Shown: positions 1 to 64,000 of the stretch, piece by piece
Numbering within the stretch: the stretch's first letter is position 1
How the letters are laid out: each line of letters starts with the position of its first letter
Source: Brumimicrobium oceani
GTDB lineage: Bacteria > Bacteroidota > Bacteroidia > Flavobacteriales_D > Crocinitomicaceae
NCBI RefSeq assembly: GCF_003143775.1
Contig: NZ_QFRJ01000002.1
Location: forward strand, 206,501-270,500
Reading direction: 5' to 3'
DNA length: 64,000 nucleotides
The notes under the pieces: generated by a model
Databases searched by the model: none
Told to the model about the DNA's origin: nothing
What the model saw: the letters and a program-made list of their open reading frames with translations, nothing else
Program-made: the position numbers and the translations under genes

Positions 1-391
1 TTTTATTTATGCTATTTGTTTCTTCCTCAAACACCTCCATGAAGGTAGCTACTTGCGTGTCATCAATATTTATTGTTCGTTTAGCCCTTTTATCACGGAA
101 TGCTTGATTCATCTCACTTTTGGCTATTCTGTAAAGCCAAGAAGCCAAAGGTACTCCACGGTACTCAAACTTTTTAATGTTCTTCAGGGCTTTTAAAAAC
201 ACTTGTGAAGTGACATCGTAAGCAGATTGCTTATCATCCATTCTCTGATATACATATCTAAATATTTGTTCATGATACTTCTCGTATAATGGCGCAAAAT
301 ATTTAGGGTTTTCCTTAGCTGATACTATCCACTCTTGCTCTTGATTGAGCATCTGGTCAGAATGATGGTAAATGGGGTTTATCGTTCTCAT
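1..391 (-). CDS. RNA polymerase sigma factor, ECF (sigma-70) family, 3' end cut off
   Basis: This gene runs off the left edge, so only the first 130 residues are visible. They read as a group-4 sigma factor. Residues 32-60 resemble sigma region 2.1-2.2 (YEKYHEQIFRYVYQR), and residues 80-100 match region 2.3-2.4 (ASWLYRIAKSEM), the segment that melts and reads the -10 element. Region 4 lies outside the window. The start is the ATG complementary to 389-391. An AT-rich gap separates it from the lipoprotein gene at higher coordinates. No anti-sigma gene is visible. The family is clear; the regulon cannot be inferred. Confidence 0.85.
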   Translation of the reverse strand, partial: MRTINPIYHHSDQMLNQEQEWIVSAKENPKYFAPLYEKYHEQIFRYVYQRMDDKQSAYDVTSQVFLKALKNIKKFEYRGVPLASWLYRIAKSEMNQAFRDKRAKRTINIDDTQVATFMEVFEEETNSINK

Positions 392-758
392 AGTTTTTAA
401 AATTGGGTTTAAACAGGTATATTTTGCTGCTTGCAGACAGCGAAAAACTTTTTTTGGGGGTTAAATGCGTTAAACAATTAAAAAGCTTTTCACATTAATT
501 AACGGGTTTATTGAAAAAATATTGTGCCTAAAAGTTTAGACGTAGAAAAGATTAGCCATAGCCAAGGATTGTGTTTGTACTTGTTATTTCAAAAAAAGCA
601 GTAGCAATTGAGCTTTATTTTTCTACAATAGCTGATTTTTAGTGCTAGATTCCTTGAATTCATGGAAAAACTAATAAACAAAGGAAAATTGATTCAAAAA
701 AAAATGGACGATTCGAAAATCATCCATTAATTAAATTTATGTTGTGTAAATAAATAAC
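392..758. other. AT-rich intergenic stretch, no gene recognised
   Basis: This 367-base gap lies between two minus-strand genes. It presumably holds the promoter of the sigma factor gene (leftward) and the 3' end region of the lipoprotein gene. I see no convincing hairpin terminator, repeat or small ORF in it. Confidence 0.5.
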
Positions 759-1850
759 TTAGTTACACGAGAAATTTGTATTGACATCACTTGCCAAGTG
801 GCTACAAAACTTCAATGGTGCAGTAAATTGACCATTACACAGCTCTTTGGTTGAGTTTTCATTTAAAGCTCTAGAATTCACTCCAAAAAATGCATCCTTG
901 TATTGTGTAACTGTAACTCGTGAAGAGAAAATACCTAGGGCGCCATCTACATTTGAATAGGTCGGTTTGTTTTGCGCCAAAGAAGATGAGGGTTCGTTAG
1001 TCAACATGTAAGTATACAAGTCTTTAGAACCACCAACCAATTGAATTTCTATACCTTCAATTTGTCTTTTCGTTACGGCAGGGTTTTCGTCAATATTATT
1101 CTGGAGATACTTATAAAATTGTTCCCCCTCAGCAAAAATGGTTGCACCGCTTGTTGATGTACCTGAATTTGTAATTTCCCCTACTGGCCACAATAAAGAT
1201 TTCTTTTCATAATTAGAACCAATAAATTCGTTGTAATCAAAACGTATCTTTAAGTTAAAAATCCCTGCTTCTGGTGATCTTGAAAAACTGATCGGTGTAC
1301 TTCTGTACCCATTTGAAGAAACATCTGATTCTGCAAAATTAAAGGATATCTGAGGTTTCGGGTAAGTAATGTTCACTCCTGAAACTAAGTTGGTTTGCCC
1401 ATTCACCATGTGATTTCCGTTATCGATATCAATTTTCAAACGGTAAAATGCATCTTCATCTAAATAGGTGGTGTCAGTCCCAGAAATCTCCACAAAATCC
1501 GGTCTAAAAAAGTATAATTTCTGTTCTGGCGCATAAAAAGCTCCCTCCTTTTTATTTTTAATCACTGTGTCTTTTAGCGTCCAAGTTCTTAAAGTAACAC
1601 CATCCTTAATTTCTTCGACAGTGGCATCCACATTATCAAAATAAGACAATTCTGGTTGTTTCGCAAACTCATTCGCATTTCCTTCTTTTAGAAAGGTTCT
1701 GTTCAATTTTAAATACTGTATTTCTTTACCCTGATCGAGTAAGAAGTGTACAATTGGTGTTTCAACATATTCGCCATTAACGCTGAATTTTGTTTCACAA
1801 CTTGATAAAAAAGCCAAGCCTAAACTAAATAAGAATATTTTTTTAAACAT
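759..1850 (-). CDS. Putative lipoprotein, weakly resembling DUF4249-type proteins
   Basis: A 363-residue protein starting at MFKKIFLFSLG. A hydrophobic signal sequence is followed by a lipobox ending in LSSC (Cys about residue 18), so it should be exported and lipid-anchored. An in-frame upstream ATG would add 11 residues in front of the signal peptide and is less likely. The body looks beta-rich, with a pattern of 'ATVEEIKDG', 'AFYRLKI' and 'NGQTNLVSGV' recalling DUF4249 lipoproteins of Bacteroidota. The match is weak and from memory. There is no SusC/RagA partner nearby. Function unknown. Confidence 0.7.
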   Translation of the reverse strand: MFKKIFLFSLGLAFLSSCETKFSVNGEYVETPIVHFLLDQGKEIQYLKLNRTFLKEGNANEFAKQPELSYFDNVDATVEEIKDGVTLRTWTLKDTVIKNKKEGAFYAPEQKLYFFRPDFVEISGTDTTYLDEDAFYRLKIDIDNGNHMVNGQTNLVSGVNITYPKPQISFNFAESDVSSNGYRSTPISFSRSPEAGIFNLKIRFDYNEFIGSNYEKKSLLWPVGEITNSGTSTSGATIFAEGEQFYKYLQNNIDENPAVTKRQIEGIEIQLVGGSKDLYTYMLTNEPSSSLAQNKPTYSNVDGALGIFSSRVTVTQYKDAFFGVNSRALNENSTKELCNGQFTAPLKFCSHLASDVNTNFSCN

Positions 1851-1941
1851 ATATAGAAGTTTATGAAGCATAAAAGTAAGCAAAAAATATTCCTCACCAT
1901 TACTGTTTACTCATTAATCCGTACTCTTCAAATGAAACAAA

Positions 1942-3006
1942 TTATTTTACTCGGTTCATTCCCATCGCTTTCAACATCCATTTCGGAAGTGACTTTTTAG
2001 GATCTCGATTTTTCAGATTAATGTATAAACCAAGTTTTTTCATTAGCGGAACTTTGTGTGTCTCCACAAACTCTATCCAAGATCCGTCTGGATCTTCAAT
2101 ATAAGAAAATCTTCCTCCCGCTTCTCCCATGTCAAAAGTGGCACCACTATCCACTGTAAACGGAAAACCAGCGGCCTCGCATTCTTTTTGAAGCTGCTCC
2201 ATGTTTCTGATATCAAAACAAAGATGTATGAACCCCCAGTCTCCCCAATAACGGTCCTTAAAGATTTTCTTGCAGTCAGTTCGTTCGATGGCTTGAATTA
2301 ACTCAATTTTTGTTGGTCCCAACAAGGGTGCAAATGGACCTTTTCGTGTTTCAGGATGCGATAACAAGACACGACGCACTTTCTTATCTCCCTGTGGCAA
2401 GTCTGAAAAACAATCTTGAACACCTGTTTCATCGTATTCGACAGTTGAATAGCCTAAAATATCTGCGTACAGCTTCATTGAAGCATCGATGTCACTTACG
2501 CCAATCATTACACCTGCAGCACCACCTGTCTTCCCTTCAAACTTTGTCTTTTGAAAAACGGTAAGTTCTTGGACCACGTTAAATATGTTTCCATTTGGAT
2601 CTTCCACGAAAAAATGTGGTTCTCCATGCGGTGTTTTCTTTAAGTCTCCCAGAACCTTAGCTCCATTTGACTTCATAAAATCGAAAGAGGCCTTCACATC
2701 TCTTGATTTTATTCTGCAAATGTACAGTCCAAAATCACCCAATTGAACATCAAATTTTGGCTTTTCAGTATCTCGGCTTGTAAACTGCCAAATCTCAAAT
2801 CCACCACCACCTTCCATGGACAGCGCCAATGTTGCTGTTCTAGAATGTACTTTATCACCTGTATATCTCGTCATTAAAGGAGCTTCAGCAGCCTCTTCAA
2901 ATATCCGAACATCTACACCAAAAAATTTCCGGTACCATTTCCAAATTTCTTGAACATCTGGAACACCAATCCCAATTTGCTGAATTCCACAGATAATTTT
3001 TTCCAT
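1942..3006 (-). CDS. VOC-family protein with two glyoxalase/dioxygenase-type domains
   Basis: 354 residues with two vicinal-oxygen-chelate units. The first spans about residues 5-150 (IQQIGIGVPDV ... FFVEDPNGNIFNVVQE) and the second about 160-315 (GVMIGVSDIDASMKLYADILGY ... YIEDPDGSWIEFVET). Candidate metal ligands are His of 'GEPHFFVEDP', the Glu residues that close each domain and His of 'FIHLCFD'. Two-domain VOC proteins include extradiol dioxygenases and 4-hydroxyphenylpyruvate dioxygenase, but the C-terminal HPPD signatures are not evident, so no substrate is assigned. No catabolic operon surrounds it; a repeat array lies upstream. Confidence 0.8.
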   Translation of the reverse strand: MEKIICGIQQIGIGVPDVQEIWKWYRKFFGVDVRIFEEAAEAPLMTRYTGDKVHSRTATLALSMEGGGGFEIWQFTSRDTEKPKFDVQLGDFGLYICRIKSRDVKASFDFMKSNGAKVLGDLKKTPHGEPHFFVEDPNGNIFNVVQELTVFQKTKFEGKTGGAAGVMIGVSDIDASMKLYADILGYSTVEYDETGVQDCFSDLPQGDKKVRRVLLSHPETRKGPFAPLLGPTKIELIQAIERTDCKKIFKDRYWGDWGFIHLCFDIRNMEQLQKECEAAGFPFTVDSGATFDMGEAGGRFSYIEDPDGSWIEFVETHKVPLMKKLGLYINLKNRDPKKSLPKWMLKAMGMNRVK

Positions 3007-3200
3007 TTTTCATCATATTTTATTGACCTCGCAAATTTAAGATTCTTTTAGACATTTTTGAATTACAAACAGTCAATTACAAATTTGTGATTTCAATAAT
3101 TTTTAATCAAAAAAAGCTAAATGAATAATTCTACAGTTGACCATCAGTAACTATAAACGGTTTTGAGAGTTATTCGACGATGAATTAAGATTCAGAAAAA

Positions 3201-3940
3201 GGATTTTCGGGTGAATTTAGTTTATCATACTTTCTGTATCGCTTGCTATCAAAGGCTCTAAGTGTTTTTAACGGTTAGCGAAAAGCCAAATGGGTTGGAT
3301 TTCTATTAAAGGATTTTCGGGTTTATTTGAATTATCACTTTTCCTATATCGCTTACTATCAAGAGCTCTAAGTGTTTTTAACGGTTAATAAAAAGCAAAT
3401 TGGGTTGGATTTCTATTAAAGGATTTTCAGGTTTATTTGAATTATCATATTTCCTGTATCCCCTACCATCAAAGGCTCTAAGTGTTTTTAACGGTTAACT
3501 AAAAAACAAATGGGTTGAATTTCAATTAAAGGGTTTTAGGGTTTATTTGAATTATCACATTTCCTGTATCGCTTGCTATCAAGAGCTCTAAGTGTTTTTA
3601 ACGGTTAACGAAAAGCCAAATGGGTTGAATTTCAATTAAAGGATTTTAGGGTTTATTTGAATTATCACATTTCCTGTATCGCTTGCTATCAAGGGCTCTA
3701 AATGATTTTAACGGTTAACAAAAAGCCAATTGGGTTGCATTTCAATTAAAGGACTTTCAGTTTTATTCAGTTTCTCATATTTTCTGTATCACCTACTATC
3801 AGCAGCACTAATTGTTTTTAACGGTTAATCCGATGCCAAATGGGTTGGATTTCAATTAGCGGATTTTCGGGTTTATTTGAATTATCACATTTCCTGTATC
3901 GCCTGATATCAAGGGCTCTAAGTGTTTTTAACGATTAATA
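3201..3940. repeat. 110-bp tandem repeat array, seven units
   Basis: Units begin at 3201, 3311, 3421, 3531, 3641, 3751 and 3861, an exact 110-bp spacing; the last is cut to about 80 bp. Each unit opens with a variant of GGATTTTCGGGTTTATTTGA and contains TTCCTGTATCGC, a 'ctatcaa(g/a)(g/a)gctctaa' block and the near-invariant TGTTTTTAACGGTTAA. Units differ by scattered substitutions but not by length, so they are old yet length-constrained. There is no long ORF through the array and no spacer-like variable segment, so it is not a CRISPR. Confidence 0.9.
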
Positions 3941-4032
3941 AAATTTGATTCCGCGCAAAAGTTACCGTTAATTTCAATTTAAAACCTTTGAGTTTAACAT
4001 GGTTCATCGAAGATTTTTCTGAACAACAAAGA

Positions 4033-4077
4033 AGATTCCTCAATACTCGGTATTTTCGGAATGAGGAATCTCTTTTT
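4033..4077 (+). terminator. Terminator-like hairpin after the repeat array
   Basis: A perfect 10-bp stem, AGATTCCTCA (4033-4042) with TGAGGAATCT (4062-4071), a 19-base loop and then CTTTTT. This is the form of an intrinsic terminator reading rightward, although no gene ends just before it. It could end transcripts from the repeat array or act as an attenuator ahead of the acyltransferase gene. Confidence 0.5.
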
Positions 4078-4313
4078 GATTATCGTTTAATATTAGTTTG
4101 GCTTCAAAAGTATGATTTACAAACAATAGTAGAACCTTGGCCACTTAATAAGAATACTATTTTTTACTGTAAATTAATAAACTGCGGGTCAAGTTCCGAC
4201 AAGCCCATTACGAAATATCCCTTACCTCCCTTTGAATTGCTTTGGTAAGCGTTGTATTCAAAATCAAAAAACTCATTTCCATTAAAATTTTCTATTTTTA
4301 CCAAAAACACAAG

Positions 4314-5234
4314 ATGTTCAGCGCATTTGCATATTATATACTGGTTTATCCATTATCCCTGCTTCCATTGAGGGTGATGTATCTTTTTACAGATTTTTTT
4401 TACTTGTTATTAATAACCCTAATCCCATACCGAAGAAAAGTAGTTCGAGGAAACATAGAAAGATCATTCCCCAATATGTCTACCAAGGAAAAAAGAAAAA
4501 TTGAGCGTAAATTCTACCGCCACTTGACAGATCTATTAGCTGAAGGGACTAAAAACTTAAGCATCTCTAAAAAACAGTTGCTCAAACGTTTCAAGGTTGA
4601 AAATCCTGAAGTTATAGATCAACTTTATGCTCAAAACAAAAATGTTTTACTGGTTTCTGGACATTACAATAATTGGGAATGGCTAATTACCGGTCAAAAC
4701 CTACTTTTCAAGCACCAAGCTGTTGGTATAGGTATGCCCTTGAGCAATGGTTTTTGGGATAAAAAACTCAATGGAAGAAGATCTCGATTTGGAATGAAGG
4801 TCATTCACTCCAAAATTGTTCATGATTTCTTCACCAATAATAAAGAACGAATATCCACCTTAGTTCTTGCAGATCAATCGCCTGGAGATTCTAATAAAAG
4901 CTACTGGATGGAGTTTCTAAATCAAACATCAGGAATGTTATTTGGGCCTGAAATGTTAGCCAATAAATATGACCAAGCAGTGGTTTATTTTAGTTTACAC
5001 AAAGTAAAACGCGGTCACTACTCCATGCGATTGAAAGAAATCACTTCCTCTCCCGGTGAATTAAAATATGGGGAAATCACAGAGCAGTTTGTACATTTAT
5101 TAGAGAACACAATCAAGGAAGCGCCGCAATACTGGATCTGGTCGCATAAACGCTGGAAAAGAGACATTCCAAAAGATTTAGAAGCTTTAAGAAAACAGCA
5201 GATAATTCAATTTAATGAGAAGTTTCGCTCGTAA
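4314..5234 (+). CDS. Lysophospholipid / lipid A acyltransferase, LpxL/HtrB family
   Basis: 306 residues from the ATG at 4314 (MFSAFAYYILVYPLS). A TTG-initiated extension to 4242 is possible but would put charged residues before the membrane anchor. Residues 5-37 form a hydrophobic N-terminal anchor. The catalytic HX4E motif is H117-YNNW-E122 within 'VSGHYNNWEW', and 'LADQSPGD' matches the second conserved block. The length suits the family. These enzymes transfer secondary acyl chains from acyl-ACP to lipid A at the inner face of the cytoplasmic membrane. The following small gene is only 21 bases away and probably co-transcribed. Confidence 0.88.
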   Translation: MFSAFAYYILVYPLSLLPLRVMYLFTDFFYLLLITLIPYRRKVVRGNIERSFPNMSTKEKRKIERKFYRHLTDLLAEGTKNLSISKKQLLKRFKVENPEVIDQLYAQNKNVLLVSGHYNNWEWLITGQNLLFKHQAVGIGMPLSNGFWDKKLNGRRSRFGMKVIHSKIVHDFFTNNKERISTLVLADQSPGDSNKSYWMEFLNQTSGMLFGPEMLANKYDQAVVYFSLHKVKRGHYSMRLKEITSSPGELKYGEITEQFVHLLENTIKEAPQYWIWSHKRWKRDIPKDLEALRKQQIIQFNEKFRS

Positions 5235-5255
5235 CCCTCTTTAATCTTTTACACA

Positions 5256-5612
5256 ATGGAAAATGGAATTATCCTGTTTGCAACAATGTTGATTTGCTTA
5301 ATTATTGGTACAATTGGATTTGCTTTTTTAAAACGAGGTCATCATAATCAAAAAGAAGAATACATTGAATTATGGGAAGAATTTCAACAGATTAAAGATG
5401 ACGAATCTACAATCAAAATTCAGGAGATTATTACTGTTGGCAATACGTTAGTTTTCAACAAATACATTCCTACGAAGCATTTAAAAATCATACTTGAACT
5501 TGCTAGAAAACGAGAATCTAGAAATCCAGAATTCGAAGAATTAAAATCGAATGCCTATAACAAATGGATTAACCATACACACGGATATCCTAGCGGAAAT
5601 GGGGTTTTGTAA
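5256..5612 (+). CDS. Small membrane-anchored hypothetical protein
   Basis: 118 residues. Residues 4-25 form one hydrophobic segment, followed by a basic stretch (KRGHHNQK) and then a polar, probably helical, cytosolic domain. It is not recognised as a known family. It sits 21 bases after the acyltransferase and ends just before a long bidirectional palindrome, so it is the last gene of a two-gene unit. A link to envelope lipid biogenesis is suggested only by that position. Confidence 0.6.
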   Translation: MENGIILFATMLICLIIGTIGFAFLKRGHHNQKEEYIELWEEFQQIKDDESTIKIQEIITVGNTLVFNKYIPTKHLKIILELARKRESRNPEFEELKSNAYNKWINHTHGYPSGNGVL

Positions 5613-5652
5613 TTTAGGAAAAAAGGTAACAATTCAGTCCCTAATGTGGAGG

Positions 5653-5708
5653 TGTTTTTTTATTCCGTAGAGACACAATGCATTGCGTCTCTACGGAATA
5701 AAAAAACA
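5653..5708. terminator. 56-bp near-perfect palindrome, bidirectional terminator between convergent genes
   Basis: The sequence is palindromic about 5680/5681 with a single mismatch (5675 opposite 5686). The core is GTAGAGACACAATGC / GCATTGCGTCTCTAC, bordered by T6 on the left and A6 on the right, so both strands give a strong hairpin followed by a U-run. It lies exactly between the ends of a rightward gene (5612) and a leftward gene (5716). The GTAGAGACGCAATGC core is a dispersed element that I recall from Bacteroidota and cyanobacteria, so it may be a mobile palindrome used as a terminator. Confidence 0.85.
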
Positions 5709-5715
5709 TTCACCA

Positions 5716-6273
5716 TTAATTCTGTTTTTCAAACATTGACATATCCCCTGCCTTCATTTGGTGATAAGCTTTTGTAAGGTATGCCAAGACAATTCGCATG
5801 GTATCGAAGGCCGTTTCCGATTCAGCACCAATTTCTTTGCCCTGTAATTTCAACAATAATTTCATGTACAAAGCTTGAAAACAAACTTCCACGAAATGTA
5901 AAGCGCCAAGGTCACTTTTCTTTTGAAATGCTTCAACGTTTTCTTCTGCAGCAGCAATCAAATCTAGATACTTTTTATCTTCTACAACATCCTTTAAAGT
6001 ATTATGTAAATAAATCATTTCCGTAATTACTTCTCCCAAACGATGCAAATGACCTTTTGAAGTAAGGCCACGACCTTTCATTTCTTTAATCACTTCTTCA
6101 TACCACTTCACAGCCTCAGCTTCTAGCGATTCACTCTTTACCTGCGGACGAATGATATGAACACGAATCTTATCAATATTAAAATTGTAAGCACGCACCA
6201 TATCTTCTACCTGATACATATAAATAACGTATTCGGCGATATTACTTTGTAACTTTTCCTGCGATATAAACAT
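5716..6273 (-). CDS. DUF4924 family protein
   Basis: 185 residues, all-helical in appearance, beginning 'MFISQEKLQSNIAEYVIYMYQVEDMVRAYNF' in outline; the NIAEY-x-YMYQVED signature is what I recall for DUF4924, a family of about 180 residues confined to Bacteroidota. No signal peptide or membrane segment is seen. Function is unknown. It is read convergently toward the 56-bp palindrome and lies about 110 bases after the OmpH-like gene in the same direction, so shared transcription is possible. Confidence 0.8.
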   Translation of the reverse strand: MFISQEKLQSNIAEYVIYMYQVEDMVRAYNFNIDKIRVHIIRPQVKSESLEAEAVKWYEEVIKEMKGRGLTSKGHLHRLGEVITEMIYLHNTLKDVVEDKKYLDLIAAAEENVEAFQKKSDLGALHFVEVCFQALYMKLLLKLQGKEIGAESETAFDTMRIVLAYLTKAYHQMKAGDMSMFEKQN

Positions 6274-6381
6274 ATTTTGAGTATTGCGTTATAAAAAAGG
6301 AGTACAGTAACTAAAAACTTGTACTCCTTACTAAAATATTTTCACTGAGATTGATTGTGCGAGGGCCTTGTCTACGGCATT

Positions 6382-7041
6382 TTAATTTAAGTCTTCAGCT
6401 TCTAAAGCGTCTACCTCATCTTCAAAACCTGACATTAAATCTTCTTCTCTTTTGTTTAGATATTTAATAAATTCATCCGTTACATCGTAAGCATTATTAA
6501 TGAAAGTAATTTGTCCACCTTTTTGATAGAAGAACAATAAATCAATTTCCTTTTTGTTAGAAAATTCCTTTCCAGCCTCTGCGATTTTATTCATCAAGGC
6601 CGTTTGATATTTCATTGATTCATTTTGAAGTGCAGCACCACGTTGTTGTTCAAATTGTTGAATAGACTGCTGTTTTTGCATGGCAGTTTGCTGAATCTCT
6701 TCAATTTGATACCCTGTAATTTCATTGTTTTGCATTTTCTTCTGAATATCCGCTTCATAAGCCTGATATGCTCGGTACTTTGCTTCTAATTCTTTCTGAA
6801 AATTCAACTCTTTTGCTCTTATCATGGAATCCACTTCTTTGTAAAAACCAAATTGAGTTGCGATACTGTCTTGGTAGTAGAACGCCATTGCAATTCCAGT
6901 AGAACCCTCACCCATTTGTTTTTTCTCAACTGGAGTGACCACCTCATTATCAGCCGCCTTTGAAGAGTTATCATCACCACATGAAGCAGCGAGTAAAGAG
7001 GCACTAAGGCCTAAAATTGCAATAGAAAAAAATCTTCTCAT
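6382..7041 (-). CDS. OmpH/Skp-family periplasmic protein with lipobox
   Basis: 219 residues. The N-terminus MRRFFSIAILGLSASLLAASC is a signal sequence with a lipobox (LAASC, Cys21), so the protein is probably a lipoprotein, whereas classical Skp is soluble. Residues 65-150 are a charged, Gln-rich coiled-coil stretch (KMQNNEITGYQ, QQSIQQFEQQRG), followed by 'EIDLLFFYQKGGQITFINNAYDVTDEFIKYLNKR', which matches the C-terminal OmpH pattern. Skp-type chaperones hold unfolded outer-membrane proteins in the periplasm. A small conserved gene lies 5 bases upstream and is almost certainly in the same unit. Confidence 0.82.
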   Translation of the reverse strand: MRRFFSIAILGLSASLLAASCGDDNSSKAADNEVVTPVEKKQMGEGSTGIAMAFYYQDSIATQFGFYKEVDSMIRAKELNFQKELEAKYRAYQAYEADIQKKMQNNEITGYQIEEIQQTAMQKQQSIQQFEQQRGAALQNESMKYQTALMNKIAEAGKEFSNKKEIDLLFFYQKGGQITFINNAYDVTDEFIKYLNKREEDLMSGFEDEVDALEAEDLN

Positions 7042-7046
7042 TTCGT

Positions 7047-7307
7047 TTATGAATTTGTTATGTTAGTATTTTTATTAGTAAAAGAAGCGTTCCAGTCTGT
7101 GCGCATTTCCACGAATCTTTTTAAGCAGCCACTTAGAAATTCTGGTGTAACCATTGCCTTGACATCAGCTACCCCCATCACATCTAATTCACCAATTTTA
7201 TAACTTTGTTCAAACTGTCCAAGCTCAATTTTAACAGTATATTTTCCGTTATATGAAAAAATCTGTATTTTAAAACGCTCATGTGGTATAGTATCAACTA
7301 CTCTCAT
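7047..7307 (-). CDS. Small conserved-looking hypothetical protein
   Basis: 86 residues with no signal peptide or membrane segment. The N-terminal half is beta-like (FKIQIFSYNGKYTVKIELG, EQSYKIGELDVMG) and the C-terminal half helical (TPEFLSGCLKRFVEMRTDW). It ends 5 bases before the OmpH-like gene and is its likely operon partner. I recognise no family; the cytosolic character and small size are all that can be said. Confidence 0.6.
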   Translation of the reverse strand: MRVVDTIPHERFKIQIFSYNGKYTVKIELGQFEQSYKIGELDVMGVADVKAMVTPEFLSGCLKRFVEMRTDWNASFTNKNTNITNS

Positions 7308-8166
7308 TTTATTCTATAATTTAATGAAATAACGACCTTTCAATAAGTCGAATATTTTTATGAAACTCATTATAACTTGCCGTTAAAACGAATAATTTCA
7401 GCACAAAAATATCAATTCAAATAGGATTGGCAAAAAGAAAGCGTTTTTTTAATACAACATGGGATTATATTAAATTGTGTCTTTACCAAAAGGTGACGAA
7501 TTAAATACAATCAGCCTCAATCTAAAGTAGTCATTGAAGTTAATTCAAAATGCTATTTTCTTCAAAACCTTTGTTAGAAAATGAAGATCCAAGAGCTTTG
7601 AATGAGCTTTTTGTTTGCGATATAACGGAACGCGGATGACGGGAATGCTAGGGCAAAGCAGATTTTTGAGGGTAATCATTGTTTAAATATTAAGCCGCCA
7701 AATAATGGACAAGGTGCTTCACGGGTTGGCGCTGAACTAGTCTTTTATGTGTAGATTTAATTACGATTTTTTGGAGGAAAAATATTAATTGAATTTCGGT
7801 TCAAAATTCATTTGTCACTCACATAATTGGACTTTACCGAAAATAGCACGGAGGAATCACAAAGCTTCGCCAAGGAAATAGAGGAAATACGATTATTGAA
7901 AGGAAGTTTATTTAAAGAAAGTTATCCATTGAATTTCGCCTCAAAACTTATTACTCACCCTCTTCCCTGTCTTGTGCTACAACGGAACGCGGATGACGTG
8001 AGCCTTTTAGAAACGCAAACTTTTGTGGATTTTCACCTCAATTGAATTCAGATAAAGAGTGAATTTTGCGTCACAAGTAACAAATTACATCTATTTTAAG
8101 TCAAGAGGAATCCTTTACCCGAGCATCGATGCGACAGAATTCAAACAATTCCACTATTTTTAGGAA
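7308..8166. other. 859-base intergenic region with degenerate repeat fragments
   Basis: The region lies between divergent genes. It holds two copies of a short element, AACGGAACGCGGATGACG, at about 7625-7642 and 7980-7997, a family also found near 23048, 25738 and 30056. Similar ATTGAATTTC(G)(G/C)(T/C)TCAAAA stretches lie near 7789 and 7929. A 72-codon open frame at 7827-8045 runs through one of these elements and shows no protein character. No terminator or RNA gene was recognised. Confidence 0.6.
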
Positions 8167-9021
8167 ATGCAATCAAAAGTATATCTTCAATTAAAGAATA
8201 AAACTGTTCGGGATCTATATTGGTTATTATTTTCTGAACCTCCTTTATCGCTAGATTATGACTTGTCTCCTTATTCCTTATTTCCTGGAGAGATTCTGAG
8301 GGAATGGCAAGAATCTACTGTAGCCTATTTTATAGAACTCGATAAGAATTCATCGGACTTAGAGCAATTTGTGAATCGAAGAAGAAATCGCAGGCTTGGA
8401 TTTTATGCTGAGGCGCTTCTCTCCTACTTCTTTCAAACATTTAATGAAATTGAACTTTTATTACAGAATTTCCAGATTAATATCCATAAAAAAACCATTG
8501 GAGAAATTGACTTTATCATCGAATACAAAGGGAAAGTAATCCATTTAGAATGCTCTGTTAAATACTATATGCTCAAAAATCTAAAAGACTTTAATGTGGG
8601 TTCATCATGGGTAGGACCTCGCCTTAGAGATAATTTAGAATTAAAGCTTGGCAAGATTGTAAAAAATCAAATTCCAATGGGCTTAAACATAGAAGTTCAA
8701 GAAAAAATAAACAAAGCTATTGATGCTTCACACCTTTTTATTAAAGGTGTTTTCTTTGCTGAAGAAGCAATTGCTCCTGGCAGAATAAACAGACTTGTCC
8801 CTAATTTATTCATTCGTATTTCAGACTTAAAAGCATCCAATATTGAAGCGATCGAAAAGCTATCTCGTCCGAACTGGTTATCCGCATTAGCTCCTATTAA
8901 AAAAATGAAATCACCAAAAGCGTTAAAAATAGAAGATCCTTTAAAAAATCCAATTCTGTTCATGTTCAATGACCAACAAGCAAGATTTGTTGTTCCCGAT
9001 GATTGGGGAAAGAATTCTTAA
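8167..9021 (+). CDS. DUF1853 family protein
   Basis: 284 residues. The central block matches DUF1853: 'RRLGFYAEALLSYFF' at about residues 78-92, 'TIGEIDFIIEYKGKVIHLE' at 119-137, 'CSVKYYML' and 'WVGPRLRDNLELKLGKI'. The GE-x-DF ... H-x-E-x-(A/S)VKYY arrangement resembles the D-(E)-xK core of restriction-endonuclease-like folds, so a nuclease-like fold is plausible, though no activity has been shown to my knowledge. It is a lone gene: a repeat-rich region precedes it, and a gene on the opposite strand ends 37 bases beyond it. No signal peptide. Confidence 0.82.
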   Translation: MQSKVYLQLKNKTVRDLYWLLFSEPPLSLDYDLSPYSLFPGEILREWQESTVAYFIELDKNSSDLEQFVNRRRNRRLGFYAEALLSYFFQTFNEIELLLQNFQINIHKKTIGEIDFIIEYKGKVIHLECSVKYYMLKNLKDFNVGSSWVGPRLRDNLELKLGKIVKNQIPMGLNIEVQEKINKAIDASHLFIKGVFFAEEAIAPGRINRLVPNLFIRISDLKASNIEAIEKLSRPNWLSALAPIKKMKSPKALKIEDPLKNPILFMFNDQQARFVVPDDWGKNS

Positions 9022-9058
9022 TTCAGGAAGAGCATTTTCAAGAGTTTGAAGCTTAACA

Positions 9059-9457
9059 CTAAATAGATGGAACCACTTCTACAGGAACACATTTGAATTC
9101 GAAAGGAACATTCACTACACATGAAAAGTCAAAGCCTGACTCCTTCATTTCCAAATCATCTTCAGTATATCGCCATTCCACATGAACATCATGCCCTTCC
9201 TCCAACAAGTCATTTAATTTGTGCAGTAGAAACAAAATTTGTTTGGAAGAGGAAATATTAAAATATTCCAAATTAAAAATAACATGAGTTGTTTTGTGAG
9301 GAGCGGCGGCATAAGCATAAAACCACTTGAGTACCGGAGCCCAAAAATCTTCATCAGGTTGAGATATCGATCTTCCTTGAATAATCATTTCACCAGATTG
9401 CGCATTAAAATGAATATATGGTGTGTGTGCGCTCGCCTTTAATTCAAATTTTTCCAT
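9059..9457 (-). CDS. SiaC-like regulatory protein (DUF1987)
   Basis: 132 residues with the family's features: an N-terminal 'HTPYIHFNAQSGEMIIQGRS' type strand pair, the central 'FNLEYFNISSSK' strand-helix and 'VHVEWRYTEDDLEMKESG'. In Pseudomonas the SiaC protein is phosphorylated by SiaB on Thr in a Y-(L/F)-N-T-S-S motif and, when unphosphorylated, activates the diguanylate cyclase SiaD. Here the equivalent position is Ile68 (NISSS), with Ser following. No SiaA phosphatase, SiaB kinase or GGDEF gene is visible nearby, so the partner and control are unknown. Confidence 0.85.
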   Translation of the reverse strand: MEKFELKASAHTPYIHFNAQSGEMIIQGRSISQPDEDFWAPVLKWFYAYAAAPHKTTHVIFNLEYFNISSSKQILFLLHKLNDLLEEGHDVHVEWRYTEDDLEMKESGFDFSCVVNVPFEFKCVPVEVVPSI

Positions 9458-9562
9458 TATTTTACTGAAATAGGAACTGCAATATCAAGAAAATTCTGCA
9501 TTAAAAAAAATTTCTATTCGAATTACATTCAACAAAATAGATAATCGAAAAAATATATAGGT

Positions 9563-10384
9563 CTAAGCGGGGCTTTCAGATGATAAGAAATTAAAAACCT
9601 CAAAGACGGCCTCTTTCTTAATTTCACCCACCGTATACCCCTCTTTTTCTAGTGCTTCCGTTAATTCTGCTTGAAAGTAAAACGCAACACTTCCTATAAA
9701 ATGAACCGACGAACTTACGCCTAAAGGGTTCAGTGCAAATTTGCAGAAATCTGTAAACGCTGAAATTAAAACTGAATGAACAGGCGGCTCTTTAGAAAAT
9801 TTCCGTGCTATTTTTGCCAAACCTGCAATATGCATTCTTCCATCAGGTTCATGGATACGGTGAAGAATAGATTGATGATTGAAATAATTCTCAATTGATT
9901 CCTTTACGTTCAATGGTAATTCATTTTGAAAATACTTTTTTAATAAGCGCTTTCCAATATCAAACCCACTACCTTCATCACCAATTAAATAACCTAATCC
10001 AGAAGTTTGCTGTACAACTTTTTCACCATCAAATTTTGCCGCAACGGCTCCTGTACCAATTATTCCAACACTTCCTTTTTTATGGCCAAAATGTGCTAAA
10101 CACGCTGCATAAATATCGGTTTGCACAGCCCTTACACGTAAACCTAAGGATTCCAAAAAAGCCGTAATTTTCACTTTAGCCTCTACACTTTCGCATCCTG
10201 CTCCGTAAAAATAAATCTCCCTGCCTTGAATATTGTGTTCTTCCACCAAAGACTGTAGGATTTTCTCTTTGTCCAGGGTACTTTCCTGTGGATGCAATCC
10301 TACGGTTTCAAAAGATTGGATTGTATTGGGAGTAGAATTAAATACCCAAGTCGATTTTGTACCTCCGCTTTCAACAATTATCAT
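9563..10384 (-). CDS. N-acetylglucosamine kinase-like protein, BadF/BadG ATPase family
   Basis: 273 residues of the ASKHA fold: phosphate-1-like 'MIIVESGGTKSTWV' at the N-terminus, 'KKGSVGIIGTGAVAAKFDG' (phosphate 2) near residue 105 and 'SGLGYLIGDEGSGFDIGKRLL' near 128, which is characteristic of BadF-type kinases acting on GlcNAc or related sugars. A later 'VHFIGSVAFYF' fits the adenosine motif. It should phosphorylate an amino sugar in the cytosol, perhaps for peptidoglycan recycling. It is followed 10 bases upstream on the same strand by the outer-membrane beta-barrel gene, so the two may be co-transcribed. Confidence 0.82.
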   Translation of the reverse strand: MIIVESGGTKSTWVFNSTPNTIQSFETVGLHPQESTLDKEKILQSLVEEHNIQGREIYFYGAGCESVEAKVKITAFLESLGLRVRAVQTDIYAACLAHFGHKKGSVGIIGTGAVAAKFDGEKVVQQTSGLGYLIGDEGSGFDIGKRLLKKYFQNELPLNVKESIENYFNHQSILHRIHEPDGRMHIAGLAKIARKFSKEPPVHSVLISAFTDFCKFALNPLGVSSSVHFIGSVAFYFQAELTEALEKEGYTVGEIKKEAVFEVFNFLSSESPA

Positions 10385-10394
10385 TGGCTAAATC

Positions 10395-11087
10395 TTAATA
10401 CCAATCAAAACGGTAACCTAAGTTCATGGAAAATGACAAAGGCGAAATATCATACCCCAAAATATAAGCAGGATCGTAAAGTTGTGTTACAATTTCCAAA
10501 CCGAAATCAAACATCAAGGCGCCTCTGTAAGGCAACTGATATTTAACTCCAACAGTTCCTCCAAAAGCAAATAATAAAGAATATTGTGGTCTTAAACTAT
10601 TTAAATCTTGTGCAGGCGCACTTCCTGTTGCGATCGTCTGATAGTCTGAAGGATTTAAACCTGAAGGCACTCTATAATCTACACTATATGAGGCTAAAAT
10701 ACCTTTAATGTGCGGACCAGCAAAAAGTGAAAAACCAACATCATAATCATTAATAAAGTAATGACGAGTTCCTCCATCAACAGCGAAATAAGAAGTTTTA
10801 GCGACAATATCTGCTTCAGATTTAGCGGGCTTGATATTAAAGTTTTTGGCTTCAATATCTGCCGTTCTTGAATCCTTCACTGGAAACATGTAGGCTGCTC
10901 TCACCATTAAAGTTATATCGTTGGCCTTTGGAAGCTCAACAAAACCATTTAATCCCATTCGATTAATATCTAGGTTTAATCCATGAAAACTACTTATTCC
11001 GCCTCCTAAAGAATACTGCGCCTGACTAAAATTACTAATAAGCGCAAAAAAAGTACTGATAATAAGAATTGCTATTTTATTTCCCAT
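10395..11087 (-). CDS. Outer-membrane beta-barrel protein
   Basis: 230 residues with a cleavable signal peptide (MGNKIAILIISTFFALISNFSQAQ, cut probably after the first AQ). The mature part alternates hydrophobic and polar residues and ends in an aromatic residue (LGYRFDWY), both typical of small outer-membrane barrels. No binding partner can be inferred. Its first codons overlap the end of the tag-like gene by 16 bases, and it ends 10 bases before the kinase gene, so tag, this barrel and the kinase form one leftward unit. Confidence 0.8.
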   Translation of the reverse strand: MGNKIAILIISTFFALISNFSQAQYSLGGGISSFHGLNLDINRMGLNGFVELPKANDITLMVRAAYMFPVKDSRTADIEAKNFNIKPAKSEADIVAKTSYFAVDGGTRHYFINDYDVGFSLFAGPHIKGILASYSVDYRVPSGLNPSDYQTIATGSAPAQDLNSLRPQYSLLFAFGGTVGVKYQLPYRGALMFDFGLEIVTQLYDPAYILGYDISPLSFSMNLGYRFDWY

Positions 11088-11614
11088 TTTGGTTTTTTGT
11101 TTTTAATTTTATTGTAAATCGGGCAATCTTCACTGTGAGCCCCTTTCAAGTAACTTGTACTCATAAGGAATTCTTCCACTATTTTCTCGCCCGTGAATTT
11201 AAAGTTTTTCTTAAACAATTTCGTCCATTCCCCAAGGGAGAAGCCAAGGTATTGATCTAACCACAAGTTAAAACTACCATATTTTTCTTGAATAGCAATG
11301 ATTTGATTAGCATTGTAAATCACAGCTTCAATTTTTCTCCTATTTCGAATAATCCCTGCGTTATTCATTAACTTTTCCACTTTTTCTTTTTTGTAGGCTG
11401 CCACTTTCCGTATTGAAAACTCATCAAATGCAATTTTAAAGTGCTCTTCTTTTTTGAGCATCAAGGACCAACTTAATCCAGCTTGATTAATTTCTAGTAT
11501 CAATCGACCAAACAATTCATCGTCATTGTTGGTTGGAAAACCATAACGTTCATCATGATATTTTTTATCTAAATGGTTTTCGTCTAAATCTTTTGTAAAT
11601 TCGCAGTAACTCAT
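11072..11614 (-). CDS. tag: DNA-3-methyladenine glycosylase I
   Basis: 180 residues, the usual length of TAG. The zinc-binding residues are in place: Cys4 (MSYC), His20 (YHDERYG) and the C-terminal H-x3-C (GAHSEDC, His160 and Cys164). The helical core has 'LFGRLILEINQAGLSWSLMLKK' with the substrate-pocket Glu41, and 'NNAGIIRNRRKIEAVIYNA'. The enzyme excises 3-methyladenine from alkylated DNA in base-excision repair. The gene overlaps the next one (barrel protein) by 16 bases, a coupling that is probably incidental to function. Confidence 0.93.
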   Translation of the reverse strand: MSYCEFTKDLDENHLDKKYHDERYGFPTNNDDELFGRLILEINQAGLSWSLMLKKEEHFKIAFDEFSIRKVAAYKKEKVEKLMNNAGIIRNRRKIEAVIYNANQIIAIQEKYGSFNLWLDQYLGFSLGEWTKLFKKNFKFTGEKIVEEFLMSTSYLKGAHSEDCPIYNKIKNKKPKWEIK

Positions 11615-11665
11615 TATTCAACAAACGCAAAAATGGGCTAAAAAGTTGTAGCAAAAAGTTAAATT

Positions 11666-12283
11666 ATGGCAAATATTTTCGAGTTCAATGGTTTTAAACC
11701 TGTGATTCATCCCTCAAGCTTTATCCACCCTAATGCAACAGTAACGGGTAATGTAATTATCGGAAAAGATGTATACGTTGGTCCAGGAGCAGCAATTCGG
11801 GGAGATTGGGGGAAAATCGTGATTAAAGATGGATGTAATGTTCAAGAAAATTGCACAATTCACATGTTTCCTGGAACTACAGTTACTCTGCACGAAGGCG
11901 CCCATATTGGCCATGGAGCAATAATACACGGAGGAATTATTGGAGCAAATTGTTTAATAGGAATGAACTCTGTGGTAATGGACGATGCTGTAATTGGAGA
12001 GGAATGCATTATTGGCGCGTTAAGTTTCGTAGCAGCCAAAGCCCAAATTCCAAGAAGGAGTCTAGCAGTTGGAAATCCAGCAAAAGTAATTAAGGAAGTT
12101 TCACAAGAAATGATTGACTGGAAAACCAAAGGAACCGCACTTTACCAACAGTTGCCCAAAGAGTGCTATGCGACACTAAAAGCATGCGAACCCTTAACAG
12201 AAGAGGAGCCCAACCGCCCGAGTCAGGAAAGCATGTATGGAACGTGGGAAAAGATAAAAGGCAAATCCAGTAATGAAAAGTAG
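11666..12283 (+). CDS. Gamma-carbonic-anhydrase-like hexapeptide-repeat protein (PaaY-like)
   Basis: 205 residues. Residues 12-135 are imperfect hexapeptide repeats (VTGNVIIGKDVYVGPGAAIRGDWG, GAHIGHGAIIHGGIIGANCLIGMNSVVMDD) forming a left-handed beta-helix. The His residues of 'CTIHMFPG', 'AHIGHG' and 'IIHGG' correspond to the trimer-interface zinc ligands of gamma-carbonic anhydrases. 'VGNPAKVIKEVS' closes the helix. The extended C-terminus and 'ALYQQLPKECYATL' point to the PaaY/CaiE subgroup. PaaY itself is tied to phenylacetate degradation as a thioesterase, but no paa genes are near, so the substrate stays open. Transcribed alone. Confidence 0.85.
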   Translation: MANIFEFNGFKPVIHPSSFIHPNATVTGNVIIGKDVYVGPGAAIRGDWGKIVIKDGCNVQENCTIHMFPGTTVTLHEGAHIGHGAIIHGGIIGANCLIGMNSVVMDDAVIGEECIIGALSFVAAKAQIPRRSLAVGNPAKVIKEVSQEMIDWKTKGTALYQQLPKECYATLKACEPLTEEEPNRPSQESMYGTWEKIKGKSSNEK

Positions 12284-12552
12284 TTTTGAGACGAGATTAT
12301 TTGGTGTTCCTTTATTCCCGTGACCCCTTCTATTTCTCTGCCTCCGTTCTAACTTCTCCCTCTCATTTATTGTTAGAGCTTTCAAGGAAATAAACCAACA
12401 TTCTCTTTTCTCTGAGATACATACTAGAGCCTAAGAGCGCTCTGCTGTTTTTTCTGCTCCTCAGGGCAACTCCGAACTATTCTTACCTTTCTCTGAAAAC
12501 CGCCCAGCACGAACAATTTAAACTTCTTGTTCGAAGATTGAGGGATTTCCCT

Positions 12553-13350
12553 CTACTCCACCACCTCGAACAATTCCTTCGCTTTCTTTCTAGAAAAAGC
12601 GTTAAAATGCCACCATTCCGTCTCGATTACCCAGAATCCTCCAGCGCTCATTACTTTTCGAAGTAATTTTCTATTGTTCACTTGGTCTAGCGTTAATTCG
12701 CCAGAGGCAAGAAATTTCTCTTCGTGCCTTGGATACGCTATTTTTCTTAAATCATCATATCCTGCTCCCATATCCAGCCACAATCCCGTTTTCAGATCCA
12801 ATATTGATAAATCAACGGCACTCCCGTAATTATGAATGCTTCCATTTACTGGATTGCTCACAAATTTCACCCTTTCATTGAATGGGATTGTATCCAAAGC
12901 ATCCCACATTTCTTGCTGAACTGACCTTGGTCTTGTACCATCGAAAGCGATTAAAGTTAAAGTAGAATCAATATTCTTAAGTGCTTTTTGAGCCTTGGAA
13001 AGTCTTTCGGCAACCACAGGCTGAAGATAAACTTTATCATATCCCGCATAGAGTATTCTATTCATAAAATTGTCCATGGTTGCATATTTAACATCAACCT
13101 GAATTGTAGAATCTACAGACTGTATATCAACTAAACCTGCGTCAATCATTTTTTGCTCCAGCTCACTCATCACCTCTAATTCATCCCCCCCCCTATTATT
13201 CAACTCCTCGACATCCAAATTTTCTAAGGTATCTTCATTCAACACAATAGAGTCGCTTTTCACAGGAAGTTTTTCAACTGAATCAGAATTAGGATTACTA
13301 CAAGCGCTTGTAAACAATAGAATCGGAAATAGGTAAGTTATTCTTTTCAT
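12553..13350 (-). CDS. Lipoprotein D-Ala-D-Ala dipeptidase, VanX/DdpX type (peptidase M15D)
   Basis: 265 residues. A signal sequence with lipobox (LLFTSAC, Cys17) is followed by an acidic linker to about residue 75 and then the M15 catalytic domain. The zinc and catalytic residues are visible in 'SIHNYGSAVDLS' (H-x6-D) and 'VIETEWWHFNAF' (Glu and His). 'FDGTRPRSVQQEMWD' holds the conserved substrate-binding Arg. The enzyme should cleave D-Ala-D-Ala dipeptide in the periplasm; without van genes nearby, dipeptide scavenging is more likely than vancomycin resistance. Confidence 0.9.
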   Translation of the reverse strand: MKRITYLFPILLFTSACSNPNSDSVEKLPVKSDSIVLNEDTLENLDVEELNNRGGDELEVMSELEQKMIDAGLVDIQSVDSTIQVDVKYATMDNFMNRILYAGYDKVYLQPVVAERLSKAQKALKNIDSTLTLIAFDGTRPRSVQQEMWDALDTIPFNERVKFVSNPVNGSIHNYGSAVDLSILDLKTGLWLDMGAGYDDLRKIAYPRHEEKFLASGELTLDQVNNRKLLRKVMSAGGFWVIETEWWHFNAFSRKKAKELFEVVE

Positions 13351-13791
13351 AAGGACAATAGTTTTTGGTTTTCTTTATGAAATTCAGTTTCAATTCTCTT
13401 TTAATCGACCTTTAAACACATTTCAAAAGAAACACCATAAATATTCAAATACAAAGTTATTAACAAGTTGGAGAAATTGTTGTTTAAACGGAATAAAAAC
13501 AAAATATTTGCATCCTGAGTCACAAATTTCAGGGTGAAAATAGAAGAGTGAAAATGATTTTAGGTTTATAAAATGTCGGCAAGAAAACGCGCACAATTCA
13601 AAATTTAGATTTTTCTTATGGAGACTTATATCACTACTCATCAGTAGGATTATAAAACTTAAAACAAATACACAGAATTTCTAACAAGGTGCTGTTATTA
13701 TTATTTTGATTAAATAAACTTATGGGTAAGTTTTTAATCCGTATCTTGCTCTCTCATTTGTGCTATACTTTACAAAAAATTAAATAAAACC
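13351..13791. other. Divergent intergenic region upstream of parA
   Basis: This 441-base AT-rich region lies between the VanX-type gene and parA and must hold promoters for both. I looked for a parS-like centromere palindrome (TGTTTCACGTGAAACA type) and did not find one here. Nothing else structured was recognised. Confidence 0.5.
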
Positions 13792-14604
13792 ATGGGTAGG
13801 ATAATTGCTATTGCAAATCAAAAAGGAGGAGTTGGAAAAACAACTACCGCCGTAAATTTAGGAGGTAGTTTTGGAGTACTAGAGTACAAAACTTTGATTG
13901 TAGATGCAGACCCTCAAGCGAATGCCACTTCTGGTGTAGGGTTTGATCCAAAGCAGACCAGAAACATTTACGACTGTTTAATTAATGATGTTCATCCTTC
14001 CGAAGTAATTCTTTCGACAGACAACCCAAATTTGGATGTACTTCCTTCTCACATTGATTTGGTGGGGGCTGAATTGGAAATGATCAATATGCCCAATCGT
14101 GAATATTTGATGAGAAAAGTACTCGAAAAGGTGAAAGACCGCTACGATTATATATTAATCGACTGTTCTCCATCTTTAGGATTAATTACAGTAAATGCCT
14201 TAACTGCTGCCGACGCTGTTCTTGTTCCTGTCCAATCAGAATACTATTCTCTGGAAGGTTTAGGAAAACTGTTAAACACAATTAAAATTATTCAAGGACG
14301 TTTAAATACTGATTTAGACATTGAAGGGATTTTAATTACCTTATATGACACTAGATTACGTTTAGCAAATCATGTTGTGGAGGAGTTAAAAACACATTTC
14401 CAAGATTTGGTTTTTGACACCGTAATTCACAGAAATACCAATTTAGCTGAGGCGCCTTCGCATGGTTCTACAATCATAATGCATGACGCAACAAGTAAAG
14501 GAGCTGTGAATTATTTGAATCTTGCCAGAGAAATTACGCAAAGAGAAGAAGCAACAAAATTATCAAACGAAAACAATAAAATTTCATTAGAAGATGAGCT
14601 CTAA
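13792..14604 (+). CDS. parA: Chromosome-partitioning ATPase ParA/Soj
   Basis: 270 residues with the deviant Walker A motif NQKGGVGKTTT at residues 8-18, Walker A' 'LIVDADPQANAT' and Walker B 'YDYILIDCSPSLG'. It binds ATP and non-specific DNA and drives segregation of ParB-parS complexes. The gene starts at the ATG at 13792 and overlaps parB by 11 bases, the usual parAB arrangement. It opens a rightward operon parA-parB-DUF5683-dapB-lepB-wbqC that is common in Flavobacteriia. Confidence 0.96.
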   Translation: MGRIIAIANQKGGVGKTTTAVNLGGSFGVLEYKTLIVDADPQANATSGVGFDPKQTRNIYDCLINDVHPSEVILSTDNPNLDVLPSHIDLVGAELEMINMPNREYLMRKVLEKVKDRYDYILIDCSPSLGLITVNALTAADAVLVPVQSEYYSLEGLGKLLNTIKIIQGRLNTDLDIEGILITLYDTRLRLANHVVEELKTHFQDLVFDTVIHRNTNLAEAPSHGSTIIMHDATSKGAVNYLNLAREITQREEATKLSNENNKISLEDEL

Positions 14605-15493
14605 TTCTAAAAAAAGACCAGCACTTGGTAAAGGATTAAGTGCACTATTAGAAAGTTCACTAACAGATATTACCTCTGAGGATTTATCCGATGCGTCTGT
14701 ATTGGGTTCTGTGGCTTTGCTCCCTATTTCTGCGATAGAAGCCAATCCCTTTAATCCGCGTACACATTTCGAGGAGGATGCTTTGAACGAATTAAAGGAA
14801 TCTATTGCTACACATGGCATTATTCAACCCATTACCGTTAGAAAATTAGGCAGAAGTAAATACCAATTAATTTCTGGTGAGCGTCGTTTTAAAGCTTCGC
14901 AATTGGCAGGATTGAGAGAAATTCCTGCGTATATTCGTGTAGCCAACGATCAAACCATGCTAGAAATGGCCTTGGTTGAAAATATTCAGCGTCAAGATTT
15001 AAATGCGATTGAAGTTGCACTTTCTTACCACCGTTTAATTCAAGAGTGTAATTTAACACAAGAAAAACTAGCACAGCAAGTTTCTAAAAGCCGAACTTCT
15101 ATCACCAATCATTTGCGTTTGCTCAAGTTGCCCGCAAAAATTCAATTGGCCGTAAGAGAAAACGAAATTTCTATGGGACATGCTAGGGCCTTGGTGGGAA
15201 TAGAGGATGAAAATAAACAGATTGAAATTTTTGATCGTGTCATCAATGAGCAGCTTTCGGTTCGCGATGTGGAAAACATTCTTCGAGAAGAAAAGAGCAA
15301 GACCGAAGAACCAAAAAAGAAAGAGGCTAAACCAGCAGTTACCAATCAGCAAATCGATTTCACACAAGATTTTTCTGATAAAGTAGCCGCAAAAGTTCAA
15401 ATTAAAAAGCAACCTACTGGAAACGGAAAATTAATCATCAACTTCAATTCGGAGGTAGATTTGAACAGGATTATTGAAATTTTGAACGAATAA
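14594..15493 (+). CDS. parB: Chromosome-partitioning protein ParB/Spo0J
   Basis: 299 residues. The lysine-rich N-terminus with 'LGKGLSALL' resembles the ParA-stimulating region of Spo0J. 'NPFNPRTHFEEDALNELKESI' starts the ParB/CTPase domain and 'SGERRFKASQLAG' is its conserved GERR box. An HTH follows ('LTQEKLAQQVSKSRTSITNHLRLL'), and the C-terminal dimerisation region 'NGKLIINFNSEVDLNRIIEIL' ends the protein. It binds parS and loads partition complexes and condensin. It overlaps parA and is followed after 3 bases by a DUF5683 gene. Confidence 0.96.
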   Translation: MSSNSKKRPALGKGLSALLESSLTDITSEDLSDASVLGSVALLPISAIEANPFNPRTHFEEDALNELKESIATHGIIQPITVRKLGRSKYQLISGERRFKASQLAGLREIPAYIRVANDQTMLEMALVENIQRQDLNAIEVALSYHRLIQECNLTQEKLAQQVSKSRTSITNHLRLLKLPAKIQLAVRENEISMGHARALVGIEDENKQIEIFDRVINEQLSVRDVENILREEKSKTEEPKKKEAKPAVTNQQIDFTQDFSDKVAAKVQIKKQPTGNGKLIINFNSEVDLNRIIEILNE

Positions 15494-15496
15494 AGA

Positions 15497-16075
15497 ATGA
15501 AATTACTTTTTGTACTTCTTCTTTTTTTCTCTAGCGCAGTATTGGCGCAAGAAACAGAACTGCCAGAAAAGTTCAAAAATGATTCTACACTAATGTTAAA
15601 AGTAAAAGACACGGTTCATTCTCCTAGAAAGGCCGCTTTACTCTCATTAGCGCCAGGCGGAGGACAGATTTACAATCATATCGCCATGCCAAAAGGCAAG
15701 AAAAAAGCATTTTGGAAAATTCCGATTATTTATGCTGGATTGGGTTTTACGGGATATAAAGCCATACAAAATCAACTTTTACAGAAAGAGCTAAAAGAAG
15801 AATTCATGTTTAGGGAAGAAAACGGCGAAATAAACCTTCAAAAATATGCGCAATATGACGCACAAGGAGTGCTCACTCTTTTTGAAGAAGCCAGAAGGTC
15901 TCGTGATTTAATGATCTTTGCATTCATTGCCGTTTACGGGTTAAATATTTTGGATGCTCATGTAGAAGCACATTTTGTGAATTTTGACATTTCAAGGGAT
16001 TTATCAATTAGCCTTTCTCCCAGAATGCATGATTTCCGGACTCCAGGACTCGCGCTCAGCTTTAATTTTCGTTAA
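15497..16075 (+). CDS. DUF5683 family exported protein
   Basis: 192 residues with a cleavable signal peptide (MKLLFVLLLFFSSAVLAQ). The mature part has 'PRKAALLSLAPGGGQIYN', the family signature, a hydrophobic 'IPIIYAGLGFTGYKAI' segment, 'SRDLMIFAFIAVYGLNILDAHVEAHF' and an ending typical of an envelope protein (FSLNFR-like, LALSFNFR). DUF5683 members usually sit between parB and dapB in Bacteroidota, as here, but their function is unknown. Two hydrophobic segments and the exported N-terminus suggest an inner- or outer-membrane location. Confidence 0.88.
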   Translation: MKLLFVLLLFFSSAVLAQETELPEKFKNDSTLMLKVKDTVHSPRKAALLSLAPGGGQIYNHIAMPKGKKKAFWKIPIIYAGLGFTGYKAIQNQLLQKELKEEFMFREENGEINLQKYAQYDAQGVLTLFEEARRSRDLMIFAFIAVYGLNILDAHVEAHFVNFDISRDLSISLSPRMHDFRTPGLALSFNFR

Positions 16076-16136
16076 TTTAAATCGGTATAATGCTGGAGAA
16101 TACTAATTTTGTGCTGTTCCAAAAATTATTCGCTTT

Positions 16137-16886
16137 ATGAAAGTAGTGCTTGTTGGTTATGGGAAAATGGGAAAGGAAATTGAGAAAATTCTTATTTCTA
16201 GAGGTCATGAAGTTGTAGGAAAAGCAACAGATGCTCAGCCCCTAAACACAGAAATGATTAAAGAAGCTGACGTAGCGATAGATTTTTCCACACCAGATTC
16301 AGTTATCAATAACATCGAATTCCTTCTAAAAGAAAATATCCCTTCTGTTATTGGTACTACAGGCTGGAATAAGTCCTATGAACAAGTAAAACTTTGGGTA
16401 GATGATCAAAATGGCGCCTTAGTTCATGCTTCTAACTTTAGCGTGGGTGTGAATTTGTTCTTTAAATTAAACGAACAGTTGGCTCAATTGATGGCGCCCT
16501 ATAAAGAATATAGCCCTGGTATTACAGAAATTCACCATACCGAAAAACTTGACGCACCAAGTGGAACAGCCATTACACTAGCTGAAGGAATCATCGAAAA
16601 TTACAGCGCGCTTTCGGATTGGTATTGCCCAGAATCAAAGACAGAAAACGATACAGAAAGTGATAAAAAATCAAAAAATGGCAATAATCTGAAAATTAAT
16701 GCCGTTAGAGAACCCGATGTTAAAGGGACTCACCTAATAGAATACAAATCAAATATTGACACCCTTTCTATTCAGCATGAAGCACATAACCGTACAGGAT
16801 TTGCTTTAGGTGCAGTGATAGCAGCGGAGTGGATTATCAATAAAAAAGGAATATTTACAATGAAAGATGTACTACAACTTTCTTAA
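16137..16886 (+). CDS. dapB: 4-hydroxy-tetrahydrodipicolinate reductase
   Basis: 249 residues. The nucleotide-binding motif is 'VLVGYGKMGKEIE' at the N-terminus, 'IDFSTPDSV' and 'VIGTTGWN' are conserved blocks, and 'EIHHTEKLDAPSGTA' carries the catalytic His and the substrate-binding Lys. The enzyme reduces hydroxy-tetrahydrodipicolinate with NAD(P)H in the lysine and diaminopimelate pathway. It is the fourth gene of the parA operon and lies 12 bases before lepB. Confidence 0.95.
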   Translation: MKVVLVGYGKMGKEIEKILISRGHEVVGKATDAQPLNTEMIKEADVAIDFSTPDSVINNIEFLLKENIPSVIGTTGWNKSYEQVKLWVDDQNGALVHASNFSVGVNLFFKLNEQLAQLMAPYKEYSPGITEIHHTEKLDAPSGTAITLAEGIIENYSALSDWYCPESKTENDTESDKKSKNGNNLKINAVREPDVKGTHLIEYKSNIDTLSIQHEAHNRTGFALGAVIAAEWIINKKGIFTMKDVLQLS

Positions 16887-16898
16887 AATTTAAAAACA

Positions 16899-18800
16899 AT
16901 GTCTGCATTATATTTTTACTTATTTTTTCTTGTATATCCTTACCTCGCAATGTGGTGGAAGAGTTTCCCTAAGGCAGGACACAAGTCTTGGGAAGCCTTA
17001 ATACCTGGATATAATTATGCGATTGCCTCAAAAATTGCAGGTCAACCCGCTTGGTGGGCCTTCTTGATGCTCATTCCGGGAATACACATAGTAATGTGGA
17101 TGGTTTTCAACGTGAGTTTTATTCGCAAACATGGATTTTTCTCACTAGCCGATACATTGCAAGGGATATTTTTCCCTTTCTTAATCATGGCTAAAATTGC
17201 CAATGATGAAACGATTCAACCGGTTTACACCACAGATTGGGAAAAGGAAACCGACATTGAACGCAGAAAAAATGGTGACCACTTAGTCCTTTTTCTAACA
17301 CTCCCGATTATTGGTCACCTAGTGGCTTATGCCTTGAGTTTCTTACAAAAGAAGAAAAAAGGAAGGAAAACAGTGATTAAAGAATGGGGAGACAGTATTT
17401 TGTTTGCATTGGTTGCCGCTAGTGCAATCCGTACTTATGTATTTGAACCTTTCCAAATTCCAACTGGATCTATGGAAAAGACCTTATTGGTGGGAGATTT
17501 TTTAGTGGTAAATAAAATGGCTTATGGTTCAAAAGTTCCCGTTACTCCACTCTCTTTTCCGTTAGTTCATAATACGATTCCTTGGGTCAATATTAAATCC
17601 TATACCACTTTCGAAAAATTAGAATACACCAGACTTCCAGGATGGGCCAACATTGAAAACTATGATGTTGTTGTATTCAATTATCCGTCTGGAGATACTG
17701 CGGTTTACGACCCAAGAATGCCACATGGATTAATGGGACACGATTATCATGGTATTGTAAACAATGAGGCGAGAAGACTTTTTGAAGAGTCCATAGACAA
17801 GAACAAAATTCCAAATAGTGGTGCGCTGCTTCAGAAAAGAAGTCAAGAACTTTCTTCACAGTACCAAGGTGCTGCTTTAGATAGCGTAATGCAATTGGAA
17901 GCTCAAAAATTGGACAGAAATGTACAGAAAATTGTGAATGGCATCTATTCAGAATTCATTGATAATATAAATGTTTGGCGCGATAAAGCACGCTACGAAA
18001 TTGCTGTGAATAAGCGTACTTTTTCTGGTGGAGAAGGTCGAATCATTGACCATTATGGAGTGGTTTATCGTCCGGTAGATAAGAGAGAAAATTACATCAA
18101 GCGTTGTATTGGAATCCCGGGAGATTCACTGCGTATTGAAGATGCTCAAGTGTATGTGAATGGTGAAAAAGCGCCAATTTTCGAATATCAGAACTTACAA
18201 TACCAAGTATCAAATATTTCTTTGCCATCTGCACGGGTAATGAAATCGAAGTATGGTTTAGAGCCCAACAGAGATTATTATAATAACGGCAGCATCATGA
18301 ATTTAACTGCTTCGGAATTATCTGCTCTTCAACAAAGTTATCCAGAAGCTCAGTTTACATTGATGAATCAGAAAAGAAAAGCTGTGGCTGATCAATCTTC
18401 AGCAGAAAAGGTTAATAATTTGAATTACTATCCTAAGTCTTTTAATCACAACAACAATGTTTCAAACTTCGAATCGTTTTGGGTTCCTAAAAAAGGAGAA
18501 ACCATCGAGCTAAATCCACACAACGTTGCATGGTACGAGCGCGTGATCACAGCGTATGAATTGCACACTTTCGAAGAGAAAGATGGGAAATATTACATCG
18601 ACGGAATGGAAGCTACGAACTACACTTTTGAATTGAATTATTATTGGATGATGGGAGACAACCGCTACAATTCTGCAGATTCAAGGGTTTGGGGATTTGT
18701 TCCAGAAGATCACATTGTTGGTCGAGCTTCAATGGTTTGGTACTCTAGCGATCCGAATGGTGGCGTTCGTTGGGAAAGATTATTTACAGGAATAGAATAA
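16899..18800 (+). CDS. lepB: Signal peptidase I fused to an N-terminal DUF5684-like membrane domain
   Basis: 633 residues, much longer than the usual 250-320 of E. coli-type or Bacillus-type enzymes. Residues 1-145 are membrane-spanning ('WEALIPGYNYAIASKIAGQPAWW'), like DUF5684, and are followed by the peptidase membrane anchor. The catalytic Ser191 lies in 'PTGSMEKTLLVGD' and the catalytic Lys401 in 'YIKRCIGIPGDSL'; about 200 residues separate them. The last conserved box is 'GDNRYNSADSRVWG'. The enzyme removes signal peptides from exported proteins. Its stop codon overlaps the start of the next gene (TAATG). Confidence 0.93.
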   Translation: MSALYFYLFFLVYPYLAMWWKSFPKAGHKSWEALIPGYNYAIASKIAGQPAWWAFLMLIPGIHIVMWMVFNVSFIRKHGFFSLADTLQGIFFPFLIMAKIANDETIQPVYTTDWEKETDIERRKNGDHLVLFLTLPIIGHLVAYALSFLQKKKKGRKTVIKEWGDSILFALVAASAIRTYVFEPFQIPTGSMEKTLLVGDFLVVNKMAYGSKVPVTPLSFPLVHNTIPWVNIKSYTTFEKLEYTRLPGWANIENYDVVVFNYPSGDTAVYDPRMPHGLMGHDYHGIVNNEARRLFEESIDKNKIPNSGALLQKRSQELSSQYQGAALDSVMQLEAQKLDRNVQKIVNGIYSEFIDNINVWRDKARYEIAVNKRTFSGGEGRIIDHYGVVYRPVDKRENYIKRCIGIPGDSLRIEDAQVYVNGEKAPIFEYQNLQYQVSNISLPSARVMKSKYGLEPNRDYYNNGSIMNLTASELSALQQSYPEAQFTLMNQKRKAVADQSSAEKVNNLNYYPKSFNHNNNVSNFESFWVPKKGETIELNPHNVAWYERVITAYELHTFEEKDGKYYIDGMEATNYTFELNYYWMMGDNRYNSADSRVWGFVPEDHIVGRASMVWYSSDPNGGVRWERLFTGIE

Positions 18801-19417
18801 TGCTTTACTCAACGAATTATTTTGGAAGTATCCCCTATTTTCAATCCATTGCCAAAAACAGTGAGATGGTCATAGATGTGCATGAACATTATAAAAAGCA
18901 AACCTGGAGAAACCGCACGCAAATACTGGAAAGCAACGGCCCTATGTATTTAAGTGTTCCTGTTATGCGTCCATTGGGAAGTAAATCGCCTGTTAAGGAT
19001 ATTGTAATTTCCCATGACACCAATTGGCGAAAAGACCATTGGAAAGCTATACAAAGCAGTTACCAACATGCGCCCTACTTCTTCTATTACGGATCACAAA
19101 TTAAGGAACTTATTTATCAGGAGGAGGAATCTTTGTCTCAATTTAATTTGAATATTTTAAAACAACTATTGATTTGGTTAGACTTGGAAATTAAAGTTTC
19201 TTTTTCTGAAGATTATATCACTCCAGAAGGCCCAAAAGACTTCAGAATTGCTTTGGATAAAAAACAATTTCATCAAAAACAGGAAAAATACATTCAAGTT
19301 TTTTCTGATAAATATCCATTTTCGCCCAATCTATCGATTATCGATCTTTTAATGAACGAAGGTCCGCTAGCTAGAAATTATATTTTACCCAGAGTTCAGG
19401 TAAAAACCCATGGTTAA
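18800..19417 (+). CDS. WbqC-like family protein
   Basis: 205 residues from the ATG that overlaps the lepB stop codon; a longer in-frame start exists at 18770 but lies inside lepB. The N-terminus 'YFGSIPYFQSIAKNSEMVID' and 'NRTQILESNGPMYLSVPV' are the WbqC signature, followed by 'KDHWKAIQSSYQHAPYFFYY'. WbqC proteins are found in many O-antigen regions and in this conserved Bacteroidota operon, but no enzymatic activity is established. It is the last gene of the parA operon; a hairpin terminator follows at 19586. Confidence 0.9.
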   Translation: MLYSTNYFGSIPYFQSIAKNSEMVIDVHEHYKKQTWRNRTQILESNGPMYLSVPVMRPLGSKSPVKDIVISHDTNWRKDHWKAIQSSYQHAPYFFYYGSQIKELIYQEEESLSQFNLNILKQLLIWLDLEIKVSFSEDYITPEGPKDFRIALDKKQFHQKQEKYIQVFSDKYPFSPNLSIIDLLMNEGPLARNYILPRVQVKTHG

Positions 19418-19585
19418 TCCCTTAATAAACAATTGTCTAAAATTATTCGTCTAACTATTTCTTTGTTCATCTAAGCTATTTACCGATTAGTCGAAAAGTT
19501 GTTTTTTTTGCTCCAAAAAACATTGTCAATGAATTATATCTACGTACCTTTATAATGATTTAGGTGGTTAGGTTAGGTTGATTAG

Positions 19586-19626
19586 CAAGAGGGAAAGGAC
19601 GCCTGTCCATTCCCTCTTGTATTTTT
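19586..19626 (+). terminator. Intrinsic terminator after the parA-wbqC operon
   Basis: A 15-bp stem with one mismatch: CAAGAGGGAAAGGAC (19586-19600), loop GCCT, GTCCATTCCCTCTTG (19605-19619), then TATTTTTAT. This is a clear rightward intrinsic terminator about 170 bases after the last operon gene. The rest of the 19418-19717 gap shows nothing else. Confidence 0.85.
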
Positions 19627-19717
19627 ATATAACTTTGTTAGCTAAAAAAGTCGACTGCGTCAAGTATTGAAATACACCATCTATCAGCCCACGAATTTTC
19701 TGTAAGACCAAGTTTTT

Positions 19718-20290
19718 TTACTGTAAAATAGAATTCACTCTTCCCGTTAATTCAGGTAAAACTTCTGAAGGAAACCATCTGTTTTTCGCTTGCCAAATAT
19801 TGTTTCTTGGTGAAGGGTGTGGCAGAACGAAGAATTTCGGAAGGTATTCGTGGTAGTATTCCACAGTTTCAGTTAATGTTCTTTTGGCTTGCTTTCCCAA
19901 ATAGTACTTTTGGGCATATTGACCAATGAGTATTGTCAATTTCACATCATTCATTTCTTCATGAAGCTGTGGGTGCCACAAAGGAGCACATTCCTTTCGC
20001 GGAGGTAAATCGCCAGACTTTCCTGTTCCGGGATAACAAAATCCCATTCCTACGATGGCAAAGTTATCTGGATTATAAAAAGTTTCTTTATCTACCCCAA
20101 GCCAATCTCTCAAATTATCCCCACTTTTATCATTCCATGGAATATTTGAATCGTGAACTTTTCTTCCCGGAGCTTGCCCAATAATCACAATTTTACTTTT
20201 CTCACTGGCTGAAATAATTGGATTACAGCCATGAGGAAAGTGCTCTTCGCAGACCTTACAATTTCTTATTTCATTTAATAAGTTTTCCAT
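19718..20290 (-). CDS. Uracil-DNA glycosylase family protein
   Basis: 190 residues. 'CKVCEEHFPHGCNPII' near the N-terminus has cysteines that could bind a cluster or metal. 'KIVIIGQAPGRKVHDSNIPWNDKSGDNLRDWLG' is the family's first active-site block (GQAPGxxxHxxxxPW). 'FVLPHPSPRNNIWQAKNRWF' is the C-terminal H-P-S-P-R-N block. These match the UdgX/UDG-like group related to the single-strand and mismatch-specific enzymes. It should remove uracil from DNA, but the exact subfamily is not certain. Transcribed alone; tandem repeats lie beyond its start. Confidence 0.85.
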   Translation of the reverse strand: MENLLNEIRNCKVCEEHFPHGCNPIISASEKSKIVIIGQAPGRKVHDSNIPWNDKSGDNLRDWLGVDKETFYNPDNFAIVGMGFCYPGTGKSGDLPPRKECAPLWHPQLHEEMNDVKLTILIGQYAQKYYLGKQAKRTLTETVEYYHEYLPKFFVLPHPSPRNNIWQAKNRWFPSEVLPELTGRVNSILQ

Positions 20291-20405
20291 AGGCTAATAT
20301 AAAATAAGAAATTCACATTAGGATTTTATTTGTAAATGATGTGTTGATTGTTGTCTAATTTTTAACGACAGAAACAGGTTTAACCTTCACCAACAGTATA
20401 AAAAT

Positions 20406-20650
20406 CTCGGCACCTTAGGCAAGCTCAGTCGCCGCAGGGTATCCCGTTGACTGTGCTCGTCGAAGGCAACACTCCCAAAAGCAATCACCAAAAAACTCGG
20501 CACCTTAGGCAAGCTCAGTCGCGAAGAGTATCCCGTTGACTGAGCCCGTCGAAGGCAACACTCCCCAAAGAAATCCCAAAAATCTCGGCACCTTAGGCAA
20601 GCTCAGTCACCGAAGAGTATCCCGTTGACTGAGCTCGTCGAAGGCAACAA
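20406..20650. repeat. Three-unit tandem array of the AAGCTCAGTC element
   Basis: Units start at 20406, 20496 and 20584 (spacing 90 and 88). Each holds CTCGGCACCTTAGGCAAGCT, CAGTC(A/G)CCG, GTATCCCGTTGACTG and GTCGAAGGCAACA. The CAGTC...GACTG pair can fold as a small hairpin. The same element recurs at 31681-32045, 33284-33385 and 34724-34780, so this is one site of a dispersed family. Together with the flanks it fills the 20291-20737 gap. Confidence 0.85.
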
Positions 20651-20681
20651 AGAATCGAAGGAAGTACTTCTTTCAACACAT

Positions 20682-20714
20682 AAAAAAGCCCATCAGAAAC
20701 AAGTCCTGATGGGC
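20682..20714 (-). terminator. Intrinsic terminator after tmm
   Basis: Read on the minus strand, GCCCATCAG (20714-20706), a 9-base loop, CTGATGGGC (20696-20688) and then TTTTTTA form an intrinsic terminator 24 bases beyond the tmm stop codon. Confidence 0.85.
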
Positions 20715-20737
20715 GAAATATTAAACCTTTTCAGTAA

Positions 20738-22347
<1,610 letters not shown>

Positions 22348-22926
22348 CTAATTCTTACGCTTAGAACCGCTGATAATGTTAGCTATGAGACCTTTTTGAC
22401 TCGTAAATTCTGCGTACATAACGCCGCCAATGTGAAGAACAATAAAGGGAATTAAATAATAGAGTGATTGCACATGAATGGCTTCCATATCTTTTTTATA
22501 ATCCTTTGGTCCTAACTCAATAATCAATCCGGTTACTAAAGAAATCATCACACAAACATAGAAGAGAATATAGGTCCACCTTTGGAATTTCTCCTTTTTA
22601 GTCAATAACTTTTGAGCTGGATTCTGAAATTTCATAAATCCAAGAATTGGAATGGTAAAGCGGATAAAAAACAAGCCAGTAAGCACATAGCCGATGTAAA
22701 TATGCCAATTCCACATTGGTTTTCTGATTTGTTTGGCTAAAACAATTAATTCTTCCTGCGTTAAATTTTGATTGGTATTATTCAAAAATTCTCCGATAAT
22801 TTCCGCCATGTTGTATTTGTTCATCCAAGTAAGGCGAAGGAAAATAGTGATTAAAAGAAAAGTAAATGAAACAGCGATTGCCCAATGTAGTATCCTAAAT
22901 ATGCGTGTGTAGTTTTTAGTTTCCAT
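22348..22926 (-). CDS. Cytochrome b561-type membrane protein
   Basis: 192 residues with four hydrophobic helices (about 14-33, 72-97, 117-137, 155-173). Histidines at 14 ('RILHWAIAVSF'), 75 ('WNWHIYIGY'), 151 and 165 sit at helix ends and fit two-haem or one-haem ligation in cytochrome b/b6 domain proteins. Such proteins pass electrons between quinones and periplasmic or cytosolic partners in the cytoplasmic membrane. Its place just upstream of tmm in the same direction is suggestive, but FMO enzymes need no cytochrome, so a functional link is not inferred. Confidence 0.82.
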   Translation of the reverse strand: METKNYTRIFRILHWAIAVSFTFLLITIFLRLTWMNKYNMAEIIGEFLNNTNQNLTQEELIVLAKQIRKPMWNWHIYIGYVLTGLFFIRFTIPILGFMKFQNPAQKLLTKKEKFQRWTYILFYVCVMISLVTGLIIELGPKDYKKDMEAIHVQSLYYLIPFIVLHIGGVMYAEFTSQKGLIANIISGSKRKN

Positions 22927-23040
22927 TGCTTTATTTTTAATTATAAAAGTAATTTATTTGAGCTAAAGTGGATGGCCAATAAAGCGAAGAATGAGTATAA
23001 ATAATGGAACTGAGTAATGATTAATTATTAGCGGGGATGC

Positions 23041-23104
23041 GCTGTAATGGAACGCGGATGACGCGGATGATGCGGATTGACGAACGCGGATTTACACGGA
23101 TTTA
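23041..23104. repeat. Dispersed GCGGATGACGCGGAT element
   Basis: The stretch GTAATGGAACGCGGATGACG continues into further CGGAT units and ends GCGGATTTACACGGATTT. It is nearly the same as 30049-30100 and shorter relatives lie near 7625, 7980 and 25735. It fills part of the 22927-23173 gap between two minus-strand genes. It is non-coding, and no transposase is linked to it. Confidence 0.75.
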
Positions 23105-23173
23105 TTTTGTTGGGAGAAAACAAAACACAAACAATTGATAACAAAAAAAGTTACCAAGTACCCAAACTCTGTT

Positions 23174-23848
23174 TCAATAAGCAATCTCAATTTTATCGCC
23201 TAAAAACTTTGGTTCTACGCCAAATAAAACATCTAAAACGGCTTTGCTTCTGGCAAAATATTCTCTTATTTGAGTTTTAAACCCATAGTTTTTTGAAACA
23301 TCTTGGGCGTTATAAGCAATGGCTTCAATTCCATATTGTTCAGCCAAATAAATAGCCCTTTCGTTGTGGAACTTTTGAGAAATTATGGTGATTTTCTGCT
23401 GACCAAAAACCTTAGAAGCGCGAATAACAGAATCTAAAGTTCTAAATCCAGCATAGTCCAAGAATATTTTTTTAGCTGGTATTCCACGCTTAATCAACTC
23501 TGCTTTGAACGCCTCTGGTTCGTTGTAATATTGAGTACTGTTGTCTCCGCTGACTAATATGAATTCAATTTTCCCACTATTGTATAAGCGAACCGCAGCA
23601 TCTATACGGTATTTGAAATACAAATTTATTCCACCAGCAGCTCTATACTTCGAAGTACCCAAAAGAAGTCCAACCTTATTAGCTTCCAGTTTTTCTAACT
23701 TAAATGAAGTTTTCTCTTTAGCGGTGTTGATGATTAACAAATTAGAAAAATAGGCAAAAAGAAAAGGAAGGATCAAAAAGATCAGAAATGAAAACAGGAG
23801 CTTTTTAAATCTCCCCACTTTTTTGAAATTTAGAAAGCTTATTCTCAA
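23174..23848 (-). CDS. SanA/YdcF-like envelope protein (DUF218)
   Basis: 224 residues. One N-terminal membrane helix (about 17-37) follows a basic start, giving an N-in anchor with the domain outside. 'VGLLLGTSKYRAAGGINLYFKYRIDAAVRLYNSGKIEFILVSGDN' is the DUF218 signature, with 'NEPEAFKAELIKRGIPAKKIFLDYAGFRTLDSV' and 'ITIISQKFHNERAIYLAE' following. The closest match is SanA, implicated in envelope barrier function and vancomycin tolerance at high temperature in enteric bacteria. Catalytic chemistry is unknown. Single gene. Confidence 0.85.
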   Translation of the reverse strand: MRISFLNFKKVGRFKKLLFSFLIFLILPFLFAYFSNLLIINTAKEKTSFKLEKLEANKVGLLLGTSKYRAAGGINLYFKYRIDAAVRLYNSGKIEFILVSGDNSTQYYNEPEAFKAELIKRGIPAKKIFLDYAGFRTLDSVIRASKVFGQQKITIISQKFHNERAIYLAEQYGIEAIAYNAQDVSKNYGFKTQIREYFARSKAVLDVLFGVEPKFLGDKIEIAY

Positions 23849-24056
23849 TGTATATTCTTATTTCAATGCTAAAGATAAATGAATTTTATGCCTACCCGAT
23901 AATTTACCTGTAAATATCTCTAAGCAAATAGGTGATTAAGCGGTAAACTGACAAGATCCTTCGAAAATTTCTATTTCCAAGCAGTTGAAAAAAGATTTGC
24001 ACATCAAGGTGACATTGGGCCAGTGCCATATTTCAAGCGACAGGAGAAAAAAGCGA

Positions 24057-25523
24057 TTACAACACCGTTTCCTTCATGCCCTCCAGAATAAAAAACCAAG
24101 CATAACGCCACATAGATCGTGTTGGATCTCGTTTGAAGTCTCGCACTTCACTGTTTTTTTCTATTGGTGGATTGAGGAGCTTACTTGCAACAAATGAAAC
24201 CACTTTTCGGCGCTTATTTTCTTTATCAAAAACATCCACAGCGATATCCTGCGATCTAATCATAAATGTTCCATTCGCATCTCCTCTAGAGTCCATGTGA
24301 GATTTTAATTCATTAATTTTTCCGCTCAACTCCACATTTATTGCAGGCTTCAACATGCTGTTAAGTGCGCTTGTTTCGACATTTGTAGCATGCGCATCCA
24401 AAATAAAAGTCTCCACATTTTCGAATTGATTATAAGAGAGGTCTACGTTAACCAAAGACCCTGGACTTACTGAAAAACTTCCTTTTAAAATTGCATTTTG
24501 ATCTCTTTCCGTAATGTTATGAATATGCGTTAAGCGGGCCTTGACATCATTCAAATCAATAACGCTGACTTTTCCGTCCTCCCCTTTCATCGCATAGCTA
24601 ATTCTTGAATTTTGCGTTTCAAGCGCATTTCCATCAATTAAAAAATCCAATTTCTGCACCATTTGTCCGTAAGTAGGTTTATGTGGTGTGTATTCAGGAA
24701 TCGTTTTATCTCGGTAAACCTCCAGCTCAAAAGAATCGATTAAAACCTCATTCAATGAAATTTTCACCAGTTTATTCTTGTCGATTTCAAAATCCACACT
24801 GTCCAGCACCACCTTATGGGCCACCAAATCTACATGCGATTTTTGTTCTGGAATATAATTGATGTAATCTTCCTTCGAATAGCGGGTAAATACCTTAAAA
24901 GTGTCTATCTCAAATTGATGATTTTCATATTTCAAATGGTCAAATGAAATGTCTTGTAAAACACCTGCTTTTTGTTTGAAATATTGCACATTCAACCGCT
25001 CTAACTGCTCAAATTTCAAATCTTTTATATCTCCTAAATTCGCTTGTAAATCAGCTCCTAAAACCCTTGTCAATGTATCCACCTGACCTTCGGCGTTTTT
25101 CTCCATGGCATAAAAATCTAGTCCTTCAATTTGCACTTTTCTTAATGCGAATGGTCTTTGGATTTTCTTTTTATCGTCATTCTTTAAAGAATCAGATTGG
25201 GTTGAATCTGCTTCTATTTTATAATGATTCAGCTGAACATTTTTCGCAAAAGACTGTCGGATGAGAATTGTATCGGAGGAAATGATTTTCATTATTCCCA
25301 CTTTTAAACTCACTTCTTCTGCTTCCACTTCAAGGATTTCATTTTTAAATTTCAGGTCTTTTAAAATAAAATCTCCCCCGAAACTCATTTTAAATTCAGA
25401 ATAACTGACTTTATCTTGTTTCTCTAATTGTTTTCCTATATAAAATTCAAGTGCAAAAATCGCTGATACATATAGTATTGCAAGAATAGCAGAAGAGATA
25501 AGTGTTATTTTTAATGCTTTCAT
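24057..25523 (-). CDS. AsmA-like / DUF748-like envelope protein
   Basis: 488 residues. One N-terminal membrane helix (residues 6-27) is followed by a long periplasmic region of alternating short strands ('[15 protein letters not shown]', '[22 protein letters not shown]', '[12 protein letters not shown]'). This is the repeat-beta-groove pattern of AsmA/TamB/DUF748 proteins, which are linked to lipid transport and outer-membrane assembly. I find no catalytic motif. The C-terminus '[17 protein letters not shown]' is amphipathic. Family assignment is by character rather than by a firm signature. Confidence 0.65.
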
Positions 25524-25944
25524 TCATGGATTTTGAGAGATAAAGATAGGGTTTTAATTATTATTGCTTTAATATTAATTGTTAACGTGTTATGAAAATA
25601 ATTACGAATCGTTGAATTACGAACGGCTTTAGCCCTCAACGAAGTTAATTACGAATGTGGGAATTACGAATTTTTAGAAAATATCAATTAGATTTCTGTT
25701 CACAACTCCCACTCATTACTGGGTTTGTGCTGTAGTGGGACGCGGATGGAGGAACGATTACTCCCTTTGGTCATGAGATCGCTTCGCTAAGTTTGCAAAT
25801 CGTTCGAAAACATTGTTAATGTGTTATGAAAATAATTACGAATCATTGAATTATCGAATCATTGAATTTTTGAATCGTTGAATCACGAATATTAAAATGG
25901 TTATCGATCACAGGAAAAAATTATATTTAGGGTTTTCAAAATCG
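25524..25944. other. Intergenic region with duplicated AATTACGAAT-rich segments
   Basis: The segment GTTAA(C/T)GTGTTATGAAAATA followed by ATTACGAATC occurs at about 25581 and again at about 25816. Between them is a GGGACGCGGATGG fragment (near 25738) related to the dispersed GCGGATGACG family. The run of 'TGAATCATTGAATTTTTGAAT' type steps at 25840-25890 is a simple-sequence-like tail just before truC. No terminator was recognised for the AsmA-like gene's divergent partner. Confidence 0.55.
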
Positions 25945-26640
25945 ATGGAATTGGAATTAGAGATTGTTTACGAAGATGAATACATTCTTGCGATTAATAA
26001 AGCTGCGGGATTATTGGTTCATCGTACGAAATTAGCGCGTGATGCGAAAGAGTTTGCTTTGCAGATTTTAAGAGATCAAGTGGGATATCAGGTCACTCCT
26101 ATTCACCGATTGGACAGGAAAACTTCGGGTGTTTTATTGTTTGCTAAGCAACAGGAGTTCGTACATCCATTTCAGTTGGCTTTGCAAGATGACAACACAC
26201 AGAAAAGGTATTTAGCGATTGTTCGGGGCTATTTTCCTGATGAAATCACTGTCGATTATCCTTTAATTAATGACAGTGGAAAAACGCAAGAGGCGCTTAC
26301 GCAATTTCGTTTAATTCAGCGGACTGAGGTTCCTTTGCCTTTCGGGAAATTCGAAACTTCGCGCTATTCTTTAATTGAGGCTTTTCCGAGGACGGGAAGA
26401 ATGCATCAAATTAGAAAACACTTGAATCATTTACGTCACCCAATCATTGGAGATCGGCCGCATGGTTGTAATAAACAGAATGCGCTTTTCTTAAAGGAAT
26501 TTGGTTTGGAGAAAATGTTGCTGCACGCGGAGAGCTTGAGGATTTGGCATCCATTTTTGGAGAAGGAGTTGGTAATCAAGGCCGGGTTGTCAGCACATTT
26601 TTTGGAGATGAATGAACAACTGGGATTGGTTGAGTTCTAA
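25945..26640 (+). CDS. truC: tRNA pseudouridine(65) synthase TruC-like (RluA family)
   Basis: 231 residues from the ATG at 25945 (MELELEIVYEDEYILAINK); an in-frame ATG at 25897 would add 16 residues not typical of the family. The catalytic motif HRLDRKTSG contains Asp57. 'AINKAAGLLVHR' starts the core, and 'PRTGRMHQIRKHLNHLRHPIIGD' is the conserved C-terminal block. There is no S4 domain, which agrees with TruC rather than RluC/D. It converts uridine 65 of tRNA-Asp to pseudouridine in E. coli. It is transcribed alone from a repeat-rich upstream region. Confidence 0.88.
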   Translation: MELELEIVYEDEYILAINKAAGLLVHRTKLARDAKEFALQILRDQVGYQVTPIHRLDRKTSGVLLFAKQQEFVHPFQLALQDDNTQKRYLAIVRGYFPDEITVDYPLINDSGKTQEALTQFRLIQRTEVPLPFGKFETSRYSLIEAFPRTGRMHQIRKHLNHLRHPIIGDRPHGCNKQNALFLKEFGLEKMLLHAESLRIWHPFLEKELVIKAGLSAHFLEMNEQLGLVEF

Positions 26641-26927
26641 GGGCGAAGGTATGGAGGAAAGAAGAGTTACACGGAGCGCTGCACTGAGCTTGCCAAATGT
26701 GATGCGCGGTGGGGCAGAGATTCGCAGAGAGGGTGAAATTGGGAGAGGGTTGACGCTAGGGGCACGGAGAAGGCACAAAGGGAACAGAGGAAAAGAGGTT
26801 TGATAGAAGCGCTTGTGGCACTTTTGTTTCACGGAGCTCTTAATGATAAAGGAGAGTTTTGAGTATTAAAGCAAAATGCAAATTGATTTCGCCTCAAGCC
26901 TCAAGACTCTCCCTCAATACTTGGGTA
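26641..26927. other. Convergent gap with degenerate CGGAG-repeat fragment
   Basis: Bases 26650-26815 hold a decayed relative of the 122-bp array (AAGAAGAGTTACACGGAG, AGATTCGCAGAGAGG, ACGGAGAAGGCACAAAGG). GGAGAGTTTTGA (26851-26862) and TCAAGACTCTCC (26901-26912) are inverted and may form a weak hairpin between the two convergent genes. No coding potential was recognised. Confidence 0.55.
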
Positions 26928-28175
26928 TTAAACGGCGTTTAATGCTTGCTCTACATCTGAAATAATATCGTCAGCGTCCTCTACTCCTATTGAAACGCGG
27001 ACTAAATTTGCGGTTACGCCCATGCGCTCTCTTGCTTTTGGCTCTATGGCGCAGTGGGTCATTGTTTGTGGATGTTGTGCTAAACTTTCTGTGCTTCCTA
27101 AACTTACGGCCAATTGAATTAAATTCAAACTGTTTAAGAATTTAAATGCTTCTTTCTCTCCGCCTTTGATATTGAAAGAAATCATTGCGCCTGGGGCGTT
27201 GTATTGACGTTTATAGAGTTCGTAGTTCGGTGAATTTTCGTCTATTAATCCTAAATAATGTACTTTTTCAACTTTATCGTGTGTATTCAAGAAATTCGCT
27301 ACTTTTTGTGCATTTCTCGATTGCTTTTCCATTCTTATTTTCAAGGTTTCTAAACTTCTCAGCATTAACCAAGCGGTGTGCGGACTCACCATATTTCCTA
27401 AGAATGTTCTTAATGTTTTTACACGTAACATCAATTCAGCATTCCCCATTACGGCTCCTGCAATTAAATCACTGTGTCCACCGATGAATTTCGTAGCGGA
27501 ATAAACCACTAAGTCAGCGCCAATTTCTAATGGTTTTGACCAAACTGGACCCATATAGGTATTGTCGACACAAACGTAAGTTTTTCCTTCGCCGTTTTTG
27601 TGATTCGCTGCGATGCGGTTACACATTTCTATGTCGATCATAGAATTGGTTGGATTGGCTGGTGTTTCAATGTAAATCAATCCCAATCGGTCTGCTTTTC
27701 CTGTTGCTTTAACGATTGCTTCGATTTCTTCTTCTGAATCTTCGGCATGAAACGCAACTGCATCTACTCCAATTTTCGGTAAGAAATCATGAATAAAGTG
27801 ATCTGTTCCTCCATAAGTTGGCGAACTATATAAAAGTAAATCGCCTGGTTTTAAGAATTCTAATAAAACTGTGCTAATGGCCGACATTCCACTTTCGAAA
27901 ACTGCACTATCGTCGGCTTTATCCCACAATGACAAGCGGTTTTCTAATATTTCTAGGTTTGGATTATTGATTCTACTGTAAATCAACCCCAATTCTTCGT
28001 CCTGCTCTTTTTGACGTAAACCATATGCCAATTCAAAAAAGGCCTTCCCCTCCTCTGCTGTTTTAAATACAAATGTTGAGGTTTGGAATATTGGACATTT
28101 GATGGAGCCTTCTGATAATTCTGGTTTGTATCCGTGGCTCATCATTAAACTTTCTGGCTTGAAATTCTTTTTCAT
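26928..28175 (-). CDS. Cystathionine gamma-synthase / methionine gamma-lyase family PLP enzyme
   Basis: 415 residues of the Cys/Met-metabolism PLP family. 'SHGYKPELSEGSIKCPIFQTSTFVF' opens the protein, 'YSRINNPNLEILENRL' and 'ESGMSAISTVLLEF' follow, 'IYIETPANPTN' and 'VDNTYMGPVW' bind PLP, and the Schiff-base lysine is K229 in 'YSATKFIGGHSD'. 'SLGSTESLAQHPQTMTH' is the substrate-carboxylate block. Members split between cystathionine gamma-synthase, methionine gamma-lyase and O-acetylhomoserine sulfhydrylase, which cannot be told apart by eye. The divergent Lrp gene at 29492 suggests amino-acid-responsive control, though a 1.3-kb repeat region lies between them. Confidence 0.88.
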   Translation of the reverse strand: MKKNFKPESLMMSHGYKPELSEGSIKCPIFQTSTFVFKTAEEGKAFFELAYGLRQKEQDEELGLIYSRINNPNLEILENRLSLWDKADDSAVFESGMSAISTVLLEFLKPGDLLLYSSPTYGGTDHFIHDFLPKIGVDAVAFHAEDSEEEIEAIVKATGKADRLGLIYIETPANPTNSMIDIEMCNRIAANHKNGEGKTYVCVDNTYMGPVWSKPLEIGADLVVYSATKFIGGHSDLIAGAVMGNAELMLRVKTLRTFLGNMVSPHTAWLMLRSLETLKIRMEKQSRNAQKVANFLNTHDKVEKVHYLGLIDENSPNYELYKRQYNAPGAMISFNIKGGEKEAFKFLNSLNLIQLAVSLGSTESLAQHPQTMTHCAIEPKARERMGVTANLVRVSIGVEDADDIISDVEQALNAV

Positions 28176-28336
28176 TACATTGATTTTTGTTCTTCACAAA
28201 GTTAAGGTATTGATGTTATATTTCTATATTTATGAAATAATAAGGAAAATGTTCTTTAAAATTTCAGAATAAGTTGTTTTTGTTCTTTTTTGGCTGGTGG
28301 AATGTTGGGGAAAAGGGATGATTTTCTGTTTTTGGA

Positions 28337-29240
28337 AGGGTTTACCGCAAAGGGTGATGAGGAAAAAGAAGGGTTACGCAGAGGGGCGCGGAGGTGCAGA
28401 GGTTCGAGGAGAGCGCCTGTGGCACTTGGTTATTTCACAGAGGGTAAAGGAGGTTTTTCACAGAGGGACATGGAGGAAAAGAAGACAAAGAAGGGTTACG
28501 CAAAGGGGCGCGGAGGCGCAGAGGTTCGCGGAGAGCGCCTGTGGCACTTGGTTATTTCACAGAGGGTAAAGGAGGTTTTTCACAGAGGGACATGGAGGAA
28601 AAGAAGACAAAGAAGGGTTACGCAGAGGTTCGCGGAGGCGCAGAGGTTCGCGGAGAGCGCCTGTGGCACTTGGTTATTTCACAGAGGGTAAAGGAGGTTT
28701 TTCACAGAGGGACACGGAGGAAAAGAAGACAAAGAAGGGTTACGCAGAGGGGCGCGGAGGCGCAGAGGTTCGCGGAGAGCGCCTGTGGCACTTGGTTGTT
28801 TCACAGAGGGACACGGAGGTTTTTCACAGAGGGACATGGAGGAAAAGAAGACAAAGAAGGGTTACGCAAAGGGGCGCGGAGGTGCAGAGGTTCGCGGAGA
28901 GCGCCTGTGGCACTTGGTTATTTCACAGAGGGTAAAGGAGGTTTTTCACAGAGGGACACGGAGGAAAAGAAGACAAAGAAGGGTTACGCAAAGGGGCGCG
29001 GAGGTGCAGAGGTTCGCGGAGAGCGCCTGTGGCACTTGGTTATTTCACAGAGGGTAAAGGAGGTTTTTCACAGAGGGACATGGAGGAAAAGAAGACAAAG
29101 AAGGGTTACGCAAAGGGGCGCGGAGGTGCAGAGGTTCGCAGAGGGTTTGAGTTGAAGGGCGCGGAGAGCGCCTGTGGCACTTGGTTGTTTCACAGAGGGA
29201 CACGGAGGAAAACCGCAGAGGGCGCGGAGGAGGCATGAAG
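28337..29240. repeat. 122-bp tandem repeat array, about seven units, stop-free on the + strand over most of its length
   Basis: CACAGAGGGACA(T/C)GGAGG begins at 28459, 28581, 28703, 28825, 28947, 29069 and 29191, an exact 122-bp spacing, with a degenerate first unit from about 28337. Units include AAGAAGACAAAGAAGGGTTA, CGCGGAGG(C/T)GCAGAGGTTCG and GAGCGCCTGTGGCACTTGG. The unit length is not a multiple of 3, and long stretches lack stop codons in all + frames, so overlapping open frames of up to about 200 codons arise by rotation. They have no start-codon logic or signal peptide, so I treat them as non-coding. A decayed relative lies at 26650-26815. Confidence 0.92.
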
Positions 29241-29491
29241 GGAAATACTTATTGGTTTCGGCTTAAGACTCATTACTCGAGACTGAATGCTGTTATTACA
29301 TCGCATCGTGTTAAGCCCCGGCGGAAATGAATAGCTGGGTGAACGCATTTATGAATTTTGCTTGGTGATGCAGAGCGACCAACGGAATGCTCCTGTAGCG
29401 CTTAGCAAAATCATAAAAGGCGGAACTCACTAGAAAATGTAGACGGATTAAGGCTCCAAATAATTATTAATCAATTAGAAAATAACAAACT
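29241..29491. other. lrp upstream region
   Basis: A 251-base gap from the end of the repeat array to lrp. ATTTTGCT (29355-29362) and AGCAAAAT (29404-29411) are inverted and could form an 8-bp stem around GC-richer sequence. It may hold the lrp promoter or operator, but no consensus is evident. Confidence 0.4.
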
Positions 29492-29935
29492 ATGTACGAA
29501 ATAGATGAATTAGATAGGGAAATTATTGCATTGTTGAAGAGGGATGCGAAGTTAAGTATTAAGGAAATTGCGAATTTGGTGGGGATTACGACGACGCCGG
29601 TGCATAATCGCATTAAAAAGTTGGAGAAAACGGGGATTATTGAAAAGTATGTTGCGGTAATCGATAACAAAAAATTGCACAATGGAATGTATGTTTTCTG
29701 CTCCGTTTCTTTGGATGTCCAAAAATTAAAGGAAATTGAAATTTTTAAGGAAGAAATCAGGAAATTACCCGAGGTTTTGGAATGTTATTTAATGGGTGGG
29801 GCAAACGATTTTCTGTTAAAGGTCATGGTGAAAGATTTGGATGCGTATCATCAATTTTCATCGGGAAAGCTGGCGGCTCTGGAAAACGTGAATCAGATTA
29901 AGAGTACCTTTGTGTTGGATACGGTGAAGAAATAA
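29492..29935 (+). CDS. Lrp/AsnC-family transcriptional regulator
   Basis: 147 residues. The N-terminal winged HTH is typical ('IDELDREIIALLKRDAKLSIKEIANLVGITTTPVHNRIKKLEKTGII' covers about residues 4-50), and the C-terminal RAM domain contains 'EVLECYLMGGANDFLLKVMVKDLDAY', the effector-binding block. These proteins form octamers and respond to amino acids. It is divergent from the cystathionine gamma-synthase-family gene, which may be a target; this is an inference from position. Length agrees with the family. Confidence 0.93.
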   Translation: MYEIDELDREIIALLKRDAKLSIKEIANLVGITTTPVHNRIKKLEKTGIIEKYVAVIDNKKLHNGMYVFCSVSLDVQKLKEIEIFKEEIRKLPEVLECYLMGGANDFLLKVMVKDLDAYHQFSSGKLAALENVNQIKSTFVLDTVKK

Positions 29936-30120
29936 TATTGACGTTGTGGCGCTGCTTTTTTTAATGATTAATGGTTAAGGTTTAATGTTTAACGGGGGAA
30001 GTGGTGGCGCTGTATTATTTCTAATGGTTAACGGGGGATGTGGTGGCGCTGTAATGGGACGCGGATGACGCGGATCTTCGAACGCGGATTTATGCGGATT
30101 TTTTGGGTTTTTTGAATTTT
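29936..30120. repeat. GTGGTGGCGCTGTA repeats and a GCGGATGACG element
   Basis: GTGG(T)GGCGCTG-type units occur at about 29945, 30001 and 30040, separated by TTAATGGTTAA(C) runs. They lead into the GTAATGGGACGCGGATGACG element at 30051-30100, a close match to 23043-23104. All of this is non-coding and leads directly into the A/B array. Confidence 0.7.
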
Positions 30121-30990
30121 CAGATTCCCTTGATTAAACAAACACATTGCAAATAAGAGTATTCCCAATAATCAAAGCTCATCATTTAATCACATTATTC
30201 ACAGTGCTGACAAGAATCAAAGCCCAAACAAAACATCTGAACTGTGATTTTTTTGATTTTCAGATTCCCTTGATTTTAAAAACAAACACGTTTTAAATTA
30301 AAGTATTCCCCATAATCAAAGTATATCATTTAATCACACGAATCACAGTGCTGACAAGGATCATAACGCAAACAAAACATCTGAACTGTGATTCTTTTGA
30401 TTTTCAGATTCCCTTGATTAAACAATCACATTGCAAATAAGAGTATTCCCAAAAATCAAAGCCATCATTTAATCACAGGAATCATAGTGCTGACAAGAAT
30501 CAAAGCCAAAACAAAACATCTGAACTGTGATTTTTTTGATTTTCAGATTCCCTTGATCTTAAAAACAAACACGTTTTAAATTAAAGTATTCCCCATAATC
30601 AAAGTATATCATTTAATCACACGAATCACAGTGCTGACAAGGATCACAACACAAGCAAAACGTCTGAACTGTGATTTTTTTTTTGATTTTCAGATTCCCT
30701 TGATTAAACAAACACATTGCAAATAAGAGTATTCCCAATAATCAAAGCTCATCATTTAATCACATTATTCACAGTGCTGACAAGAATCAAAGCCCAAACA
30801 AAACGTCTGAACTGTGATTTTTTTGATTTTCAGATTCCCTTGATTTTAAAAACAAACACGTTTTAAATTAAAGTATTCCCCATAATCAAAGTATATCATT
30901 TCATCACATGAATCACAGTGCTGACAAATGGCTAAATCGTAAACTCAATCAAAAACGTCTGACCTGTGATTTTTTTTGATTTTCGGATTT
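30121..30990. repeat. Higher-order repeat array: alternating A and B units, ~285-bp dimer
   Basis: CAGATTCCCTTGAT starts each monomer at 30121, 30261, 30405, 30544, 30691 and 30831, with a decayed one at 30984. Monomers alternate: A units continue TAAACAA(A/T)CACATTGCAAA and B units TTTTAAAAACAAACACGTTT (or one-base variants). The A-to-A distances are 284 and 286, the B-to-B distances 283 and 287. Each monomer ends in CACAGTGCTGACAA ... CTGAACTGTGATTTTTT, where TCACAG and CTGTGA are inverted about 44 bases apart and followed by a T-run. No coding frame runs through it. It fills most of the 29936-31076 gap. Confidence 0.9.
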
Positions 30991-31076
30991 CCTTGATTAC
31001 TAAAAAGCAAACATTCCCCTCCCAAAATTGTAATATCCATACACAATGATTAATATCACGAAAAAAATAAATAGAA

Positions 31077-31637
31077 ATGAATAATATAACAGACTGGGAA
31101 GGTTATTTGGCGAAATTTGAAGAGGTATTGGCACAAGAAACTCCGCAACCGCCTTATGACAACCCGATGTATTTGGATTACTTTAAATTGAATCGCAGTA
31201 GACAAAAACGTTGGTTGAAAACGGCGAAAATTAATGAGGAATTAACTCAGGCGATTAAAGCGATTGACGAAAAACAAACTTGGTATTTAATTACTGAACC
31301 TTGGTGTGGCGACGCGGCGCATAATGCTCCTTTTATTTATATGATGTCGGAATTGAACCCGAATATTACCTTGAAAGTTGTTTGGAGGGATACGGAACCT
31401 TTCATGATTGACGATTATCTAACGAATGGGGGAAAATCTATTCCTAAATTGGTGATCCGTAATGAAAATGAAAAGGATTTACATGTTTGGGGACCTCGTC
31501 CAGCAGAATGTCAGGTGCTTTTCACAAAACTGAAAGAAGAAAATGCTGACTTCGAAAAACAAAAGGTGGAATTGCAGAATTGGTATAATAAAGACAAAGG
31601 GGAAAGTATTCAGAAAGAGTTTTTGGAAATGATTTAA
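31077..31637 (+). CDS. Thioredoxin-fold family protein with a single active-site cysteine
   Basis: 186 residues. A helical N-terminal part is followed by a thioredoxin-like core: 'QTWYLITEPWCGDAAHNAPFIYMMSEL' has Cys77 in the position of the first CxxC cysteine, but the second is Ala (CGDA). 'NGGKSIPKLVIRN' supplies the cis-Pro loop. With one cysteine it is unlikely to be a standard dithiol oxidoreductase; a monothiol, peroxiredoxin-like or bacilliredoxin-like role is possible. No signal peptide is seen, so it is cytosolic. It stands alone between two repeat arrays. Confidence 0.82.
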   Translation: MNNITDWEGYLAKFEEVLAQETPQPPYDNPMYLDYFKLNRSRQKRWLKTAKINEELTQAIKAIDEKQTWYLITEPWCGDAAHNAPFIYMMSELNPNITLKVVWRDTEPFMIDDYLTNGGKSIPKLVIRNENEKDLHVWGPRPAECQVLFTKLKEENADFEKQKVELQNWYNKDKGESIQKEFLEMI

Positions 31638-31680
31638 CCGCGAAGAATAGGGAGAGGTTTTAGGGAGAGGACATTAAAGT

Positions 31681-32045
31681 ACCGAATTCCAAGAAAGATT
31701 ACGCTCAGGATTGTTGCCTTCGATCCATTCGACAAGCTCAGGAACCTCAGGCTCAGTCAACGGGATACTCTTCGGTGACTGAGCTTGCCGAAGGTACCGA
31801 ATTTCAAGAAAGATTACGCTCAGGATTGTTGCCTTCGATCCATTCGACAAGCTCAGGAACCTCGAGCTCAGTCAACGGGATACTCTTCGGTGACTGAGCT
31901 TGCCGAAGGTAGCGAATTTCAAAAAAGATTACACTCAGAATTGTTGCCTTCGATCCATTCGACAAGCTCAGGAACCTCGAGCTCAGTCAACGGATTATGC
32001 TTCGGTGACTGAGCTTGCCGAAGGTACCGAATTCCAAGAAAGATT
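31681..32045. repeat. 115-bp tandem array, three units, CTCAGTCA/TGACTGAG family
   Basis: Units start at 31681, 31796 and 31911, exactly 115 apart, with a partial fourth at 32026-32045. Each has ACCGAATT(C/T)CAAGAAAGAT (first base varies), TTGTTGCCTTCGATCCATTC, GACAAGCTCAGGAACCTC and CTCAGTCAACGG, and then TGACTGAGCTTGCCGAAGG. CTCAGTCA and TGACTGAG can form a hairpin with a 16-base loop. The same element appears inverted at 33284-33385, in tandem at 20406-20650 and as a fragment at 34724-34780. Confidence 0.9.
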
Positions 32046-32226
32046 AACTTCTCAGAAATAAATAGCATTTTTCTAATCACCTGAATAACAGACTTAATTC
32101 CAGTTAATTAAAAACACACAAGAAGGTGTATTTTATTAAAATAAGAGCTTCTCCCCGATTTTTAGGGTGCAAAACAACAAGCATTAAATAAAAATGTTTA
32201 TTTTCGCAAACTTAAATGATAATGCA

Positions 32227-32685
32227 ATGCCTTGGTATGTGCTCTTAACGAAACCTAAAAGTGAAAAGAAAGTGGAATCCCGCTTACTGCAATTAGACGT
32301 TAAAGCATATTGCCCCACCAGAATCGAACGCCGTCAATGGAGTGACCGAATAAAAAAAGTCGAAACTCCATTACTTCCATCGATGATATTGGTAAATTTA
32401 GAGGACAAAGAACGTGATATCGTTTTTGAAATCCCAGGTGCTGTGCGCTATCTTTTTTGGATGGGGAAACCTGCCCAAGTAAGTGAGCAAGAAATTGATG
32501 TATTGAAAGAAATGAGTGAAAACCAAGCCAATGTCCTTTCGGTTGAAAAAATCGAAGTCGGCAAGGAAGTGGAAATTGATAACCTTGGAAGTGAAAAACA
32601 AAAAGGGGTAATCAAGAAGATCTCGGGGAATCAATGCTGGATTTTACTCAAAAATTTAGGTTACGTGGTTAAATTGAGAATCTGA
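32227..32685 (+). CDS. UpxY-family (NusG-like) transcription antiterminator
   Basis: 152 residues from the ATG at 32227 (MPWYVLLTKPKSEKKVESRL); an in-frame ATG at 32194 would give an atypical lead. 'WYVLLTKPKSEKKV', 'YCPTRIERRQWSDR' and 'TPLLPSMILVNLED' match the NGN domain of NusG paralogues. The C-terminus resembles a KOW-type domain ('GSEKQKGVIKKISGNQCWILLKNLG'). UpxY proteins in Bacteroidota are encoded at the head of capsule operons and allow RNA polymerase to read through them. It heads the polysaccharide locus here, so it probably controls it. Confidence 0.88.
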   Translation: MPWYVLLTKPKSEKKVESRLLQLDVKAYCPTRIERRQWSDRIKKVETPLLPSMILVNLEDKERDIVFEIPGAVRYLFWMGKPAQVSEQEIDVLKEMSENQANVLSVEKIEVGKEVEIDNLGSEKQKGVIKKISGNQCWILLKNLGYVVKLRI

Positions 32686-33158
32686 GTTAATGATTAATGT
32701 TTAATTATTAATGTTTAACGGTTTTTAATGTTTAATTATTAACGCGATAGGGATTTTTTTAATGGTTAATTGTTAACGTAATGATTAATGGTTAATTATT
32801 AAGGGTTAACGCGGGGGAGTAATTGAAAAATTCGTAATTATTAATTCGTAATTGATAATTCTCTCAGCCTGGTTATTTGACATGATTGGAGTGATTTATT
32901 TGATATTGTTGTAGGGACGGTTTGTAAACCGTCCGATTCTACACAAATCAAATGATACAATCACCAATTGTCGAATTATTTTATTGAAAGTTTATAATCA
33001 ACATGTTGTAAATAACAATGTGACTGATGAGGGCGAAGCCGTGGGAAAATCGAAGATTTAGGGAGAGGTTGCGCTAAAGCGCAGGGAGAGAAACTAGGGA
33101 GAGAGTAAAAGAGAATGAGATCTGAGGAAAAACAATGGGAATAGTAGAAGAATTACAT

Positions 33159-33273
33159 AGTCCTCCCCCCAGCCCCCTCCAAAGGGGGAGTTTATTAGCT
33201 CTCCGTTTTAAAGAATAAGATTTAATAAATATAGTTTATAAAGAATATACATTTTCAGTAAGTTCAAGGCTTT
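33159..33273. repeat. Duplicated leader module, copy 1 (upstream of epimerase)
   Basis: The segment AGTCCTCCCC through AAGGCTT is repeated at 34536-34652. Within it, 33198-33251 and 34577-34630 are identical over 54 bases. The module combines the CCCCTCCAAAGGGGGAG palindrome with an AT-rich tract (TTTAATAAATATAGTTTATA) that looks promoter-like. Both copies are followed by a GACAAGCTCAGTCACCGAA element and then a gene of the locus. Confidence 0.85.
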
Positions 33274-33283
33274 CGGAGCCTTC

Positions 33284-33385
33284 ATCGCCTTCGACGCCTT
33301 CGACAAGCTCAGTCACCGAAAGCACCGAAGAGTACTCCCGTTGACTGAGCCTGAAGTTCCTGAGCTAGCCGAATGGATCGAAGGC
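33284..33385. repeat. Inverted copy of the GACAAGCTCAGTCA element
   Basis: Reading its reverse complement gives TTGCCTTCGATCCATTCG, CTCAGGAACTTCAGG and CTCAGTCAACGGG, the same order as a unit of the 31681-32045 array. It is therefore the same element in the opposite orientation, about 1.3 kb away, just before the epimerase gene. Confidence 0.8.
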
Positions 33386-33428
33386 AAAAAATATACAAGG
33401 AAAAGCATAAAGCATTTCACAAAGAAAT

Positions 33429-34424
33429 ATGAAAGAGAAATTTAAAGTATTAAAAAACAAAAACATCCTCGTAACTGGAGGAGCAGGTTTCATCGGAAGT
33501 AACCTTTGTGAAATCCTACTCGAAATAGGTGCAAAAGTGACTTGCCTTGATAATTTCGCGACGGGACACAAACACAACATCGAAGCTTTCTTAGAAAATG
33601 CAAACTTTACTTTAATTGAAGGTGATATTCGTGATTTAGATACTTGCCATAAAGCATGTGAAAATCAAGACTTTGTTTTACACCAAGCGGCTTTGGGTTC
33701 TGTTCCGCGTTCTATTAATGATCCCATCAACACGAATTCTGTAAATACTGATGGATTCTTGAATATGTTGGTGGCAGCGAGAGATGCTAAAGTGGATAGA
33801 TTTGTTTATGCAGCGAGTAGTTCTACTTATGGAGATTCTGAAAACTTACCTAAAGTTGAAGATATTATCGGAAAACCTTTGTCGCCTTATGCCATTACGA
33901 AATATGTGAATGAATTGTATGCCGATGTTTTTGCGAAAACTTACGACATGAATTGTATAGGTCTCCGCTATTTCAACGTTTTTGGAAAAAGACAAGATCC
34001 AAATGGGGCTTACGCTGCCGTTATTCCATTGTTCGTAAAGCAATTTATGGATCACGAAAGTCCAACCATTAATGGCGATGGAACTTATTCGCGTGATTTT
34101 ACCTATATCGACAATGTGCTTCAAATGAATTTATTGGCGATAACTACCGAAAATAAAGAAGCCTTGAATCAGGTGTACAATACCGCAGTGGGTGACCGCA
34201 CTACCCTAGTTCAATTGGTTAATTTATTGAAAAAGCATTTAACGAAATTTGATTCTGAAATTGATAAAGTAGAAATCGTTCATGGTCCAAATAGAAAAGG
34301 AGATATTCCTCATTCTTTGGCGAGTGTAGAGAAAGCGAAGAAGTTGATGGGGTATGCACCGACCCATGTGATTGAGGATGGGATTGAAGAGGCTGTGCAG
34401 TGGTACTGGGATAATTTGAAATAA
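33429..34424 (+). CDS. UDP-N-acetylglucosamine 4-epimerase-like SDR (TviC/WbpP type)
   Basis: 331 residues of the extended SDR family. The NAD motif is GGAGFIG (residues 17-23), catalytic Tyr154 and Lys158 lie in 'SPYAITKYV', and the conserved serines lie in 'YAASSSTYGD'. 'HQAALGSVPRSINDP' is the signature of the UDP-GlcNAc/GlcNAcA 4-epimerases WbpP and TviC. With the TviB-like dehydrogenase 850 bases on, it should supply UDP-GalNAc or UDP-GalNAcA, as in Vi antigen synthesis. The duplicated leader module lies in front of it. Confidence 0.88.
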   Translation: MKEKFKVLKNKNILVTGGAGFIGSNLCEILLEIGAKVTCLDNFATGHKHNIEAFLENANFTLIEGDIRDLDTCHKACENQDFVLHQAALGSVPRSINDPINTNSVNTDGFLNMLVAARDAKVDRFVYAASSSTYGDSENLPKVEDIIGKPLSPYAITKYVNELYADVFAKTYDMNCIGLRYFNVFGKRQDPNGAYAAVIPLFVKQFMDHESPTINGDGTYSRDFTYIDNVLQMNLLAITTENKEALNQVYNTAVGDRTTLVQLVNLLKKHLTKFDSEIDKVEIVHGPNRKGDIPHSLASVEKAKKLMGYAPTHVIEDGIEEAVQWYWDNLK

Positions 34425-34865
34425 ATTCAAATTACAGTAAGGAGTGTGAGATTTGAGTGAAGAGGACTAAGTAGATAGAGATAAAAAAGATCTTCACTCT
34501 AATAATAAAATTGAAATAAATATTAATATTTAGAAAGTCCTCCCCCTTTTTCCCCCTCCAAAGGGGGAGTTTGGAAGCTCTCCGTTTTAAAGAATAAGAT
34601 TTAATAAATATAGTTTATAAAGAATATACACTATCAGTAAGTTCAAGGCTTATTGATTGCGTTTCCCCCTTTGGAGGGGGACAAGGGGGAGGAAAAGTCA
34701 ACTATTGATTTCAACCATTTCGTCGACTTCGATGCCTTCGATGCTTTCGACAAGCTCAGTCACCGAAGGCAACGAAAACAGCGAAGTCACTGAAGAGAAT
34801 AAAAATAATTAAAGACATCTCAAAACAACAACTAACCAAAAATCAAATCATCTAAAATCAACATA
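34425..34865. other. Intergenic region carrying copy 2 of the leader module
   Basis: 441 bases. Copy 2 of the duplicated module is at 34536-34652 with a CCCCCTCCAAAGGGGGAG palindrome. A mirror-related CCCCCTTTGGAGGGGG lies at 34665-34680. A GACAAGCTCAGTCACCGAAG fragment lies near 34750. The last 60 bases before the next gene are A/C-rich and almost free of G. Confidence 0.65.
34536..34652. repeat. Duplicated leader module, copy 2 (upstream of first small paralogue)
   Basis: Repeats 33159-33273; 54 bases (34577-34630) are identical to 33198-33251. The two copies lie about 1.38 kb apart in direct orientation on either side of the epimerase gene, so recombination between them would delete or duplicate that gene. 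Confidence 0.85.
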
Positions 34866-35240
34866 ATGAATACACAACTTAAAAACCAATGGATTGCTTT
34901 AGAAGAACAATGCCATATTTTATTAAAAGAGAAAATCGCTGAACATAACCAAACAAATGATCATCCATTGTCACGAGCTTTGATTTCAAGCCAGTTGACT
35001 TTTTGTAAAGATGGAGTGCTCATTAATAAAAGAAGTTCTTCTGAAAGTAAAGGAGGAATTAGTGTAATGTTTAATGATATGGCTACATCTGAAATTAAAG
35101 CTAAAATGCTCGCTCTGAATTCGCAAAAACAAAACCACAGTTATTTATATAGCTACAAATTTGAGGAGGTAAACCATTACAACCCGAAGGAAATCGTTGA
35201 ACAGCATTTAAACAACTTATTGAACACAAAAAAGGGATAA
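34866..35240 (+). CDS. Hypothetical protein, paralogue 1 of a locus-specific pair
   Basis: 124 residues, no signal peptide or membrane segment. It shares '[14 protein letters not shown]', 'SQLTFCKDG', 'GGIS/GISI', a '[20 protein letters not shown]' type ending and its length with the protein at 36682-37059. The first 35 or so bases of the two genes are nearly identical. I recognise no family. The pair flanks the TviB-like dehydrogenase gene, so a role in the polysaccharide locus, for example as a binding or regulatory partner, is inferred only from position. The gene has its own A/C-rich leader. Confidence 0.7.
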
Positions 35241-35272
35241 GATTAAGCAACCCCCAAAAACATTATAAAACT

Positions 35273-36562
35273 ATGAACAACCCTGAGAACATCACAAAAA
35301 TCGCCATCATCGGCCTCGGATACGTAGGACTTCCTTTAGCTCGTTTATTCGCTACGAAATATCCTGTTGTAGGATTTGATATCAATGAAGCGCGTATTAA
35401 TGATTTGAACGGTGGACACGATTCTACTTTAGAAGTAAGTGATGATTTGCTGAAAGATGTTTTAGTGCAGGACAGTAATATGGAAATTGGATTGTATAAT
35501 TCTCCAAATCTAGAAGACATCAAAGACTGTAATGTTTTCATTATTACGGTTCCTACTCCAGTGGATAAAAATAACCGTCCTGATCTTACACCTTTGTATA
35601 AGTCAAGTGAAACTGTGGCAAAAGTGTTGAAGAAAGGTGATATCGTTATTTACGAATCGACTGTTTATCCCGGGGTAACAGAAGATGAATGTGTTCCAGT
35701 TTTAGAGCGCATTTCTGGTTTGAAGTTCAATGAAGATTTCTTTGCGGGATATTCACCAGAACGTATTAATCCAGGAGATAAAGAACATACCGTTGAAAAA
35801 ATATTAAAGGTAACCGCAGGTTCCACTCCTGAAATTGGTCAAGTCGTGGATGAGTTATATAAATCAGTGATTACGGCAGGAACTCACTTAGCTCCTACTA
35901 TTAAAGTTGCAGAAGCAGCGAAAGTTATTGAAAACTCTCAACGTGATGTAAACATAGCTTTCGTAAACGAATTGGCTAAAATCTTCAACCTCATGGGGAT
36001 TGATACAAAAGCTGTTTTAGAAGCTGCTGGTACTAAATGGAACTTTCTACCTTTTAAGCCAGGATTAGTTGGTGGACATTGTATTGGTGTTGACCCTTAT
36101 TACTTGGCACAGAAAGCACAGGAATTAGGATATCATCCTGAAATCATTTTGGCTGGACGTCGAATGAATGATTCTATGGGAGCTTATGTAGCTTCAGAGA
36201 TAGTAAAACTCATGTTAAACAATGATTTAAAAGTTAAAGGTTCTAAGATTTTGATTTTAGGAATCACTTTTAAAGAGAATTGTCCTGATGTACGTAACAC
36301 TAAAGTAGTTGATGTTGTAAAAGAATTAAAACAATATGCTGCGGATATCACTATTTATGACCCTTTAGCTTCTCCAAAAGAAGTTGAACATGAGTACAAT
36401 TTGCAAACAACACAAACAATGCCTCAAGGACCTTTTGATGCTATTGTTTTAACTGTAGCCCACAACGAATTTTTAAATTTAGATTTAGAGAAATTGAAAT
36501 CTAAGGATGGTATTGTGTATGATGTGAAAGGTGTTTTACCAAATGCTGGTGGGAGACTTTAA
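35273..36562 (+). CDS. UDP-N-acetyl-D-glucosamine 6-dehydrogenase (TviB/WbpA type)
   Basis: 429 residues of the UDP-sugar dehydrogenase family. The NAD motif '[15 protein letters not shown]' starts at residue 13. The catalytic Cys270 is in '[15 protein letters not shown]', and '[14 protein letters not shown]', '[14 protein letters not shown]' and '[15 protein letters not shown]' are conserved blocks. The '[10 protein letters not shown]' and '[12 protein letters not shown]' forms favour the HexNAc-specific WbpA/TviB subgroup over UDP-glucose dehydrogenases. The product would be UDP-GlcNAcA, converted to UDP-GalNAcA by the neighbouring epimerase. The gene starts 32 bases after paralogue 1. Confidence 0.92.
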
Positions 36563-36681
36563 TTTATGCGATGTAAATTTGTTGATGCGTGAATTTGTAT
36601 AGCCGTTTTGTTAAAGCAAATTCACAAATTTACGAATACACGATTTAACAAATAACCGAATAACCAATAAAACCAAATCAA

Positions 36682-37059
36682 ATGAATACACAACTTAAAA
36701 ACCAATGGATCGCTTTAGAAGAAAAATATCATAAATTGCTAAAGGAAAAAGTGAATCAATACAATTCTAGTAGTAACTCCCCTATCCCACAACCAATAAT
36801 TACAAGTCAATTAACTTTTTGTAAGGATGGAATAGTTATTCATAAACTGAGTGAACCTCATTTAAAAAGCGGAATAAGTATAATTGTGAACAATAGCAGT
36901 ATAGCTGAAGTAAAAGAATTAAAGTCCATGAAAGGTGAAAATTCAAACGGATTTTATCATAGCATAGACGTATTTCACTTTGATCAAATCGATGATTACA
37001 ACCCTGAGCAGATTGTTGAAAAAGATTTAGTCCATTTTTGCAAATCATCAGTTGCATAA
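36682..37059 (+). CDS. Hypothetical protein, paralogue 2 of a locus-specific pair
   Basis: 125 residues, related over the whole length to the protein at 34866-35240. Shared blocks are '[14 protein letters not shown]', '[14 protein letters not shown]', 'SGISIIVNN' and 'DYNPEQIVEKDL'. The C-terminus differs most. The 5' leader, unlike the body of the gene, is A/C-rich. The pair is best explained by a duplication, perhaps followed by divergence toward different partners. No function is known to me. Confidence 0.7.
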   Translation: MNTQLKNQWIALEEKYHKLLKEKVNQYNSSSNSPIPQPIITSQLTFCKDGIVIHKLSEPHLKSGISIIVNNSSIAEVKELKSMKGENSNGFYHSIDVFHFDQIDDYNPEQIVEKDLVHFCKSSVA

Positions 37060-37129
37060 TTGAAGACTGTCTCTGATAGCACAAAACAAACAACTTCACG
37101 ACTTAACAAGTTAACAATTCAACATAAAA

Positions 37130-38764
37130 GTGTTCCCCAAAATTAACCCTACTCAAACCAAAGCTTGGAGAAAGCTTAAAGCGTATTATCTGACGCATCA
37201 TTCGATGAATATGAATGAGCTTTTTGACAATGATGTGAATCGTTTTGATAAGTTTTCTATTGAGTTTGAAGAGATCTTATTCGATTATTCTAAGAATATT
37301 GCAAACGATAAAACTATTGAATTATTAGTTGATTTAGCAAATGAATGTCAGCTCTCTGCGGCTATTCAAGCGATGTTTACTGGTGAGAAAATCAATGAAA
37401 CAGAAGATAGAGCCGTTTTACATACAGCTTTAAAAAGCTTTTCAGATGAGGAGATTTTAGTTGATGATGAAAACATTACTCCATTAGTTCAAGTAGAGAG
37501 AAGAAGGATTGAAAAGCTTTGTAATGAGATTCATTCTGGTAAATGGAAAGGCTACACAGGCAAAAACATTAAATACATAGTTAATATCGGTGTAGGGGGA
37601 AGTGATTTGGGTCCAGCTATGGTCAATGAGGCATTAAAACCTTATTGGTTAGATGGAATTAAATCATACTTCATCAGTAATGTTGATAGTGCCAATCTTT
37701 TAGAAGTGGTATCTGAAATTAATTTTGATGAAACGCTCTTTATAATAGCGTCAAAGACTTTTACAACCCAAGAAACTTTTACCAATGCCAATACGATAAA
37801 AGAGATGTTCCTTGAGGAATGTAGAAATGAAGATTTTATTCAAAAACATTTTATTGCAATAACCGGAAACAAGCAAGCAGCAAATGATTTCGGAATTTTA
37901 AATGGAAATATATACAAAATATGGGATTGGGTTTGTGGACGATTTAGCCTGTGGGGATCGATGGGGATTTCCATTGCTTTAACAATTGGTTATGATAATT
38001 ACGAACAACTTTTAAAAGGAGCAAACTCTGCAGATCAACATTTTGTTAATGAAGACTTCAATAAAAACATCCCAGTAATAATGGGCTTATTGAGTATTTG
38101 GTACATTAACTTCTTCAATGCACAAAGTGAAGCTGTACTCCCCTATTCACATCATCTCTCCAAATTCAAAGCTTACTTACAACAAGCTGCGATGGAAAGT
38201 AATGGAAAAAACATTGACAGAAACGGTTTTCCAGTAAATTATAAAACTGGAGTAGCTATTTGGGGAGAAGTTGGAACAAATGGACAACATTCTTATCATC
38301 AATTATTACATCAAGGCACACAGTTTATTCCTTGTGATTTAATTATACCAATTGGTACTCATTCAACATTGGATGATCATCAAAATAAATTAATTTGTAA
38401 TGCAATTGCTCAAACAGAAGCTTTGTTAAAAGGAAGGACAGTAAAAGAAGTTGATGGTTTAGCGAATACGACCGCAGAAAATGAAAATTATAAAGTATTT
38501 GATGGAAATAGACCTTCCAATACAATATTGCTCAAGAAATTAAATCCTTATAACCTTGGCAGTCTACTTGCTTTTTATGAACATAAAATATTTGTTCAAG
38601 GGGTAATTTGGAATATATTCAGTTTTGACCAATGGGGAGTTGAATTAGGGAAGGAACTTTCGAAAAGTAAATTAGATTCGATAAATAAAGGGGGAATTTC
38701 TGGGGAATTTGATTCATCAACGAATGGACTTTTAAACAGGTTATTAAAATTGCAAGTCAATTAA
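37130..38764 (+). CDS. pgi: Glucose-6-phosphate isomerase
   Basis: 544 residues, the size of the eubacterial enzyme. It begins with a GTG codon (residue 1) followed by FPKINPTQTKAWRKL, as in Pgi. 'YIVNIGVGGSDLGPAM' and 'ITGNKQAANDFGI' bind substrate phosphate. 'FSLWGSMGISIALTIG', 'WGEVGTNGQHSYHQLLHQGTQFIPCDLI' (catalytic His and Gln) and 'LGSLLAFYEHKIFVQG' are signature blocks. It interconverts glucose-6- and fructose-6-phosphate. Placed first in the nonulosonate operon, it may supply fructose-6-phosphate for amino-sugar precursors. Its stop codon abuts the neuD start. Confidence 0.95.
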   Translation: MFPKINPTQTKAWRKLKAYYLTHHSMNMNELFDNDVNRFDKFSIEFEEILFDYSKNIANDKTIELLVDLANECQLSAAIQAMFTGEKINETEDRAVLHTALKSFSDEEILVDDENITPLVQVERRRIEKLCNEIHSGKWKGYTGKNIKYIVNIGVGGSDLGPAMVNEALKPYWLDGIKSYFISNVDSANLLEVVSEINFDETLFIIASKTFTTQETFTNANTIKEMFLEECRNEDFIQKHFIAITGNKQAANDFGILNGNIYKIWDWVCGRFSLWGSMGISIALTIGYDNYEQLLKGANSADQHFVNEDFNKNIPVIMGLLSIWYINFFNAQSEAVLPYSHHLSKFKAYLQQAAMESNGKNIDRNGFPVNYKTGVAIWGEVGTNGQHSYHQLLHQGTQFIPCDLIIPIGTHSTLDDHQNKLICNAIAQTEALLKGRTVKEVDGLANTTAENENYKVFDGNRPSNTILLKKLNPYNLGSLLAFYEHKIFVQGVIWNIFSFDQWGVELGKELSKSKLDSINKGGISGEFDSSTNGLLNRLLKLQVN

Positions 38765-39379
38765 ATGAAAAAAACAATTCTAGCAGGATACTCTGGACAT
38801 GGGTTTGTAGTTGCCGAGGCTGCACTCTTATCTGATGTTAAAATTGATGGATATTTAGAACCAAATGAAGTATTTCCAAATTATTTTGATTTAGAATATT
38901 TAGGATTTGAAACGGATCCTAATTTCGATTGGAGTGAAAATAATAACTTCATCTTAGGCATTGGTGATAATCAGATACGTCATAAACTAGGAAGTCTAAT
39001 TTCTTCGAAAGAAAAAGTAATTTTAAACATTATACATCCATCAGCTTCAGTTACAGAAATGCTAAAGATTGGTGTAGGGAATTTCATTGCAAGAAATGCT
39101 TCGATTAATCCTCTTGCTGAAATTAGTGATTTTTGCATTATCAATACTGGTGCAATTGTAGAACATGAATGTAAAATAAAAGATGCGGTGCACATAGGGC
39201 CAGGTGCAGTTTTAGCTGGAAATGTTGAAATAGGTGAAAATAATTTTATCGGTGCGAACTCAGTTGTGAAACAAGGCGTGAAAGTTGGTAAAAATGTAAT
39301 AATTGGAGCTGGTTCAGTCATAATAAAAAATGTAGAAGATAACTCAAAAATAGTTGGAAACCCCGGAAGAAAAATATGA
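38765..39379 (+). CDS. NeuD/PglD-type sugar O- or N-acetyltransferase (copy 1)
   Basis: 204 residues. An N-terminal Rossmann-like part ('TILAGYSGHGFVVAEAAL', 'LGIGDNQIRHKLG') is followed by a left-handed beta-helix ('CIINTGAIVEHECKIKDAVHIGPGAVLAGNVEIGENNFIGANSVV'). The His of 'EHECKI' and of 'VHIGPG' are the catalytic-site histidines of PglD/NeuD. In legionaminic or bacillosamine pathways this fold acetylates a 4-amino sugar; in sialic acid loci NeuD O-acetylates. It lies directly before neuB, and the start overlaps no gene. It is 204 residues against 206 for the second copy at 60781. Confidence 0.88.
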   Translation: MKKTILAGYSGHGFVVAEAALLSDVKIDGYLEPNEVFPNYFDLEYLGFETDPNFDWSENNNFILGIGDNQIRHKLGSLISSKEKVILNIIHPSASVTEMLKIGVGNFIARNASINPLAEISDFCIINTGAIVEHECKIKDAVHIGPGAVLAGNVEIGENNFIGANSVVKQGVKVGKNVIIGAGSVIIKNVEDNSKIVGNPGRKI

Positions 39380-40389
39380 TAGATAAAGTAATTATTATAG
39401 CAGAAGCTGGAGTGAATCACAATGGCGACATGAACCTTGCTAAACAGCTTATTGATGCTGCAGCAGATGCAGGAGTTGATTATGTGAAGTTTCAAACGTT
39501 TAAAGCTTCCAAGTTAGTAACAAAAAGTGCTACTAGAGCAGATTACCAAAATGAAAATACGGGTAACAATGACTCTCAATATGAAATGCTTAAAAAGCTA
39601 GAATTATCAAAGAAAAATCATTTAGATTTAATAACTTATTGTCAAGCCAAAGGTGTTAAATTTCTTTCTACTGGTTTTGACCTGGACAGCTTAACTTTTC
39701 TTTCTGACATTGGAATAACTTTATCAAAAATACCATCAGGAGAAATAACAAATCTGCCTTACTTAGAAAAAGTTGCATCCTTGTATTCAGAATTTATTCT
39801 TTCAACAGGAATGGCCAATATAGATGAAGTTAAAGATGCTTACAAAGTTTTAATTGATAATGGGGTTAAATCTTCTAATATCACAATCTTACATTGTAAT
39901 ACAGAGTACCCCACTCCAATGGAAGACGTTAACCTAAAAGCAATGCTTCACATAAAAGAAGAGCTTGGTACGGCTATAGGTTATTCAGATCACACTTTAG
40001 GTATTGAAGTGCCAATTGCAGCTGTTGCATTAGGTGCAAAAGTAATTGAAAAGCATTTTACACTGGATAGAAATTTAACTGGACCAGATCATAGGGCTTC
40101 CTTAGAACCTAATGAACTAAAAGAAATGGTAAAAGCAATTCGAAATATTGAAATAGCTATTTCTGGCTCTGGAATTAAAGAGCCATCTCCTTCTGAAACT
40201 AAAAACAAAACAATAGTTCGAAAGAGTATAATAGCATTAAAAAAAATTAAAAAAGGTGAAGTATTGACTAAAAATAATTTAGGAATTAAAAGACCTGGAT
40301 CAGGGATAAGTCCAATGCTTTGGAATCATATAATTGGAACAAAAGCAATAAGAGACTTTAATGCTGAAGAAATTATAAAATTGAATTGA
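39376..40389 (+). CDS. neuB: N-acetylneuraminate/legionaminate synthase
   Basis: 337 residues. 'IIIAEAGVNHNGDMNLAKQLIDAAADAG' starts the TIM-barrel NeuB domain, with 'VKFQTFKASKLVT' and 'TILHCNTEYPTPMEDVNLKAM' as substrate-binding blocks and 'GYSDHTLG' and 'EKHFTLDRNLTGPDH' as metal-binding blocks. A SAF-type antifreeze-like domain ends the protein (about residues 280-337). It condenses a 6-carbon 2-acetamido sugar with phosphoenolpyruvate to give a nonulosonic acid. Whether the product is Neu5Ac or legionaminic acid depends on the upstream enzymes; LegC and PtmE here favour the latter. It overlaps neuD by 4 bases and neuC by 4. Confidence 0.93.
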   Translation: MIDKVIIIAEAGVNHNGDMNLAKQLIDAAADAGVDYVKFQTFKASKLVTKSATRADYQNENTGNNDSQYEMLKKLELSKKNHLDLITYCQAKGVKFLSTGFDLDSLTFLSDIGITLSKIPSGEITNLPYLEKVASLYSEFILSTGMANIDEVKDAYKVLIDNGVKSSNITILHCNTEYPTPMEDVNLKAMLHIKEELGTAIGYSDHTLGIEVPIAAVALGAKVIEKHFTLDRNLTGPDHRASLEPNELKEMVKAIRNIEIAISGSGIKEPSPSETKNKTIVRKSIIALKKIKKGEVLTKNNLGIKRPGSGISPMLWNHIIGTKAIRDFNAEEIIKLN

Positions 40390-41552
40390 TTTTGAGAAAG
40401 ATATGTGTCATAACGGGAACTAGAGCAGAATATGGATTGCTTCACTGGACAATGAAAGCTATAAACGACTCTAAAGATTTGGAGTTACAAATAGTAGTCA
40501 CTGGGATGCATCTATCTCCAGAATTTGGTAACACCTATAAAGAAATTGAAGCTGATGGATTTACAATAAATAAAAAAATAGAAATGCTTTTATCTTCTGA
40601 TACACCAATTGGAGTCTCGAAAAGCATGGGGCTAGCAATGATTTCGTTTGCTGACGTTTATGCGGACTTAAAACCAGATATTATAGTAGTTTTAGGGGAT
40701 AGGTTTGAAATATTTTCCGCTGTAAGTAGCGCTATGATTGCACGAATACCTGTAGCACATTGTCATGGGGGTGAAGCTACAGAGGGCTTAATTGACGAAC
40801 CTATCCGTCATTCACTAACTAAAATGTCACATATACATTTCCCATCAACCGATGAATACAAAAAAAGAATTATTCAATTAGGTGAAAAACCAAGTAGTGT
40901 GCATAATGTTGGTGCTCTTGGAATTGAAAGTATAAAAAAGATGGCACTGTTAGACCGAGATACATTCGAGAAGTCAATTAATTTTAAACTTGATGCAAAA
41001 CATCATTTCTTGGTCACATTTCATCCAGTAACATTAGAGAACTCTACGGCAGAAAAGCAGATAAAAGAACTTCTTGAGGCTTTTAAGGAATTAGATGATA
41101 TTAAAATAATATTCACTAAAGCAAACGCAGACACAGATGGAAGAATAATTAATTCAGAAATTGATGACTTTGTAAGAGAGAATCCTGAAATTTCAACTGT
41201 ATACAACTCTTTAGGACAACTTCGATACTTGTCAGCTTTACAGTTTATTGACGTAGTAATAGGAAATTCATCTAGTGGTTTAATTGAGGTCCCTTCATTT
41301 AAGAAGGCCACAATCAATATTGGAGATAGGCAAAAAGGTAGAATTAAAGCTGAAAGTGTTATCGATTGCTTACCAGAAAAAGTAAACATAAAGAAAGCTA
41401 TTATTAACGCCATATCACCTGAATTTAAAAAAATTGTTGAAAAAGTTAAAAACCCATATGAAAATGGTTTCTCTTCAAATAAAATTGTAGATGTTCTTCA
41501 AAAAGTAGAATTAACTAATCTGATTAAAAAGAAATTTTATGACATTGAGTAA
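40386..41552 (+). CDS. neuC: Hydrolysing UDP/GDP-sugar 2-epimerase (NeuC/LegG type)
   Basis: 388 residues. 'ICVITGTRAEYGLLHWTM' opens the GT-B-like fold, 'VVLGDRFEIFSAVSSAMIARIPVAHCHGGE' and 'GLIDEPIRHSLTKMSHIHF' are NeuC blocks, and 'VVIGNSSSGLIEVPSFKKATINIGDRQKGR' is the C-terminal nucleotide-binding block. It removes the nucleotide and inverts C2 to release a free 2-acetamido sugar for NeuB. The start codon is a TTG at 40386 (or 40392), overlapping the neuB stop. In the legionaminic pathway the same family acts as LegG on a 2,4-diacetamido sugar. Confidence 0.93.
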   Translation: MILRKICVITGTRAEYGLLHWTMKAINDSKDLELQIVVTGMHLSPEFGNTYKEIEADGFTINKKIEMLLSSDTPIGVSKSMGLAMISFADVYADLKPDIIVVLGDRFEIFSAVSSAMIARIPVAHCHGGEATEGLIDEPIRHSLTKMSHIHFPSTDEYKKRIIQLGEKPSSVHNVGALGIESIKKMALLDRDTFEKSINFKLDAKHHFLVTFHPVTLENSTAEKQIKELLEAFKELDDIKIIFTKANADTDGRIINSEIDDFVRENPEISTVYNSLGQLRYLSALQFIDVVIGNSSSGLIEVPSFKKATINIGDRQKGRIKAESVIDCLPEKVNIKKAIINAISPEFKKIVEKVKNPYENGFSSNKIVDVLQKVELTNLIKKKFYDIE

Positions 41553-41553
41553 A

Positions 41554-42447
41554 ATGAAAATACTTTTCATAGGGACTGTTGATTTTTCCTACTCTTGTTT
41601 AGAGCACCTAATTGAAAACAATTTTAAAATATGTGGTGTAATCACAAAAAGAAAATCTAATTTCAACTCCGATTTTAGTGACTTAACACCACTTTGTAAC
41701 AAATTCAATATACCAACCTATTTTGACGAAAAATCGAACAATGAGACCAAAGAGGAGTTCATTTCAAATCAAAAACCCGACATAATCTATTGTTTTGGAT
41801 GGTCATATCTACTGCCAACTAGCATACTTAATGCTACAAAACATGGGGTAATAGGTTTTCATCCTTCGCTTTTACCAAACAATAGAGGCAGGCATCCTAT
41901 TATTTGGGCTCTTTTTCTAGGATTAAAAAAAACAGGGTCATCATTCTTTATCATGGATAAAGATGCAGATACTGGTGACATTATCTCGCAAAAAGTAATT
42001 AAGGTATCCCCACAAGACACTGCAACAACGTTATATGATGAAATTAAATGCATAGCTTTAAATCAAATAATTGATTTTTCAAACCATTATCAAAATAAAG
42101 GAGAAGCTCCTTTAAGAATTAAACAAAACAAAAACCAAGGAAATAGTTGGAGAAAAAGAGGGAAATTAGATGGGATAATAGATTTCCGAATGAATTCCCT
42201 TTCTATTTTCAATCTAGTTAGAGCTTTGACTCATCCATACGTCGGAGCACATATAGAAATCGAAAATAAAGAAATAAAGATTTGGGAAGTTTCAATATCC
42301 AAAGTGGATTATCCGATTAATTATGAACCAGGAAAAGTCTTAGATATAATAGATAATACTAAAATTGTAGTAAAAACTTACGATTCTGCAATTATTCTTG
42401 AAAAGCATGAATTTACAGAACTACCTAAAATAAATGAATACTTATGA
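41554..42447 (+). CDS. Formyltransferase-family protein with Gly in place of the catalytic Asn
   Basis: 297 residues from the ATG at 41554 (MKILFIGTVDFSYSC); an ATG at 41539 overlaps neuC and gives five extra residues. Residues 1-190 are a formyl-transferase N domain ('GVIGFHPSLLPNNRGRHPIIWAL', 'DADTGDIISQK') and the rest a C domain. The usual N-H-D active site is Gly101, His103 and Asp139, so Asn is lost. It sits between neuC and a PIG-L deacetylase, which suggests N-formylation of a deacetylated sugar; the Asn change leaves the chemistry open. It resembles the 'GFHPSLLP' group that I recall from nonulosonate loci. Confidence 0.83.
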   Translation: MKILFIGTVDFSYSCLEHLIENNFKICGVITKRKSNFNSDFSDLTPLCNKFNIPTYFDEKSNNETKEEFISNQKPDIIYCFGWSYLLPTSILNATKHGVIGFHPSLLPNNRGRHPIIWALFLGLKKTGSSFFIMDKDADTGDIISQKVIKVSPQDTATTLYDEIKCIALNQIIDFSNHYQNKGEAPLRIKQNKNQGNSWRKRGKLDGIIDFRMNSLSIFNLVRALTHPYVGAHIEIENKEIKIWEVSISKVDYPINYEPGKVLDIIDNTKIVVKTYDSAIILEKHEFTELPKINEYL

Positions 42448-43118
42448 GTAAAAATATAGTTATTATTTCAGCACACCCCGATGATGAAGTACTTGGAGTT
42501 GGAGGAACCTTATTAAAACATAAGAAAAACGGTGATGAAATATATTGGATTATTACTACTAGTATTTTTGAAGAGAATGGTTTTTCAAATGAAAGAGTAA
42601 ATTCAAGACAAATTGAAATAAATGAAGTCGCAGAGAGAATAGGAGCTAAAGCCATCTATAAACTTGATTACCCTACTATGTCCCTATCATCGGAGACACT
42701 AATTGATATGGTTCCTAAAATTTCAGAAATATTTTCAGAGGTTAAACCAGAAGTTATTTATTGTTTAAATAGATCAGACGCTCATTCAGATCATAGAGTT
42801 ACATTCGACGCGGTAATGGCATGTACCAAATCTTTTAGATATCCATACATAAAAAGCGTTTTAATGTATGAGTGTATTTCGGAAACAGAATTTGCACCAG
42901 CACTACCCGAAAAAACTTTCATGCCGAACTATTTTGTTGATATTTCCGAGTTTATGGATGAAAAAATCGATATCATGAAGATCTATCATTCTGAATTAGG
43001 TGAACACCCTTTTCCTAGATCAATTCGAAACATAGAAGCTTTGGCTACATTCAGAGGAGCCAGTGTAGGAGTAGAATATGCAGAAGCATTCCAACTAGTT
43101 AAATATATTGATAAATAA
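42444..43118 (+). CDS. PIG-L family N-deacetylase
   Basis: 224 residues. 'IISAHPDDEVLGVGGTLLKH' has the zinc-binding AHPDDE motif (His11, Asp14), and 'RSDAHSDHRVTFDAV' carries the second zinc histidine (His117) in the HSDH motif. PIG-L-fold enzymes remove acetyl groups from N-acetylated sugars such as GlcNAc-containing substrates. It overlaps the formyltransferase gene by 4 bases and lies before ptmE, so a joint deacetylation and re-acylation of an amino sugar or of the nonulosonic acid is plausible. The substrate is unproven. Confidence 0.88.
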   Translation: MSKNIVIISAHPDDEVLGVGGTLLKHKKNGDEIYWIITTSIFEENGFSNERVNSRQIEINEVAERIGAKAIYKLDYPTMSLSSETLIDMVPKISEIFSEVKPEVIYCLNRSDAHSDHRVTFDAVMACTKSFRYPYIKSVLMYECISETEFAPALPEKTFMPNYFVDISEFMDEKIDIMKIYHSELGEHPFPRSIRNIEALATFRGASVGVEYAEAFQLVKYIDK

Positions 43119-43128
43119 CTATTCCCTA

Positions 43129-44175
43129 ATGGATAATAATACACACCTCATTTCAAAAGATAAAAGCGTAAGAGACGCACTAAAACGTTTAGACGAACTT
43201 GGTGCTGACGCTATCTTATTCATTGTAGATAATAAGACTGTGCTTATCGGATCACTTACAGACGGAGACTTAAGAAGAGGTTTTATTAAAGGACTTGGAT
43301 TTGATAATTCAATAATGGACTTCATTCAAGGAAATCCAAAGTTCATTTTTGATGATGAATATAATCAAGCTAAATTAGAAGACTTTAAAGGTCGCAACTT
43401 TAAGATCATTCCTATTCTAAATCGCGAAAATCAGATTGTTGATATATTAAATTTTAGAGAAAAATCAACGATTATTCCTGCTGATGCCGTAATCATGGCT
43501 GGAGGAAAAGGTACACGTTTAAGACCGTTAACAGAAAAAACACCTAAACCACTTCTAATAGTTGGTAACAAGCCGATTATAGAATACAATATTGATAGAC
43601 TTGCAAAAATAGGAGTTGAAAATATTCATATCAGTATTAATTATTTAGGTGAACAATTAGAAGATTATTTTGGTGATGGTTCAAATAAAAAATTAAACAT
43701 AAAGTATCTAAAGGAAGATAAGCCATTAGGAACTATAGGATCAATTCTTCTGGCAGATGAGTTTGAGCATGAGGATATTTTTGTTATGAATAGTGATTTA
43801 TTAACGAACATAGACTTTGCCGATTTTTATAAAAGTTACAAAGAATCTGGAGCAGACATGGCTGTAGCAGCGACAAGTTACCACGTTGACGTACCCTATG
43901 CCGTGCTAGAAACAGACGGTAAAAATAAAGTGAAATCGTTAAAAGAAAAGCCTAGATATACTTACTTTTCTAACGCAGGAATCTATTTGATGAAAAAGAG
44001 TTTACTCGAAATGATTCCGAAAGATGAGTTCTATGATATCACTGATTTGATGGAAAATGTTCTTTCTATGGATAATATACTCATAACCTATCCTATCAAC
44101 GGATATTGGTTAGACATTGGAAAACATGAGGATTTCAAGAAGGCGCAGGAAGATGTTAAACACATTAAATTTTAA
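43129..44175 (+). CDS. ptmE: CBS-domain nucleotidyltransferase, PtmE-like
   Basis: 348 residues from the ATG at 43129; an upstream TTG at 43108 lies inside the preceding gene. Residues 1-115 hold a pair of CBS motifs ('ALKRLDELGADAILFIVDN', 'SLTDGDLRRG'). Residues 119-345 are a nucleotidyltransferase ('AVIMAGGKGTRLRPLTEKTPKPLL', 'NSDLLTNIDFADFY'). In Campylobacter, PtmE makes GDP-N-acetylglucosamine-type donors for legionaminic acid; this two-domain order is its hallmark. The CBS part may sense adenosine nucleotides. It ends 1 base before the CMP-sugar synthetase. Confidence 0.88.
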   Translation: MDNNTHLISKDKSVRDALKRLDELGADAILFIVDNKTVLIGSLTDGDLRRGFIKGLGFDNSIMDFIQGNPKFIFDDEYNQAKLEDFKGRNFKIIPILNRENQIVDILNFREKSTIIPADAVIMAGGKGTRLRPLTEKTPKPLLIVGNKPIIEYNIDRLAKIGVENIHISINYLGEQLEDYFGDGSNKKLNIKYLKEDKPLGTIGSILLADEFEHEDIFVMNSDLLTNIDFADFYKSYKESGADMAVAATSYHVDVPYAVLETDGKNKVKSLKEKPRYTYFSNAGIYLMKKSLLEMIPKDEFYDITDLMENVLSMDNILITYPINGYWLDIGKHEDFKKAQEDVKHIKF

Positions 44176-44176
44176 T

Positions 44177-44860
44177 ATGAAACCATTAGTTGTTATTCCT
44201 GCAAGAGGTGGTTCAAAAGGTGTTCCAGGTAAAAATATTAAAGAATTAGGAGGTAAACCTTTAATACAACATACCATTGATGCTGCAAAAGTAGTTTTTA
44301 GTGAAAGTCAAATAATCGTAAGCACGGATAGCGAAGAAATAAGAAACAAAGTGATAGAAAATGGTTTACAAGTACCATTTTTAAGACCCGCTGAACTCGC
44401 AACTGATTCTGCGGGAACTTATGAAGTTTTACTTCATGCAATAAACTTTATGGAGTCTAAAGGAATTGAATGTGATACTTTAATTTTATTACAACCTACA
44501 TCTCCATTCAGAACTTCAGAACACATTAAAGAAGCATTATCATTATACCATAATGATTTGGACATGGTAGTTTCGGTTAAAGAAACAAGTTCTAATCCAT
44601 ACTTTGTCTTAAAAGAAGAAAATCAATTAGGCTTTCTAGAGAATTCTAAAGAAGGCAACTTTACAAGAAGACAAGATTGCCCGAAAGTATATGAATTGAA
44701 TGGTGCAATTTATATTATAAACATTGAATCCTTGAAAAAAATGAAAATCAATGAATTTACAAAGGTGAAAAAGTTTGTTATGGATGATATTTCATCTCAT
44801 GATATTGATACGATGTTGGATTGGGATATAGCTGAATTTTTAATTAACTATGAATTGTGA
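44177..44860 (+). CDS. neuA: CMP-nonulosonate cytidylyltransferase (NeuA/PtmB/LegF type)
   Basis: 227 residues from the ATG at 44177; an in-frame start at 44117 lies inside ptmE and adds only basic residues. 'VIPARGGSKGVPGKNIKELGGKPLIQHTI' is the CTP-binding block and 'LILLQPTSPFRTSEHIKEA' the second conserved block. 'VKKFVMDDISSHDIDTMLDWDIAE' ends the enzyme as in CMP-sialate synthetases. It activates the nonulosonic acid with CTP for transfer. No C-terminal esterase domain is present. It overlaps the wzx start by 4 bases. Confidence 0.92.
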   Translation: MKPLVVIPARGGSKGVPGKNIKELGGKPLIQHTIDAAKVVFSESQIIVSTDSEEIRNKVIENGLQVPFLRPAELATDSAGTYEVLLHAINFMESKGIECDTLILLQPTSPFRTSEHIKEALSLYHNDLDMVVSVKETSSNPYFVLKEENQLGFLENSKEGNFTRRQDCPKVYELNGAIYIINIESLKKMKINEFTKVKKFVMDDISSHDIDTMLDWDIAEFLINYEL

Positions 44861-46104
44861 ATTTTTTAAAGAGGAATAAAACTGCTGGTAAATACATATC
44901 CTCTGGATTATTAAAAACACTTGCTCAAACAATTTCCGGATTTATAATCTTAAGATGGATTGATCCTAAGGATCTTGGTCAATGGCAAAGTTTCACTGTT
45001 TTTGTAGGATATATCCAAATCTTAACACTGGGAACTACAAGTGGCCTGAATAGAGAATTACCATATTGGTTAGGAAAGGGCGATAAACAGTTGGCAATGA
45101 AAAGACTTAAGACAGCAGGTTATTTTATTACCAGCCTTAGTTTTGTTTTAATGTTTGCAACAATTTTGATTGCTGCTATATTTTATTTAGCTGATAATTT
45201 ATCTTTGAATAATACTATAATGTTAGTATTTGCCTTTTCGACAGGTGCTTTAACTATTCAGACTAATTTTTTAGGTGCAACTTATAGATCATCAAAATCT
45301 TTTGATAAATTAAGTAAAATTCAATTATTTAACACACTACTATATTTTGTTTTTTTACCACTAGTATATTTCTTTAATATTTGGGGCTATATTATTTATC
45401 AGGTAGGACTGGCTCTGGCTCTATATGCTGGATACCAAGTGTTCAAACCATTTAAAGTTTCTTATAAATTTGAAAAAGATCAATTTAAAGCATTAGTTAT
45501 GATAGGCTTTCCTATTTACTTTTGGAATTATATCGCAGGTTTGAGTAGAACAATACCTAGACTAATACTCGTACTATTTGGGAATCCTCTGTTAGTTGGT
45601 TTATACTCTCCTGCAGGTAGCGTAAATGCCGCAATGCTAAATTTACCAAATTATACTAATCGTTACCTATTTCCTCAAATGGCATATAAATTTGGAAAAA
45701 CCGGGGATGCTAAACAAGTTTACAATTATGCTATAAAAGCATCTAAGATACTTTTTATAGTTATGATTATAGGCGCGTCTTTTTTTGCTTTAATAATCCC
45801 AACGATATTTACAAATTTCTTTCCAAAATACATAGATGGTATTTTGGCAGCACAAATCACTATATTTTCAGGTGTTTTTTATAGTATAAACGCTTTAATT
45901 CATAATGCCTTAAATAGTTTAAAGGTTTACAAACCTTTAAAATATATAGTTATCCTTCGCCTTATTTATATAGCTGGTTTTAGTTATATTTCTTTTCTAA
46001 TTGTTGACGACTTACTCCTTGCTGTTTCAATAGGTGCCGTTCTATCTGAATTTTTCAACTTGTTTAATTATTTATTTTTCTTTAAAAAAGTAAGTCACAA
46101 ATAA
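44857..46104 (+). CDS. wzx: Polysaccharide flippase (Wzx-type, MATE/MVF fold)
   Basis: 415 residues, starting with GTG in GTGA overlap with the previous stop. About 12 hydrophobic helices with an N-terminal 'AGKYISSGLLKTLAQTISGFIIL' and short loops are visible. 'FGNPLLVGLYSPAGSVNAAMLNLPNYTNRYLFPQMA' is a typical Wzx-region loop, and the C-terminal third is repeated hydrophobic helices. Wzx proteins flip undecaprenyl-linked repeat units across the inner membrane. The gene follows the CMP-sugar synthetase directly, in keeping with a Wzx/Wzy polysaccharide pathway. The DNA looks strongly AT-rich compared with flanking core genes. Confidence 0.85.
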   Translation: MNFLKRNKTAGKYISSGLLKTLAQTISGFIILRWIDPKDLGQWQSFTVFVGYIQILTLGTTSGLNRELPYWLGKGDKQLAMKRLKTAGYFITSLSFVLMFATILIAAIFYLADNLSLNNTIMLVFAFSTGALTIQTNFLGATYRSSKSFDKLSKIQLFNTLLYFVFLPLVYFFNIWGYIIYQVGLALALYAGYQVFKPFKVSYKFEKDQFKALVMIGFPIYFWNYIAGLSRTIPRLILVLFGNPLLVGLYSPAGSVNAAMLNLPNYTNRYLFPQMAYKFGKTGDAKQVYNYAIKASKILFIVMIIGASFFALIIPTIFTNFFPKYIDGILAAQITIFSGVFYSINALIHNALNSLKVYKPLKYIVILRLIYIAGFSYISFLIVDDLLLAVSIGAVLSEFFNLFNYLFFFKKVSHK

Positions 46105-46105
46105 C

Positions 46106-47104
46106 ATGAGCGAAAGAGTTTTAGCAATAGTATTTACACCATTACAATACATAAATGCAAGATCATACATAATTAATAATAATTGTGAAGCAAATTCCAA
46201 AGTTCTAATTTTTGCATCAGACTCAAAAAATGTAAAAAGCATATTAGAAATTGTTGAAGAAAATAGTATTATTCCATTCAAAAGAATTGCTTATTTGCCA
46301 ATTAGGATAAACTGGATTTTAAAAGCTCTATATTTAAGATTAATCTTTAATTCAGAAAATTACGACTCTATCCTCATCGGAAATTTCAATAATATTTTCG
46401 CTTATTATTTGGGATATAAATTTTCAGAAAAAAGAAAAAAGATTACATTGGTTGACGATGGTTTCGCAACTATAAATGTATATAAAAAGAGAAATATTGA
46501 TGGCAATTATGGATTTGGATTTCGTAAATCAATATTGGATAAAATAATCTACAAAATATTAAGACTGAAAAAAACAAATGAAATTCCAAGAATGAATTTC
46601 TATACTCACTTTTCACTACCTAATAACCTTATCGACCATGTACTTCCTGCACAGAAAAACTCTTTTTACAATGATGAATTAATTATTCCAGAAAAAAACA
46701 TATGTTTCTTTATTGGGGCACCTGTAGTAGAATTGGATTTTATTTCATTTGATAAATTCAAATCCTTTATCAATGAAATTAAAACATTTTACAGCAAAAA
46801 AGGAATTGAAATTATATATGTATTGCATAGACTTGAAAATGAAAAAGAGATAGATCTCAAACAACAGAGATTTCGTAAGCCTATAGAAATAGTATTTGGA
46901 AATGAAATAAACTTTTTACCATCACACGTTATCTCTTTCTTCTCAACAGCATTATTTACGCTTTATCAAATTTATCCTAGCATAAACATTTGTTATTATG
47001 ACATATCAAAAAATATTGGAAACAAAACAAAAAAAGAAAATGTTCTAATGATTTATGAATATCTATCTAGCCTTACATCCATCAATAAATTTACTAATAC
47101 ATGA
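46106..47104 (+). CDS. Candidate sialyltransferase-like (GT52/GT-B type) glycosyltransferase
   Basis: 332 residues, start ATG one base after the wzx stop. 'VLAIVFTPLQYINARSYI' opens a Rossmann-like N domain. 'ITLVDDGFATINVY' has the D-D-G triad (117-119) seen in bacterial sialyltransferases of families 38, 52 and 80. 'IYVLHRLENEKEID' gives His241, and 'SHVISFFSTALFTLYQIYP' contains the Ser/Thr pair (280-281) that binds CMP phosphate in such enzymes. The gene lies just after the CMP-nonulosonate synthetase gene. The match to these motifs is partial (HR rather than HP), so the assignment is likely but not certain. Confidence 0.65.
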   Translation: MSERVLAIVFTPLQYINARSYIINNNCEANSKVLIFASDSKNVKSILEIVEENSIIPFKRIAYLPIRINWILKALYLRLIFNSENYDSILIGNFNNIFAYYLGYKFSEKRKKITLVDDGFATINVYKKRNIDGNYGFGFRKSILDKIIYKILRLKKTNEIPRMNFYTHFSLPNNLIDHVLPAQKNSFYNDELIIPEKNICFFIGAPVVELDFISFDKFKSFINEIKTFYSKKGIEIIYVLHRLENEKEIDLKQQRFRKPIEIVFGNEINFLPSHVISFFSTALFTLYQIYPSINICYYDISKNIGNKTKKENVLMIYEYLSSLTSINKFTNT

Positions 47105-48231
47105 TTGAAATAAATATAGCTGGAGATTTCTGCATAGAAAATAGAGTTATCAAAAGCCTGAGCCACGACAAAATTATTTTTTCGAAAGACTTTTCGAAAT
47201 TTTGGAATGATGCTGATTTTCGTATAGTAAATTTAGAATCTCCAATTACAGATTCAAAAAGTAAAATCTTAAAATCAGGTCGTCATATCAAAGCACCTAC
47301 AACTGTCGAAAAAGGTTTAAAGAAGCTTAATATTGATTACTTTTCCCTAGCCAATAATCACATTATGGATTATGGTATTAAAGGTTTATTGGATACTATT
47401 GAGATAATTGAAAAATCTGATTCAGATTTTTTTGGTGTTGTCAAAGAAAAAGAATTTTATGATTTTAAGATAATAGAAAAAGGTAATATTAAAGTAGGTA
47501 TCGCATCATTTAGTAATAATGAATTCTCTACATTTGAAGACTTCAATAATTCAGGAGCTTTGCCTATGGACTTGATTTACATATTCGAATTAATCCAAAA
47601 ATATAAAAAAGAGGTTCATCACATTGTTATTTTACTTCATACGGGTCTGTCAGGCAACCCATTACCTAGTCCTAATCAACTAAGACTTTGTAGACACTTG
47701 ATTAACATAGGAGCATCAGCAGTGTTATGCCAGCATTCACATATAATCGGTGCATATGAAAAATACAATAATGGTTTTATTTCCTACGGTCAAGGTAGTT
47801 TAGCTTTTGATTTAAACAGAACAAACACATCATGGAATGAAGGATATATTGTTAAATTTAAATTTGATAAAAATAAGATGGACACTGAAGTTAAAGGTCT
47901 TAAACAATTTGATGGAGACAATCAAATTCGTCTTTTAAAAGAAAATGAAAAAATAATATTTGATGGAAAATTAAAAAAAGTTAATGAAATTTTAAAAAAT
48001 GAAAATGATTTTCACTATGAATGGCAAAAGTTCGTCAAATTAAAAGAAAGTTATTATTTGAGAGAAATGTTTTTTTTCAACAATAAAATAATAAGACGAA
48101 TTTTTCGTAGACAAAATTTCTCTTTTTTATATAAGAACACCGGATTTGCTAAATTTCTAAATTTATTCCGAAACACGGAGCATTCTGAAATCATCCAAGA
48201 AATTCTTAAGAATAAATCTATTAGATTATAA
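47101..48231 (+). CDS. CapA/PGA_cap-like metallophosphatase-fold protein
   Basis: 376 residues. 'INIAGDFCIENRV', 'IVNLESPIT', 'YFSLANNHIMDYGIKGLLDTIEII', 'ILLHTG' and 'VLCQHSHIIGAYEKYNNGFISYGQGS' are the successive CapA/PGA_cap blocks, with D/H/N metal-binding residues of the calcineurin-like fold. In Bacillus the CapA family is needed for polyglutamate capsule, and similar proteins occur in many polysaccharide loci. No signal peptide or membrane segment is seen. It starts with ATGA overlap with the previous gene. Its substrate here is unknown. Confidence 0.85.
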   Translation: MIEINIAGDFCIENRVIKSLSHDKIIFSKDFSKFWNDADFRIVNLESPITDSKSKILKSGRHIKAPTTVEKGLKKLNIDYFSLANNHIMDYGIKGLLDTIEIIEKSDSDFFGVVKEKEFYDFKIIEKGNIKVGIASFSNNEFSTFEDFNNSGALPMDLIYIFELIQKYKKEVHHIVILLHTGLSGNPLPSPNQLRLCRHLINIGASAVLCQHSHIIGAYEKYNNGFISYGQGSLAFDLNRTNTSWNEGYIVKFKFDKNKMDTEVKGLKQFDGDNQIRLLKENEKIIFDGKLKKVNEILKNENDFHYEWQKFVKLKESYYLREMFFFNNKIIRRIFRRQNFSFLYKNTGFAKFLNLFRNTEHSEIIQEILKNKSIRL

Positions 48232-48243
48232 ATCAACAAATCT

Positions 48244-50004
48244 ATGTTTCTACTTTCCAAATTAAGCGAAAATAAAGCAAACCTCATCAGGGAATCAACT
48301 GAATCAAAGATTTCAGATTGTAAAGGTTATGATATAGGTGAATGGAATTTAAAAGTATTTGAAGGAGTCAGAAACAAATCCGTTTATCAAACAGGTAATA
48401 AAGACCAAGGAGGAGTATTAATAGGTACTCCTATGTATAAAAATTTACCATTAAACCATATTCTAAATCAATTATTGACAGACTTTCTAACAGGAAAATT
48501 AGAATTAGATCAACTAAAAGGCAATTATATTTTCATTCTCTGGAGAGACGAAAAAATTACTATACTTAATGACAAGTTAGGAGAACAATCAATATTTCAT
48601 AATGAAATAAGTTCTTCCATATCATCTTCATTTTTATTATTATTAAGGAATAGTAATCATAAATTTAAAATCAATCAAAATGCTTTACAAGAAAAACTAT
48701 CCACAGGTTTTAACCTAGGAAGTGAAACCTTAGTAAATGGAATAAGAAAAATCTTACCAAATAATCCTTTAGAATTCCCTGTATTAAACAATATAAATTG
48801 GGCCAAGCATGAATATAAAAAAATAGATGAAATTCGTTTACACGACAAAGGTAGAGATCAGAGTTTAAATGATCAAGCAAATCAACTAGGTGGTTATTTT
48901 ACTCAAATTAACAACACATTTAAAGATCAAATAGGCGATTTAGGATTATCAAGCGGTTTTGATTGTAGACTGATTTTGTCATTGGCAGATAAACACATTG
49001 ATAACAAATTACACTTACACTCTCATAATACAAAGGGTGTTCATGATACAGAGATAAAATATGCTAAAGAAATAGCTGAACTATATAGAACACAAATTGA
49101 TTTAATTCCTACCGAAAGACTCGAAAAATACGAGGATAAACGATTAGAAGAGATTTTAACAGAGAATCTAAACTTTTTTGATGGAATAAGTGCTAGACAC
49201 TTAGGAGCCTACAGTGAAACATATACTTTTGATTATAAAAAGTCAACTTTAGGAAATTCAGAATATAGCTTAAATGGTTTAGGAGGCGAAATTTATAGAG
49301 ATTCGTATTTTACTGGTTCAAAAAAAATGAATTGGAATGATTGGGTAAATCGCTATATATTTCTTCCATTTTCCGAGGAATCTGTGGGGTCTCCACAACA
49401 ATTAAATAATACATCAGATTACATACGAAGTAAGTTAGAAAAACAACTTGATGTAGATTTTGACAAGATGGATATGTTTTCTACTCATGCTTATTACGGT
49501 CTAATCAAAATGCCACAATGTAATGGCTCTGTAGCCTCAGCTTATGGAAAAGCCTCTCCCTTTCTGATGCCTTTTATAGAATATGATAATGTAATTGAAG
49601 CTTTAAAAGCTACACCCTATTTAGGGATCGGTGGCCAATACCAAGCCGAATTAATAACAAGGACGGCTCCTGCCTTGGCAAAAGTAGGTAGTCATTATGG
49701 GTTTAGTTTTGACAGCTTAAGTACAAAGTATCTAGTTTGGAGTAAACTTAAGACTTTAGGGTCTGTAAAAAGAAGAAATAAATTAGTTAAGAACCAGTTA
49801 ATTAAGAGAATGAACTCTTCTTCCTATTCAGAAATCATAAACATGATTCGAGAGAAGAAAGTATTAAATAAAGCAAAAGAAGTTTTATTAGACTATTCTC
49901 CTCATACGGATTTTGATAAAATGTTGATTGAAAGTACGCAAAGAAGATATATTATATACCTTGGTTTTATGTTGAAAGAATTAAGTGATTACATAGAAAA
50001 ATGA
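48244..50004 (+). CDS. Asparagine-synthase-like protein without the N-terminal catalytic Cys
   Basis: 586 residues. The N-terminal half keeps the Ntn-like pattern ('LKGNYIFILWRDEKITILNDKLGEQSIFH', residues 91-119) but has no Cys at residue 2, so glutamine cannot be hydrolysed by that domain. Residues 232-250 hold a PP-loop-like 'DLGLSSGFDCRLILSLAD', here SSGFDCR in place of SGGxDS. 'LNGLGGEIYRDSYF' matches the later AsnB block. Asparagine-synthase-like enzymes in O-antigen loci are thought to amidate uronic acids. The gene is 12 bases after the CapA-like gene and overlaps the next by 4. Confidence 0.75.
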   Translation: MFLLSKLSENKANLIRESTESKISDCKGYDIGEWNLKVFEGVRNKSVYQTGNKDQGGVLIGTPMYKNLPLNHILNQLLTDFLTGKLELDQLKGNYIFILWRDEKITILNDKLGEQSIFHNEISSSISSSFLLLLRNSNHKFKINQNALQEKLSTGFNLGSETLVNGIRKILPNNPLEFPVLNNINWAKHEYKKIDEIRLHDKGRDQSLNDQANQLGGYFTQINNTFKDQIGDLGLSSGFDCRLILSLADKHIDNKLHLHSHNTKGVHDTEIKYAKEIAELYRTQIDLIPTERLEKYEDKRLEEILTENLNFFDGISARHLGAYSETYTFDYKKSTLGNSEYSLNGLGGEIYRDSYFTGSKKMNWNDWVNRYIFLPFSEESVGSPQQLNNTSDYIRSKLEKQLDVDFDKMDMFSTHAYYGLIKMPQCNGSVASAYGKASPFLMPFIEYDNVIEALKATPYLGIGGQYQAELITRTAPALAKVGSHYGFSFDSLSTKYLVWSKLKTLGSVKRRNKLVKNQLIKRMNSSSYSEIINMIREKKVLNKAKEVLLDYSPHTDFDKMLIESTQRRYIIYLGFMLKELSDYIEK

Positions 50005-51128
50005 AGAAGATAAAACTATATAAGTTTTTAAAAAAAGTTACTCCAACAGGATTAAAAAAAGTATTGAGAAACAATATTTACATACCAGAATATGATGAAT
50101 ATTCCTTAGCTAAAACAAATCCATATTTAAATGATCCTGATACAGTTATATATCATGAATCTCCAATTAAAGTAGGAATAATTTACGGAGGAATTCAGTA
50201 TCACAAACACTGGATTGCTGCCTGTCATGAATTAAAAATTTCTTATCAAATAATATATCTAGAAAAGAAAGATTGGATAGACCAAGTAAAAAACTCTAAA
50301 TGCGATGTTTTTTTAACTTGGCCAGACGTTAGAACTGAAGAGGTTAAGTTGATGGTAGATGAGCGACTCCGAATAATGAATGAGGAACTTAATCTAAAAC
50401 TTTATCCTACCCTTAAGGAAATTTGGTTATACGAGAATAAGCGCGTTCAAAATTACTGGTTAGAATCTTTCAATTTTCCGAGACCTAAAACCGATATATT
50501 TTACAACGTGGAAGAGGCAGTTTCATTTTTAAGACAAACTGAATTCCCAATAGTCTTAAAAAGTAATTTAGGTGCATCAGCGAGTGGAGTCTATATTTTA
50601 AAAAACAGAGATAAAGCTATAAAAATGACAAAAGATTTTTTGCATTATGGATATAAAGTAAAACGCAAAGGTGCCAACAAGAGACAAAAAGGAAGTATTT
50701 ATTTTCAAAAGTACTTGGCCAACGTAAAGGAATGGAGAATGGTAAGAATCGGGGACTCCTATTTTGGACATGGAAAGGACATGGAAGGACAATTTCATAG
50801 TGGCTCAGGAAAGGCAAACTGGGACTTACCACCATTAAAAGCCTTCGAACTATTAAAAGAAATTACTGATAAGGGTAAATTCCATTCAATGGATGTTGAT
50901 CTTTTTGAAGATGATAAGGGCAATCTGTATGTAAATGAACTTCAAACTGTTTTCGGTAATAGCATCGCAAAGGAACAAATGAAAATAAAAGGAGTTCCAG
51001 GTAGATATTTACTTAAAAATAACAAATGGTATTTCGAGGCCGGTAGCTTTTGTGAAAATCATTTATGTAACTTAAGAATCACCTATATAATTGATAACTT
51101 AAAAGACATTCATGCCACAAAAAAGTAA
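50001..51128 (+). CDS. ATP-grasp family protein (first of two)
   Basis: 375 residues with no signal peptide. Residues 150-330 carry ATP-grasp landmarks: 'IWLYENKRVQNYWLESFNFPRPKT', 'FPIVLKSNLGASASGVYIL' (the glycine-rich phosphate-binding loop), 'EWRMVRIGDSYFGHGKD' and 'LYVNELQTVFGNS' (the metal-binding N-E-x-Q). ATP-grasp enzymes join a carboxylate to an amine through an acyl phosphate. Between an Asn-synthase-like gene and wzy, it may add an amine or amino acid to a uronic acid of the repeat unit. It overlaps wzy by 17 bases. Substrate unknown. Confidence 0.8.
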   Translation: MKKIKLYKFLKKVTPTGLKKVLRNNIYIPEYDEYSLAKTNPYLNDPDTVIYHESPIKVGIIYGGIQYHKHWIAACHELKISYQIIYLEKKDWIDQVKNSKCDVFLTWPDVRTEEVKLMVDERLRIMNEELNLKLYPTLKEIWLYENKRVQNYWLESFNFPRPKTDIFYNVEEAVSFLRQTEFPIVLKSNLGASASGVYILKNRDKAIKMTKDFLHYGYKVKRKGANKRQKGSIYFQKYLANVKEWRMVRIGDSYFGHGKDMEGQFHSGSGKANWDLPPLKAFELLKEITDKGKFHSMDVDLFEDDKGNLYVNELQTVFGNSIAKEQMKIKGVPGRYLLKNNKWYFEAGSFCENHLCNLRITYIIDNLKDIHATKK

Positions 51129-52356
51129 ACTCCTTACTTTATTTAAAACTGTAAAAAACAATTTCTTTTTAAAGATAAGTTTGATCGCATTTATTGTAGT
51201 GGCATTTACATTTAATGAAACAGGTCTAATGCCAGCTTTTGCAATGATAATGACATTCGCATTTCTGTTAAAAGAGCCTTATAGACTTTTTTTCAAAATA
51301 AAAAAATATCCGATTGAACTTAAACTTTTAAATTGCTGGGTAGCATGGGCCTACTTTACTGGAGTATTTACAGTCAAGAATATAAATCTATTCATGAATG
51401 GATTTTCCTCTTTAATACTTTTAGTGATTCTTATTAATGTTATATTCTTAATACTAGTTTATGATATTAGATTAATTAAACATCTAATATTTGCCATTTT
51501 TATATCCGGTTTGTTGCAAATTTTAGCTATTCAATTTGGTTTTCAGACTGAAGAAATGATAAATAAAGAAAGAGAATATGGATTAGCTGGTAACCCAAAT
51601 TCATTTGGATTAAAAATGGTCTTTGCAAGTATGTCTATTTTGATTTTCATGTCTTTTAAAAAATTTAAAGTTAATCTAACTTGGATAGTAGCGATTGCAT
51701 TATTAATTGTTTTTTTAGATGGAGTTTTTGATTCTGGATCTAGAAAATCAGCAATGTCATTCTTTGTGTTAATAGTTGGATTTATTGGGATTTATAAAGC
51801 CAATCAAAAGTATAAACTTTCCATTTCTAAAATATTCATTCCTCTTTTGATAATTGGTTTAATAACATACGCTCTAATTCCTATAATTATGGAGGGAACA
51901 GTATTAGAAGAACGTTTTGAAATGGGAGAAGAAAGAGGAGGTGTCGAAGGAGATATTCGTTATAAGATGTTTACCTTTGGATTACAATTATTTGCAGATA
52001 ATCCAATTTTTGGAGTTGGACTTAATAATTACCGTGTGTATTTTTTTTCAGGTCAATATTCTCACTCTGACTACGTAGAGTCTTTAACTTCAACAGGCTT
52101 ATTCGGTTTCATTATTTATCAATTTGTTTACATAATGGCTATTATAAAATCATATAAACTATCAAAAATAATTATGGATAAACAAGTTAGGTTTAATCTA
52201 TTATTTTGTACATTAATTGTTATTACAACAAAAATTATTGGATTAGGTATTATTTTATATAATTCTCCTTCAGCAATGATTATAATGGTTGGAGTTATAG
52301 GATATGTATATCATGTTGAACAAAGAATAAATAACAAATCTTTAAGTACATTTTAA
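51112..52356 (+). CDS. wzy: O-antigen polymerase/ligase-type membrane protein (Wzy-like)
   Basis: 414 residues with about ten membrane helices. 'VFDSGSRKSAMSFFVLIVG' and the loop 'NPIFGVGLNNYRVYFFSGQYSHSDYVESLTSTGLFGFIIYQ' form the Wzy_C/O-antigen ligase signature; the long periplasmic loop lies between helices 8 and 9 (about residues 260-320). It should polymerise repeat units after Wzx flips them. The ATG lies 17 bases inside the previous gene and the stop overlaps the next start by one base (TAATG). Confidence 0.87.
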   Translation: MPQKSKLLTLFKTVKNNFFLKISLIAFIVVAFTFNETGLMPAFAMIMTFAFLLKEPYRLFFKIKKYPIELKLLNCWVAWAYFTGVFTVKNINLFMNGFSSLILLVILINVIFLILVYDIRLIKHLIFAIFISGLLQILAIQFGFQTEEMINKEREYGLAGNPNSFGLKMVFASMSILIFMSFKKFKVNLTWIVAIALLIVFLDGVFDSGSRKSAMSFFVLIVGFIGIYKANQKYKLSISKIFIPLLIIGLITYALIPIIMEGTVLEERFEMGEERGGVEGDIRYKMFTFGLQLFADNPIFGVGLNNYRVYFFSGQYSHSDYVESLTSTGLFGFIIYQFVYIMAIIKSYKLSKIIMDKQVRFNLLFCTLIVITTKIIGLGIILYNSPSAMIIMVGVIGYVYHVEQRINNKSLSTF

Positions 52357-53543
52357 TGGTATTATTCTTAGTAAATACTTTTCCAAGTTTGGAAAGACCA
52401 AAAGACGGTGCTTTTAACCTGAGAGCTGCAAAACAGCTATCCAATTCTGTAAAACTAAAAATAATACATTTACGCGCTTGGCACCCCAAAAGAAAGTTTA
52501 TAGATACTTATCAAATTGATGGATTAGATATATCTGTTTTTTCATTTCCTCTTTTACCAAATTCTAGTCCGAGAATTTTAGGGTTACAATTATTGATTTA
52601 TAAAAATATTTTTCTGATGACGTTCAGGAAGAAATTAAAAAACATTGAACTTATTCATTCTGTAGGTGCCAGTTTCTCAGGAGTAGTCGGAAGTTATGTA
52701 GCCAAGAAACTCATCAAAAAGCATATAGCACAATGTATTGGGTCTGATATAAATTTCAGCTTACCAAAGTTGACTAATTCCTTAGGAATTAAAGGTTGGG
52801 AAAATAATGTGGATTATTTTGGTTGTAATAGCAATGAATTAGCCGAAGCAATCAAAAAACTATATTCAGCTGCAAACACTAAAGTAGTTTACAGAGGGGT
52901 AGATTTACAAGAATTCAAATTTAATCAACAAAAGTTTTTAGACCCAAGAGAGAAAATTTATTTATTGTTTTTAGGAGGGTTATCTTATCGCAGTGAAACA
53001 TCTTTTGGAAGAAATTTAAAAGGCGGTATTACTGTCCTAAAAGCATGGAAACTAGTTATTGACCAAAACCCTGAATTGAATGATAGGGTAGAACTTTTAT
53101 ATGGAGGACCTGAGACTTCAGTTGAATTACTAGAAAATAAGTTAGAAACGAATAATCTCAACTTATATTCAATTAAAGCAATTGGTCAACTTAGTAAGGA
53201 AGAAGTAAAACTATTTATGCAAAAAGCACATATAGTTTTAGTTCCTAGTATGGCGGAAGGTTTGCCAAATATTGCCATGGAAGCAGGTGCTTCTGGTTGT
53301 GTTATTATTGCTACAGATGTAGGAGGAACGCATGAAGTGGTGGTTGATGGTTATAATGGTAAATTAATTCAAGCAGGAGATATAAATCAATTAATCGCAG
53401 TAATAAAGTCAATCATTGAAAATAGGGGCGAATTAAAAGTTATGGGCCAAAATAGTAGAAAATTAATGGAAGATAAGTTTGATAAGAAGCAATTTTCACA
53501 AGATTATATATCATTGTATAACACGATATTAAATAAATATTAG
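52356..53543 (+). CDS. Glycosyltransferase family 4 (GT-B fold)
   Basis: 395 residues. 'VNTFPSLERPKDGAFNLRAAKQL' is the N-terminal acceptor-domain start. 'VVYRGVDLQEFKFNQ' precedes the donor domain, and 'VLVPSMAEGLPNIAMEAGASGCVIIATDVGG' holds the EX7E motif (E-GLPNIAM-E) of retaining GT4 enzymes. 'VVDGYNGKLIQAGDINQLI' follows. It is a retaining glycosyltransferase probably adding one sugar of the repeat unit at the cytoplasmic membrane. Donor unknown. One-base overlap with wzy. Confidence 0.9.
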   Translation: MVLFLVNTFPSLERPKDGAFNLRAAKQLSNSVKLKIIHLRAWHPKRKFIDTYQIDGLDISVFSFPLLPNSSPRILGLQLLIYKNIFLMTFRKKLKNIELIHSVGASFSGVVGSYVAKKLIKKHIAQCIGSDINFSLPKLTNSLGIKGWENNVDYFGCNSNELAEAIKKLYSAANTKVVYRGVDLQEFKFNQQKFLDPREKIYLLFLGGLSYRSETSFGRNLKGGITVLKAWKLVIDQNPELNDRVELLYGGPETSVELLENKLETNNLNLYSIKAIGQLSKEEVKLFMQKAHIVLVPSMAEGLPNIAMEAGASGCVIIATDVGGTHEVVVDGYNGKLIQAGDINQLIAVIKSIIENRGELKVMGQNSRKLMEDKFDKKQFSQDYISLYNTILNKY

Positions 53544-53546
53544 TTG

Positions 53547-54581
53547 ATGGCAAAATATAAAGTTCTTTATTTGATTAACTACGCCCCTAATTACCGAGAT
53601 AAATTTTTAACGGAATTAGGGCAGTTCGTAGATTTAACCGTAACTTCATATAAAGGAATAGAAGCTAATTTACAAGATCCGGATGAAAGAATAGGTTATA
53701 AATATATTCCTTTAGAAAAAAAGAAATTCTTGAAATTTCACTTTAACACCAAAGAGTTTACGCTTGGAAATGAAGATTATGATGTAATTGTAGTAGGGTA
53801 TTCAATGTGGTTTCTTCCTCGGATGTTCAATCTTTTCAGAAGAAAAAAAAGAGTAATATGTGAAGGACTAATCTACGGAAGTCATAAAGACCCCATAACT
53901 AAGCTTTTAAGAAAGATATTTATAAATGCTAATCAAGAAGGTATTTTAGTCTATTCCGAAATGGTTAAAAAGAGACTAATTAAGGAAACAAAAAAGCCTA
54001 TTATCGTATTTAACAATACCTCATATAGTAAAAGTGAAATCTCTCCTCTTCCTCTACCTGAGTTAAAAGATAAACTTCATATTATCTGGGTAGGCAGATA
54101 TCAAGAGCGCAAAAAAATAGATCGATTACATGATTTAGCACAAAGGGATTCTAGGGTTCACGTGAGATTGATTGGTCCTGGTATTCGTGAAGAATTCACA
54201 AATAAAAAGAAACTGGATAATTTGGAGATTTTTGATGCTGCTTATGAAGAAGAGTTAAAAGAACACTTTGAATGGGCACATCTCGTATTTAATCCGGGGG
54301 GAGCTGGCCTGTTAGTTATGAATGCGGCACGATTCAACCGATCTATAGCCATTGATCCAAACTCTCATCATGGACCGGAAATCCAATTAGCGATAGACGC
54401 CAATCAAGATTTTATTGATTTTTCAGAACCTAAAAAAGTAAAAGCCTACATTGATCAAATCTATTCAGACCCCCAACTTTTAAAAGAAAATGCTAAAAGA
54501 CTCTCTGATAAAATGGGAAACTACACAATTGAACACATGGCTCAACAATATTTAAAAGCTATTAAAGGAGAATGGAATTAA
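53547..54581 (+). CDS. Glycosyltransferase, GT4-like, atypical donor motif
   Basis: 344 residues from the ATG at 53547 (MAKYKVLYLINYAPNYRDKF). 'DYDVIVVGYSMWFLPRMFNLF' and 'IIVFNNTSYSKSE' fit a GT-B fold, 'HIIWVGRYQERKKIDRLHDL' matches the GT4 donor domain start, and 'HLVFNPGGAGLLVMNAARFN' replaces the usual EX7E block, so it is a divergent member. 'NHHGPEIQLAID'-like residues follow. No signal or membrane segments are seen. Probably adds another sugar to the unit, perhaps by a different mechanism. Confidence 0.78.
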   Translation: MAKYKVLYLINYAPNYRDKFLTELGQFVDLTVTSYKGIEANLQDPDERIGYKYIPLEKKKFLKFHFNTKEFTLGNEDYDVIVVGYSMWFLPRMFNLFRRKKRVICEGLIYGSHKDPITKLLRKIFINANQEGILVYSEMVKKRLIKETKKPIIVFNNTSYSKSEISPLPLPELKDKLHIIWVGRYQERKKIDRLHDLAQRDSRVHVRLIGPGIREEFTNKKKLDNLEIFDAAYEEELKEHFEWAHLVFNPGGAGLLVMNAARFNRSIAIDPNSHHGPEIQLAIDANQDFIDFSEPKKVKAYIDQIYSDPQLLKENAKRLSDKMGNYTIEHMAQQYLKAIKGEWN

Positions 54582-54582
54582 T

Positions 54583-55518
54583 ATGACTAACGCGATTCAA
54601 ATAATTGGCGGAGCCAAAACAGGTTATAATCTTTATAAATTTCTTTTAAAAGAAGGAATATCATCAACTCTTTATTATTTTCCAAATGAATATTCTGAGA
54701 AAAAGAGGATCGGTGAAGCTTTCATTATAAATAAGAATCAAATTTCTGATTCTAATAATATATTAGTTAGCTCTGAAACTGCCTTTAATCACCTATCAGA
54801 GCTCTATATACCATATCTATCCAATCATTATTATTTAAGAGATAAAGCTAATATTTCTAAGATTGCAAATGATATAAAAACAAACTACATCCCCGAAATC
54901 AATGTTAACAATCTTTTATTCCCTTTAGCCGTGAAACCAAAGGATTCTATGAAAGGGAATGTAAGTTTCAAATTTAAAAAAATTGAAACTAAAATAGAGT
55001 TTGATGAATTAGGATCAATTGTGAAAGAATGTCTTTTGCAACCATATTTAGATGAGAAAGAATATCGTCAAGTCGCTATCGCAGGTTATTATAATGGATA
55101 TGAAAATAGTTTAATTGCTGTCGAACAAAAAAACCATTATCCTAAAGGTATATCAGCATATGTTGTGAACAAGACGGCAGAGAATAAAGAGTTAATATTC
55201 AGAATAGAAGAACATTTATCTGATATCGATTATAAGGGTTTTATTGAGTTTGAATTCAAACAAAAACTGGATACTAAAGAATATTTTTTAATGGATATAA
55301 ATCCTAGAACATGGGGATGGTTTTATTATTATCTAGATAGTGTCCAAAATTTCAAAGAAGTGTTTTTGGAAAATAAACCTGTTCAATTAAGTACAAAACA
55401 AGCTTGGGTTAATACTCCGCGCTTAGGAATGGCTTTTTTAAAACATAAAAACTTAAGTTGTCCTAAAATCAGTGACATTTTAAAAAATAAAATCTGTTAT
55501 GAGCCTTACTTTAAATAA
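54583..55518 (+). CDS. ATP-grasp family protein (second of two)
   Basis: 311 residues. 'IQIIGGAKTGYNLYKFLLKEG' opens a pre-ATP-grasp domain, 'LFPLAVKPKDSMKGNVSFKFKK' near residue 115 is the phosphate-binding loop, and 'YFLMDINPRTWGWFYYYLD' carries the D-x-N-P-R metal/substrate motif near residue 240. This resembles COG3919-type ATP-grasp proteins found in surface-glycan loci. With the first ATP-grasp gene at 50001, it suggests two separate ligation steps. It overlaps the beta-propeller gene by 20 bases. Confidence 0.78.
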   Translation: MTNAIQIIGGAKTGYNLYKFLLKEGISSTLYYFPNEYSEKKRIGEAFIINKNQISDSNNILVSSETAFNHLSELYIPYLSNHYYLRDKANISKIANDIKTNYIPEINVNNLLFPLAVKPKDSMKGNVSFKFKKIETKIEFDELGSIVKECLLQPYLDEKEYRQVAIAGYYNGYENSLIAVEQKNHYPKGISAYVVNKTAENKELIFRIEEHLSDIDYKGFIEFEFKQKLDTKEYFLMDINPRTWGWFYYYLDSVQNFKEVFLENKPVQLSTKQAWVNTPRLGMAFLKHKNLSCPKISDILKNKICYEPYFK

Positions 55519-56533
55519 AAGTTCTGAAGTTGTTCAAAAAAACGCTTTGTTACACTATGTGAATAAGGATGTGTTGATCAGCTCTCGAAAGAATATTCTT
55601 TACATAAGTGAAGATGAAGGTGAAAATTGGCAGAAGTATTTAGAGATCCCCATAAAGTTTGTTAATAATTTAAAAGTACAGACAAAGTTAAGCCGTCGTC
55701 TTTTTAGACAATATGTTTATCATGTTTTGATTGACAAAAATTTTATTACAGTTTTTGGTTTTAATGAAATATTTATTTTCTCCAAAACAGATAAGCTGCT
55801 GATTAGTCGAAGTCCAATTGTTGGTTCTCGTCCTCTAGTGGTTACTGAATATAATGGGGATTTCTATTATGGCGAATATACTTCAAATATAGAGCGTAAA
55901 GAAATTTGTCTTTTTAAATCCACTGAGGATAAAACCCGTTTTGAGGAATTTTATGTTTTTAAAAACATTCGTCATATTCATAGTGTACAGCTTGACCCCT
56001 TTACCAAAAAACTATTTATAGCAACGGGGGATAATGATGATGAATGTTTTATCGGATTCTTAGAAGGTGAGAAATTTATCCCATTAATTCAGGGTGATCA
56101 ACAGGCAAGAGGAATCCAGTTATTATTTACAGAGAAACATATTTATTATGCAACTGATGCCCCGCATGAAAGGAACTATATCTACAGAATTGTTAGAGCA
56201 AACAATAAAATCGAAAGACTCCAAGAGATTGGTGGTCCGGTGTTTTATGGAAGTCAGGTAAAAGGTATGCTCTTTTTTTCAACTGTCTGTGAACCTTCAG
56301 AAGTTAACAATCAAAAAAATGTTGAATTATGGGGCTCTATTGATGGTATTCAGTGGAAGTGTATTCAAGTATTTAAAAAAGATTTATATCCAATGAAATT
56401 GTTTCAATATGGTCAGCTAATGTTTCCTAGTGGACCAGGATCCGAAAACCATCTTTGGTTTACAACTTTCGCTACTAAAAAGGATCAAATGATCATTAAG
56501 TATCCTTTAAAACAAATAAAAAAAAATTTATAA
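55499..56533 (+). CDS. Cytosolic Asp-box beta-propeller protein
   Basis: 344 residues without signal peptide or membrane segment. The sequence is a series of short strands with BNR/Asp-box-like elements: 'SEDEGENW' (residues 37-44, S-x-D-x-G-x-x-W) and 'GSIDGIQWKC' near residue 285. 'KLFIATGDNDDECFIGF' and 'GIQLLFTEKHIYYATDAPHERNYIYRI' read as propeller blades. Asp-box propellers include sialidases, but the sialidase Arg triad is not evident, so hydrolysis is not claimed. It is translationally coupled to the ATP-grasp gene, and a role in the glycan pathway is inferred only from that. Confidence 0.68.
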   Translation: MSLTLNKSSEVVQKNALLHYVNKDVLISSRKNILYISEDEGENWQKYLEIPIKFVNNLKVQTKLSRRLFRQYVYHVLIDKNFITVFGFNEIFIFSKTDKLLISRSPIVGSRPLVVTEYNGDFYYGEYTSNIERKEICLFKSTEDKTRFEEFYVFKNIRHIHSVQLDPFTKKLFIATGDNDDECFIGFLEGEKFIPLIQGDQQARGIQLLFTEKHIYYATDAPHERNYIYRIVRANNKIERLQEIGGPVFYGSQVKGMLFFSTVCEPSEVNNQKNVELWGSIDGIQWKCIQVFKKDLYPMKLFQYGQLMFPSGPGSENHLWFTTFATKKDQMIIKYPLKQIKKNL

Positions 56534-56552
56534 ATTTATAGTTTAGAAAAAT

Positions 56553-57644
56553 ATGAAAATCACAATCATAGCAGGCGCACGACCAAACTTTATGAAAATA
56601 GGACCAATCATTCACGCTGTTCAAAAAGCGAAAAATGAAGGTAAAAGCATAGGGTATCGTCTTGTTCATACTGGTCAACATTACGATAAAAAAATGTCAG
56701 GTGACTTTTTTGATCAGTTAGAAATTCCAGCTCCTGACACTAATTTGGAATCAGGTGGAGGAACACAAGCTGAACAGACAGCTAAAATCATGATAGCTTT
56801 TGAAAAAGAATTACTCGATAATCCAACAGACCTTGTTTTAGTAGTTGGTGATGTAACTTCTACCATGGCTTGTGCTATTACTGCACAAAAAATGCAAGTA
56901 AAAGTTGCCCACGTAGAAGCAGGAATTCGTTCAGGAGACTGGTCAATGCCAGAAGAAATCAATCGCTTAATTACTGATGCTATCACTAATTACTTTTTTA
57001 CAACTTCTGAGTTAGCCAATGAGAACTTAAGAAAAAGCGGTGTTAAAGACAATCAAATTTTCTTTGTTGGAAATACAATGATTGATACTTTATTAAAACA
57101 AAGACCTAATTTCATAAAACCTCCAGTTTGGGATGAACTAAATCTTAAAGAAAAGGAGTATATCGTTATGACACTTCACCGTCCTGCAAACGTTGATGAA
57201 AGTTCAAAGCTAAAGGAGCTAATGCAAGAAATCATTGATCACTCAAACGAAATCCCTTTAGTATTTCCTGTACACCCAAGAACCGCTAAGATTCTTGAAG
57301 GATTGGGTATCTCGCACCCTAGACTACATATGATTGAGCCTTTAAGTTATTTAGAATTTAACTATTTGGTAGAAAGAGCAAAGGCGGTAGTTACCGATTC
57401 AGGTGGAATCACTGAGGAAGCGTCTATAATGAATGTTCCATGTATGACTTTAAGAGACAACACTGAGCGACCTGAAACAATGGATTTGGGTACCAACGAG
57501 CTTTTGGGAACTGATCCTAAAGCTATTCAACCAGCAATGGAAAAACTTTTTAGCGGAGAATGGAAAAAGGCTAAAGAAATCCCAATGTGGGATGGAAAAT
57601 GTGCTGAAAGAATTATTGAAACACTTTTGAAATTGGAATCTTGA
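56553..57644 (+). CDS. wecB: Non-hydrolysing UDP-N-acetylglucosamine 2-epimerase
   Basis: 363 residues. 'IAGARPNFMKIGPIIHAV', 'HTGQHYDKKMSGDFFDQLEIPAP', 'VHVEAGIRSGD'-type 'VAHVEAGIRSGDWSMPEEINRLITD' and 'VTDSGGITEEASIMNVPCMTLRDNTERPET' are WecB/MnaA signatures. It converts UDP-GlcNAc to UDP-ManNAc. UDP-ManNAc may be a donor for the polysaccharide. It is distinct from the hydrolysing epimerase at 40386. It overlaps the next gene by 4 bases. Confidence 0.94.
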   Translation: MKITIIAGARPNFMKIGPIIHAVQKAKNEGKSIGYRLVHTGQHYDKKMSGDFFDQLEIPAPDTNLESGGGTQAEQTAKIMIAFEKELLDNPTDLVLVVGDVTSTMACAITAQKMQVKVAHVEAGIRSGDWSMPEEINRLITDAITNYFFTTSELANENLRKSGVKDNQIFFVGNTMIDTLLKQRPNFIKPPVWDELNLKEKEYIVMTLHRPANVDESSKLKELMQEIIDHSNEIPLVFPVHPRTAKILEGLGISHPRLHMIEPLSYLEFNYLVERAKAVVTDSGGITEEASIMNVPCMTLRDNTERPETMDLGTNELLGTDPKAIQPAMEKLFSGEWKKAKEIPMWDGKCAERIIETLLKLES

Positions 57645-59506
57645 TTAAAAACAAATTACAATTAGTTCAAAACATGGGTTTACGATACACTAGTTATCGC
57701 ATTGTTCACGCTATTGAAACTAAAATAGGTGTTTTACAAAAAAGACATCCTGCTAATCCAACCTTTTCACCAGAAGTTTCTTTAGAGAAATGGAGAGCAG
57801 ATACACCAACTTTCTTTTTTAGCGGAAAAAATATAGATACTCCTTCTTCTCCTGATGATACTCTTAAAAAGAGAGTTGAGAACATGAAAGCCGGTAAATT
57901 CGTTTTATTCAGTAAAGAAATATATGATTTAGGTATAGATTTCAACTGGGTGACCAACCCAATTACAGGATACGAATATGACACCTCAATACATTGGTCA
58001 GCAATTCCAGATCTTTCAGAAGAAATGGGTGATATTAAATTTGTATGGGAAAAGGCTAGATTTTCATTCCTTACTGATTTATTAAGATATGACCATCATT
58101 ACAAAGAAGACCAATCGGAATTTGTTATTAATCAAATCATTGATTTTATAGAAAAGAATCCTATCAATTGCGGTCCGAATTATAAATGTAGTCAGGAAAT
58201 TAGCCTACGTATTATGAATTGGTCTTTGGCTTTAAATTACTATAAAGATTCTCCAAATTTAACGCAAGATAGATTTCAAAAAATCATGTATGCTATTTAT
58301 TGGCAATTACATCATGTATATCATCATATTAATTTCTCTAGAATTGCAGTAAGGAACAATCATGCAATAACTGAGACAATGATGTTGTATCTTTCCGGCT
58401 TACTTTTCCCATTTTTACCAAACACTAAAGAATGGAGCACAAACGGAAAGAAATGGTTTGAGAAAGAAGTAGAGTATCAAGTTTACCCTGATGGAACATT
58501 CCTTCAATACAGTATGAATTATCATAGGGTACTTGTTCAATTATTAACATGGGGAATAAGACTTTCAGATTTACATAAAGTCAACCTGTCACCAATTGTC
58601 AAGAAACGTGCTCAATTATCATTAGAATTTTTAGACACATCAATGGATCCTGTTAGTGGAAAACTTCCCAATTATGGAAACAATGATGGTGCACTATTTT
58701 TCAAATGGACAGAAGATGATTTTAGAATTTACGTTTCCCAATTGAACGACTTAAGAGCAGTAATAAATAATACCGTTACAGTTAATCAAGAAAGTCAAGC
58801 TTGGTACGGATTGAATAATCTAAAAATTAAACCGAAAAATATTCAAGGAATACATGAATTCAAGATAGGTGGCTACTATATTCATCAAGAAGATTCAGTA
58901 AAAACATTTATTCGATGTGGAGCATATAAAGATCGTCCTTCCCAAAGTGATAATTTGCATTTAGATATCTGGAAAGATGGACAGAATTATCTTTGGGACG
59001 CTGGTACTTATAAATACAACACAGATAAAGAAACAATCGATTTTTTTACTGGTTGTGAAGGTCATAATACTTTATCTGTTAATGGTGAAAACCAAATGTT
59101 AAGAGGTAGCCGATTCATTTGGTTTAATTGGATAAAAAAGGCAACCGGAGAAGTTTCAGAAACAAATGATAAAATTGTTTTTGAAGGTAAAATTGAAGGC
59201 TTTAAAAACATCGGTAAAGGAATATGGCATTCAAGAAAAGTAGAGAAACTGAAAAGTAAGAATGAATGGGTGGTTAAAGATGAGGTTTCAAATACCGACC
59301 ACTTAGATAAGAAGGTCTTTTGGCACATAAATCCCGAAGTTTTAAACTCAATTGATATAGAATGTGAAACAGTTGATGGCTTAAAACTTGAACCATTAAT
59401 TGAAGAGAAATGGCATTCAAGCAACTACGGTGTGAAAGAAAAAAGTATTCGTTATACTTTCAAAAGTAAAAACACAATGCTTACAACAATAAAAATTAAA
59501 GACTAA
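57641..59506 (+). CDS. Heparinase II/III- or alginate-lyase-family protein
   Basis: 621 residues. The first part is an alpha/alpha toroid: 'VWEKARFSFLTDLLRYDHHYKED', 'NCGPNYKCSQEISLRIMNWSLALNYY' and 'NNHAITETMMLYLSGLLFP' are typical of the family. 'FLQYSMNYHRVLVQLLTW' holds the catalytic Tyr-x2-His. A beta-sandwich from about 420 follows ('NLHLDIWKDGQNYLWDAGTYKYN', 'CEGHNTLSVNGENQM'). Such enzymes cleave uronic-acid-containing glycans. No signal peptide is seen, which is odd for a lyase. The start is TTG overlapping the wecB stop. Confidence 0.85.
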   Translation: MIKNKLQLVQNMGLRYTSYRIVHAIETKIGVLQKRHPANPTFSPEVSLEKWRADTPTFFFSGKNIDTPSSPDDTLKKRVENMKAGKFVLFSKEIYDLGIDFNWVTNPITGYEYDTSIHWSAIPDLSEEMGDIKFVWEKARFSFLTDLLRYDHHYKEDQSEFVINQIIDFIEKNPINCGPNYKCSQEISLRIMNWSLALNYYKDSPNLTQDRFQKIMYAIYWQLHHVYHHINFSRIAVRNNHAITETMMLYLSGLLFPFLPNTKEWSTNGKKWFEKEVEYQVYPDGTFLQYSMNYHRVLVQLLTWGIRLSDLHKVNLSPIVKKRAQLSLEFLDTSMDPVSGKLPNYGNNDGALFFKWTEDDFRIYVSQLNDLRAVINNTVTVNQESQAWYGLNNLKIKPKNIQGIHEFKIGGYYIHQEDSVKTFIRCGAYKDRPSQSDNLHLDIWKDGQNYLWDAGTYKYNTDKETIDFFTGCEGHNTLSVNGENQMLRGSRFIWFNWIKKATGEVSETNDKIVFEGKIEGFKNIGKGIWHSRKVEKLKSKNEWVVKDEVSNTDHLDKKVFWHINPEVLNSIDIECETVDGLKLEPLIEEKWHSSNYGVKEKSIRYTFKSKNTMLTTIKIKD

Positions 59507-59508
59507 AA

Positions 59509-60750
59509 GTGAAAATACTACTCATACATCAATATTTCTTAGAGAAAGGCGAAGGTGGAGGTTCTCGATTTAATGAGATGACGCAAGTTTGGAGTAAGCT
59601 TGGTCATTCAGTTACCGTTTTGGGAGGAATGGTAAATTACACTACAGGGAAAAAACCAGAACGCTATAAAGGAAAGCATTACTTTAAAGACAATGACTTT
59701 TATCCAAACGTAGATGTATTGCGTTGTCATGTATCAGAAAGTTACAACGTTAACTTTTTAGGCCGTTTATGGGGCTATTTTTCATTTATGTTCTCTGCTA
59801 TTTGGGGAGGATGGAGAAAAACCAAAGGTAAATACGATGTGATTTTAGTCACCTCCCCTCCTCTATTTGTAGGAATGACCGCTTATGTTTTATCAAAACT
59901 AAAAAGAGTACCATTTGTTTTTGAAGTGCGTGACTTATGGCCAGAATCAGCAATAGACACGGGAGTACTAAAAAATAAGTTTATTATCAAACTCGCTTTT
60001 TGGTTTGAAGGATTTTTATATAAACGAGCGAAGTTCATTAACGTTTTAACGCCAGCTTTTCGAGATAAATTGATAGAAAAAGGGATTTCTCCTGAGAAAA
60101 TCAGATTTATACCCAATGCAGCTGACTTTACACTTTCTGAAAAATTAAGCGATTTTGATGGAGTAGCTTTTAAGAAGGATTTAGGTTTAGAAAACAAATT
60201 CGTGATTACTTATGTCGGTGCACATGGAGTAGCCAACCACCTAATTCAATTATTAGATGCTGCAGAATACCTTAGAGACACAAATATTGTTTTCCAACTC
60301 ATAGGAAGTGGAATGCAAAAGAAAATGCTACAAGAAGAAACTGTAAAAAGAGGATTAGACAATCATGTAATTTTCAGAGATCCTGTAGCAAAGGAAGATG
60401 TTTTTAAATATATTATGGCTTCAGATATGGGCGCATCAGTATTAAAAAAGGTAGATACGTTTAAAACAATTTACAGTAATAAATCATTTGATTACATGTC
60501 GTGTAAAATTCCAATTCTTTTAGCAATTGATGGAGTTTCTAGAGAGCTGGTGGAGAAAGCACAATGCGGTATATATGTTGAACCTGAAAATGCAAAAGAC
60601 ATTGCCGAGAAACTAAGAGAGATATATAATCAGTCTGAGAAATTACTTAAAATGGGAATCAGCGGACATGAATATGCTAAGCTTCATTTTGATAGAGAAA
60701 AGTTAGCAAAGGAATATCTTGGTTACTTAGAGGAGGTTGCTGTAAAGTAA
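59509..60750 (+). CDS. Glycosyltransferase family 4, WbuB-like
   Basis: 413 residues from a GTG at 59509 (MKILLIHQYFLEKGEGGGSRF). 'YDVILVTSPPLFVGMTAYVLSKLKRVPFVFEVRDLWPESAIDTG' is the WbuB-type acceptor block, and 'FIPNAADF' and 'VITYVGAHGVANHLIQLLDAAEYL' begin the donor domain. 'GASVLKKVDTFKTIYSNKSFDYMSCKIPILLAIDG' is the C-terminal WbuB block. WbuB adds FucNAc-type sugars in O-antigen synthesis, so an amino-sugar donor is likely. It is 2 bases after the lyase-like gene. Confidence 0.88.
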   Translation: MKILLIHQYFLEKGEGGGSRFNEMTQVWSKLGHSVTVLGGMVNYTTGKKPERYKGKHYFKDNDFYPNVDVLRCHVSESYNVNFLGRLWGYFSFMFSAIWGGWRKTKGKYDVILVTSPPLFVGMTAYVLSKLKRVPFVFEVRDLWPESAIDTGVLKNKFIIKLAFWFEGFLYKRAKFINVLTPAFRDKLIEKGISPEKIRFIPNAADFTLSEKLSDFDGVAFKKDLGLENKFVITYVGAHGVANHLIQLLDAAEYLRDTNIVFQLIGSGMQKKMLQEETVKRGLDNHVIFRDPVAKEDVFKYIMASDMGASVLKKVDTFKTIYSNKSFDYMSCKIPILLAIDGVSRELVEKAQCGIYVEPENAKDIAEKLREIYNQSEKLLKMGISGHEYAKLHFDREKLAKEYLGYLEEVAVK

Positions 60751-60780
60751 GGTCAAAGAAAATTTCAACCTTAAGAATAA

Positions 60781-61401
60781 ATGAACTCAAATAAAAAAAT
60801 CGCCTTCATAGGATACTCAGGTCATGCTTTCGTCTGCATCGAAACAGCACAAGCTATGAATTTAGATATTCTAGGTTATCACGAATTTACTGAATCAAAA
60901 AACAACCCATATAAATTACCGTTTTTAGACATTGAAGAAAAATTCGAGCAACATGATGCGATGCTTTTTGGAAGTATAGGAGATAACTATATCCGTGAAA
61001 AGGTTTACCATAAAATCATTGCAGTTAAAGAAGGTGTTTTTACGACTTTACAACATCCATCTGCAATAGTTTCAAGCACAGCAAAGATTGGAGTGAACAC
61101 ATTAATTTCTGCAGGAGTCATAATAAATCCATTGAGTGAAATAGGAATTGGTTGTATTATAAACACCGGTGCAGTAGTAGAACATGAATGTAAAATAAAA
61201 GACTTTGCTCATATTGCTCCCGGAGCTATACTAGCAGGAAATGTAACTGTTGGAGAAAGAAGTTTTATTGGTGCTGGATCAGTTGTTAAACAAGGTGTAA
61301 CGATAGGCAAAGATGTAATAGTAGGCGCAGGTGCTGTGGTCATTAAGGATATTCCAGATGGTCAAACTGTGGTAGGAAATCCCGCGAAACCAATTGTTTA
61401 A
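60781..61401 (+). CDS. NeuD/PglD-type acetyltransferase (copy 2)
   Basis: 206 residues, a paralogue of the protein at 38765. An N-terminal Rossmann-like part ('IAFIGYSGHAFVCIETAQAM') precedes a left-handed beta-helix ('CIINTGAVVEHECKIKDFAHIAPGAILAGNVTVGERSFIGAGSVV'). The catalytic-type His residues lie in 'EHECKI' and 'AHIAPG'. It lies two gene positions before the LegC-type aminotransferase, so it is the better positional candidate for the 4-amino-sugar acetyltransferase (LegH/PglD role). It ends the second part of the operon; hairpins follow. Confidence 0.87.
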   Translation: MNSNKKIAFIGYSGHAFVCIETAQAMNLDILGYHEFTESKNNPYKLPFLDIEEKFEQHDAMLFGSIGDNYIREKVYHKIIAVKEGVFTTLQHPSAIVSSTAKIGVNTLISAGVIINPLSEIGIGCIINTGAVVEHECKIKDFAHIAPGAILAGNVTVGERSFIGAGSVVKQGVTIGKDVIVGAGAVVIKDIPDGQTVVGNPAKPIV

Positions 61402-61415
61402 AGATTCAATAATTC

Positions 61416-61438
61416 AATAAGAATCTTCGATTCTTATT
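61416..61438 (+). terminator. Hairpin after neuD copy 2
   Basis: AATAAGAATC (61416-61425), loop TTC, GATTCTTATT (61429-61438): a perfect 10-bp stem 14 bases after the stop codon. The T-run after it is weak (CAAAAATTT), so it may be a terminator or a pause. Confidence 0.55.
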
Positions 61439-61556
61439 CAAAAATTTAAAGATTGGGGAGTGAAATATTAACTGATAGAAAAGAAGAGATTCCTCCATCA
61501 CTAAAAATCAAAGATTTTAAGCGCTGTTCGGAATGACAGAGAATTGGATGTTTTAT

Positions 61557-61601
61557 TGGGAGAAAAGTTGAAAAAGCTTCGCTTTTTCAACTTTTCTCCC
61601 A
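61557..61601. repeat. 21-bp inverted repeat within an outer inverted pair
   Basis: GGGAGAAAAGTTGAAAAAGC (61558-61577), loop TTC, GCTTTTTCAACTTTTCTCCC (61581-61600), extended by T/A at the ends. The outer arms CGGAATGACAG and CTGTCATTCCG lie at 61529-61539 and 61620-61630. The nesting resembles REP-like elements seen in Bacteroidota. No U-run follows, so terminator function is uncertain. Confidence 0.8.
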
Positions 61602-61806
61602 CTCTCATATGTTCTACAACTGTCATTCCGATGGAGTAATACGACTGAGGAATCCCTTTTTTGCCAGTCGTTAAAACAAAAATGTAAGAATCTTTAAATA
61701 GATAAAAATCCTCCTCTTGCCCCCTTCCCGATTTTAATCGGGAGGAGACAAAGGGATTCAACGAATTAACATATAAACGAAACAACAAATTAACAACATA
61801 AAAAAA

Positions 61807-62955
61807 ATGATACCCTTATCAATCCCAAAAATAGAAGGAAACGAGTCGAAGTACGTCCTTGATTGTTTAACAACCGGTTGGATTTCATCAGCTGGAAGTT
61901 ATGTTACGCAATTTGAAGAAATGATTGCTGAATATGCAGGTGCTAAATATGGCGTTGCTTGTATGAACGGAACTGTTGGACTTCACATAGCACAAATCTT
62001 GTTGGGTGTTACGGCTGCCGATCATGTGATTGCACCAAATATTACATTTATTGCAACATTGAATGCGATAAAATATACAGGAGCACAACCCATTTTGATT
62101 GATGTCGATGCAGACAATTGGCAAATGGATTTGAATTTATTGGAGAAATATCTTCAAGAAAATACAGAATTAAAGACATCTAACAACGGAACTTTTTGTT
62201 TTGATAAATCCACTGGGAAAAGAGTTCGTGCGATTATGCCAGTTCACGTACTAGGAAACTTTGGTGATATGAACCGCATGTTGGAAATAGCAGGGAAATA
62301 TCATTTAGATATCATCGAAGACAGTACGGAAGCATTAGGAAGTACATTTGATGGAAAACACGCTGGAACATTCGGTAAAATTGGAGTTTTTAGCTTCAAT
62401 GGAAATAAAATTATTTCTACTGGAGGTGGTGGAGTAATTGTTACCGACGATGAAGAAATCGCAAAAAAAGCGCGTCACTTAACAACTCAAGCGAAAGTCA
62501 GTGCGATGGATTACATTCATGATGAAATTGGTTATAACTATCGATTAGTGAATGTACTTGCAGCAATTGGAGTTGCACAAATGGAAACTTTCCCAGAAAC
62601 GTTAAAAGCGAAGAAAAAAATGGATGCTTTTTATCGTGAACACTTAGAAGGAGTTGGAGATATCAAGTTTCAATCAATTCCAGAAGGAACAGATCCAAAC
62701 TGTTGGTTGTTTACGTTCAGCACATCTCGCATGCGTGAGTTATTGGATTATTTGAACAAGAATGGAGTTCAATCTCGTCCATTCTGGATGCCGATGAATC
62801 AATTAGCCATGTTTAAAGACGATATTTATATTAATAAAAAAGATGTTTCTGCAAGCGTTTATGAGAATAGCATTAGTATTCCTAGTTCGGCTGGGATAAC
62901 GGGAGAACAGTTGGAGGAGGTTGTGGAGACGATAAAGGGGTTTTACGAGAAATAG
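61807..62955 (+). CDS. legC: LegC-type aminotransferase (DegT/DnrJ/EryC1 family)
   Basis: 382 residues. The PLP lysine is K201 in 'SFNGNKIISTGGGG'. 'IPLSIPKIEGNESKYVLDCLTTGWISSAGSYVTQFEEM', 'TTQAKVSAMDYIHDEIGYNYRLVNVLAAIGVAQME' and 'KRVRAIMPVHVLGNFGDM' closely fit the LegC group, which makes the 4-amino sugar of legionaminic acid, using a 4-keto-6-deoxy substrate from a dehydratase. The dehydratase next to it is incomplete in the window. It starts with an ATG after an A-rich leader. Confidence 0.88.
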   Translation: MIPLSIPKIEGNESKYVLDCLTTGWISSAGSYVTQFEEMIAEYAGAKYGVACMNGTVGLHIAQILLGVTAADHVIAPNITFIATLNAIKYTGAQPILIDVDADNWQMDLNLLEKYLQENTELKTSNNGTFCFDKSTGKRVRAIMPVHVLGNFGDMNRMLEIAGKYHLDIIEDSTEALGSTFDGKHAGTFGKIGVFSFNGNKIISTGGGGVIVTDDEEIAKKARHLTTQAKVSAMDYIHDEIGYNYRLVNVLAAIGVAQMETFPETLKAKKKMDAFYREHLEGVGDIKFQSIPEGTDPNCWLFTFSTSRMRELLDYLNKNGVQSRPFWMPMNQLAMFKDDIYINKKDVSASVYENSISIPSSAGITGEQLEEVVETIKGFYEK

Positions 62956-63450
62956 GTGATTAAAGGATTCATCTTAATTAAGAAAATTCCATCGTGATAT
63001 CAATTGAATATATCTTGTTAATTAAACATAAAAGCTGATTTGAAACACCTCTCCCTTTGGAGGGAGATACAGAGGGAGGATAATATAGGTGATCAAAGGT
63101 TTTTACGAGAAATAGGGTTTATCCTATAGATTATGAGTTCTTACTTTATCTAATAGCAATGTTTATTTTAAATGTTAAAACGGAACTTAAAGTACATGAA
63201 TTTAAATAATTTTAAACTAAATCTATTCATTTATGTATTGTTTGCTTACAAAAGCATATAGAGCTTTGAGTATTATGCTTTAGATAGGCCAATTAATTTA
63301 GACAAGTAGTTAAATCCTCCCCCCGCCCCCTCCAAAGGGGGAGACACTAAGAATCCTTGAATGCTAAATAACAAATAAACGACTTCACTAATTCACAAAA
63401 AATCGAATCAACAAATCAACTAAAAAACAAATTAACGAAAAAACTAAAAA
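62956..63450. other. Intergenic region with a gene-end remnant and a palindromic element
   Basis: 495 bases. At 63089-63115 the reading GTG-ATC-AAA-GGT-TTT-TAC-GAG-AAA-TAG gives VIKGFYEK-stop, repeating the IKGFYEK-stop ending of legC. A CTCCCTTTGGAGGGAG-type palindrome lies at about 63053-63068 and a CCCCCTCCAAAGGGGGAG element at 63328-63345. The last 90 bases are A/C-rich and poor in G. No other gene was recognised. Confidence 0.65.
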
Positions 63451-64000
63451 ATGAACATAATAGACATCCCTAATTTCATAAACACCCACATAACAAAAAG
63501 AGCAACAAGTCTTTTTGAGAAGGATATTGAAGCGAACGCAGCACTTTTAACTAAAAAAATTGAAGGTAAATCAGTACTTGTTATTGGAGGAGCTGGAACA
63601 ATTGGTTCTTCTTATATCAAAGCAGTCCTGAAGTTTAAGCCAGGTAAATTATATGTGGTTGATACGAATGAGAACGGTTTAACTGAATTAACAAGAACTT
63701 TGCGTTCAGATGCAAATATGTTTGTTCCTGAGGAATACAAAACTTATCCAATGAGTTTTGGAGATTCTGTATTTAGAAAAATGTTCTTGGCTGAAGGTCC
63801 ATTTGATATTGTAGCGAATTTTGCAGCACACAAGCACGTTAGAAGCGAGAAAGATAAATACTCTATTGAGGCGATGATTGTAAATAATGTTTTCAAAGCG
63901 AAAGAGTTTTTAGATTTACTGGTTGATAACAAACCAGAGCATTTCTTTTGTGTTTCCACAGATAAAGCAGCGAATCCGGTTAACGTAATGGGTGCTAGTA
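63451..64000 (+). CDS. CapD-type nucleotide-sugar dehydratase (Polysacc_synt_2), 3' end cut off
   Basis: The first 183 codons are visible and the gene runs off the right edge. 'GKSVLVIGGAGTIGSSYIKAVLKFKPGKLYVVDTNENGLTELTRTLRS' is the NAD-binding domain start (GGAGTIG). 'FDIVANFAAHKHVRSEKDKYSIEAMIVNN' and 'FFCVSTDKAANPVNVMGAS' are CapD/FlaA1 signature blocks. Family members are UDP-GlcNAc 4,6-dehydratases or 4-epimerases. Next to a LegC-type aminotransferase it most likely provides the 4-keto-6-deoxy substrate, although classical LegB belongs to another SDR group. The A/C-rich leader precedes the ATG. Confidence 0.85.
   Translation, partial: MNIIDIPNFINTHITKRATSLFEKDIEANAALLTKKIEGKSVLVIGGAGTIGSSYIKAVLKFKPGKLYVVDTNENGLTELTRTLRSDANMFVPEEYKTYPMSFGDSVFRKMFLAEGPFDIVANFAAHKHVRSEKDKYSIEAMIVNNVFKAKEFLDLLVDNKPEHFFCVSTDKAANPVNVMGAS

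Follow-up and report, generated by a model that had tools for sequence, protein, structure and literature searches.

The seven-gene operon and its surroundings

The window analysed here, a stretch of 64,000 nucleotides from Brumimicrobium oceani (contig NZ_QFRJ01000002.1, positions 206,501 to 270,500), carries an operon of seven open genes, all on the plus strand, whose families were confirmed with Pfam and NCBIfam models (Table 1). The original prediction had recognised NeuD, NeuB, NeuC, PtmE and NeuA types, with a formyltransferase-family gene and a PIG-L gene placed between neuC and ptmE, and both families and positions proved right. It had also described the two inserted genes as joined by 4-base overlaps. 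This is correct for the junction between them (ATGA, 42444-42447, read from the bases). It does not hold for the two outer junctions: the NeuC gene overlaps the formyltransferase gene by 14 bases, or is separated from it by 1 base if translation starts at ATG 41554, and a 10-base gap lies between PIG-L and PtmE if the latter starts at ATG 43129. The CBS match of the PtmE-type protein is weak (23.3 bits, for a cut-off of 24). A scan for promoters and terminators gave no signal above the shuffle level.

Table 1. Genes of the operon and related genes, in window positions
Product	Position	Strand	Evidence and remarks
NeuD_NnaD, NeuD/PglD-type sugar N-acetyltransferase, probable LegH	38765..39379	+	TIGR03570 195.9 bits (cut-off 160.8); PglD_N + Hexapep
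NeuB-type synthase, probable LegI	39376..40389	+	PF03102 E 1.9e-96; TIGR03569 495.1 bits (cut-off 399.65)
NeuC-type hydrolysing 2-epimerase (Epimerase_2), probable LegG	40386..41552	+	PF02350 E 2.2e-89; TIGR03568 486.4 bits (cut-off 235.9)
Formyltransferase-fold enzyme, GxHP class	41539..42447	+	Formyl_trans_N + Formyl_trans_C
PIG-L de-N-acetylase family	42444..43118	+	PF02585 E 5.6e-23
PtmE-type sugar-1-phosphate nucleotidyltransferase, CBS-like N-terminus	43108..44175	+	NTP_transferase PF00483 E 1.7e-42; probable ATG 43129
NeuA/LegF-type CMP-sugar synthetase (CTP_transf_3)	44117..44860	+	PF02348 E 1.4e-25; probable ATG 44177
Second NeuD/PglD-type acetyltransferase, adjoins LegC	60781..61401	+	TIGR03570 206.5 bits
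LegC-family aminotransferase	61807..62955	+	TIGR04181 453.5 bits (cut-off 420)
LegB-type 4,6-dehydratase, cut by window end	63451..64000	+	to 64662 in window numbering; frame read in L153

The LegC gene announced 17 kb further on was found. Among the genome's three matches to LegC of the leg operon L065 it ranks first, and the neighbouring LegB is 41% identical to LegB of that same operon (E 4.6e-97), the other match in the genome being far weaker (8.1e-26). As both genes lie 17 kb off, beside a second NeuD, we only infer that they are used for legionaminate. Homologues of LegB, LegC, LegH, LegG, LegI and LegF are thus all found in one genome, and every one of the six Leg steps of the Campylobacter jejuni CMP-legionaminic acid pathway, as well as PtmE, has a counterpart in the window. 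That pathway is GDP-type, whereas the nucleotide in the window organism may differ. A further difference is that the window operon itself does not include LegB or LegC. A legend of PMC13317340 assigns N-acetylation of the 4-amino sugar to LegH, and PMC4481668 lists a NeuD-type LegH beside LegI; the pathway as listed in these parts of the two papers includes neither a PIG-L nor a formyltransferase step. The legionaminic-acid type assigned to the operon by the original prediction is supported by these comparisons, including that with the Halorubrum leg locus described below.

A formyltransferase-fold protein lacking the family Asn, and its PIG-L partner

The structural model of the formyltransferase-fold protein (pLDDT 95.6) has ArnA and methionyl-tRNA formyltransferases as its nearest solved structures, ArnA being the best, so that domains and fold are those of a sugar N-formyltransferase. 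In formyl-tetrahydrofolate sugar N-formyltransferases, Asn, His and Asp form the catalytic set. The window protein has the motif Gly106-Phe-His108-Pro109 and keeps Asp144; Gly106 stands at the place of the catalytic Asn, as it does in all 80 scanned relatives, a point that had been overlooked. H108 and D144 do not vary in either of two alignments, one with 11 sequences and one with 50, and His and Asp are kept in 172 of 172 other classed sequences, 101 of which have Gly at the Asn place (92 of these with Pro after His, hence GxHP). Ser89, part of a GWS signature, is found in 90/92 GxHP sequences versus 4/70 of the N type. In a tree built from a thinned set of 96 rows, the Gly and Asn types fall on opposite sides, with weak support for the split (52/82); the GxHP label needs 3 changes on this tree, whose deep forks are weak, so that a single origin of GxHP is no more than a possibility. 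Fold, domain layout, His and Asp are common to the window protein and to the ArnA formyltransferase domain, WbkC, FdtF, QdtF, VioF and PseJ, from which it differs by its Gly for Asn, its GWS and GxHP signature and its PIG-L partner. In a plasmid search with the protein, the 30 records listed of 242 mostly bore ArnA or methionyl-tRNA formyltransferase names. We place the GxHP protein outside the Asn-His-Asp class, and propose that it may work like one of its members.

The Gly at the Asn place and the separation of the two types in the tree would also suit a scheme in which the pair does carry out an acyl exchange at C2/N5, but with the Gly-type enzyme adding some group that is not formyl, or drawing on a donor that is not formyl-tetrahydrofolate. 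We consider this unlikely, given the constancy of His and Asp, the match of the model to ArnA and other formyltransferases, and the GxHP gene in the leg locus of a reported formyl-legionaminate producer, Halorubrum sp. PV6 (see below), whose other two members of the family look housekeeping.

In the second protein of the pair, the PIG-L domain is accompanied by the expected residues. His-Asp-Asp...His is the functional motif of PIG-L/LmbE de-N-acetylases, and the corresponding residues (H11, D13, D14 and H117) are invariant in 50/50 aligned PIG-L sequences; domain and motif together place the protein in this family. Its model (pLDDT 93.9) is nearest to diacetylchitobiose deacetylases, and it has the fold and the HPDDE...DH motif in common with these enzymes and with BshB. 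A BshB1-type bacillithiol deacetylase was considered and rejected, the score being 69.3 bits for a curated cut-off of 182.5. The genome encodes one further PIG-L protein, on contig C8, which is presumably BshB-like. Within the operon, the substrate position of PIG-L would most likely be the C2/N5 acetyl group, and the GxHP enzyme would formylate the amine so freed.

Distribution of the pair and the Halorubrum sp. PV6 locus

The original prediction had suggested a search of other genomes for the pair within neu loci. One scan yielded 80 retained loci, which by title span about 16 phyla, and in 79 of them the formyltransferase and PIG-L genes lie side by side; in the sole exception, L111, the contig ends 69 bases past the formyltransferase gene. 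These figures rule out chance adjacency, and the arrangement is not peculiar to the window genome. With a stricter E-value of 1e-10, PIG-L is found beside the formyltransferase in 77/80 loci, always on the same strand and with the formyltransferase first, the missing cases (L105, L111 and L148) all lying near locus ends. No description of the pair was found in the passages of open-licence papers searched.

Near NeuB or NeuC, PIG-L lies within 1 kb of 70/71 GxHP genes versus 0/12 NxH genes. The idea that Gly and PIG-L always go together was rejected as inexact: nine GxH genes lacking the Pro have no PIG-L in the flanks examined, and in six archaeal loci PIG-L accompanies an NxH enzyme, with no NeuB nearby, NeuB being elsewhere in those genomes. 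The association was therefore narrowed to GxHP. In a phylum sample of 30 NeuC loci, 4 (the window's included) have both genes, and 26 have neither a GxHP gene nor PIG-L. Since similar operons exist without it, the pair behaves as an optional cassette.

NeuB, NeuC or both are present in 69 of the 80 loci, most often directly beside the pair. The 11 others have neither gene in the flanks examined, and nine of these belong to Pseudobutyrivibrio/Butyrivibrio. Two genomes (G025 and G512) have the pair with NeuD and LegC and no NeuB match anywhere, and a third without a NeuB match (G618) has it in a short stretch of 3.75 kb. The pair is thus not confined to nonulosonate loci, which would fit a role on some other surface-polysaccharide sugar, for example of the bacillosamine type, the operon being merely shared. 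The prevalence and proximity of NeuB and NeuC make this improbable as an account of the window. Distances of the four proteins also correlate over 59 loci, a result that shared species history alone could produce.

N-formyl legionaminic acid itself is not new. The original prediction had known the variant only for pseudaminic-type sugars; this must be corrected, as 5-N-formyl-legionaminic acid has been reported in the archaeon Halorubrum sp. PV6 (PMC6137143), by authors who used Haloferax volcanii as a host for LegI and LegF. The section of that paper on the leg locus (HrrPV6_1046-1053) gives HrrPV6_1050 as a possible N-formyltransferase and does not name 1052, and the string "deacetyl" is absent from the main text, so that a deacetylase is not named there. 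We identified genome G730 as that of Halorubrum sp. PV6: 4401 bases of plasmid pHrrPV6 match it at 100%, at the same coordinates, as does the published 24-residue S-layer peptide (100%). Its locus reads LegC-LegB-NeuA-NeuC-Fmt-NeuD-PIG-L-NeuB, the order implied by HrrPV6_1046-1053, and shares its gene types with the window, PIG-L and a formyltransferase-like gene of the GxHP class among them; the two remaining Formyl_trans_N proteins of the genome look like PurN-PurH and PurU. Gene order differs from that of the window, PIG-L and NeuB are encoded on the other strand, and no PtmE match was found in the 18 kb examined, whereas the window operon has PtmE. Identity between the two loci is 24% for the formyltransferase and 31% for PIG-L. 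The presence of both genes in this locus supports the earlier proposal that the pair would remove one N-acyl group and add a formyl group.

Proposed pathway and acyl pattern of the product

Gene content and order, conservation, active-site residues, co-occurrence and the PV6 locus lead us to regard the window operon as probably a legionaminic-acid operon with an optional acetyl-to-formyl cassette acting at C2/N5. LegC would install the C4 amine, which the NeuD-type LegH would acetylate, this nitrogen later becoming N7. As N5 of legionaminate starts N-acetylated, a formyl group at N5 needs prior de-N-acetylation. PIG-L would strip the N-acetyl at C2 and the formyltransferase-fold protein would then formylate the freed amine, after which LegG would release and epimerise the sugar. 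LegI would condense it with phosphoenolpyruvate, C2-N becoming N5 and C4-N becoming N7, and LegF would yield CMP-5-formamido-7-acetamido-legionaminic acid (Leg5Fo7Ac). Leg5Fo7Ac would also be predicted for Gelidibacter maritimus, whose genes are arranged in the same order. The substrate, the donor, the sequence of the reactions and the final product are inferred in this scheme. The missing family Asn, the occurrence of the pair outside nonulosonate loci, the archaeal pairing of PIG-L with NxH enzymes, the distance of LegC and LegB and the lack of a PtmE match in the PV6 locus speak against this pathway.

The position filled by LegH is informative as to which nitrogen is concerned. It was scored only where a gene was recognised, the slot being unidentified or the locus cut elsewhere: NeuD-type matches are found in 54/80 loci, and an NxH gene in L075, L102, L122 and L148. 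In L067, L075 and L102, an NxH formyltransferase lies between LegC and NeuB, NeuD was not found and the cassette is present; with the LegH slot so occupied, the cassette is likely to act on the other nitrogen. The same NxH placement without NeuD is seen in L247, L248 and L254, which lack the pair. In L122 and L148 the cassette occurs along with both NeuD and an NxH gene, which fits a reading of one enzyme per nitrogen less neatly.

The solved sugar formyltransferases found, ArnA, WbkC, FdtF and QdtF among them, act on C3 or C4 amines, which would favour an action of the pair at N7 (hexosamine C4), with PIG-L undoing the acetylation by LegH and its partner formylating the amine to give Leg5Ac7Fo. 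This is very doubtful, as adding an acetyl group and removing it again would be wasteful, NxH enzymes take the place between LegC and NeuB with or without the pair, and the PV6 product is reported as formylated at N5 (PMC6137143).

Going one step beyond the N5 cassette, we suggest, at about even confidence, a two-slot N-acyl code in legionaminic-acid operons. At the LegH position, NeuD would give 7-N-acetyl and an NxH formyltransferase 7-N-formyl; the second slot, if empty, would leave 5-N-acetyl, and if filled by PIG-L and a GxHP enzyme would give 5-N-formyl. GxHP enzymes would then form an Asn-independent formyltransferase class acting on the C2 amine of the deacetylated sugar. For the three loci with a second, Asn-type formyltransferase the code predicts a di-N-formyl sugar and, as all four slot combinations are seen, di-N-formyl legionaminic acid would be expected to occur naturally. 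With such a gene signature, genomes of many phyla could be used to predict how their legionaminic acids are N-acylated, and the signature draws attention to formyltransferase-fold enzymes without a residue held to be catalytic.

Gene content of the window and the two inserted proteins

Reading frames and family matches bore out the seven-gene operon with the gene families of the original prediction, and the LegC gene expected downstream of it was likewise recovered. Together with a LegB-type dehydratase, all six legionaminic-acid enzyme types are therefore present, as is the PtmE type. The 4-base overlaps claimed for the two inserted genes held at the formyltransferase/PIG-L junction and failed, when the bases were read, at their other junctions. 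One LegB and LegC may be shared by the legionaminate operon and a set that looks bacillosamine-type. Of two alike reading frames elsewhere in the window, neither matched a Pfam family, and the one starting at 34866 matched no NCBIfam family.

Features located in the window
Feature	Position	Remarks
Seven-gene operon	38765-44860	one shared strand, closely spaced, each gene matching its stated family
LegC	61807-62955	TIGR04181 score above cut-off
LegB-type dehydratase	63451 (start)	extends beyond window end
Set bacillosamine-type by look	60781 to past 64000	NeuD, LegC, LegB, then sugar-phosphate transferase gene (L153:4742-5470)
Alike reading frames	34866-35240; 36682-37059	124-125 aa, amid sugar genes
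Long tandem array	3198-3943	unit 110 bases
Long tandem array	28365-29143	unit 122 bases
Long tandem array	30108-31013	unit 144 or 283 bases
Long tandem array	31679-32046	unit 115 bases

In the formyltransferase-like protein Pfam recognises both formyltransferase domains; its predicted model is confident (mean pLDDT 95.6), and the closest solved structures are ArnA and methionyl-tRNA formyltransferases. In the alignment, their Asn-x-His is replaced by Gly-Phe-His-Pro, with no change to the His or to the Asp farther along. Asn, His and Asp form the catalytic set of formyltransferases and, because the Asn is lost, formyl transfer by this glycine class is not assured. The PIG-L protein retains H11, D13, D14 and H117, invariant across 50 aligned sequences; its predicted model (pLDDT 93.9) is closest to diacetylchitobiose deacetylases, with BshB next.

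Distribution of the pair and association of the glycine class with PIG-L

In 240 same-family genomes, other formyltransferase matches at E 1e-20 or better had 26-33% identity, and one of the 30 loci from this search (L006), besides the window's own, had the glycine type adjoining PIG-L. In a 395-genome phylum sample, three of the matches attained 44-53% identity, with formyltransferase and PIG-L adjoining NeuC in all three. A single-protein scan of genome contigs found no relatives; a second scan, with a four-sequence alignment as query, found 124, of which 80 were kept. PIG-L adjoins the formyltransferase gene in 79 of these, the contig of the sole exception (L111) ending 69 bases beyond the gene. 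All 80 have Gly-x-His-Pro (GxHP), largely through shared ancestry since the query alignment is itself GxHP, though the two peptide patterns of the scan omit the Gly site. Going by record titles, the 80 come from about 16 phyla; many are metagenome bins, possibly misassigned, and for two the title gives no group.

We classed 172 of the 173 distinct formyltransferase-like frames gathered (201 with duplicates), leaving out the window's own. PIG-L was found within 1 kb of 91 of 92 GxHP frames and of 6 of 70 with Asn (NxH), but of none of 9 other GxH frames and not of the single IxH frame, counts that cover only the top-ranking matches, up to 30 from any one search (80 of 124 in the alignment scan), often with 1.5-kb flanks, and include related sequences that are not independent. 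For genes with NeuB or NeuC within 1.5 kb, the figures were 70 of 71 GxHP versus 0 of 12 NxH; five of these 12 lie in loci where PIG-L is farther away, adjoining a GxHP gene (L067, L075, L102, L122, L148). The six NxH cases with PIG-L form a single clade, all from archaeal genomes, with no NeuB in the 17-18 kb read and one elsewhere in each genome. Archaeal loci L192-L196 and L199 each combine an NxHP formyltransferase, marked by an RGQH motif, with an adjoining PIG-L that is of a different type (HPDDMELEAGG in L192), NeuB not being found nearby; this is possibly a second deacetylate-and-formylate pair for another sugar. The nine GxH proteins without the Pro (L004, L005, L041, L043, L164, L165, L168, L169, L172), with PIG-L absent from the flanks read, fall into two clades.

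A NeuC query matched 46 of 395 genomes in a phylum sample. Among the best 30 loci, read with 1.5-kb flanks, four carry the complete pair, the window's own included, and 26 neither gene, so the pair looks, from gene content, to be gained or lost as one unit. Five of the 26 (L230, L235, L237, L238, L239) have a different formyltransferase-like gene. At L249-L251 the order LegC-NeuD-NeuB-NeuC-PtmE-NeuA occurs without the pair. When formyltransferase, PIG-L, NeuB and NeuC were compared across 59 loci, their pairwise distances correlated with r of 0.42-0.63, each protein pair exceeding the top of 500 permutations; shared species history is a possible cause of the correlation.

NeuB and NeuC were both missing from the flanks read in 11 of the 80 loci, nine being Pseudobutyrivibrio/Butyrivibrio (L091, L095, L104, L107, L108, L113, L115-L117; flanks at most 8 kb, shorter in L091). 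In two genomes, G025 (L062) and G512 (L069), GxHP and PIG-L genes occur with LegC and NeuD, and in a third, G618 (L052), GxHP and PIG-L were found; none of the three has a NeuB match genome-wide. The first two suggest that the pair is able to act on a sugar ahead of the NeuB step, and the products at all three loci are perhaps N-formylated bacillosamine-type sugars.

Formylated legionaminate in Halorubrum and the nitrogen concerned

The original prediction knew N-formylation only from pseudaminic-type sugars. This is contradicted by Halorubrum sp. PV6, whose S-layer glycoprotein is reported to bear 5-N-formyl-legionaminic acid (PMC6137143, the position-5 assignment being taken there from an earlier paper) and for which HrrPV6_1050 is given as a possible N-formyltransferase. 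Legionaminic acid with N-formyl is thus already known, a review counts N-formyl as one of the N-acyl groups that these sugars carry (PMC6388019), and two genome surveys mention formyltransferase genes in flagellin glycosylation islands (PMC5109656, PMC4875605). Our search of the literature turned up no paper on PIG-L as partner of the formyltransferase, on the glycine class, or on an arrangement combining a LegH-position slot with a cassette slot.

In a sample of 392 archaeal genomes one, G730, has LegC-LegB-NeuA-NeuC-Fmt-NeuD-PIG-L-NeuB (Pfam checked), in agreement with the order implied by locus numbers HrrPV6_1046 to 1053. The 24-residue S-layer peptide of PMC6137143 is found at 100% identity in G730, one of three genomes searched, and 4401 bases of plasmid pHrrPV6 match it at 100% with identical coordinates; on these sequence matches G730 is taken to be Halorubrum sp. 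PV6. Its leg-locus formyltransferase is GxHP, and its PIG-L occupies the place of HrrPV6_1052, unnamed in that paper's section on the locus. Its two other Formyl_trans_N proteins are one above the PurN cut-off and just below that of PurH, and one just below that of a PurU-type deformylase. Elsewhere among the archaea, G1012 (L198) clusters LegB, LegC, NeuD, PIG-L, GxHP, NeuB and NeuA, and in G702 (L200) an NxHP enzyme adjoins NeuB, with NeuC, NeuA, LegB and LegC; no PIG-L was found at L200.

The C2 nitrogen of the hexosamine becomes N5 of legionaminate and the C4 nitrogen N7. This follows because LegI (NeuB type) joins 2,4-diacylamino-6-deoxymannose to a three-carbon unit (PMC6137143). As the C4 amine is acylated by LegH (NeuD type; PMC13317340), N5 starts out as the acetyl of GlcNAc, and an N5 formyl then requires a de-N-acetylase and a formyltransferase together, which the cassette appears to encode. 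An N7 formyl would require just a formyltransferase replacing LegH.

The acyl slot was identified in part of the loci, being NeuD-type in 54 of 80. A formyltransferase in place of LegH is what L247 (Pfam-checked), L248 and L254 show: the gene in the interval from LegC to NeuB is of the NxH type, and neither NeuD nor PIG-L was found; L253 has an NxH gene on the opposite side of NeuB. L067 and L075 (both Pfam-checked) and L102 have an NxH formyltransferase in the LegC-NeuB slot and the cassette too. L122 and L148, with NxH gene, NeuD and cassette in one locus, fit less well with one enzyme per nitrogen. The simplest reading of these gene arrangements is that each nitrogen is served by its own enzyme, which predicts a di-N-formyl sugar.
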